From NCBI GenBank assembly GCA_003223835.1, contig QHWR01000084.1, positions 1 to 38,743 on the forward strand: 38,743 nucleotides of DNA, in the 5' to 3' direction. A program made the translations under genes and the position numbers. A model generated the notes under the pieces. It searched no databases, had not been told where the DNA came from, and saw nothing but the letters and a program-made list of their open reading frames with translations. Each line of letters opens with the position of its first letter. The stretch's first letter is position 1. Shown here piece after piece: positions 1-38,743 of this stretch. The DNA is from Acidobacteriota bacterium. Lineage in GTDB: Bacteria; Acidobacteriota; Vicinamibacteria; Vicinamibacterales; 2-12-FULL-66-21.

Positions 1-1
1 G

Positions 2-217
2 CTGCACGCGGAGGCGTTCGGTCCCAGAGGGACGCACAAGATCATCGAGGTGACGGTCGCGCGGACGTCGAGCACGGAAATCGAACGCGGCCAGATCGCG
101 CAGCGCGGCCAGGACGAGTTGAACCAGCGCGCGCGCAAAGCGGCCGTCCAGACTCCCGGCAAGGGCGTGACGAACATGACGCTGGATACGTCCTCGGGCA
201 GCCTGGTGGTGCACTGA
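2..217 (+). CDS. C-terminal fragment of a type IV pilus assembly (PilX-like?) protein, truncated by window edge
   Basis: Open frame from base 2 (LHAEAFGPRGTHKIIEVTVARTS...GSLVVH*) ending in TGA that overlaps the ATG of the PilY1-like gene (TGATG). Function inferred only from context. Confidence 0.5.
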   Translation: MHAEAFGPRGTHKIIEVTVARTSSTEIERGQIAQRGQDELNQRARKAAVQTPGKGVTNMTLDTSSGSLVVH

Positions 218-3200
218 TGCGCAGAGGCATTCGTCGAACCGTCGCCGGCCGCCGGCGCGGCGCCTGGACCGCGCTGCTGTCGCTCGCGGTCATGCTGTGG
301 TGGTCCACGATCGCCTCGGCGCAGCTCGATCCGATTGGCTTCGTCCGCCGTGTCCCGCCGACGATCATCGTCATCATGGACACGTCGGCGTCGATGCTGC
401 AGGACGGCAACGGCAATTACTACGACCCGGGGTTCTGGCCGACGACGGACGCGACGGTCACACCCGCGTTTTCGCTGCCGGTCGGAACGAAAACGTACCG
501 CCGCATCTTCAACGGGATGTTGTACGCCACCGCGACCAAGTACTCCTCGACCAAGATTCAGGCGGTCGCGGCCGTCTGGAATCCCGCGGACGCGCTGACT
601 TCGAACAACGCGACCGACAACGCGTTCCTCGATCCCACCCGGTATGCGATCGCCAAGGCGGGGCTGGCGGCGGCGATCGGGGAGAACTCCGTCTACACGA
701 CGCGATGGGGAGTCGTGAAGCTGCGGCAGAAGAACGTGGCGTGGCGTTCGACGCCGGGCGGTGCCGGCGCCGGCGGCAACGACTGCGACAAAGCGGTCGC
801 CGTCTCCGACGCGACGCAGCTGCTCTATGGCGACAACAACCCGTGCAGCGCGGGCGGGCCGAGCTTCTACGGCGTCTATGCGCCGAAGGTGGAAGCGGCC
901 AACTATCTGAACACCGGCGCCGCGCCGTTCGCCGGAACGATCATGGTGGCGCCGGCGGCCAGCACCGCGAGCGCGGTGCGCACGATCGCGCTGCGCGGCG
1001 CCGGCGATTCCCAGGGCTTCATCCCCGCCGGGATCGGCGGCATCGCCGCGGGCGCGCAGTTCGCGGACCGGCCGCTCAGCTTCGCGCTCGACGACGCGAA
1101 GAGCGCCGCGTCCACGGCGATGGCGAACGACGCCGCGTCGACCCGTTCGTGCCGCAACACGATCGTCATTCTGATCACCGCCGGCAAGGACTCCGGCAAC
1201 GCGGCGTACGTGTCGGGGAACGACGTGCTCGCGCGCGCGACCGGATTCACGACCGTGAGCGACGGCAGCAGCAACCATCGCGTGCCGATCCACGTGATCG
1301 GTGTCAGGGTCGCGGCCGCCGAGAAGACGCAGCTCCAGGGCATCGCGACGAACAGCGGCGGCGTCTACCATGACGCCTCGACGGCCGTGGACGTCCAGAA
1401 CTGGATCGACTACGCCGTGCAGGCGGGCTACATGCGATCCGCGGACATCACCGCCGCGAAGTCCTCGAGCGAGTTCATCGCGGTCAGCCCGATCGTCGCC
1501 ACGGTGAACCTCACCGGCGGCAAGGACTCGACCGGCACCGCGCTCGTCAACAACCTCGTGCATCAGCAGGACAACACGGCGCTGCCGGTGGTGCCGCAGC
1601 GCAGCAACGTCATGGTGACGGCGGCGTTCGAGCTGCCCGGGTTCGCCGGGAAGCTGCGCTCGTTCCGGGTGTACAAACCGGTGCGCGACACGAGCCAGGC
1701 CAGCGGGTGGAAGTTCCAGAACGACGGCACCAAACTGTGGCCCGACATCGACAGCCCCGCGCGCCCGTCGCTCGCGGGAGTGGCGCGCACGCCGGCGGAT
1801 CCGGCGACGCGGAACATCTACACGTACATCCCGGACGGGGCAGGCGGCGGGACGGTGACGGCGTTCACCACGGCCAACACCGCGTCGCTCGCGACGGCGA
1901 TGAACCTCAACGCGACCGCCGCCTCGACGCTGATCACGTTCATCCGTTCGCAGCCGATCGGCGCGATCATCGGATCGACCCCGGGGATTCAGGACACGCC
2001 GTCGCTCGATCCCCCGCCCGACGACGATTACGGCCGCGCCGATGCGCCCAGCAGCTTCGCCGGCATGCACAAGGATCGCCGCGCGATCATCTTCGTCGGC
2101 GCCAACGACGGGATGATGCACGCGATCGACGCGCGCACCGGCTTCGAGGTGTGGGCGTTCATTCCCTACAACCTGCTGACGAAGCTCAAGTCGCTCTTCG
2201 ACGGCCAGGCGATCGATACCTACGAGTACTTCGTGGACAGTTCGCCGAAGCTCGCCGAGGTGAAGATCGCCAATCAGTGGCGCAGCCTCCTGATGTTCGG
2301 AGAAGGCCCCGGCGGCGTCTTCTATCAGTGCTTCGACATCACCGAGGCGGGCATGGGCGTCGATCCGACCCTGGGGGACATCGGCGCGGTGAATTCGTTG
2401 CTCGCGAAGTTCGATTCACCCAACGAGTCGATCGTGTTCAAGTGGGCATTCCCCAACTACGGCCACTTCGACCCGACGATCAAGCAGACGTTCCCCCTGA
2501 CCGACGGGTCTCCCGGCAACAGCGTCACCCTCTGGGGCGACCTGAACGACAGCAAGGGTGCCACGTACGTCGAGAAGACGATCGGGTTCACGTGGTCCGA
2601 CCCGGCGGTCGGTCCGCTCGATGCAGCGCGCGACACGACGGCCGTGATCATGGGGTCCGGCTACTTCCCGCCGATCGAGACCTCGCTCAGCAATCGCGGC
2701 GGCCCGTCCGCGCCGAAGGCCGGCAACGCCATCTACCTGCTCGACGTCGATACCGGCCTTCCGCTGGGCAACGAGTCGGAGACGGTCTGTGCCACAACCA
2801 CCGGCCGTGGATGCGTGTCAGTGGGAGACGTCGCCGGGAACCTCCGCAAGAACGCGATTCAGGCGGACCCGACCGCGGCCGGCGTCAGCGGCTCGGCCGT
2901 GATCAGCAAGGCATACGCGGGGGACATCGACGGCAAGTACTGGCGGTTCGATTTCCAGGTGGACGGCACGTTGACCGCGAATCTCATGGCGGACACGGGC
3001 GTGCCGATCTACGCGTCGTCGGCGCTGCTCTTCGTCGGCGGCGCCGACGTCTACATGTTCTTCGCGACCGGAAGCGACATCCTGCCGCCGACCACGCCTG
3101 GGGGCACCGGCACGTTCAAGTTGTACGGCTTGAAGGACAACGCGCCCGCGAGCGGATCGACCACGAAGTTCTCGATCGACCTCGCGACCGTGAGCGCCTC

Positions 3201-3573
3201 CGGCGCGCTGGTGACCGGTGAACGGCCGTCCACGTCGCCGACCGTCGCGGGTGATATCGTCTTCTACACCACCACGACGGAGAGCGGGTCCGCGCCGTGC
3301 AACGATTTTTCGGCGAACCTGTACGCCATCACCTACACGGGCTCGGCGGCGTACGACGCGAACGGAAACGGGAAGATGGACAACAACGAGAGCAATGTCG
3401 TCAAGACCGTGGCCGGACGTGCGACGGCGCCGTTCATCGTCGATCAGCATCTGTACTTCGGATCCACCGGCGCCGGCGGCGCGGTCGTCCAGGCATTCGG
3501 GGACCCCGTGGACTTCAACAACGGCGTCGGGCAGGTTGGCGTGCGGATCCTGTCGTGGCGCGAAATCCGGTAG
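217..3573 (+). CDS. PilY1-like type IV pilus adhesin: signal peptide, VWA-like MIDAS (IVIMDTSAS), C-terminal PilC beta-propeller-like region
   Basis: 1118 aa ORF; DTSAS MIDAS near the N-terminus; FVGANDGMMHAIDARTGFEVWAFIPYNLL is typical of PilY1/PilC propellers. Confidence 0.85.
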   Translation: MRRGIRRTVAGRRRGAWTALLSLAVMLWWSTIASAQLDPIGFVRRVPPTIIVIMDTSASMLQDGNGNYYDPGFWPTTDATVTPAFSLPVGTKTYRRIFNGMLYATATKYSSTKIQAVAAVWNPADALTSNNATDNAFLDPTRYAIAKAGLAAAIGENSVYTTRWGVVKLRQKNVAWRSTPGGAGAGGNDCDKAVAVSDATQLLYGDNNPCSAGGPSFYGVYAPKVEAANYLNTGAAPFAGTIMVAPAASTASAVRTIALRGAGDSQGFIPAGIGGIAAGAQFADRPLSFALDDAKSAASTAMANDAASTRSCRNTIVILITAGKDSGNAAYVSGNDVLARATGFTTVSDGSSNHRVPIHVIGVRVAAAEKTQLQGIATNSGGVYHDASTAVDVQNWIDYAVQAGYMRSADITAAKSSSEFIAVSPIVATVNLTGGKDSTGTALVNNLVHQQDNTALPVVPQRSNVMVTAAFELPGFAGKLRSFRVYKPVRDTSQASGWKFQNDGTKLWPDIDSPARPSLAGVARTPADPATRNIYTYIPDGAGGGTVTAFTTANTASLATAMNLNATAASTLITFIRSQPIGAIIGSTPGIQDTPSLDPPPDDDYGRADAPSSFAGMHKDRRAIIFVGANDGMMHAIDARTGFEVWAFIPYNLLTKLKSLFDGQAIDTYEYFVDSSPKLAEVKIANQWRSLLMFGEGPGGVFYQCFDITEAGMGVDPTLGDIGAVNSLLAKFDSPNESIVFKWAFPNYGHFDPTIKQTFPLTDGSPGNSVTLWGDLNDSKGATYVEKTIGFTWSDPAVGPLDAARDTTAVIMGSGYFPPIETSLSNRGGPSAPKAGNAIYLLDVDTGLPLGNESETVCATTTGRGCVSVGDVAGNLRKNAIQADPTAAGVSGSAVISKAYAGDIDGKYWRFDFQVDGTLTANLMADTGVPIYASSALLFVGGADVYMFFATGSDILPPTTPGGTGTFKLYGLKDNAPASGSTTKFSIDLATVSASGALVTGERPSTSPTVAGDIVFYTTTTESGSAPCNDFSANLYAITYTGSAAYDANGNGKMDNNESNVVKTVAGRATAPFIVDQHLYFGSTGAGGAVVQAFGDPVDFNNGVGQVGVRILSWREIR

Positions 3574-3583
3574 TGACGCGTCT

Positions 3584-4522
3584 GTGAAACCCGCGGCCGT
3601 CATCTGTCCGTCCTGCGGCGCGAAAGTCAAAGCCGGGCGCGAGCGCTGTCCACGGTGCCGCGCGGCGATCGTCATCCCCGTCGTCGATCCGCGCGTGGCG
3701 GCGGCGCGCAGCCGCCGCATGCAGCAGATCGGCTTCGGCCTGCTCGGCACGGCGGTGCTCGCCGTGGCGACGATCTGGATCGTGTTCGTGCCGCGTCCCG
3801 GACCGCCGCCGGCGAGCCGTCTCGCGGATCCGCTGGCTGCCCGCCGGGCGGCCAGGCCCGCGCCGAAGGCGATCGACGCGCCTGCCACGCCGGCCGGCCG
3901 TCCGTTCATGGAGCCCACGGGGAAGGCCTACGAGGCGTACCAGGCCGGAGACTTCGATGCCGCGCGGACGCACTACGAGGACGCGCTGAAGAAGAATCCG
4001 AACGATGCAGAGGCCATGAGCAACCTCGGGCAGGTGCTCGTGCGTCTCGGCAAGCCGCAGGAGGCAATCGCGTATTTCGAGCGTGCCGCCGCGCTGAACC
4101 CGGATCGCTGGGCATACGCGTTCAACCTCGCGCGCGCGCAGGCGTTGCTGGAGCAGTGGGACCGCTCCATCGGCAGCTACCAGCGCGCGCAACGGCTCTT
4201 CCCGAACGATTACGCGACGACCTTCAATCTCGCGCTCACGCTGCACAAGTCGGGCAACGATGCCGCGGCGGTGCCCGAGTATCAGAAGGCGATCGAGCTC
4301 AACCCGCAGGACGCGTCGTTCAGGATGGCGCTGGCCATCAGCCTCGAGCGCGTGAACCGGACGGAAGCGGCCGCGGCCTACGGCGAGTACCTGCGCCTGT
4401 CCCCGACGGCGCCGGACGCCGATAAGGTACGTGCCCGAATCGCGGAGCTGACGGGCGTCCAGGCCGCGCCGGCCCCTGCGCCGGCGGCCGCCCCCGCTGC
4501 GGGGCGCGGCGGGTTACAATAG
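3584..4522 (+). CDS. Zinc-ribbon, single-TM, TPR-repeat protein
   Basis: GTG start at 3584 (VKPAAVICPSCGAKVKAGRERCPRC), TM segment IGFGLLGTAVLAVATIWIVF, then TPRs. The annotated ORF start at 3218 lies inside pilY1 and is unlikely. Confidence 0.75.
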   Translation: MKPAAVICPSCGAKVKAGRERCPRCRAAIVIPVVDPRVAAARSRRMQQIGFGLLGTAVLAVATIWIVFVPRPGPPPASRLADPLAARRAARPAPKAIDAPATPAGRPFMEPTGKAYEAYQAGDFDAARTHYEDALKKNPNDAEAMSNLGQVLVRLGKPQEAIAYFERAAALNPDRWAYAFNLARAQALLEQWDRSIGSYQRAQRLFPNDYATTFNLALTLHKSGNDAAAVPEYQKAIELNPQDASFRMALAISLERVNRTEAAAAYGEYLRLSPTAPDADKVRARIAELTGVQAAPAPAPAAAPAAGRGGLQ

Positions 4523-4540
4523 CGTCACACGAGGAAAGAC

Positions 4541-5122
4541 ATGGCTCGAGGATTCTGCACCGCGTGCGTCACGGCCGCGTTGGTGGCGCTTGCCGTCCCG
4601 ATCGGCGCGCAGTCGCTCGGCGAGCTCGCCAAGAAGGAGCAGGAACGCCGCAAGGCGATCGACAAGCCGTCGAAGGTGCTCACCAACGACGATCTGAAAA
4701 AGCCGCAGAACCCGCTGCCGCCGTCGCAGCCGCTGGCGGGGGCGACCGGCCAGCCGATGCCGGAGGCGAAGCCGGCGGCGCAGCCGGATCAGAAGGCCGC
4801 GGCGCAGAAGCCCCCCGACGAGAAAGCCGCAAAGGACGAGAAAGGCGAAGAGTACTGGCGGGGCCGCATGACCCAGGCGCGCGAGGAGCTGCGCCGCAAC
4901 CAGATGTTCGCCGAGGCGCTGCAGACGCGCATCAACTCGCTCACCAGCGACTTCTCCGCGCGCGATGACCCGTACCAGCGCGCGCAGCTCGCCGACGATC
5001 GTCAGAAAGCGCTGGCGGAACTCTCGCGGGTCAAGGGCGAGATCGACGCCGGCACCAAGTTGATCGCGGAGATTGAGGAAGAGGCCCGCCAGGCCGGAGT
5101 CCCGCCAGGCTGGATACGCTGA
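4541..5122 (+). CDS. Secreted, charged, coiled-coil-like hypothetical protein
   Basis: 193 aa with N-terminal signal-like segment; KKEQERRKAIDKPSKVLTNDDLKK and Lys/Glu/Ala-rich body. Confidence 0.65.
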   Translation: MARGFCTACVTAALVALAVPIGAQSLGELAKKEQERRKAIDKPSKVLTNDDLKKPQNPLPPSQPLAGATGQPMPEAKPAAQPDQKAAAQKPPDEKAAKDEKGEEYWRGRMTQAREELRRNQMFAEALQTRINSLTSDFSARDDPYQRAQLADDRQKALAELSRVKGEIDAGTKLIAEIEEEARQAGVPPGWIR

Positions 5123-5139
5123 ATCCCGTTCGCGCGCGC

Positions 5140-6528
5140 GTGACCCCGGCCCGGATTCTTCTCGTCGAGGACAAGGACTCGCTTCGCACCATGCTGCGCC
5201 ACGCGCTGGAGCGGCAGGGGCACGCCGTGCTCGAGGCGCGCGACCAGCCGGAGGCGCTCCGGTTCCTGCAGCAGGGACAGGCCGACCTCGTGCTGTCCGA
5301 TCTGCGGCTGCCCGCCGGCGACGGCTTCGGCGTCCTGCGCGCCGCGAAAGAGATCGACACGGATACGCCCGTCATCGTGATGACGGCGTACGGCAGCATC
5401 GAAGACGCCGTCGCCGCGATGAAGGAAGGCGCGCTCGACTTTCTCGCCAAACCAATCGACCCCGATCACCTGCTGCTCCTCGTGACGCGGGCGCTCGAGC
5501 AGCGACGGATCGTCACCGAGAACCTGCTGCTGAAAGAGGAGCTGGCGGTCCGCCGCGGGGCGCCGCAGCTCGTCGGCGAGGACCCCTCGCTGAGGAAACT
5601 GTTCGCGTCGCTCCAGCGCGCGGCGACGACCGACACGACCGTTCTGCTCGAAGGGGAGAGCGGCACGGGCAAGGAACTGTTCGCGCGATCGCTCCACGCG
5701 CTCAGCCAGCGCAGCGACGGGCCGTTTGTCGCGATCAACTGCGCGGCGATTCCGGAAACGCTGCTCGAGACGGAGCTGTTCGGCCACGAGAAGGGGGCGT
5801 TCACCGGCGCGCACGCGCGCAAGCCCGGCAAGTTCGAGCTGGCGCACCACGGCACCCTGTTCCTCGACGAAATCGGCGACCTGCCGATGTCGCTGCAGGC
5901 GAAAATCCTGCGCGCGCTCGAGGAGAAGCGCTTCGAGCGCGTCGGCGGCACCGCGTCGGTCCAGGTGGACGTGCGCCTCGTCGCGGCGACCAACAAAGGC
6001 CTTCGCGCCGCGGTCGCGGCCAAGCGCTTCCGCGAAGATCTCTTCTTCCGTTTGTCCGTGTTTCCGATTACGGTGCCGCCTCTGCGCGACCGGCCCGGCG
6101 ACATCCCGTTGCTCGCGCGCTACTTCGTCGATCGGTTCTGCCGCGATCTCAAGAAGCGGCCGCTCGTCCTCTCCGCCCCCGCGCAGGAGCAGCTCCAGAG
6201 CTATCGCTGGCCGGGGAACGTGCGCGAGCTGCAGAACTGCATCGAACGCGCCGTGATCCTCGCGGAGGGGGACACGATCCTCCCGCGTCACCTCAACTTG
6301 TCGTTTGCCGAGCCGCCCGTGGACGAGAACGCGCCGTCGGCCTGGGCGCACGTCGATCTATCCGGCAGCCTCACGGAAGTGACGCGCCGCGTGACCGCCG
6401 AGATCGAGAAGCTGAAGATCGAGGAGACGCTCCGGGAGGCGGGCGGCAACAAGGGACGCGCCGCCGAACTGCTCCAGGTCAGCTACAAGACGCTCCTCGC
6501 GAAGCTGCGGGAGCATGGGATCGAATAG
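5140..6528 (+). CDS. NtrC-family sigma-54-dependent response regulator (receiver, AAA+, Fis-type HTH)
   Basis: Receiver (LVLSDLRLPAGDG), Walker A GESGTGKE, GAFTGA loop, C-terminal GGNKGRAAELLQVSYKTLLAKL helix-turn-helix. Confidence 0.93.
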   Translation: MTPARILLVEDKDSLRTMLRHALERQGHAVLEARDQPEALRFLQQGQADLVLSDLRLPAGDGFGVLRAAKEIDTDTPVIVMTAYGSIEDAVAAMKEGALDFLAKPIDPDHLLLLVTRALEQRRIVTENLLLKEELAVRRGAPQLVGEDPSLRKLFASLQRAATTDTTVLLEGESGTGKELFARSLHALSQRSDGPFVAINCAAIPETLLETELFGHEKGAFTGAHARKPGKFELAHHGTLFLDEIGDLPMSLQAKILRALEEKRFERVGGTASVQVDVRLVAATNKGLRAAVAAKRFREDLFFRLSVFPITVPPLRDRPGDIPLLARYFVDRFCRDLKKRPLVLSAPAQEQLQSYRWPGNVRELQNCIERAVILAEGDTILPRHLNLSFAEPPVDENAPSAWAHVDLSGSLTEVTRRVTAEIEKLKIEETLREAGGNKGRAAELLQVSYKTLLAKLREHGIE

Positions 6529-6549
6529 ATTCACCAACTCACCAATTCG

Positions 6550-8061
6550 TCACGGTCCGGGAAAACAGCGAAGCGCCGAGCGTGCGTCGCTCGGTCCGCG
6601 CGTCGCGGCGCCCGGACGGCCGAGCAGGATCGATTGATCGCCGGCCGCCAGCGTGACCCAGCCGTCGCCTATCAGTGCGGGCACGACGGGCAGGCGGCGC
6701 GGCAGCCAGATGTAATCCGGCTGCCAGCGATCGAGAAACGCGCGGCGCACCGGCGGATCGAAGTAGAAGCGCAGGTGCTCCTGCACGCGCGCGTCGGAGT
6801 AGACGGTTTCACGGCGTCCATCCATCGACACCTTCACCGCTGGCGCCTGCCCCGCCGAAGCGTCGTCGCGAAGGCGGCCCAGATGCCAGATCGCGTATTC
6901 TCCCCAGTCGAACCACGTGACCATGCGTCCGCTCGCGTGCTCGCGGAGCGCGAAGATGGTCACGTCGGCTTCGGGCGCGCCGTCCGGCTCCACGCGGACG
7001 CAGCGGACGTTGACGGCGGCCGCGTACGCGCTGCCCAGGAGCAGCGCGGCCGCCACGGCGAACGCCGTCGCTGACGCCAATCGCCCGCTTGCCGCTGCAC
7101 CGCGCGCCGTTCGCCGGGACGCGAGCAGGCTCGCCAGCGCGGGCCCCATCAACATCACGAGCGCCAGCGCCAGGAATGCCAGCAGCCGGTTCACGCGAAA
7201 GGCGAGAATCGCCAGCGTGAGGACGACCGTCGTTCGCCGTACATCGACGTCGCCGGCGGCGAGCGCCCGCCGTACGGCGGCGCCGGCCAGCGCGACCAGG
7301 CTCACCCACAACACGACGAAGAACGCGCCCATGCGATACACCGGCTGCCAGTCGGTGATGTCCGCGCGCCCGAAGCCGACGGTCTCGTGCAGGAACGTCC
7401 ACAAGCGCCAGCCGTACGGGTTTATCAGCGTCGCCGGGATCGCGACGGCGCCCGCGGCGAGAAGCGCGATCGTTTCCGTGCGGCGCACGCCGGCGACCAG
7501 GCCGCCCGCGATCCACAACACGAGCACGCCGACGCCGAGAATCCATCCGCCGTGAACGTTCGTCCAGAGGATCATCAGCGGAGGCACGAGCCACGCCGCG
7601 CGCGTCCGCCCGCCGGCGATCGTCACGAGCAGCCACAGCAGCGCCGCGAACATCACCAATGAGAACAGTTGCGGCCTGACGTGATTCGCCTGGGCAATGG
7701 TGCCGATGACCACGACGCCGATCAGCAGATCGCGCGCGCGGTCGCCGACGCCTTCCGTGCGGAGGCCGTGCGCGATCAGCACCGCCATCGCGGCCAGCAA
7801 CAGCACCTTGAGCGCGATCAGGCCCGCCGGCCCCGCCGCGCGATACGCGATCGCCATGACGCACTCCGCCAGCCACTCGTGGTTGATCCACGCGCGGTCG
7901 CTCGTGAACGAGTAGGGATCGACGTCCGGGATTCTGTGCTGGACGGCGATGTCGTGTCCGAAACGGACGTGGCCCCAGAGATCGGGGTCGGCTCGCGTGT
8001 GCGTGAAAACGGCGATGACGGTCCCGATGAGCGCGAGCCGGAGGATCGTCTGTGCGTTCAT
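6550..8061 (-). CDS. Polytopic membrane protein, glycosyltransferase-39/PMT-like architecture
   Basis: 503 aa with many TM segments; N-terminal DPDLWGHVRFGHDI...DPYSFTSDRAWINHEWLAE. Confidence 0.7.
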   Translation of the reverse strand: MNAQTILRLALIGTVIAVFTHTRADPDLWGHVRFGHDIAVQHRIPDVDPYSFTSDRAWINHEWLAECVMAIAYRAAGPAGLIALKVLLLAAMAVLIAHGLRTEGVGDRARDLLIGVVVIGTIAQANHVRPQLFSLVMFAALLWLLVTIAGGRTRAAWLVPPLMILWTNVHGGWILGVGVLVLWIAGGLVAGVRRTETIALLAAGAVAIPATLINPYGWRLWTFLHETVGFGRADITDWQPVYRMGAFFVVLWVSLVALAGAAVRRALAAGDVDVRRTTVVLTLAILAFRVNRLLAFLALALVMLMGPALASLLASRRTARGAAASGRLASATAFAVAAALLLGSAYAAAVNVRCVRVEPDGAPEADVTIFALREHASGRMVTWFDWGEYAIWHLGRLRDDASAGQAPAVKVSMDGRRETVYSDARVQEHLRFYFDPPVRRAFLDRWQPDYIWLPRRLPVVPALIGDGWVTLAAGDQSILLGRPGAATRGPSDARSALRCFPGP

Positions 8062-8092
8062 CGAGGGCGCGAAGGATCCGGGCCGTCGCGCT

Positions 8093-9196
8093 TCACGGAT
8101 GGAGTCCCATCGAGATCAGCTCCCGCGTCAGCTCCGCTTCGGTCACATCGTCCACGATGCTGGTCGTGCCGATCGGACCCGGCAGGACGAAGTGCAGCCG
8201 TCCCTCGACGATTTTCTTGTCGCGGCCGACCGCTTCGAGGACCTCGACGATTGACTGGTCGGTCACCGCCGGCAGCGGTCCCATCTGCGTAATCACCGCC
8301 TTCAGCGCGTCGAAATCCTCGGGCGGCATCGTGCCCCGCTCCGTCCCGATGGCGGCGGCCACGAGCATGCCGTACGCGATGGCTTCGCCGTGCCGAAAGC
8401 GCCGGTACTTCGTGACCGCTTCGAGCGCGTGGCCGATCGTGTGGCCGAAGTTCAGCGTCCGCCGCAGGCCGCTCTCCCGTTCATCCTGCTCGACGATGCG
8501 GCCCTTGATCGCGCACGACTCGGAAATCACCGGAAGCAGCGCGCCGGGCTCGCGCGCGAACAGCGGCGTCAGCGTCGCGTGCACGCGATCGAACAGCGAT
8601 CGGCTCTCGATGATCCCGTACTTGATCGCTTCGTACAGCCCGGCTCGGAATTCCCGGCGAGGCAGCGTGGCGAGGACGTGCGGGTCGATCGCGACGACGG
8701 CGGGGGGATGAAACGCGCCGATGAGGTTCTTGCCGGCCGCATGATTGACGCCGACCTTGCCGCCAATCGCGCTGTCCACCTGCGCGAGCAGCGTGGTCGG
8801 CACCTGCACGAGCGCGAGACCGCGCAGGTATGTGGCCGCCGCGAATCCCGCGATATCGCCGACGACACCGCCCCCGACGGCGACGATCGCGCTCGATCGA
8901 TCGGCGCGCATCCGGATCAGCGCGTCGTAGATGCGTCCGACCGTCTGCAGATGCTTGAACCGTTCCCCGTCCGGGATCAGGATCGGCTCGTCGGAGGTCA
9001 GGTCGGGGAGGCTTCGTCCGTGAAGCCGCCAGATTGTCGGATTCGACACGACGAAGCGCCGCGCGGGCACGCGCGCGTCGTCCAGCAGCGCGGGCAACGT
9101 CTTGAAGAGACCGGCGGCGATGTGTACCGGGTACGCGCCGCTGCGGCTGCCCACGTCGAGGCGGACGGGTGCGCCCGCCGGGGAAGCGGATGACAT
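8093..9196 (-). CDS. aroB: 3-dehydroquinate synthase
   Basis: VAVGGGVVGDIAGFAAATYLRGLALVQVPTTLLAQVDSAIGGKVGVNHAAGKNLIGAFHPP; LNFGHTIGHALE. Confidence 0.95.
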   Translation of the reverse strand: MSSASPAGAPVRLDVGSRSGAYPVHIAAGLFKTLPALLDDARVPARRFVVSNPTIWRLHGRSLPDLTSDEPILIPDGERFKHLQTVGRIYDALIRMRADRSSAIVAVGGGVVGDIAGFAAATYLRGLALVQVPTTLLAQVDSAIGGKVGVNHAAGKNLIGAFHPPAVVAIDPHVLATLPRREFRAGLYEAIKYGIIESRSLFDRVHATLTPLFAREPGALLPVISESCAIKGRIVEQDERESGLRRTLNFGHTIGHALEAVTKYRRFRHGEAIAYGMLVAAAIGTERGTMPPEDFDALKAVITQMGPLPAVTDQSIVEVLEAVGRDKKIVEGRLHFVLPGPIGTTSIVDDVTEAELTRELISMGLHP

Positions 9197-9216
9197 CGGG
9201 GATGGTAGGATAACAG

Positions 9217-10806
9217 ATGACCGATCACCTCATCATCGGCAGCGGCATCGCGGCGTTGCGCGCGGCCGTCGCGCTCGCGGGTGCCGGCGACGTGCTGATG
9301 CTCACCAAGGCCGAGCCGCGCGAGGGCAATACCGGGTACGCGCAGGGCGGCATCGCCGCGGCGATCGGCCGCGACGACAGCCCGTCGCGTCATCTCGCGG
9401 ACACGCTTGCGGCGGGGGACGGACTCTGCGACGAACGCGCCGTCGCGGTGCTGGTCGCCGAGGGACCGCGCTACGTGCGCGAGCTGCTCGCGTGGGGCGC
9501 CGCGTTCGACCGCGGCGCGGACGGACAGCCGTCGCTCGCCATCGAAGGGGCCCACAGCGTCCGCCGCGTGCTGCACGCGCACGACGCGACGGGACGGGAG
9601 ATCGGCCGGACGCTCTGGACGCGTGTCGCGCCGCTCCGGAACGTGCTCGTGCACCCGCACGCGCGCGCGGTCGGACTGATCGTCGAGGGAGACCGCTGCG
9701 CCGGCGCGCGGTACGTGGCCGAGGACGGGCTCGTCACCTCGGCGCGCGCGAACCGCACCCTGCTGGCGACGGGAGGCGCGGGACAGGTCTACCGCGAGAC
9801 GACGAATCCGCCCGTCGCGACCGGCGACGGCATCGCGATCGCGTATCGGGCGGGCGCCGCCGTCGCCGACCTCGAGTTCGTGCAGTTTCATCCGACCGCG
9901 TTGAACATGCCCGGCCAGCCGCGGTTCCTCTTGTCGGAGGCGCTGCGCGGCGAGGGGGCGCGGCTCGTGAACGGCGCCGGGGACGCATTCATGGCGCGAT
10001 ACGATCCCGTGGGAGATCTCGCGCCGCGCGATCGCGTGTCGCGCGCGATCGCCCGCGAGGCGGAGCGTACCGGGGCGCCCGTGTTTCTCACGCTCGATCG
10101 GCTCGATCCGGCGTTCGTGCACGCGCGATTCCCGCTGATCTCGGAGGCTTGCCGGCGGGCCGGCCTCGATCTCGCGCGCGATCTCATCCCGATTGGACCG
10201 GCCGCGCATTACGTGATGGGCGGCGTCGTGACCGATCTCGACGGGCGCACGACGCTGCCGGGGCTCTACGCCGCCGGCGAGGTGGCGTGCACAGGCGTCC
10301 ACGGTGCGAACCGCCTGGCGAGCAACTCGCTCCTCGAGGGGCTCGTCTTCGGCGCGCGCGCCGGCGCCGCGATGCGCGCGGACGCGGCGCGCGACGGCTG
10401 GGCCTTCGACGCGACGTCGGCGAGCGCGATGGAAACCGCGGGCGAGAGCGAACGTGAGGGCCGCGGCCGCGCGGCGGGCACGGCTGGTGAAGCGCTCCAC
10501 GCGGACGCCGTCCGGGATCTGATGTGGCAGCTCGTGGGTCTCTTCCGCGACGCGCGGGGACTGCGCGATGCGATCGCGCAGCTCGAGCCGTTGTGGCGGG
10601 CGACCTGCGCGCGCCTGCAGGACGAAGCGGCGCCGCTCGACGCGGACGGCTGGCGCACGGCAAGCCTGGTGGCCGTCGGCCGGTTGATCGCGCGCGCGGC
10701 GCTGCGCCGCGAAGAGAGCCGCGGGGCACACTATCGCCTCGATTTTCCCGAGCGCGACGACGTCGCGTGGAAGCGTCGGATCATGGAAGGACGGCATGGC
10801 GGATAA
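9217..10806 (+). CDS. nadB: L-aspartate oxidase
   Basis: FAD-binding N-terminus (LIIGSGIAALRAAVAL), NTGYAQGGIAAAIG, FVQFHPTALNMPG, GLYAAGEVACTGVHGANRLASNSLLEGLVFG. Confidence 0.93.
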   Translation: MTDHLIIGSGIAALRAAVALAGAGDVLMLTKAEPREGNTGYAQGGIAAAIGRDDSPSRHLADTLAAGDGLCDERAVAVLVAEGPRYVRELLAWGAAFDRGADGQPSLAIEGAHSVRRVLHAHDATGREIGRTLWTRVAPLRNVLVHPHARAVGLIVEGDRCAGARYVAEDGLVTSARANRTLLATGGAGQVYRETTNPPVATGDGIAIAYRAGAAVADLEFVQFHPTALNMPGQPRFLLSEALRGEGARLVNGAGDAFMARYDPVGDLAPRDRVSRAIAREAERTGAPVFLTLDRLDPAFVHARFPLISEACRRAGLDLARDLIPIGPAAHYVMGGVVTDLDGRTTLPGLYAAGEVACTGVHGANRLASNSLLEGLVFGARAGAAMRADAARDGWAFDATSASAMETAGESEREGRGRAAGTAGEALHADAVRDLMWQLVGLFRDARGLRDAIAQLEPLWRATCARLQDEAAPLDADGWRTASLVAVGRLIARAALRREESRGAHYRLDFPERDDVAWKRRIMEGRHGG

Positions 10807-12250
10807 GAATGACGCGCCTCAGAACACCGAAATCACTCCCCAATCGAAGAATTTCTCGCAGTGGTACCTGGACGTGGTGCTCCGCGCGGAGCTCGCGGAC
10901 TACACCGAGGTCAAGGGCTGCATGGCGATCCGCCCGTACGGCTATGCGATCTGGGAGCTGATCACGCAGGCGCTCGATCGCCGCATCAAGGCGACCGGTC
11001 ACGTCAACGCGTACTTCCCGCTCTTCATTCCCTCGAGCCTCCTGATGAAGGAGAAGGAGCACGTCGCGGGCTTCGCACCGCAAGTGGCGTGGGTCACGAA
11101 AGGGGGCGACGAAGAGCTGGCCGAGCCTCTCGTGGTGCGTCCGACGTCCGAGGCGATCATCGGAACGCTCTACGCCAAATGGATCAAGTCGTGGCGCGAT
11201 CTGCCGGTCCTGATCAACCAGTGGGCGAACGTCGTCCGCTGGGAAAAGGTGACGAGGCCGTTCCTGCGCACGACCGAGTTCCTCTGGCAGGAAGGGCACA
11301 CCGCGCACGAGACGGCCGAGGAAGCGCAGGAAGAGACGTTGAAAATCCTCGCGCTGTACAAAGACTGCCTCGAGACGGAGATGGCCATACCGGTCATCGA
11401 TGGAGAGAAGAGCGAAAGCGAGAAATTCGCGGGCGCCGCGCGCACGTACTCGGTGGAAGCCCTCATGGGTGACGGACGCGCGCTGCAGGCCGGCACGTCG
11501 CACAACCTCGGACAGAACTTCGCGAAGGCGTTCGGCATCCAGTTCCAGGGGCGCGACAAGGCGCTGCAGCACGTCTGGACGACGTCATGGGGCATGACGA
11601 CGCGCCTGATCGGCGCCGCGATCATGGTGCACGGCGACGACAACGGGCTGATCCTGCCGCCGCGGATCGCGCCCTACCAGGTCGTCATCGTCCCGATTCC
11701 CCGCGGCAACTGGCAGGAGACGGTGCTGCCGAAGGCGCGCGAGATCAAGCAGGCGCTCGAGGCGCGCGGCATCCGGGTCACGCTCGACGACCGCGACTCG
11801 TACTCGCCCGGCTGGAAGTTCGCCGAGTGGGAACTGCGCGGCGCTCCCGTACGAATCGAAATCGGACCGAAGGACATCGAGAAGTCCGCGGTGATGGTGG
11901 CCCGGCGCGACACGCGGCAGAAGGACAGCCTCGCGATGGACGGGCTCGCGGACGCGATCGCCGGCCGCCTCGACGAAATCCAGAAGGCGCTGTTCGACCG
12001 CGCGCTGAAGTTCCGCGACGAGCACACGACGCGCGTGTCCTCGTACGACGAGTTCAAGGCGGCGATGGAAGGACGTCCCGGCTTCGTGATTGCGGGCTGG
12101 TGCGGCAGCGCTGACTGCGAGGCCCGGATCAAAGCGGACACGCAGGCGACGCTGCGCAACATTCCATTCGGAGGCGCAAAGGTCACGGGCGTCTGCGTCA
12201 AGTGCGGCCAGCCGTCGTCCGGCGAGGCCTGGTTCGCCAAAGCGTACTGA
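10796..12250 (+). CDS. proS: Proline--tRNA ligase, short form without the bacterial editing insertion, with C-terminal Cys-rich domain and terminal Tyr
   Basis: KNFSQWYLDVVLRAELADYTEVKGCMAIRPYGYAIWELI; VRPTSEAIIG; C-terminus CVKCGQPSSGEAWFAKAY*. ATG overlaps the nadB 3' end by 11 bp. Confidence 0.93.
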   Translation: MADKNDAPQNTEITPQSKNFSQWYLDVVLRAELADYTEVKGCMAIRPYGYAIWELITQALDRRIKATGHVNAYFPLFIPSSLLMKEKEHVAGFAPQVAWVTKGGDEELAEPLVVRPTSEAIIGTLYAKWIKSWRDLPVLINQWANVVRWEKVTRPFLRTTEFLWQEGHTAHETAEEAQEETLKILALYKDCLETEMAIPVIDGEKSESEKFAGAARTYSVEALMGDGRALQAGTSHNLGQNFAKAFGIQFQGRDKALQHVWTTSWGMTTRLIGAAIMVHGDDNGLILPPRIAPYQVVIVPIPRGNWQETVLPKAREIKQALEARGIRVTLDDRDSYSPGWKFAEWELRGAPVRIEIGPKDIEKSAVMVARRDTRQKDSLAMDGLADAIAGRLDEIQKALFDRALKFRDEHTTRVSSYDEFKAAMEGRPGFVIAGWCGSADCEARIKADTQATLRNIPFGGAKVTGVCVKCGQPSSGEAWFAKAY

Positions 12251-13934
12251 TGAGCCGGTCCGCCGGGGACGTCGTGCGCGGCAGCATGCTCGCCCTTCTG
12301 GCCGCGGTCGTCTACGTCAACGCGCTTCACAACCCGTTCGTGTACGACGACGTCGACACCGTGACGGCGAATCCCTCGCTCGTGGACCTGTCGAACGTGC
12401 GGTTCGTGCTCCTCTACAGTCTGTATCGTCCGGTCGTGAACGTCTCGTACGCGATCGACCGCGCCGTCTGGGGGGTCGCGCCGTTCGGCTTCCATCTCAC
12501 CAACGTCGCGCTCCACGCGCTCGTCGTCGTGTTGTTCTACGCGTTCTGCCGCCGCGCGTTTCGCGACGAGCGTCCGGCGGATGGACAGCGGGCGCGGTGG
12601 CCCGCGTTCGCCGCCGCGTCTCTTTACGGCGTCCATCCGATGATGACGGAGGCCGCGGGTTACGTGTCGGGACGATCCGAAGTCCTTTGCGCGGCGGGGT
12701 TTCTCGCCGCGCTCCTGGCGGCGCGGCGCGCGATCGTCAGCGGCAGACGCGCGCCGGCGATCGCCGCGATGCTGTTCGGCGCCGTCGCGATCGCGTCGAA
12801 GGAGAGCGCGGCCGCGCTGCCGGTCGTCCTCCTCGCCTATGACGCCTGGGTGTTGTCGCCGGCGACTGGAACGTGGAAGCGGCGGCTCTGGCGGGTCTAC
12901 GTGCCGCTGCTCGCGGTGATGGCGGCCGCGGCGGTCGTCCGGCTCTACACGCTGCTCTCCGCCGAAGCGCACCTGATGCGCGGTCCGATCGACAACGCGA
13001 TGACGCAGGCGATCGTCATCTGGCGTTATCTGCGTCTGCTGGTCTGGCCGTCGGGCCAGACGATCATGCACGTCGTGCGGTTCGTGACGTCGCCGGCGGA
13101 TCCGGTCGCGTCCTGGCAGCGATCGCGCTCGCCGCCGCGATCGCTGTCGCGGTGCGCGCGCGCGCTCGGCTGCCGCTGGCCGCGGTGGGCGCGGTCTGGT
13201 TCATTGCCGCGATCGCGCCGTCCTCGTCCATCGTGCCTCTGCGCGAGGGGATGGCGGAACATCGCGTCTACCTCGCGAGCGGCGGTCTGTTTCTCGCCAT
13301 GGCCGCGGCGCTCCGGGCGGTGCCCGCGACGTACGCGCGTTTCGCGCGCGTCGCCGTCGTCGTCGCCGTGATCGCGTACGCGGCGCTGACGGTCCGGCGC
13401 ACCTTCGTCTGGTCGAGCGCCGTGACGCTCTGGGCCGAAGCGGCGTCGCAGGCGCCGTCGATGTGGGAGCCGCATTACGCCCTTGCGGACGCGCTCCGCG
13501 AAGCGGACGCGTGCGAGCGCGCCGTCCCCGAGTACGAAACGGTCGTTCGCCTCCGCCCGCGGCACCGCGACGCACAGCTCAACATGGGTATCTGCCTGGC
13601 GGAAACAGGACGGTCCGCGGACGCCGAACGCGCGTTCAGGCGCGCGGCGGCGATCGATCCGACGAGCCCCCGGCCCTACACCAATCTCGGCGCGCTCGCG
13701 ATCGTCGAAGGGCAGCCGGAGCGCGCGCGGGATGCGTACTTGTCAGCGCTTCGCGTGGACCCGCAGAACGTGCTCGCGCGCATGCAGCTTGCCGCGTTGT
13801 ACGAACACACGTTTCACGATTACCGCGCCGCCGCGCAGATGTGCGGCGAGGCACGGGCGATTGCGCCCTTCACGCCCGGCGTTGACGACTGTGCGGAGCG
13901 CAACTGGCGGCGCGTCCCCGGCGGCGGACGGTGA
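12250..13934 (+). pseudogene. TMTC-like membrane protein with C-terminal TPRs; reading frame broken near 13100
   Basis: N-terminal part in frame 1 (MSRSAGDVVRGSMLAL...RFVTSPADPVAS), continuation in frame 0 (VLAAIALAAAIAVAVRARARLPLAAVGAVWFIAAIAPSSSIVPLREGMAEHRVYLASGG...TPR). Confidence 0.75.
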
Positions 13935-13935
13935 T

Positions 13936-15315
13936 ATGAACAGGCTGCGCGTGTTGCACGCGATCCATGATTTTCTGCCGCGGCATCTCGCGGGGTCGGA
14001 GATCTACGCGTACGAGCTCGCGCGCGCGCTGTCGCGCAAACATGACGTCTGGATGCTGGCGGCCGAGTACGACCTCGCCGCCAACCACGGGCAGATTCGG
14101 TGGAGGCGCCACGAAGACGTCGCCGTCGTCGAGGTCGTCAACAACTGGGAGTTCCGCGGGTTCGACGAGACGTATGCTTCGCCGCGGCTGAACCGCCAGA
14201 TCGAGCACGTGCTGCACGCCGTCCGGCCTGACGTCGTTCACGTCCATAACCTCTTGAATCTTTCGTTCGATCTGCCCGCGCTGGCGCACGCGCGAGGGGC
14301 CCGCGTCGTCGCGACGCTGCACGACTACACGCTGGTCTGCCCGTCGGGCGGCCAGCGAATTCATCGCGCGGATCGGCACGTGTGCGACACGATCGACGTC
14401 GAGCGCTGCGCCCGCTGTTTCGGGGAATCGCCGTTCGGCGCGCAACTCGCCGTCGGGCGCACGGCGGCGCGAGTCCGCGGGCGGCCGCTGCTCCGCGCGG
14501 CGGACGCCGTGCGCCGCAGGCTGCCGGTCGTTGCGCGGGCGGCGGCGCGTTACACGCCTGGCGTCCGCCTCGAGCCGGACGACATCCGCGCGCGTCTCGC
14601 GTACGCGCAGCATGTGTTCCGGACCGTCGATCTGTTCGTCGCGCCGTCGGCGACGCTCGCGCGCGAGTTCGTGCGCCTCGGCGTCCCGCCCAGCCGCATC
14701 GAGGTATCGGAGAACGGATCCGCGGTGGGGCCCGATCTCGCGCCGCGGCCCGAACGATCGCGCGTCGCGGTCGGCTTCGTCGGCTCGATCGTGTGGCACA
14801 AGGGGGTGCACGTGCTGATCGAAGCTGCGCGGCGTTTGCGCGGCGACTTCGACGTCCGCATTTTCGGCGATCCATGTGTCGCTCCCGATTACACGCGGGA
14901 TCTGGAGCGGATGGCCGAGGGGCTTCCGGTGCGGTTCGAAGGCGCGTTCGACCGCGCGACGGCGGCAGCGGTGTATCGGGGCATCGACGTCCTCGTTGTA
15001 CCGTCGCTCTGGCCGGAGAACGCGCCGCTGGTGCTTCAGGAAGCGTCGCTGCACGGCGTGGCCGTCGTCGCCGCGAGGGTCGGCGGCATCCCGGAATTCG
15101 TGACCGACGGCGTCAACGGCCTGCTGTACGACGCGACGTCCGCCAACGAGCTTGCCGCCGCCTTGCAGCGCCTGATCGACGATCCGCCGCTTCGCGCGAG
15201 CCTCGCGGCCGTGGCCAGACCTGTCAAGTCGATCGTGCAGGACGCCGAGGACTGGGAGCGTCGCTATCACCGCGTGCTCCAGGGCCAGGTCGGCCCGCTT
15301 TCCGTGAGTGTCTGA
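13936..15315 (+). CDS. GT4-family glycosyltransferase
   Basis: LRVLHAIHDFLPRHLAGSEIYAYELARAL; C-terminal DVLVVPSLWPENAPLVLQEASLHGVAVVAARVGGIPEFV. Confidence 0.9.
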   Translation: MNRLRVLHAIHDFLPRHLAGSEIYAYELARALSRKHDVWMLAAEYDLAANHGQIRWRRHEDVAVVEVVNNWEFRGFDETYASPRLNRQIEHVLHAVRPDVVHVHNLLNLSFDLPALAHARGARVVATLHDYTLVCPSGGQRIHRADRHVCDTIDVERCARCFGESPFGAQLAVGRTAARVRGRPLLRAADAVRRRLPVVARAAARYTPGVRLEPDDIRARLAYAQHVFRTVDLFVAPSATLAREFVRLGVPPSRIEVSENGSAVGPDLAPRPERSRVAVGFVGSIVWHKGVHVLIEAARRLRGDFDVRIFGDPCVAPDYTRDLERMAEGLPVRFEGAFDRATAAAVYRGIDVLVVPSLWPENAPLVLQEASLHGVAVVAARVGGIPEFVTDGVNGLLYDATSANELAAALQRLIDDPPLRASLAAVARPVKSIVQDAEDWERRYHRVLQGQVGPLSVSV

Positions 15316-15322
15316 TCGGGCA

Positions 15323-16321
15323 ATGGAGTCCATCTCGATCGTGATTCCGGCGCTGAATGGGATGGAGACGCTGCCTCGCGTGTTCGACGCGCTGGCCGCG
15401 CAGGACCTCGCCGCGGACATCGTCGTCGTCGACTCCGGGTCGCGGGACGGCACGGTGGAGCACGCGCGCGGACACGGCGCGACCGTGATCGAAATCGCAC
15501 CAGGCACCTTCAACCACGGCGCGACGCGGAACCTCGGCATCGCGCATGCGGCCGGCGCGCTGGTCGTGCTGCTGGTGCAGGATGCCGTGCCGGCGTCGAG
15601 CGGCTGGCTGCGAGCCCTGACGGCGCCATTCGCGATGGACTCTGCCGTCGCGGGCACATTTGGCCGGCAGATTCCCTGGCCGGCTGCGCGCTCGCTGGCG
15701 CGGTGGAGCGGGCGCGACTGGATCGCGGCGGGCGCGATTGCGCGTCTTTCAGGCCCGCTGAGCGCCGGTGAATTCGATCGTTTGAGTCCGGATGAGCGGC
15801 ATCGCGCCTGCGTCTTCGACAACGTGTGTTCGTGCGTACGGCGCGACATCTGGTCGCGGCATCCGTTCAGGGAGACGCCGATCGCCGAAGATCTCGAGTG
15901 GGGACGCGAGGTCCTGCTCGCGGGCTTCCGAATCGCCTACGCGCCCGAGGCGGGCGTCTGGCATTCCCACGAACGCGGCGTCCGTGATGAATGGCGACGG
16001 ACGCGCGACGTGCATCGCCGTTTGTTCGAGCTGTTCGGCCTCACGACGATTCCGTCGCGGCGCGCGCTTTTGCGGTCGGTTGCTTCCGCCGTGATTACTC
16101 ACGTTCGGATTGCCTCCCGGGATCGGTCGCTCACGGCCATCGCGCGCGCGGCCGCGCTGGGTGTGGCGTGGCCCGTCGGTCAATACGTCGGGGCACGACA
16201 AGCGCGGCGCGCGCTGCAGGCGGCACGCTTGCACGCAGCACCAAAGCACCCCGCACCAAAAGTACCCAGCACCATTTCCCAGCACCCAGCCCCCAGCACA
16301 GACACGCGGAGGCCTCGCTGA
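15323..16321 (+). CDS. GT2-family glycosyltransferase (rhamnosyltransferase-like) with repeat-derived C-terminal tail
   Basis: ISIVIPALNGMETLPRVFDALAAQDLAADIVVVDSGSRDGTVEHA; FNHGATRNLGIAHA; tail HAAPKHPAPKVPSTISQHPAPSTDTRRPR. Confidence 0.88.
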   Translation: MESISIVIPALNGMETLPRVFDALAAQDLAADIVVVDSGSRDGTVEHARGHGATVIEIAPGTFNHGATRNLGIAHAAGALVVLLVQDAVPASSGWLRALTAPFAMDSAVAGTFGRQIPWPAARSLARWSGRDWIAAGAIARLSGPLSAGEFDRLSPDERHRACVFDNVCSCVRRDIWSRHPFRETPIAEDLEWGREVLLAGFRIAYAPEAGVWHSHERGVRDEWRRTRDVHRRLFELFGLTTIPSRRALLRSVASAVITHVRIASRDRSLTAIARAAALGVAWPVGQYVGARQARRALQAARLHAAPKHPAPKVPSTISQHPAPSTDTRRPR

Positions 16322-18735
16322 TGCGCCTCCTCCTCGCCGTCCATGGCTACCCGCCCTCGTCATGCGGTGGGACGGAGACGTACGTCGCCGACCTCGCGCA
16401 GGCGCTGGCCCGGCAACCGGGCGTCGACGTCGCGGTGATGGCGCGCGAAGGCGATCCGCTGCGCGCGGAGCTGGCGGTGCGGACGGAGCGCCGCGGCGCG
16501 GTCGATGTGCACTTCATCAACAACACGTTCCAGGTCTGCGAGTCCTTCGAAGACAGCTACCGCAACCCGGCGCTGCAGGAGGTCGCGTCGGCCCTGATCG
16601 ACGAGATCGCACCCGACGTCGCGCATATTCACCATCTCACGGGGCTGTCGACCGGTCTCGTCGACGAGTTCCGCCGGCGCGCGATCCCCGTCGTGATGAC
16701 GTTGAATGACTACTGGCTGATCTGCCATCGGGGCCAGCTGCTCGACCGCGACGGCCGGCGATGTGACGCGCCTTGTGCGGGTGAACGAGATCTTCCGCCT
16801 GAAGGCGGAAGCCACGAATTTCCTTCCAAATCTAACTCTTGTGGCTTCCGCCTTCAGGCGGAAGATCTGGCCGGCTGCGGGCGCTGCATCCCTGCAGCGG
16901 CGCTCGCGCCGGCCGTCGCGTGGCGCGCGGGCCGCGGGCTTCGGCGGATTCCGGTGGCGCGGACGCTCGTGTCCCTTGCCGAACGGGCCGTCACCGCGAT
17001 CGACGCCGGCGGGCGCTCGCGCGTGGCGACGATCGCGCGGGCCAGGCACATGCGCGACGTCTGCGCTGGCGCCAATCTCCTGATCGCGCCGTCGCGCACG
17101 CTCGAAGAGCGATATCTCGCGTTCGGCGCGCCGCGCGAACGGCTCATATGGTGCGACCAGGGCATCGATGTCTCGCTCTTCAATCGACGACGCGGCGTTG
17201 AAGCCGGCCCACTCCGACTCGCGTTCGCGGGCAGCCTGATCTCTTCGAAGGCGCCGCACGTCCTGCTCGACGCCGTGTCGCGCCTGCCGCCCGGATCGGC
17301 GACGGTCGATCTCATCGGTGCCACCGCGCCCTATCACGGCGACGTCGAATACTCGCGCGCGCTGGCGGCGCGTCTCGGCGCTCCATTCATTCGTCACACC
17401 GGCGCCGTTCCACACGAGCGGGTCGGCGAGATGCTCGCCGATGTCGATCTCCTGGTCGTGCCGTCGGTCTGGATCGAAAACGCGCCGTTCGTCATCCGCG
17501 AAGCCTTCGCCGCCGGCGTTCCCGTCGTTGCCTCCCGTCTCGGCGGAATGGCGGAGATGGTCCGCGACGGCGTCAACGGGTTGCTGTTCGAGCCCGGCAG
17601 TCCGGATGCGCTCGCGACGGTGCTGCGCCGCGTCATCGATGAACCGGCCCTGCTGGCCGCGCTGCGCGCCGGGATCCGGCCGGTCATGACCATCGACGAG
17701 GACGCCGCGCAGTTGGTGGCGTTGTACAAGGCAGAGCGCCTGCGGCCCGAGCGAGACGCGGAGTCGCCGGCCCCTCGGGAGCTTCAGGGTCGCCGTGAGC
17801 AATGCGCGGTCGAGTGCCCGCGGCCGGAGGTCAGCGACAGGCCGTTCGCGGTGGCCGCGATCGTGCTCAATTACAGGACGCCGGAGCAGACGTGGCTCGC
17901 GGTGCGCTCGCTTCAACCGAGCCCAACGATCGACCGCATCATCGTCGTGGACAACGGATCGAACGACGGGTCGGAATCGGAACTTCGCCGCACGCTGAAC
18001 GACGTCGACGTCCTGCAGACCGGCGCGAACGTTGGATTCCCGGCTGGCGTGAATGCCGGCATCCGGCGCGCGCTCGACGCCGGCGCGGGCGCGGTGCTTC
18101 TCGTGAACAGCGACGTCGTGCTCCCGCCGGAGACCGCGGGCCTGCTGTCCGCGGCGCTCGCCGGAGATTCCTCCATCGGCATCGCCGCGCCCGTCGTGCT
18201 GTCCCGCGCGGAACCGGACGTCATCGCGTCCGCCGGCATTCGTTTCTTCGCGGCGAGCGGGCGCATGCGGCACCGCGCCGCCGGCCATCGTCTTGCCGCC
18301 GCCGGGCCGTCGGGCGTGCACCGCGTGGACGCGGTGAGCGGCTGCGCGATGTTGATCCGGCGCGAAGTATTCGGTCGCATCGGCCTGTTCGACGAGCCCT
18401 GCTTCTTCTCGTTCGAGGACGTGGACTTCTGTTTGCGCGCCCGCGCCGCGGGATTCGAAACCGTCTGCGTGACGGGCGCGGTCGCGTATCACGAAGGGGG
18501 CGCGACGATGGGCAAGCGGACGCCGCGTCGCGTCTATTACGGGGTGCGCAACCACCTGCGCGTGGCGGGTCGCGCGGCGCCGCGCGGCGCGGTCGCGTCG
18601 GCAACGCGCGCGGCCGCGATCGTCGCGTTCAACGTCGCGTACGTCGCTCTGTCACCGGAGGTGCCGTTCCTGGCGGGCGTCGCCGCGGTCGGCCGCGGGA
18701 CGTTCGATCACCTCCGAGGCCGGTACGGCGGCTGA
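16321..18735 (+). CDS. Two-domain glycosyltransferase (N-terminal GT4, C-terminal GT2) carrying an in-frame palindromic insertion
   Basis: GT4: MRLLLAVHGYPPSSCGGTETYVADLAQAL...ENAPFVIREAFAAGVPVVASRLGGMAEMV; GT2: AAIVLNYRTPEQTWLAVRSLQ...IIVVDNGSNDGS...FFSFEDVDFCLRARAAGFETV. ATG overlaps the previous stop. Confidence 0.9.
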   Translation: MRLLLAVHGYPPSSCGGTETYVADLAQALARQPGVDVAVMAREGDPLRAELAVRTERRGAVDVHFINNTFQVCESFEDSYRNPALQEVASALIDEIAPDVAHIHHLTGLSTGLVDEFRRRAIPVVMTLNDYWLICHRGQLLDRDGRRCDAPCAGERDLPPEGGSHEFPSKSNSCGFRLQAEDLAGCGRCIPAAALAPAVAWRAGRGLRRIPVARTLVSLAERAVTAIDAGGRSRVATIARARHMRDVCAGANLLIAPSRTLEERYLAFGAPRERLIWCDQGIDVSLFNRRRGVEAGPLRLAFAGSLISSKAPHVLLDAVSRLPPGSATVDLIGATAPYHGDVEYSRALAARLGAPFIRHTGAVPHERVGEMLADVDLLVVPSVWIENAPFVIREAFAAGVPVVASRLGGMAEMVRDGVNGLLFEPGSPDALATVLRRVIDEPALLAALRAGIRPVMTIDEDAAQLVALYKAERLRPERDAESPAPRELQGRREQCAVECPRPEVSDRPFAVAAIVLNYRTPEQTWLAVRSLQPSPTIDRIIVVDNGSNDGSESELRRTLNDVDVLQTGANVGFPAGVNAGIRRALDAGAGAVLLVNSDVVLPPETAGLLSAALAGDSSIGIAAPVVLSRAEPDVIASAGIRFFAASGRMRHRAAGHRLAAAGPSGVHRVDAVSGCAMLIRREVFGRIGLFDEPCFFSFEDVDFCLRARAAGFETVCVTGAVAYHEGGATMGKRTPRRVYYGVRNHLRVAGRAAPRGAVASATRAAAIVAFNVAYVALSPEVPFLAGVAAVGRGTFDHLRGRYGG
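16788..16868. repeat. REPIN-like element: two inverted 28-bp arms, each an internal palindrome, with a 25-nt spacer
   Basis: Left arm AGATCTTCCGCCTGAAGGCGGAAGCCAC (16788-16815); right arm GTGGCTTCCGCCTTCAGGCGGAAGATCT (16841-16868) is its exact reverse complement. Each arm contains CTTCCGCCT-GA/TC-AGGCGGAAG. Confidence 0.9.
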
Positions 18736-19077
18736 TTGCAACCCGCGGACTTCCGCTTCGAGCAGCGCCAGCTCTTCGACGAGCCGATCGATCTGCCGCC
18801 GCTGCTTCGAAATGACGACGGCGAAGTACAACGACACGACGAAGACGGCGAGGATCACGCCGAGCAGCAGCACCGCGGGCGGATAGTAGACGCCCAGCCA
18901 GTTCGCCGCGATGTTGAGGCTGTTCCGCCAGATCGAGAGCACGACGAGCGCGGCGGCGCCGACGAGCCACACGAACGCGTACTCCTCCCGCAGCCGCCGC
19001 CGGCGGACCAGATCGATCACCGCGAGCAGCAACGCCGTGCTGACGACGATGGCGACGATCTGGACGACGTCACTCAC
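18652..19077 (-). CDS. DUF2304-family membrane protein
   Basis: VQIVAIVVSTALLLAVIDLVRRRRLREEYAFVWLVGAAALVVLSIWRNSLNIAANWLGVYYPPAVLLLGVILAVFV: typical DUF2304 pattern, next to a DPM1-like domain. Confidence 0.85.
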   Translation of the reverse strand: MSDVVQIVAIVVSTALLLAVIDLVRRRRLREEYAFVWLVGAAALVVLSIWRNSLNIAANWLGVYYPPAVLLLGVILAVFVVSLYFAVVISKQRRQIDRLVEELALLEAEVRGLQSAAVPASEVIERPAADRGDARQERHLR

Positions 19078-20848
19078 CGGAGGCGCCTTCCGGCGTGCGC
19101 CGCAGCGGCACGACCATCAGCGCCAGCACCGTACGCGCGAACGCGACCGCCGCCCGTGCGGGCGTCAGCGACGTCCGTCCCGCAAGGCGCTCGCGCGCGA
19201 CGACGGGGCGTTCCCGCACCACGAGCCCGTGACGGCTCAGGAGCAGCCGCAGTTCGGGTTCCGGATAGCCGTCGGGATGCTGGGAGCCGAGCAGCCGCAC
19301 CGCTCGCCGCCCGAACACCCACAGGCCCGACGTCGGATCGGTCACGCGACGGCCCGTCATGGCCGAGAGGCAGACGGCGAGCGCGCGCTGGCTGACGCGC
19401 GGCTTGTGACGCCCGCGCGGCGGCGCCAGATACCTCGAACCGAGCGCCGCGTCCGCCCGGCCGCGCGCGATGGTCCGCAGCAGGCGGGCCAGATCGCGCG
19501 CGCGATGCTGGCCGTCGCCGTCCATCCGCGCGACGACGTCGTAGCCGTGGCGGCGCGCGTATCGCATCCCCGCCCGGAGCGCGCCTCCGATCCCGAGGCG
19601 CTGCGGCAGCGTCAGCCAGTTCGCCCCCAACCGCGGCAACAGCTCCGCGGTCGCGTCCGTTGACGCGTCGTTGATGATGAGCACGCTCGCTCGCGGCAGG
19701 TCGCGCCGGACGTCGTCGATCACCAGCGGGAGATTCTCCGCTTCGTTGAAGGCGGGAATGAGGACCAGGATCCGTTCGGTCGCGTCCGTCCGAGGTTCGG
19801 AACCTGCGACGCGCGCGGCCGTCCTTCGCATGCTGTGCGTGGGGTGACTGCCGCGGCCGGCGATGTGCCGGAACATCCAGACGACGATCGCCCAGGCCCA
19901 TGCGATGTCGCGCACGAGGTGCGTGGCAGGGAAGGTCAACGCGGCGGAATCGGACGTCAGCCGCCACGCGCGGATCGCCGCAATCGAGCGTTCGAGCGAC
20001 AGGACCGCGATGATGGATGCAGACGCCGCGAGCAGCAGTCGCGCCGCCTCGCCCGCCAGCGCCGCAGCGATCGCGGCCGCGAGCGCCAGCAGCAGCGCGG
20101 CGAGCATCAGCGGCGCGTGCAGCATCATGAAGGGGCCCGACACGGCGTCGCCGCGGAGCCGCCGCGGATGACGGCGCACGACGTCGAGTCGCCCGTACCC
20201 GACGCCGAACTGTTGCGCAAAGTACCCGCGCATCGAGTCGCGCCAATAGTGATCGGCGCGCGCGTCCGGAGCGAAGGCCAGCGCGTAGCCCGCACGCGCG
20301 AGGCGGTAGCTCATGTCGTTGTCGTACCCGTACCCGAGCGTCTCGTCGAACAGGCCGGTTTGATGGACCGCCGTCGCGCGGTACGCGGCGTTTCCCGTGC
20401 AGACGTGGTCGGTCGCGCGGCCGGCGAGCCGCTCGTATCGGAGGTCGATGTCACGGCCCATGACGCGCGCCCAGAACCGCGCGCGTGCCGGCACCACGTA
20501 CCGTCCCTGAACCGCGCCGACGGCAGGATCGTCGAGCGCGCGAAGCAGCGCGTCCAGCCACCCGGGACGAACGGTCACGTCCTGATCGACCTGGCAGACG
20601 ATCGGAAAGCGCGCGTCGCGAAATCCCGCGTTGAGCGCGGCGGCGGCGCCGCGCCGCGGTCCTGCGATGACCCGGACGTCCGGCCAGTGCCGTTGCCGGA
20701 CGGCCTGCACCGAGCCGTCCACGCTGCCGTCGTCGACGATGATGATCTCGTGCGGCCGCGCCGCGGCTTCGCGGCGGAGCGCGGCGACGGTGCGCCGCAG
20801 CCGTGGCCCGCCGTCGAGCGCCGGCACCACGAAGCTGACGGGGGTCAT
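19070..20848 (-). CDS. Tandem GT2-GT2 protein: N-terminal GT2, membrane segments, C-terminal DPM1-like GT2
   Basis: MTPVSFVVPALDGGPRLRRTVAAL...IIIVDDGSVDGS; TM-rich middle; second domain ILVLIPAFNEAENLPLVIDDVRRDLPRASVLIINDASTDAT...MDGDGQH. Start placed at 20848. Confidence 0.88.
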   Translation of the reverse strand: MTPVSFVVPALDGGPRLRRTVAALRREAAARPHEIIIVDDGSVDGSVQAVRQRHWPDVRVIAGPRRGAAAALNAGFRDARFPIVCQVDQDVTVRPGWLDALLRALDDPAVGAVQGRYVVPARARFWARVMGRDIDLRYERLAGRATDHVCTGNAAYRATAVHQTGLFDETLGYGYDNDMSYRLARAGYALAFAPDARADHYWRDSMRGYFAQQFGVGYGRLDVVRRHPRRLRGDAVSGPFMMLHAPLMLAALLLALAAAIAAALAGEAARLLLAASASIIAVLSLERSIAAIRAWRLTSDSAALTFPATHLVRDIAWAWAIVVWMFRHIAGRGSHPTHSMRRTAARVAGSEPRTDATERILVLIPAFNEAENLPLVIDDVRRDLPRASVLIINDASTDATAELLPRLGANWLTLPQRLGIGGALRAGMRYARRHGYDVVARMDGDGQHRARDLARLLRTIARGRADAALGSRYLAPPRGRHKPRVSQRALAVCLSAMTGRRVTDPTSGLWVFGRRAVRLLGSQHPDGYPEPELRLLLSRHGLVVRERPVVARERLAGRTSLTPARAAVAFARTVLALMVVPLRRTPEGASGE

Positions 20849-22056
20849 GCGTACTGCGGCGCCGGATCGGCGCGCGTCGCGACCAGTTCGCCATAGACGT
20901 GCTCGAGCTGCGCGCACACCGCGTCAACCGCGAACCGCGCGCGCGCGCGCCCGGCCGCCGCGCGCGCACGGAAGTCCCACCCGGCAGGGTCCGCGAGCAT
21001 GGACGCGATCGCCCGCGCGAGCGTGCCGCTCTCGCCGAACGGCACGAGGTGCCCGCCGCCGAGCGTGCCGATGACTTCGCCGCAGCCGCTGTCGCCGCAG
21101 ACGACCACGGGTCGCCCGCAGAGCAGCGCCTCGATTGGCACCAGCCCGAAAATCTCGTCGCGCGACGGGTAGACGACGACGTCGGCGGCGGCGAGCGCGT
21201 CGAGACGATCGCGTCCGCGCAGCAGCCCGACGCGCAGCAGACGGTCGGCGACGCCGAGACGCCGCGCCAGCGCGGCGAGCGCGGCGCCCGAGCCCATGTC
21301 GTTGCCGGCGATGACGAGCCGGAGCGCGGGGTCCGTGAGGGTCGCGAAGGCGCGGAGGAGGACGTCCACGCCTTTGCGCGGCGTCAGCTTGCCGAGAAAC
21401 AGCACGACGCGGAGGCCGTCGAGACCGTTCGATGCGCGGAACGCCGCTCCGTCGGGCGCCGGTTCGAACTCGCGGAGGTCGATCGGGTTCGGCACCAGCC
21501 GGATCCGCGACGCCGGCACGCCGGCCGCCTCCAACTGCCGGCGCTCCGCCGTCGTCACGCCGAGCACGCGCGCCGCGCCGGGCAGCATGCGACGTCCCGC
21601 GGTGAGGTCGAAGGCGAGCTTCGCGACGCGGCGCCGCTCGATCCGCGGCGCGGTGCCGTTCGGCGACACGACGTAGGGCACGCGCGCGCGCCGCAGCGCC
21701 GCCGCCGCGATCGCGCCCGGCAGGTGATGGCATGCATGGAGGTGCGCGACGTCGAATGTGTCCGCGGACTCGCGCAGGAAGCGGCCCAGACCGATGGGCG
21801 TGAAGAACTGCCAGCGGTACGCGAGGCTGTTCGAGAGATTACGAAAAACGCGGACCGTGACACCTTCGTAATCCGTGTCGCCGCGGGATTCGCCGAGCCG
21901 CGCGCGCGGCTCCGCGGCGTCGGTTGTGCAGACGGTGACGTGATGGCCGCGGCGGGCGAGCCCTCGGGTCATCGCCCCCGCGAGGCGCGGGATGCCCCCG
22001 TAGGCCCACGCGTCCTCGTAGTACGGAACGACGTGCAGGATGCTGAGGGGCCGCAT
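20845..22056 (-). CDS. GT4-family glycosyltransferase
   Basis: MRPLSILHVVPYYEDAWAYGGIPRLAGAM...VVLFLGKLTPRKGVDVLLRAFATL...VYPSRDEIFGLVPIEALLCGRPVVV. Start placed at 22056. Confidence 0.9.
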   Translation of the reverse strand: MRPLSILHVVPYYEDAWAYGGIPRLAGAMTRGLARRGHHVTVCTTDAAEPRARLGESRGDTDYEGVTVRVFRNLSNSLAYRWQFFTPIGLGRFLRESADTFDVAHLHACHHLPGAIAAAALRRARVPYVVSPNGTAPRIERRRVAKLAFDLTAGRRMLPGAARVLGVTTAERRQLEAAGVPASRIRLVPNPIDLREFEPAPDGAAFRASNGLDGLRVVLFLGKLTPRKGVDVLLRAFATLTDPALRLVIAGNDMGSGAALAALARRLGVADRLLRVGLLRGRDRLDALAAADVVVYPSRDEIFGLVPIEALLCGRPVVVCGDSGCGEVIGTLGGGHLVPFGESGTLARAIASMLADPAGWDFRARAAAGRARARFAVDAVCAQLEHVYGELVATRADPAPQYA

Positions 22057-22105
22057 GACCATCCGTGAGCGCAAAGCGCGTGCCGTATAGTATCAGGACG
22101 AACCC

Positions 22106-23626
22106 ATGCTTCCGTTGACGCCCGCCCGCGTCCCGGCTGCCGCCGGTACGGGCCACTGGCCCGATCTGATCTGGACGCTCGTCCGCACGGATTTCAAGAC
22201 GCGGTATCACGGCACGATCGGCGGCTTCGTGTGGGCGCTGCTCAAACCGCTGTCGATGTTCGTCGTGCTGCTGGCGGTGTTCTCGTTCGTCTTCGCGGGC
22301 GAGCCGCAGTACCGCCTCGATCTGATCATCGGACTCTTCCTGTACGAGTTTTTCCAGGAGTCCACGAAGACCGGCCTGCTGTCGCTTCGCGCGAAGGCGT
22401 ACCTGCTGACGAAGGCGCGGTTTCCCTCGTGGGTCGTCGTGGTGACGTCCGCGTCGAACGCGCTGATCACGCTTCTGCTGTTCTCGGTCGTGCTCGTCAC
22501 TTATCTGGCGCTCGCGGGACGTGCGCCGTCGCCGGCCGGCGTGGCTCTCTACGTCTGGTATCGACTGCACTTCTTCGCGATCGTCACCGGCTTTTCGCTC
22601 GCGGCGAGCGTGTTGTTCATGCGGTTCCGGGACTTGAACCAGGTGTGGGAGGTCGTCACGCAGGCGGGGTTCTTCATCGCGCCGATCATCTACCCGATCG
22701 GCGTGCTGCCTGAGCGGCTGCACGTGTTGTTGTACGTCTGGCCTCCGACGCCGATCATTCTGTTCTCGCGCAGCGTGCTCCTGGACGGCCGCGTTCCGTC
22801 GCCGCTGGCGCACGCGCTGCTGTCGCTCGAGGCGCTCGCGATCGTGCGTCGCGGAGGAACTCTAGTGGCCCGCCCCGTCCTCGAAGCGCGCGGCGTGTCG
22901 AAGTCGTTCGAAATCCCGTCGGTCAGGCGCGACACCGTCCGCGAGCACGCGCTCGACCTGTTCCGGCGGCGGCGGACCGAGCAGTTGTGCGTGCTCGATT
23001 CCGTCAGCGTGTCGCTCATGGCCGGAGAGAGCGTCGGTCTGATGGGCAGAAACGGAAGCGGCAAGAGCACGCTGCTGAAAATCCTGTCGGGCATCTACAC
23101 GGCGGATGCCGGCGACGTCATCGCGCGCGCGCCGATCACGCCGATTCTCGAGCTGGGGATCGGCTGGAATCCGGACCTGGACGCGATCGACAACGTCGAG
23201 CTGCTGGGCACGGTGATGGGCATGTCGCTTCGGGAGCTGCGCCGGGCGACGGGGGAGATCCTCGCCTTCGCCGGCCTCGAACGCTTCGCGCGGCTGGAGC
23301 TTCGTCACTACTCGAGCGGCATGGCCGCGCGCCTCGCGTACGCCGTCGCCTTCCGCGCGGTCCGCGACGTGCTGATCCTCGACGAGATCTTCGCGGTGGG
23401 CGACGCCGAGTTCAAGGAGCGCTGCCAGGAGCGGTACCGCGCCCTCCACGCCGCGGGGCACGCGATGCTGCTCGTCAGCCACGAGCCCCGCACGATCGGG
23501 TCCTATTGCGATCGCGCGCTCCTGCTCGAGGGGGGACGCATCATGCTCGACGGCCCGGCCGCCGAAGTTGCCGCGGCCTACGTGTCGCTCCTGACCGAGA
23601 CAGACCTGCAGACCAGGGTCGGGTGA
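22106..23626 (+). CDS. Single ORF joining an ABC-2 polysaccharide permease (Wzm-like, truncated last TM) to its ATPase (Wzt-like)
   Basis: Permease: DLIWTLVRTDFKTRYHGTIGGFVWALLKPL. ATPase: Walker A GRNGSGKS, LRHYSSGMAARLAYAVAF, DVLILDEIFAVGD. Possible independent ATPase start GTG at 22865. Confidence 0.88.
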   Translation: MLPLTPARVPAAAGTGHWPDLIWTLVRTDFKTRYHGTIGGFVWALLKPLSMFVVLLAVFSFVFAGEPQYRLDLIIGLFLYEFFQESTKTGLLSLRAKAYLLTKARFPSWVVVVTSASNALITLLLFSVVLVTYLALAGRAPSPAGVALYVWYRLHFFAIVTGFSLAASVLFMRFRDLNQVWEVVTQAGFFIAPIIYPIGVLPERLHVLLYVWPPTPIILFSRSVLLDGRVPSPLAHALLSLEALAIVRRGGTLVARPVLEARGVSKSFEIPSVRRDTVREHALDLFRRRRTEQLCVLDSVSVSLMAGESVGLMGRNGSGKSTLLKILSGIYTADAGDVIARAPITPILELGIGWNPDLDAIDNVELLGTVMGMSLRELRRATGEILAFAGLERFARLELRHYSSGMAARLAYAVAFRAVRDVLILDEIFAVGDAEFKERCQERYRALHAAGHAMLLVSHEPRTIGSYCDRALLLEGGRIMLDGPAAEVAAAYVSLLTETDLQTRVG

Positions 23627-23630
23627 TCGC

Positions 23631-24626
23631 GTGCCGCGGGTGTCCGTCCTCGTCCCGTGCTTCAACCAGGGCGCCTGGATCGACGAAGCCGTCGACAGCG
23701 TGCTCTCGCAGACCCTTCAGGACTTCGAGATCATCGTCGTTGACGACGGGTCCACGGGCGACACGCGCCAGAAGCTGTCGGCCTACGTGCGGCCGCGCAC
23801 GCGTGTCCTCCGTACCGAGAATCGGGGGTTGTCCGCCGCGCGGAACACCGCCGCGGGCGCCGCGTCCGGAGAGTTCCTGTGCGCGCTCGACGCGGACGAC
23901 CGCCTCGTCTCGACCTGGCTGGAGAAGGCGGTGGCGCTGCTCGACGAACGGGCGGACGTCGCGTTCGTCTCGCACTGGTTCGAGACGTTCGGCGACGAAC
24001 ACTGGACCTGGACGCCGGCGCGCTGCGACCTTCCCGCGATGCTCGCGCGCAACGCGATCAACGGCGCGGCGCTCGTCCGCCGCGCGGTCTTCGAGAGACT
24101 CGGCGGCTTCGACGAGCGGATGCGCGACGGCTGTGAGGACTGGGACTTCTGGCTGCGCGCGATCGAACAGGGGTTTCAGGGCGCCATCGTTCCCGAGGTT
24201 CTATTCCATTACCGGCGGAACGCCGCGTCGATGAGCCGGGTCATGACCGCGGGGGACCGTTACCGCGCGCCGCTCGAGACGCTGTTCGCGCGCCACGAAT
24301 CGAGTTATCGCGCGCACGCGGTGGACGTGCTGGTGATGAAGGAGCAGGAGGCGGCCACGCTGCTGCGGGAGGTGCACGGCCTCGAGCGCGATCACCTCAC
24401 GAAGATGCTGCCGTCGCTCGCGCGCGCACGCGAAGAACTGCGGGCGATAGACGAGGCGGTCGCGCGCGCGCAGGAGACGGTCAAGGACCGGGAGGAGCTG
24501 GACCAGCTTCGCTGGAAGACAGGCGAGCTGCAGCGCGAAGTCGATGACCTGCGCCGGTCTCTGAGCTGGCGCCTCACCGCGCCGCTCCGGTCCGTGTACG
24601 GCTGGCTGCGCGGGGAGCGCGGGTGA
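23631..24626 (+). CDS. GT2-family glycosyltransferase with C-terminal coiled coil
   Basis: VSVLVPCFNQGAWIDEAVDSVLSQTLQDFEIIVVDDGST; LCALDADDRLVSTWLEKAV. Confidence 0.9.
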   Translation: MPRVSVLVPCFNQGAWIDEAVDSVLSQTLQDFEIIVVDDGSTGDTRQKLSAYVRPRTRVLRTENRGLSAARNTAAGAASGEFLCALDADDRLVSTWLEKAVALLDERADVAFVSHWFETFGDEHWTWTPARCDLPAMLARNAINGAALVRRAVFERLGGFDERMRDGCEDWDFWLRAIEQGFQGAIVPEVLFHYRRNAASMSRVMTAGDRYRAPLETLFARHESSYRAHAVDVLVMKEQEAATLLREVHGLERDHLTKMLPSLARAREELRAIDEAVARAQETVKDREELDQLRWKTGELQREVDDLRRSLSWRLTAPLRSVYGWLRGERG

Positions 24627-26980
24627 ACGTTTCCGTCATTCTGTACGGCGGCGGCGTTCCGCTGCTGCGCAGCGCGGACGCCGCGATGGCGGCGGGCGCC
24701 GCCGAGCTGTTCGTGCTGGCGGATCCGGGCGATCCGCTGCGCCGATCGATCGCCGATCGCCTCCGCGCGCGTGAAGTCGACGCCGCGCCATCCGGCATGT
24801 CGGCGGACGCGCTGAACGCCGCCGCGACAAGCGCCTCCGGCGACGCGCTCCTGTTCGTGCCCGCCGGGTACGAGCTGTCCTGTGACGCCGGCGCCGTGAT
24901 CGCCGAGGCGTTCCGTCACGATCCGTCGCTCGCGTTGTTCGGCGGCGCCATTTCGGTCGAAACGGACGACGCCGTCCATGGCGCCTTATGGATGCCTCGC
25001 GGCGAAACCGTCGTGACGCTGCTGGCCGATCCCCGCTCCATGCCGCCTGTCTGGGCGGTGCGGCGTGCGGCCTGGCCCGGAGCGTTCGACGCGTCGCTCG
25101 ACGACCTCGCCGTCGCAGACCTCTGGGTCCGTGTGCTGGCCGCCGGTTGCACGGCGCATGTCGACCGGGTGCCCATCGCGCGGCGCCCGGCGTCGCTGCC
25201 GTCCCGCTGGAGTCTCAGCCTGGATTCTCCCTCTTACGTGCGCGCGTTCGAATCCTTGCTGCGTAAACACGCATCGCTCGTCTCGTGCCACATGCAGGCG
25301 CTCGTCATCGAGCGGGAGGTCCGCTACGCGCGGCTGCGCGACGAGCACACGCGGCTTCTCGCGCGGCGCGACGCGGCGCTCGCGGAGCTGGACGCCCTGC
25401 GCTCGCAGGCGGCCCACCATCGCGCGTTCCTCGCGCACCATGGACTCGACCGTCTCGACTGGGGAGATCTGCGGCGCCCCGACCCGGTGGCGCGCGATTG
25501 GGGGTATCAACGCGGCGGTCCAGTCGATCGACCCTTCATCGCGCGGTTCATCGCATCACACTCGGCGGACGTGCACGGCGCCGTCCTCGAAGTCCAGGAA
25601 AACGACCTCACCGTTCGCTTCGGCCGCGCCCGCGTGACGCGCGCGGACGTCGTCGACGTCGATTCCGGGAACGGCAACGCGACGGTCGTCGCCGATCTGC
25701 GCGATGCGCGCGGCATCGCGGCGTCGACGTACGACTGCGTCATCCTCACGCAGACCGCGCACGTGATAGACGACGTCGAGGCGGTCCTGCGCGAGTGCCT
25801 GAGGATCCTGAAGCCCGGCGGCGTGCTCCTCGCGACGTTTCCGTGCGCGAGCCGAGTCTGCCTCGAGTACGGCCCGCGCGGCGACTTCTGGCGCATGACG
25901 CCTGCCGGCGCCGAAACCCTCGTCCGGCGGGTGTTCGGGCACGACGTGGAGGTCACCGCGTTCGGCAACGTGCTGACCCAGGTCGCGTTTCTGCACGGAC
26001 TTGGCGCGACGGAGCTGACCGAACGCGAGCTGGAGACCGCCGATCCATACAACCCCATGCTCGTCGGCGTTCGCGCACGGCGGCCGCCGTCACGTCCGCC
26101 GGCGCGCCGGCGGCGCGGCGGCGTTCTTCTCTATCACCGCGTCGAGCAAGGGCCCCCCGGCGAGCTGGATCTGAACGTATCGCCCGATCTGTTCCGCGCG
26201 CACCTGGATCGTCTCGCGCGCTCCCACGAAATCATCGCGCTGACCGACCTGTTGTCGTTGGAGCCCGAGGACCTCCCCGACCGCGCGCTCGCGATCACGT
26301 TCGACGATGGGTACGAACATCATGTGGGCACGGTCGCGCCGCTCCTCGAAGCGCGGCGGATTCCCGCGACGTTCTTCGTGAATTCGGCGGGGCTCGAGGA
26401 CGGTGCCGAGCACTGGTGGGACACGCTCGAGCGGCTGTTGTCCGTGTGCCCGAACGAGGCCGGCAGCGGGCCGTGGCTGATCCACGATCCGTGCGTCGCC
26501 GCGGCGACGGCGGAAGAGCGCGCCCGGCTGATAGACGACTTCCGGCGGCGCCTCGGAGACGTCGCGCTGCCGCCGCCGCGCCGCACGCTGACACGCGACG
26601 GCGTGCGCGCGCTTGCAGCCTGCCGGAGCGTGACGATCGGCGCGCACGGCGTGGACCATCTGATGGTCACGCGGCTCGGCGAGGACGGCAGGCGGAGAGA
26701 GATGCAGGCGTGCCGCGAGGCGCTGCAGGCGGCGACGGGAACGCCCGTGACGCTTTTCGCCTATCCCTACGGCGCGGTCGATGTCGCATCGGCCGACACC
26801 GCTCGCGCGCTGTTCGCGTTTGCGGCCGATTGCTCGGCGAGCGCCGTGCCGGTGTCGTTCGACGTCGCGCGTGTGCCGCGGCTGGACGTCAAAGCGTGGG
26901 ACGCCGCGGTCCTCGAGGCGCGCATCGACGCGTGGGCGGCGGAACCGGCCGATCGCTCCGCGATCAGCTTCTTGCCATGA
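24623..26980 (+). CDS. Three-part protein: GT2-like/unknown N-terminus, SAM-methyltransferase-like centre, C-terminal polysaccharide deacetylase
   Basis: Centre: ADVVDVDSGNGNATVVADLRD...LRECLRILKPGGVLLATFP. C-terminus: GVLLYHRVEQGPP...ALAITFDDGYEHH...IPATFFVNSAGL...IGAHGVDHLMVT. Confidence 0.82.
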   Translation: MNVSVILYGGGVPLLRSADAAMAAGAAELFVLADPGDPLRRSIADRLRAREVDAAPSGMSADALNAAATSASGDALLFVPAGYELSCDAGAVIAEAFRHDPSLALFGGAISVETDDAVHGALWMPRGETVVTLLADPRSMPPVWAVRRAAWPGAFDASLDDLAVADLWVRVLAAGCTAHVDRVPIARRPASLPSRWSLSLDSPSYVRAFESLLRKHASLVSCHMQALVIEREVRYARLRDEHTRLLARRDAALAELDALRSQAAHHRAFLAHHGLDRLDWGDLRRPDPVARDWGYQRGGPVDRPFIARFIASHSADVHGAVLEVQENDLTVRFGRARVTRADVVDVDSGNGNATVVADLRDARGIAASTYDCVILTQTAHVIDDVEAVLRECLRILKPGGVLLATFPCASRVCLEYGPRGDFWRMTPAGAETLVRRVFGHDVEVTAFGNVLTQVAFLHGLGATELTERELETADPYNPMLVGVRARRPPSRPPARRRRGGVLLYHRVEQGPPGELDLNVSPDLFRAHLDRLARSHEIIALTDLLSLEPEDLPDRALAITFDDGYEHHVGTVAPLLEARRIPATFFVNSAGLEDGAEHWWDTLERLLSVCPNEAGSGPWLIHDPCVAAATAEERARLIDDFRRRLGDVALPPPRRTLTRDGVRALAACRSVTIGAHGVDHLMVTRLGEDGRRREMQACREALQAATGTPVTLFAYPYGAVDVASADTARALFAFAADCSASAVPVSFDVARVPRLDVKAWDAAVLEARIDAWAAEPADRSAISFLP

Positions 26981-27980
26981 GATCGACGGCGGCTTCCGGC
27001 CACCGCGCGATGACGCGTTTCAGCGCCGTGTGCCGCCGCGTCAACCCTTCGCGCTGCACGATCGCGCGAAACGCGGTCGCGACGTGCTCGCGCCACCACG
27101 CGTCCCCGCTCCGCGAGGAGGCGGCGTAAGCGGCGGCGAGCGGCTCGAGGCAGGTTGCGTCGCCGACGTCCTCGAGCGCCGCGAGGAACGCGGCCGGCAG
27201 CCGTTCGGTCTGGATCAGGCTGTCGCGGAGGTCATACAAGGCGAGGCGGCTGCCGCGGGCGGCGAGCGCCTGGTGCGCAAGGCCCCGCACCACCCGCCAT
27301 TCGGCCCGCCGCTCGTCGTCGCGTTCCTTCTGCTCCTGTGAGCGCACCGCGTCGATCACGTGCTGGACGTCCATCAGCGACGCCGTGCCCCCCTGCCGCG
27401 CCAGCAGGCGTTTGAGGACGTCGGGCGCGACCGGCAGCCGTCCGTCGACGGCCGCGCGCCAGACGGCGTCCGGCGATCGCCGCGCCGGTTCCGGCGCGCG
27501 GGCGCGGACCGCCGCGTCCGGGTCGTCGGCGAGCGTGCGGCGGACCGGATCGACGAGCGCGGCTGGAAGTACGCGGAGCGCGTCGAATGCGGCAAGCCGC
27601 GTGTCTGACGGACGCTGACGATCGAGCGCGACGGAGACGAGCGCGTCGAAGGCGTCCCGGGCGGCGGGCGTGTCCGGGGCGGTCAGAAAGCTGCCAAGCA
27701 GTGAAATCGCGGCGAACACCGTCGCGGCATCGCCGTCCGCGAGCGCGGCGCGCGCAAGCGGCAGGGCGCGCGGGTCGCCGATCGCTTCGAGCGCCTGCAG
27801 CATGCCCGCTCGCGCGCGGCCGGACGCGGCGGAGGAGAACTCCCGCAGGAGGTGTTCCGCGGCGCGGGCGCCGATGACCGCCAGCCGCGCCACGGCCGTC
27901 TCGCGCCGTGTATCGTCGGCGCCGCCGAGCGCCTCGATCAGCTGTTGGATTTCGCCGGCTGACGATGGCTTGATCACCAT
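26964..27980 (-). CDS. HEAT-repeat-like protein
   Basis: MVIKPSSAGEIQQLIEALGGADDTRRETAVARLAVIGARAAEHLL...ALEAIGDPRALPLARAAL. The longer ORF start at 28088 only adds translated repeat sequence. Confidence 0.75.
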   Translation of the reverse strand: MVIKPSSAGEIQQLIEALGGADDTRRETAVARLAVIGARAAEHLLREFSSAASGRARAGMLQALEAIGDPRALPLARAALADGDAATVFAAISLLGSFLTAPDTPAARDAFDALVSVALDRQRPSDTRLAAFDALRVLPAALVDPVRRTLADDPDAAVRARAPEPARRSPDAVWRAAVDGRLPVAPDVLKRLLARQGGTASLMDVQHVIDAVRSQEQKERDDERRAEWRVVRGLAHQALAARGSRLALYDLRDSLIQTERLPAAFLAALEDVGDATCLEPLAAAYAASSRSGDAWWREHVATAFRAIVQREGLTRRHTALKRVIARWPEAAVDLMARS

Positions 27981-28010
27981 CGCCGGACATTGTAATGAGA
28001 CGCGAAATTC

Positions 28011-28117
28011 GTGAAGTGGTGAATTTGTGAATTGGTGAATTGGTGGATCGCGTGTTGGTGAATCAGTGAGTCGGTGAGTGTTCACCAACTCACCAATTCA
28101 CCGATTCACCAACTCAC
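28011..28117. repeat. Octamer-like tandem array (GTGAATTG type) followed by its inverted counterpart (TCACCAAY type)
   Basis: Paired arms include GTTGGTGAATC (28054-28064) with GATTCACCAAC (28103-28113), and GGTGAGT (28073-28079) with ACTCACC (28088-28094). Confidence 0.85.
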
Positions 28118-28119
28118 GA

Positions 28120-29801
28120 CTACTGGGTCACCCTGACCACCAGCGCCGCACGGCGATTGAGGCGGCGCGTTTCCTCGCGGCTGTTGTCGTACTTCGGCCG
28201 CTCCTCGCCGTAGCTCACCGTGCGCATCCGGTCGGCGCCGACCCCGCGGCTCACCAGATACTCGCGCACCGACGTCGCGCGCCGCTCGCCCAGCGCCAGG
28301 TTGTATTCCGCCGTCCCGATGTTGCACGTGTGGCCTTCGATCTCGATCCGCACGTTCGGGTTGTCCTGCAGCGTCCGGGCCGCAGGCTGTAGCGGTCGAA
28401 ATCGAAGTGCACGTCCTCGAACGTGTACTCGATGACGGGCGGCTTGGTCACTTGGATCGTCACCGTGTCGGACGCGCTCTTGTTGTCCTGCGGACAGGTC
28501 GCCGTCACCGTCACCGGCACCGGCCCTTCCTGCATCGGCGCCGTCCACGGCGTGGATTGCGCGGTGGCGTTGGTGAACGTGCCCGCCGGCGCGCTCCACC
28601 GATACGTGACCGTGCAGCCGATCGAGTCGTTCACCGTGGCCGTCACGGTTGACGTCTTGCCGACTTCCACCGTGCACGGGTTGCAGGCCGCTTTCACCGA
28701 CAGCGTATGCTCCGGCGCGGGCGGCGGCGGGGGCGGCGGCAGCGGCGGGGGCGGCGGCACGTAAATCCGGACGCCGGGGTGATACCCGAGCCGGAACACG
28801 TAATCCATCTTGTCGCCGATCCCGTTCGTGTACTGCGGCAGGAACTCGTCGCGCGTGTCCATGTTGAGGCGCCAGATCCACGCCGCCCCCGCGAACACGC
28901 CGCTCTTGCCCTGCCACGTGAGCCCCAGATTCAGGTAGGTCGGCGACTTGACCGTCTCGGTGAAGCCGGCCGGCAGGATCGATCCGTCCACGGCGATGAG
29001 CGTGGACTTCACCGCCAGCGAGCTCTTGCTGTAGGCCTCGCCGAAGAGTTCCGCCGTGAAGCGCAGCGCCTGCCGCGACGGCACCCCGACGCCCGCGCCC
29101 CACCGGAAGCCGTTCGGCTCGTCCACCTCGCTCGGGCTGCCGCGGACGATGAACCCGGCGTAGCCCGACACCTCCGCGCGCTCGTTGATCTCGCTGCTGA
29201 CGACCGCGTCGACGACGAAGTCCACTTTCCCCGTGCCCGCCCCGTGCGACTTGCTGCCCGTCGGCAGCTTCAACATCGGCCGCAGCGCAAACGCCGCCGG
29301 CTGCTGCCGCCACTGCGACGTCAGGTTGATCTTCGCCCCGATCCACAGGTCGCCGACGTTATTGCCCGTCCACCCTTCGTTGACCAGCGGATATTCGGGC
29401 ACGTAGCCGCCGGCACCCGCAATCGACGGCACGAACAACGGCCGGATGTCCCGATCGATCCGGTTGACGACGGTCAACGCGCCGAAGATCTCGGCGCGGT
29501 CGCCGACCCCGTAGCCGAACGTGATCGGCCAGTTCGACACGTCGGTGAAGCCCTGGTTGTCGTCGAAGTTGACGCGGTAGGCGCTGATCGAAAATTTTCC
29601 GGCGGGCAGAATCTCGCCCGTCGGCACCATCCAGAGCCCGGTGTCCCCCATGTACGTCGTGGTCGCCGGGCGCGTTTCGGTCGTGCTCGCGGGCGGCGGC
29701 GGAGGCGGCGGCTGTTGCGGCGCAGGCGTCTGCGCGATGGCCGTCAGGGGCGTCGCGACCAGCCAGGCCGCCAGTCCCCAGGTGCTCGCACACTGTCTCA
29801 T
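28120..29801 (-). pseudogene. Outer-membrane protein with C-terminal OmpA/Pal-like domain; frame disrupted at about 28371-28390
   Basis: N-terminal body in one frame (MRQCASTWGLAAW...EYTFEDVHFDFDRYSLRP), OmpA core in another (AARTLQDNPNVRIEIEGHTCNIGTAEYNLALGERRATSVREYLVSRGVGADRMRTVSYGEERP...VRVTQ*). Confidence 0.8.
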
Positions 29802-29860
29802 GATCTCGACCTTTCCGTCCTGTCCCGGGCGCGAGCCGCGCCCCGAGCTCATCTTTACCC

Positions 29861-29889
29861 AGAGTAGAGCTTTACTGGGGGGCAGTCAA
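29861..29889 (-). promoter_or_regulatory. Candidate sigma-70-like promoter for the OmpA-family gene
   Basis: On the minus strand: TTGACT-N17-TACTCT, about 60 bp upstream of the ATG. Confidence 0.4.
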
Positions 29890-29939
29890 ACGAAACTGCT
29901 CCAATTCTGCACACTTTTTCGGCGATGACGGGACGCAAA

Positions 29940-30758
29940 TCAGTCGGCGGCGGGACCGCGTGTCTTGCCGAACATCCACGCGATGAAAATGCTGATCGCG
30001 TAGAGACCGAGCATCGGGACGGCCATGATCAGCTGCGACATCGCGTCGGTGCCGGGGCTGATCACGGCGGCGACGATGAAGATGACGAGGACGGCGTACT
30101 TGAAGTAGCGGAGCAGGAACTGGGCGGTGATGATGCCCAGCCGCGCGAGGAAGAATACGAGGGTCGGCATCTCGAAGATGAGACCGAAGCCAAGAATCAT
30201 CTTCGTGTACAGCCCGAACGCCTCGTCTATCTTCGGCATGAACGTCATGTAGTTCGTGCTGAAGCTGATGAAAAACTTCCACGTCCACGGGAACGCGACG
30301 AAATGACAGAAGAGGCCGCCGAGAATGAAGAAGACCGACGACAGGAACACGAACGGAATCGCGAATTTCTTCTCGTGCGAGTACAGACCGGGGGCGATGA
30401 ACAACCAGACCTGCCACAGCACCCACGGGGACGAGATGAAGAGACCGGCGAGAAAGCCAATCTTCAGATACAGCATGAACGGCTCGGCGCCGCTCGTGTA
30501 AATCAGCGTGCCTCCCTTCGGCAGCATCTGCTGGAGCGGGCGCATGATGAAGTCGAAGATCCGGCGGATGAAGATGTAGGCGATGGCGCAGCCGACCGCG
30601 AGTCCGATGATCGACTGAATCAGCCGTTTCCGGAGCTCGTCGAGGTGCTCCAGAAACGACATCTTCCCCGAGTCTTCGAGGTCGTCGGCGTCGGTGATGG
30701 TGAGGCGGCGATCGTCCTCGTCGTCGCGCGCGGCGCCGGGGAACGGCACGAGTGCCAT
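29940..30758 (-). CDS. tatC: Sec-independent (Tat) translocase subunit TatC
   Basis: MSFLEHLDELRKRLIQSIIGLAVGCAIAYIF...FEMPTLVFFLARLGIITAQFLLRYFKYAVLVIFIVAAVISPGTDAMSQLIMAVPMLGLYAISI. Confidence 0.95.
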   Translation of the reverse strand: MALVPFPGAARDDEDDRRLTITDADDLEDSGKMSFLEHLDELRKRLIQSIIGLAVGCAIAYIFIRRIFDFIMRPLQQMLPKGGTLIYTSGAEPFMLYLKIGFLAGLFISSPWVLWQVWLFIAPGLYSHEKKFAIPFVFLSSVFFILGGLFCHFVAFPWTWKFFISFSTNYMTFMPKIDEAFGLYTKMILGFGLIFEMPTLVFFLARLGIITAQFLLRYFKYAVLVIFIVAAVISPGTDAMSQLIMAVPMLGLYAISIFIAWMFGKTRGPAAD

Positions 30759-30767
30759 GGTGGCGCC

Positions 30768-31049
30768 TCAGGCGCCGCCGTTCTGGCGCGGGATGCTCGG
30801 CGCGCGATCGGTCGCGGCGGTCTCGTCGGGCGTCGGCCGCTGCTGCTCCGCGGCGCGGTTCTCGGTGCGCCGGTCTTCGATGCGGATTTCCTCCTCGAGC
30901 GTGCTCTTCAGCTCGTTCGAGGCGCGCTTGAACTCCGCCAGGCTCTTGCCGAGCGACTTGCCCAGTTCGGGCAGTTTGCGCGGCCCGAAGATGATCAGCG
31001 CGATGGTAAAGATAATGATCAGCTCGGGAACGCCAACGGAGCCAAACAT
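30768..31049 (-). CDS. Tat translocase subunit TatA/TatB
   Basis: MFGSVGVPELIIIFTIALIIFGPRKLPELGKSLGKSLAEFKRASNELK. Start placed at 31049. Confidence 0.9.
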   Translation of the reverse strand: MFGSVGVPELIIIFTIALIIFGPRKLPELGKSLGKSLAEFKRASNELKSTLEEEIRIEDRRTENRAAEQQRPTPDETAATDRAPSIPRQNGGA

Positions 31050-31208
31050 AACGCAAATCCTTGAAATTCCGCGATTTACCCGGACATGGACGGCGGAAGC
31101 GGCCGCCCTCCGCAATTATAGGGACGCGCGTTCGACCGGGTCAAGCGCGGGGCCGGAATCAGGCGATCTCGTTGCGGCCCTTGCAGTTCGTCTGTTACGA
31201 TCCTCTAT

Positions 31209-32831
31209 ATGCGTACTCCCCGCGTTTTCCCCGTCGCGCTGCTGGCCGTCGTCGTCTCGGCCCTCATCGGCGGCTTCTTTGGCAGCAACGTCCTCGCCAA
31301 GCAGGACCAGGTCACGCAGCATTACCGCGTGTTCACCGCGGCGCTCGCCGCGATCGACCGGGAGTACGTGGAAGACGTCCCGTCCGACCGTCTCGTGTAC
31401 GGCGCGGTATCGGGCATGCTGCAGACACTCGACCCGCATTCGAGCTTTTTCGATCCCAAACAGTACGCGCAGATGCGGGAGCGGCAGGAAGGGCGCTACT
31501 ACGGCCTCGGCATTTCGATCCAGGTGATCGACGGCGACATCACCGTGATGTCGATCTTCGAGGGATCGCCGGCTTACAAGAAGGGCATCCGTCGCGGTGA
31601 CGTGATCGCGCGGATCGAAGGACAAGACACCAAGAACTGGACGACGGACGCGGCGGTCAGGAAACTGAAAGGCCCGAAGGGGACCACCGTCAACATCGGC
31701 ATCCGGCGGCCCGGCGTTGACGGGCTGATCGACATGACCGTCGAGCGCGACGAGGTCAACATCACGACGGTGCGCGGCGTGTTCATGCTCGACGCGCAGA
31801 CCGGCTACGTGAAGCTCGGCGATTTTTCGGAAACGTCGGACCGCGAGGTCGGCGACGCGATCGAGAAGCTGGAGGCGCAGGGCATGAAGCGTCTCGTGTT
31901 CGATCTGCGCGACAACCCGGGCGGCCCACTGGAACAGGCGATCCGGATCGCCAACCGTTTTCTCCCGCGCGGCGACATGATCGTCTACACGCGCGGCCGC
32001 GTGCCCAACGCCGACCAGGATTATCGCGGCACCGAGCAGCCCGACTACACGGGCCCGATGCTCGTGCTGGTGAATCGTAACAGCGCGAGCGCGTCGGAGA
32101 TCGTCACCGGCGCGCTGCAGGATCACGATCGCGGCCTCGTCGTCGGCGAGCGGACGTTCGGGAAGGCGCTCGTGCAATCCGTCTATCGCATCAGCGAAGG
32201 GGCGGGGCTCGCGCTCACGACCGGCCGCTACTACACGCCCAGCGGACGCATGATCCAGCGGCCGTGGGATGGCGCCTTCGACGAATACCTGACGTACACG
32301 ATGCGCGAGCAGGTCGAGGAGCGGCCGCACTCGGCGGCGGAGTTGAAGTACACCGACGCGGGACGAAAGGTGTACGGCGGCGGCGGGATCGAGCCGGACA
32401 AGTTCTTCGTCGGGCCGGTGCAGGGTTTCAACCCCACGCGGTTCAGCCGATCGCTCTACGCGCGGCAGGCGTTCGAGAACTACGCGGAGCGCTACACCGC
32501 CGAAGGGGACACGCGGATGAGCGCCGCGACGAAAGGACGCAAACATCTCGCGCGCGGCTTCGCCACCACCGACGAGATGCTCGCCGATTTCAAGACGTTC
32601 CTGCAGAGCGAGAAGATCAAGGTTGACGAGGAGGCGTTCACCAAGGACGCCGACTTCCTCAAGGCCATGATCCACTTTCAGATCGACGTCGCGCTGTTCG
32701 GCATCTCCGAGGCGCAGAAGAATCTGATCGCGAGAGATCCGCAGGCGCAGTACGCGCTCGCGCAGTTCGGCGACGCCGTCAAGCTGACCGAGCTCGCGCG
32801 AAACCGCGTCGGCGCGAAGGGTGGAAACTGA
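31209..32831 (+). CDS. S41-family C-terminal processing peptidase
   Basis: PDZ (GLGISIQVIDGDITVMSIFEGSPAYKKGIRRGDVIARIEG) and catalytic Ser/Lys region (NSASASEIVTGALQDHDRGLVVGERTFGKALVQ). Confidence 0.93.
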   Translation: MRTPRVFPVALLAVVVSALIGGFFGSNVLAKQDQVTQHYRVFTAALAAIDREYVEDVPSDRLVYGAVSGMLQTLDPHSSFFDPKQYAQMRERQEGRYYGLGISIQVIDGDITVMSIFEGSPAYKKGIRRGDVIARIEGQDTKNWTTDAAVRKLKGPKGTTVNIGIRRPGVDGLIDMTVERDEVNITTVRGVFMLDAQTGYVKLGDFSETSDREVGDAIEKLEAQGMKRLVFDLRDNPGGPLEQAIRIANRFLPRGDMIVYTRGRVPNADQDYRGTEQPDYTGPMLVLVNRNSASASEIVTGALQDHDRGLVVGERTFGKALVQSVYRISEGAGLALTTGRYYTPSGRMIQRPWDGAFDEYLTYTMREQVEERPHSAAELKYTDAGRKVYGGGGIEPDKFFVGPVQGFNPTRFSRSLYARQAFENYAERYTAEGDTRMSAATKGRKHLARGFATTDEMLADFKTFLQSEKIKVDEEAFTKDADFLKAMIHFQIDVALFGISEAQKNLIARDPQAQYALAQFGDAVKLTELARNRVGAKGGN

Positions 32832-32875
32832 TCGTTAGGTCATTCGGCCCTACATTTTGTGGCCGCACTTTGCGC

Positions 32876-32904
32876 TTGCCCCTAGGTATGGGGCTTGTTA
32901 GACT
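32876..32904 (+). promoter_or_regulatory. Candidate promoter TTGCCC-N17-TAGACT upstream of the structured region
   Basis: Hexamer spacing of exactly 17 nt. The spacer region also holds GCCCC-TAGGTAT-GGGGC (32878-32894), which could be a hairpin or operator. Confidence 0.35.
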
Positions 32905-32910
32905 GACCGC

Positions 32911-33047
32911 CGTTTAGCTGGTCCCAGGGGCCATCTCGCCGCACGCGGCGGGGTGCGGGTTACCGGACGAGAGAAGTCACACGCGTCGAAGCGAACCCAG
33001 CCGCTTCCGGGCCGCGGTCCATCCGCCGGCACCGAGCGGCTTTTTTT
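32911..33047 (+). ncRNA. Candidate small RNA or terminated 5' leader upstream of smc
   Basis: Hairpins TGGTCC-CAG-GGGCCA (32919-32933) and CGCCGC-AC-GCGGCG (32937-32950); intrinsic terminator-like AGCCGCT (32999-33005) / AGCGGCT (33035-33041) followed by T7 (33041-33047). Confidence 0.45.
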
Positions 33048-33084
33048 GTGGCTCGCGCGCACGGGGTCGATAAGGGTTCCTCTT

Positions 33085-36000
33085 ATGCGGTTGCAGCGTC
33101 TGGAAATCAGCGGGTTCAAGAGCTTTCCCGATCGCTCGGAGCTGGCATTCGACGATGGCGTGACCGCCATCGTGGGGCCCAACGGCTGCGGCAAGAGCAA
33201 CGTCGTCGACGCGATTACGTGGGTGCTCGGCGAGCAGAGCGCCAAGAGCCTGCGCGGCGACCAGATGCTCGACGTGATTTTCAGCGGAAGCGACGCGCGC
33301 AAGCCGACCGCCGCCGCCGAAGTGCGGCTGCGCCTGAGCGGCGTCGCGGCGCGCGTGCCGGGAAACGGAACCGCGGGGCCGGCGCGCGAGGCGGTGGTCG
33401 CCAGCGCGATGGGGGAGCTGTCGACGGCGCGGGCGTTCGCCGTCATGGACGAGGAGCCGCTGATCGTCCGCGACGTCGAGGTGTCGCGCCGGCTGTACCG
33501 CTCCGGCGAGAGCGAATACCTGATCGACGGCGAAGTGTGCCGGCTGCGCGACGTGCAGGACCTGCTCATGGACGCCGGTGTCGGCGTGAAAGCCTACGCC
33601 GTCATCGAGCAGGGAAAGATTGGACAGATCCTCAGCGCGCGTCCGACCGATCGCCGTCAGTTGATCGAGGAAGCCGCGGGGGTGACGAAATACAAGACCC
33701 GCCGGCGCGCCGCGGAGCTGAAGCTCGAAGCCGCGCAGCAGAACCTCACGCGCATCGACGACATCATCTTCGAGGTCGAGAAGCAGCGCGGCGCCTTGAA
33801 GCGCCAGGCCGCGAAGGCGCGGCGCTACAAGCGGCTGCGCGACGAGCTGCGGCGCTGGGAGAAAGTGCAAATCGCGCGGCGATATCGCGTCCTCGCGCAG
33901 ACGATCGAGGCGGCGCGCGCGAGGCTCGCCGACGCGCGCGCCCGCGAAACGGCCGCCGAAGCGCACCTGGCCGAGGTCGAAGCGTCGCTGGAACGTGTGC
34001 GTCTCGAGCTGGCGGAAGCCGACGGGCGCACCACGGCCGCGCGCGAAGCGGCGCACGCACGCGAGCTGGCGATCGGGCGTCTCCAGCAGCAGATGGCGTT
34101 CGATCGGCAGCAGGGGGCATCGCTTCGATCGTCCGCCGCGGACCTGGAACTCGAGCTGGCGGCGCTGGGCGCGCGGCGCGAGCCGGCGCGGACCGAGCTG
34201 GACGGCCGCCGTGAGGCGGCGGACCGGGCGGCGGACGAGCGAGACCAGGCGGCGGCGCGGCTCGCCGACGAGGAATCGGCGTACGCGCGGGCGCATCTGC
34301 ACATCGAGGGACTCGAGGGAGACGTCGAGGCGGCGCGCAGCGAGGTGTTCGCGGCGGTCAACGCGGCGACCGCGCTTCGCCACGCGATGGCGCACGCGTC
34401 GGCGGCGCGCACCCGCATCGCGGAACAGATCGGAAAGCTCGACGTCGAGGCGGCCGACCTGCGCGTCGAGGCCGAGCGCGCGGCCGAGGAACGCGCGGCG
34501 GCCGACGACTCGCTGCGGCGCGCCCGAGAGGTGATGGAAGACTTGCGCGTCCGGCGGGCGGAGCGCGAGTCCGCACTGGGCGTCGCGCGTACCAGCCGCG
34601 ACGGGCGGCTGAAATCGCTCGAGGAGATGGAAGCCGCTCGCGTCGAGTACGGCGACGGCGCGCGCATGATTCTCGCCGAGTCCGCGCTCCCGCATCTCGG
34701 CTCGGTCGTCGATTACCTCGAAGTCGATCGGTCCTACGAGCGTGCGGTCGAGGCCTGTCTCGGCGATCTTCTCCAGCACGTCGTCGTCAAGACCCACGAG
34801 GAAGCGGCTGCGGGTTTGTCGTTCGCGCGCGAACGCAACGCGGGACGGGTCGGATTTGTGATCGTCTCAGTCCCTCGTCCCTCGTCCCTCGTCCCGAGTC
34901 CCTCGTCCGGAGTCCCTGGTCCCTCGTCCCTCGTCCCTCGTCCCTCGTCCGGCGTTGTGCCGCTGTCGTCGGTCGTCCGGGTGACGGATCCCGCGGCGGA
35001 CGCGATTCTTGCGGCGATTGGGGAAGCGTGGATTGCGGAGTCCGCGGACGCGGCGCGCGAGGCAGCGGGCCAGACAGCGGCGCCCGTCGCGACGCTCGAC
35101 GGCGAGGTGTTCCGCGGCGCGCACCGGCTGGAAGGCGGGGCCCGCGCGGAGGCGCGCGGGCTGTTGACGACCAAGCGCGAGATCAAGGAGCTGCGCGAGC
35201 GCGCCACGGCCGAAGAGGCGGCGCTCGTGCAGATGCGGGACGAGATTCAGGCCCTCGACGTGACGATTGCCGCGGCCGAATCCGCGATCGTCTCGCTGCA
35301 ATCGGAGCAGCACCGGCAGGAGAAGGCGGCGGTCGGATTCGAGCTGCAGACGGCCAACGCGCTGGAAGCGGCGGAGAGGGTCCGCCGCAAGCAGGATCAG
35401 ATCGATCTCGAACGCCGCGGCGCGCAGGAGGAACTGCGGGCGCAGGAAGCGAGGCACGACGAAGCGCGTGAATCGATCGCGCGCATCGAGGCCGACCAGC
35501 GGGTCGCCGACGAACAGCTCTCCACGGCGCAGCGCCGGCTCTTCGAAGCGCGCGAAGCGGTGGAAGCGCAGGCGCGGCGGACGTCCGAAGCCAAGGCGGC
35601 GCACGCGGCGCTCGTCGAGCGTGCCGGCGCCCTCGCGACGGAGGTGCGCCGGCTGGAGGAAGCCGCCGCCGACCTCGAGCACCGGTTCGCCGCACGCTCG
35701 GACGATCTGCAGCGCAACGTCGCGCGCCGCGCGGAGCTGGAGCAGGCCGTCGCCGCCGCCGAGCGCCAGCTCGACGAGGACGTGCGGACGTTCGACTCGC
35801 TGCGCGATCATGTGCGCGCGGCGGACGAGGCGTCGCAGGCGCTGCGCGCCGAGCACGACGCGCAGGACGCCCGCATCCGCGAGGCGCGTCGCGCGCTGGA
35901 GGCGGTGCGCGCCGACGCGTCGCGGCTCGAGGTGGACCGCGCGACCTCGGAGTCCGACCTCACGCACCTTGCCACCTCCTGCGTCGACGCGGTCCAGTCC

Positions 36001-36804
36001 TCGCTCGACGAGGTCTCGGCGGAAGTCGAACAGCTCGAACGCGACGGCGTGCTGGCGAGCCCCCGGGCGGTCGAGGATGCGCCGGAGCCGGCCGAGATCG
36101 AAGACGAGGGAGAACACGCAGCCGCCGTCGCCGTCACCGATACCGCGGCGGGCAGCCGCGCGCTCACGCCGGACGAAATGGTCGCGGACCTGCGCATGAA
36201 AATCGAGCGGATGGGCGCCGTCAACATGATGGCGATCGATCAGTTCGACGACCTCGACTCGCGCCACACCTTCCTGACGGCGCAGCGCAAGGACCTCGTG
36301 GATTCCATCGCGGCGACGAACGAAGCCATCAGGAAAATCGACAAGACGACGCGCGAACGATTTCAGGAAGCGTTCACCGTCATCAACCAGAACTTCGAGG
36401 GCACGTTCACGACGTTGTTCGGCGGCGGGAAGGCGGGGCTCGTCCTGCTCGACGAGTCGGACACGCTCGAGAGCGGCATCGACATCATCGCGCAGCCGCC
36501 CGGCAAACGCCTCCAGAGCGTCCAGCTCCTCTCGGGCGGCGAGAAGGCCCTGACCGCCATGGCCCTCATGTTCGCCATCTTCAAGTACCGCCCGAGCCCG
36601 TTCTGCCTCCTCGACGAAATCGACGCGCCGCTCGACGACGCGAACATCGGCCGGTTCGTCGAGATGCTGCAGGGCATGCAGAAGCACACGCAGTTCATCC
36701 TCATCACCCACAATCGCAAGACGATGGAAATCGCCGACCGGCTCTACGGCGTGACGATGGAAGAGCCGGGCGTCTCGAAGCTGATTTCCGTGCAATTGAA
36801 CTAG
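33085..36804 (+). CDS. smc: Chromosome segregation protein SMC
   Basis: MRLQRLEISGFKSFPDRSELAFDDGVTAIVGPNGCGKSNVVDAITWVLGEQSAKSLRG; LLSGGEKALTAMALMFAIFKYRPSPFCLLDEIDAPLDDANIGRF. Start at 33085 rather than 32953. Confidence 0.96.
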   Translation: MRLQRLEISGFKSFPDRSELAFDDGVTAIVGPNGCGKSNVVDAITWVLGEQSAKSLRGDQMLDVIFSGSDARKPTAAAEVRLRLSGVAARVPGNGTAGPAREAVVASAMGELSTARAFAVMDEEPLIVRDVEVSRRLYRSGESEYLIDGEVCRLRDVQDLLMDAGVGVKAYAVIEQGKIGQILSARPTDRRQLIEEAAGVTKYKTRRRAAELKLEAAQQNLTRIDDIIFEVEKQRGALKRQAAKARRYKRLRDELRRWEKVQIARRYRVLAQTIEAARARLADARARETAAEAHLAEVEASLERVRLELAEADGRTTAAREAAHARELAIGRLQQQMAFDRQQGASLRSSAADLELELAALGARREPARTELDGRREAADRAADERDQAAARLADEESAYARAHLHIEGLEGDVEAARSEVFAAVNAATALRHAMAHASAARTRIAEQIGKLDVEAADLRVEAERAAEERAAADDSLRRAREVMEDLRVRRAERESALGVARTSRDGRLKSLEEMEAARVEYGDGARMILAESALPHLGSVVDYLEVDRSYERAVEACLGDLLQHVVVKTHEEAAAGLSFARERNAGRVGFVIVSVPRPSSLVPSPSSGVPGPSSLVPRPSSGVVPLSSVVRVTDPAADAILAAIGEAWIAESADAAREAAGQTAAPVATLDGEVFRGAHRLEGGARAEARGLLTTKREIKELRERATAEEAALVQMRDEIQALDVTIAAAESAIVSLQSEQHRQEKAAVGFELQTANALEAAERVRRKQDQIDLERRGAQEELRAQEARHDEARESIARIEADQRVADEQLSTAQRRLFEAREAVEAQARRTSEAKAAHAALVERAGALATEVRRLEEAAADLEHRFAARSDDLQRNVARRAELEQAVAAAERQLDEDVRTFDSLRDHVRAADEASQALRAEHDAQDARIREARRALEAVRADASRLEVDRATSESDLTHLATSCVDAVQSSLDEVSAEVEQLERDGVLASPRAVEDAPEPAEIEDEGEHAAAVAVTDTAAGSRALTPDEMVADLRMKIERMGAVNMMAIDQFDDLDSRHTFLTAQRKDLVDSIAATNEAIRKIDKTTRERFQEAFTVINQNFEGTFTTLFGGGKAGLVLLDESDTLESGIDIIAQPPGKRLQSVQLLSGGEKALTAMALMFAIFKYRPSPFCLLDEIDAPLDDANIGRFVEMLQGMQKHTQFILITHNRKTMEIADRLYGVTMEEPGVSKLISVQLN
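34870..34953. repeat. 12 consecutive heptanucleotide units (GTCCCTC consensus) inside smc
   Basis: GTCCCTC x3, GTCCCGA, GTCCCTC, GTCCGGA, GTCCCTG, GTCCCTC x4, GTCCGGC = 84 nt. Encodes VPRPSSL VPSPSSG VPGPSSL VPRPSSG. Confidence 0.95.
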
Positions 36805-36809
36805 AGTAT

Positions 36810-36888
36810 TCGAAGGGTCGAAGGTAAAACCCGGGGGAGCCGAAGAAATGCGTTCTTCGACCCTCAGGATTTGCCTTCGACCCTTCGA
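36810..36888. repeat. Perfect 15-bp inverted repeat between smc and the M48 protease gene
   Basis: TCGAAGGGTCGAAGG (36810-36824) and CCTTCGACCCTTCGA (36874-36888), with an extra partial copy TCTTCGACCCTC between them. Confidence 0.9.
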
Positions 36889-36896
36889 GATCGAAG

Positions 36897-38018
36897 ATGA
36901 ATGAGGACCGAGCCTCGCGCTACCATCGGTTGCGCCGCCGCGCGATTATGGCCGCGATCGCTGTGGGGGCGGCGTATCTGTTCCTGCTGGCGTGGACGGG
37001 CTCGACGTCTGCCTTGTGGCAGCTCGTCTCCAGCCTGATCCCGCGCGTGGTGCCGCGGGGTTCAACTCCGCTCGCCTTTGCCGCCTACGTCGTCCTGCTG
37101 GCTGCCGGCTACGAGATCCTCGAGCTGCCGCTCGTCTTCTACCGCGGCTATCTGCTGGAGCGTCGCTACGGACTCTCCTCGGAATCGCTGCGCGTTTGGA
37201 CGGCCGACCACGTGAAGGCCGCGCTCGTCGGGCTGCTGCTGACGCTCGGCGGCGCGTTCGTGCTGTACGCGGCGGTGCGCGTGAGCGCGGCGTGGTGGTG
37301 GCTGCTGTGCGCGCTCGTCTTCGCCGCCGTCGACACGGCGCTCGCGAACCTCGCGCCTGTCGTCCTGCTGCCGCTCTTCTACCGCTTTCGCCCGCTGGAG
37401 CGCGACGCCTTGCGCGAGCGGCTGATTGCGCTGTCGGCGCGCGCGGGCGTCCCGGTGCTCGGCGCGTTCGAGTGGGGGCTTGGCGAGAAAACGCGGCGCG
37501 CGAACGCGGCGCTGGTCGGCCTGGGGCGCACGCGCCGGATTCTCCTCTCCGACACGCTGCTGGCGGGCTACTCGGACGACGAGATCGAAGTCATTCTCGC
37601 GCACGAGCTGGCGCACCACGTGCACCGCGACATCTGGACGGCACTCGTCGTCGACAGCGCGGTCGTGACCGGCGGGTTGTGGGCGGCGCATCTGATCGTT
37701 CGCGCGTGGGGCGGCGCGTTCGGCGTGAGCGGCCCGGCGGATCCGGCCGCGCTGCCGCTGCTCGTCTTGTCGGCCTCCGCCGTGTCGCTGTTGATGACGC
37801 CGCTGGGGAACGCCTGGTCGCGCTACAACGAGCGGCGCGCGGATCGTTTCGCGCTCGGGCTGACCGACCGTCCGACGGCGTTCATCTCGGCGATGCGCCG
37901 GCTCGGCGCCCAGAATCTCGCGGAGGAACGTCCGTCGCCCGCGGTGTTCTGGTTCTTCCACACGCATCCCACCATCGACGAACGCATCGACACGGCGCGC
38001 CGCTTCAACGCGGCGTGA
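36897..38018 (+). CDS. M48-family (Ste24/HtpX-like) membrane metalloprotease
   Basis: Multiple TMs; HELAHHVHRDIW zinc motif; YNERRADRFAL downstream Glu motif. Confidence 0.93.
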   Translation: MNEDRASRYHRLRRRAIMAAIAVGAAYLFLLAWTGSTSALWQLVSSLIPRVVPRGSTPLAFAAYVVLLAAGYEILELPLVFYRGYLLERRYGLSSESLRVWTADHVKAALVGLLLTLGGAFVLYAAVRVSAAWWWLLCALVFAAVDTALANLAPVVLLPLFYRFRPLERDALRERLIALSARAGVPVLGAFEWGLGEKTRRANAALVGLGRTRRILLSDTLLAGYSDDEIEVILAHELAHHVHRDIWTALVVDSAVVTGGLWAAHLIVRAWGGAFGVSGPADPAALPLLVLSASAVSLLMTPLGNAWSRYNERRADRFALGLTDRPTAFISAMRRLGAQNLAEERPSPAVFWFFHTHPTIDERIDTARRFNAA

Positions 38019-38022
38019 CGTG

Positions 38023-38106
38023 CCACGGATCACACAGATCTCGTTGGCCACGGATCGCACGGAATCACGTTGGCCACGGATCACACGGAATCTCACGGAA
38101 CGTTGG
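38023..38106. repeat. Three degenerate tandem copies of CCACGGATCRCACRGAATC...CGTTGG (about 25-33 bp)
   Basis: Copies start at 38023, 38048 and 38074; all begin CCACGGATC and end GTTGG. Confidence 0.85.
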
Positions 38107-38202
38107 ATGGTTTTCTCCCGCCCAGGCAGGCGAACTCCGATGGACGTGTTAGGATTTCCGCTCGCGGGCCCGATCGTGGATTCGGGCACCGGCCGCTACA
38201 CG

Positions 38203-38743
38203 ATGTCTCACGGAACCCGTCTTCCGCGCGTCCTTCTCAGCTTTTCCGCGGTCTTCCTCTGGCTTCTGCCGCTGCTCGGCACTCGCGGTCAGCCGCTCCG
38301 CGCGCAAGGTGCGCCGTCGTACGACGTCGTCGCCTCGAAGGACGTGATGATCGCCATGCGCGACGGCGTGAACCTTGCGACCGATGTGTATCGTCCGGCG
38401 CGGAACGGCGCGGTGGTCGACGGCAAGTTCCCGACTCTCCTGGAGCGCACGCCGTACAACAAGAACGGCGCGGCAGCGGCCGCCAACTACTTCGTGCCGC
38501 GCGGCTACGTCGTGGTCGTTCAGGACGTGCGTGCGCGGTACAAGTCCGAGGGCCACTGGCGGCCCATTCGCGACGATCCGAACGACGGGTTCGATACCGC
38601 GACGTGGATAGGCGCGCAGCCGTGGTCCGACGGCGGAATTGGCACGATCGGGACGTCCTACGCCGGCGCGACGCAGCATGCGCTCGCGATTGCGAATGCG
38701 CCCTTCGTCAAGGCCATGATTCCGGTCGACGCGATGTCGAACT
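38203..38743 (+). CDS. CocE/NonD-family (X-Pro dipeptidyl-peptidase S15-like) secreted hydrolase, N-terminal part, truncated by window edge
   Basis: Signal peptide MSHGTRLPRVLLSFSAVFLWLLPLLG; DGVNLATDVYRPA...PTLLERTPYNKNG...FVPRGYVVVVQDVRARYKSEG...GGIGTIGTSYAGATQ (GxSYxG nucleophile elbow). Confidence 0.9.
   Translation, partial: MSHGTRLPRVLLSFSAVFLWLLPLLGTRGQPLRAQGAPSYDVVASKDVMIAMRDGVNLATDVYRPARNGAVVDGKFPTLLERTPYNKNGAAAAANYFVPRGYVVVVQDVRARYKSEGHWRPIRDDPNDGFDTATWIGAQPWSDGGIGTIGTSYAGATQHALAIANAPFVKAMIPVDAMSN

Follow-up and report, generated by a model that had tools for sequence, protein, structure and literature searches.

The 81-nt segment at positions 16,788-16,868 of the window (the whole stretch of 38,743 nucleotides analyzed here) is, with a probability that we put at about 0.87, a REPIN: two inverted GTGG-tagged REPs and a short spacer, stemming from a large family whose spread by a RAYT we infer, and tolerated in a loop of a glycosyltransferase. 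The family, of which we found no description in the literature searched, is new among REPs/REPINs, and many of its copies lie in frame inside genes, an event of a type already known elsewhere.

Anatomy of the element and its host gene

An inverted-repeat search of the window revealed two 28-nt arms (16,788-16,815 and 16,841-16,868) that are 100% complementary and separated by a 25-nt spacer (16,816-16,840). Together with the host reading frame, which remains open across the 81 nt, this is what the earlier note had read from the letters. Each arm forms its own hairpin, with a 9-bp stem and a 2-nt loop (CTTCCGCCT-TC-AGGCGGAAG), and corresponds to a REP preceded by a guide-like tetranucleotide, GTGG-CTTCCGCCTTCAGGCGGAAG. 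The left REP, whose core GTGGCTTCCGCCTTCAGGCGGAAG matched the pattern scan with 0 mismatches, occupies 16,792-16,815 on the reverse strand with its GTGG at 16,812-16,815; the right one, with the same core and recovered by both the repeat search and the pattern scan, occupies 16,841-16,864 on the forward strand with its GTGG at 16,841-16,844. The tags point inward, and such pairs are the tail-tail dimers of Di Nocera et al. (2013, PMC3733652), who also described GTGG as a variant of GTAG. Folding of the 81 nt gave -37 kcal/mol as DNA (z -11.8), and the hairpin envisaged for the RNA was predicted at -59.6 (z -12.6); in both cases 0 of 200 shuffles equaled the value. The number of arm-pattern matches expected in a shuffled window is 0, and Rfam gave no match in the window.

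The element lies within a forward-strand gene (16,321-18,735) that its ORF and Pfam matches designate as a GT4-GT2 fusion glycosyltransferase, the protein displaying Glyco_transf_4 (residues 16-133), Glycos_transf_1 (residues 296-448) and Glycos_transf_2 domains. Residues ~157-183, within ERDLPPEGGSHEFPSKSNSCGFRLQAEDL, are REP-derived. In the DNA alignment with the closest orthologue, from the related genome G003 (protein 58-59% identical), a 90-nt gap falls at the element site, from which the true insert would measure about 81-90 nt; its boundary is not exact because this nearest orthologue is only ~60% identical. The segment is absent from the G003 protein and from nine further aligned homologues. 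It falls between conserved cysteines, where loop length varies among homologues anyway. In an AlphaFold2 model built with 11 sequences, the mean pLDDT is 80 and residues 151-185 score below 50, the insert thus being modelled as a disordered loop in an otherwise confident glycosyltransferase. The orthologue from G016 (L186) carries in the same loop a repetitive NPVNLANPVNVANLANP, which is an unrelated loop expansion.

A dispersed family in the same genome

A 21-nt arm pattern, allowing up to 2 mismatches, has 193 matches in the genome that carries the element (G000, a 5.75-Mb draft in 400 contigs, 93% complete) and 0 for the reversed-pattern control, which makes the arm, as supposed earlier, a member of a multi-copy family. 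The element statistics given below rest on 133 sampled copies of this genome rather than on all of them, and on the 74 sampled elements into which copies within 200 nt were clustered. Read tag-first, 127/133 copies have GTGG directly before CTTCCGCCTTCAGGCGGAAG and 3/133 have GTAG. Stem changes are compensatory, with a C-G pair replaced by G-C in 11/133 copies and a G-C pair by A-T in 2/133, and the hairpin is kept. Fifty of the 74 elements are tag-inward pairs, the others being single (19), tag-outward (3) or triple (2), and the spacers of the sampled pairs range from 13 to 172 nt.

These features are those of GTAG-class REPs: a tetranucleotide at the hairpin foot (GTGG/GTAG), a palindrome of 20-40 nt with a conserved stem (9 bp, with a 2-nt loop), a high and dispersed copy number often in inverted pairs, and a mostly extragenic location, since ~50/74 elements have no in-frame intragenic placement by coding score and by-eye reading. 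Architecture, tags, inverted pairs and compensatory stem changes all agree with the REPIN-like nature first proposed for the segment. The CGTC tag found at one end of Rickettsia palindromic elements (RPE/CGTC) is not observed, the tag being GTGG or GTAG. The 3' flank of the REPs displays a weak ATC preference only, and no clear CC-versus-CT difference exists there between GTGG and GTAG copies. The core length is 2 mod 3 in 12/18 intragenic pairs (p 0.005) versus 14/32 elsewhere (Fisher p 0.15), a bias that is suggestive only. Near a contig end (L181, G000:C177, 35-144), three REPs follow each other as direct tandem repeats with a 43-nt period, possibly belonging to a REP array at which the assembly was interrupted.

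Copies in frame inside other genes

About a third of the sampled elements (~24/74) are located in frame inside genes. Scoring of codon usage, with loci of the same genome as the training set, gave 17 elements in which one open frame continues from one flank to the other. By-eye reading of the remaining cases added 8, and L049, which has REP-derived sequence for a flank, was taken out; these placements are approximate. Intragenic insertions that break the frame are harder to recognize with the coding score, and their apparent rarity does not correspond to any measured number. A single Pfam match spans the insert in an amino-acid permease (L011), a peptidase S58 (L014), a FAD-binding protein (L026), a beta-lactamase-family protein (L075) and an AMP-binding enzyme (L112). 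In L018 a peptidase M19 match begins just after the element, and a Lhr-type helicase ORF (L012) harbors two elements. Insertion into coding DNA, as the earlier note had it, is thus well founded, both on the aligned orthologues devoid of the segment and on these many other in-frame copies.

The other copies are intergenic, often located exactly where the upstream gene ends, and several of them provide this gene with its TGA stop (SSA*RRKP). The strings FRLKAEAT and ASAFRRK, noticed previously in other frames of the element, are indeed present and recur in many frames of the genome; the peptide strings were not encountered in the literature searched. In L050, near position 1499, repeated SWSPQN units adjoin an in-frame REP, apparently through tandem expansion of the REP flank.

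Related genomes and shared inserts

Tagged REPs with at most 2 mismatches occur in 15 of 193 genomes of the class. The REP-rich relatives are G003, G009 and G061, with 123, 101 and 142 matches, respectively; the copies of G009 have the same hairpin and mostly a GTAG tag. Among the matches listed in a scan of public sequences, the exact repeat is found in three Acidobacteria MAGs and one MAG labelled Acidimicrobiia, in keeping with the suggestion of an Acidobacteriota family. Empty-site DNA alignments at intergenic loci involved sequences too diverged to be read.

The linker of arginyl-tRNA synthetase (ArgRS) contains a REP-derived segment in G000, in G009 and, in degenerate form, in G003, and this segment is absent from 16 other relatives aligned. 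A single insertion before the split of the two genera is a simpler reading than repeated use of the site. G003 (L123) and G009 (L268) also share the site of a REP in a glycosyltransferase/TPR protein; this insert of a membrane protein reads FRLKAEAT in one and the diverged FRRKADAT...FSFQAEAT in the other. The only two REP copies of G004 with at most 2 mismatches (L163, G004:C325, at 1714 and 2254) lie ~520 nt apart. They were considered as a REPtron, which was rejected, both being in frame in one ORF that, named from its translation only, would be PEP-synthase/pyruvate-phosphate-dikinase-like.

RAYT genes

Mobilization by a RAYT, as proposed in the earlier note, found no direct confirmation. 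Searches with Pfam Y1_Tnp, with a single protein and with a profile, covering either the whole order or the REP-rich genomes, yielded no RAYT linked to the REP and detected no Y1_Tnp/RAYT gene in the G000 draft. Even at an E-value of 10, nothing in G000, G061 or G004 matched a RAYT, and among the loci examined no RAYT is flanked by the exact REP of the element (GTRGCTTCCGCCTTCAGGCGGAAG). G003 (99% complete) possesses two distant RAYTs, none of the relevant clade, and G009 possesses one distant RAYT and one of the relevant clade, the latter being linked to another REP family. In L133 / L116 (G009:C70, 485-609), a RAYT has on its flanks a second REP family, GTAGGCCGGGTCTTCAGACCCGGC, with the same design and a different stem.

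RAYTs are common in the same order, with an invariant PDHxH (HUH) motif and a conserved tyrosine, and many of them are flanked by GTAG/GTGG-tagged hairpins with CT-TC-AG or CT-TT-AG loops, for example GTGGTGTCCGCCTTCAGGCGGAC in L162. From these REPs of the same architecture lying beside RAYTs of the order, we infer, indirectly and by analogy, the link of our family to a RAYT. A RAYT located between REP arrays may drop out of short-read assemblies. Alternatively, loss of the RAYT from the host is possible because REP arrays around other RAYTs did assemble; REPINs are also present in some E. coli genomes that have no RAYT (PMC8049555).

Discussion

We propose that the element would be non-autonomous and would have spread in single-stranded form, copied by a HUH transposase (RAYT/TnpA_REP) that would recognize the GTRG tag and the hairpin, and that one REPIN would have landed in the glycosyltransferase, in a loop whose length varies. 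Insertions that keep the frame would, in tolerant loops, survive selection and be translated as probably unstructured linkers; those that break it would mostly be purged.

The closest parallel is with the GTAG-class REPs and REPINs of the TnpA_REP (RAYT) system (Bertels & Rainey 2011, PMC3116915; PMC3733652; PMC8266576), which share the tag at the hairpin foot, the 9-bp stem, the 2-nt loop, and the high copy number of dispersed inverted dimers, whose spacer mostly measures 20-100 nt. However, the Acidobacteriota family differs from them by a host in which no cognate RAYT was found, by the predominance of tail-tail pairs where most GTAG families follow a head-head rule, and by the ~1/3 of its sampled elements that are intragenic and in frame. 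Such in-frame intragenic REPs are themselves already published (Di Nocera 2013, PMC3733652): in Opitutus terrae and other species, in-frame dimers encode 20-30 residues, and one O. terrae family has GTGG as its predominant tag (PMC3733652). Those REPs belong to another phylum and another sequence family, whereas the Acidobacteriota ArgRS insert could be followed across two genera. Rickettsia palindromic elements are likewise palindromic repeats lying in frame in functional genes, but RPE-4/-6 are of the CGTC class without transposase association (PMC3733652), while the family described here is GTRG-tagged.

The view of the insert as a translatable peptide cassette, put forward in the earlier note, holds as far as in-frame insertion is concerned, but is overstated beyond that: preservation of the frame is what survives selection, and intragenic REPs had been published before. 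One could nevertheless imagine a REPIN population without a resident RAYT whose intragenic copies, as in ArgRS, have become long-lived selected segments, a selfish hairpin thereby acting as a source of linkers; we give this a small chance. Also improbable to us is the wider idea that the inserts in general are selected cassettes, useful linkers maintained for protein function. It could draw on the ArgRS insert retained in G000, G009 and (degenerate) G003, and on the glycosyltransferase/TPR insert that G003 and G009 both keep at one site. However, these peptides vary in length and sequence between genera and occupy loops that are variable anyway, the glycosyltransferase insert is modelled as disordered, and neutral persistence accounts equally well for the retention. 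The peptide cassettes are best read as survivors of tolerated insertion and not as a demonstrated function.

We find it just as improbable that a small palindromic element independent of any RAYT, of the RPE/CGTC or MITE type and owing its movement to a different transposase or to replication slippage, merely resembles a REPIN. This would fit with the failure to find a RAYT linked to the REP, and with four REP-bearing genomes that have no RAYT of the relevant clade or no RAYT at all. Yet the tag at the base of the hairpin, GTGG/GTAG, is what characterizes the GTAG class, the REPs lying beside RAYTs in the same order share this tag and have CT-TC-AG / CT-TT-AG loops, and the rickettsial RPE-4/-6 have CGTC instead of GTAG (PMC3733652). 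Finally, a native, conserved Cys-rich loop that is palindromic by coincidence, to which the position between conserved cysteines could point, is refuted by the orthologues devoid of the segment and by the ~190 occurrences of the same DNA in unrelated genes and intergenic sites.

The REPIN reading extends in-frame intragenic REPINs to an order of Acidobacteriota, with one genome in which many unrelated enzymes carry a hairpin repeat in frame. The ArgRS insert common to two genera provides a case for asking whether repeat-derived peptides are tolerated or used, and the missing RAYT makes this family a test case for the persistence or decay of REPINs after loss of their transposase.
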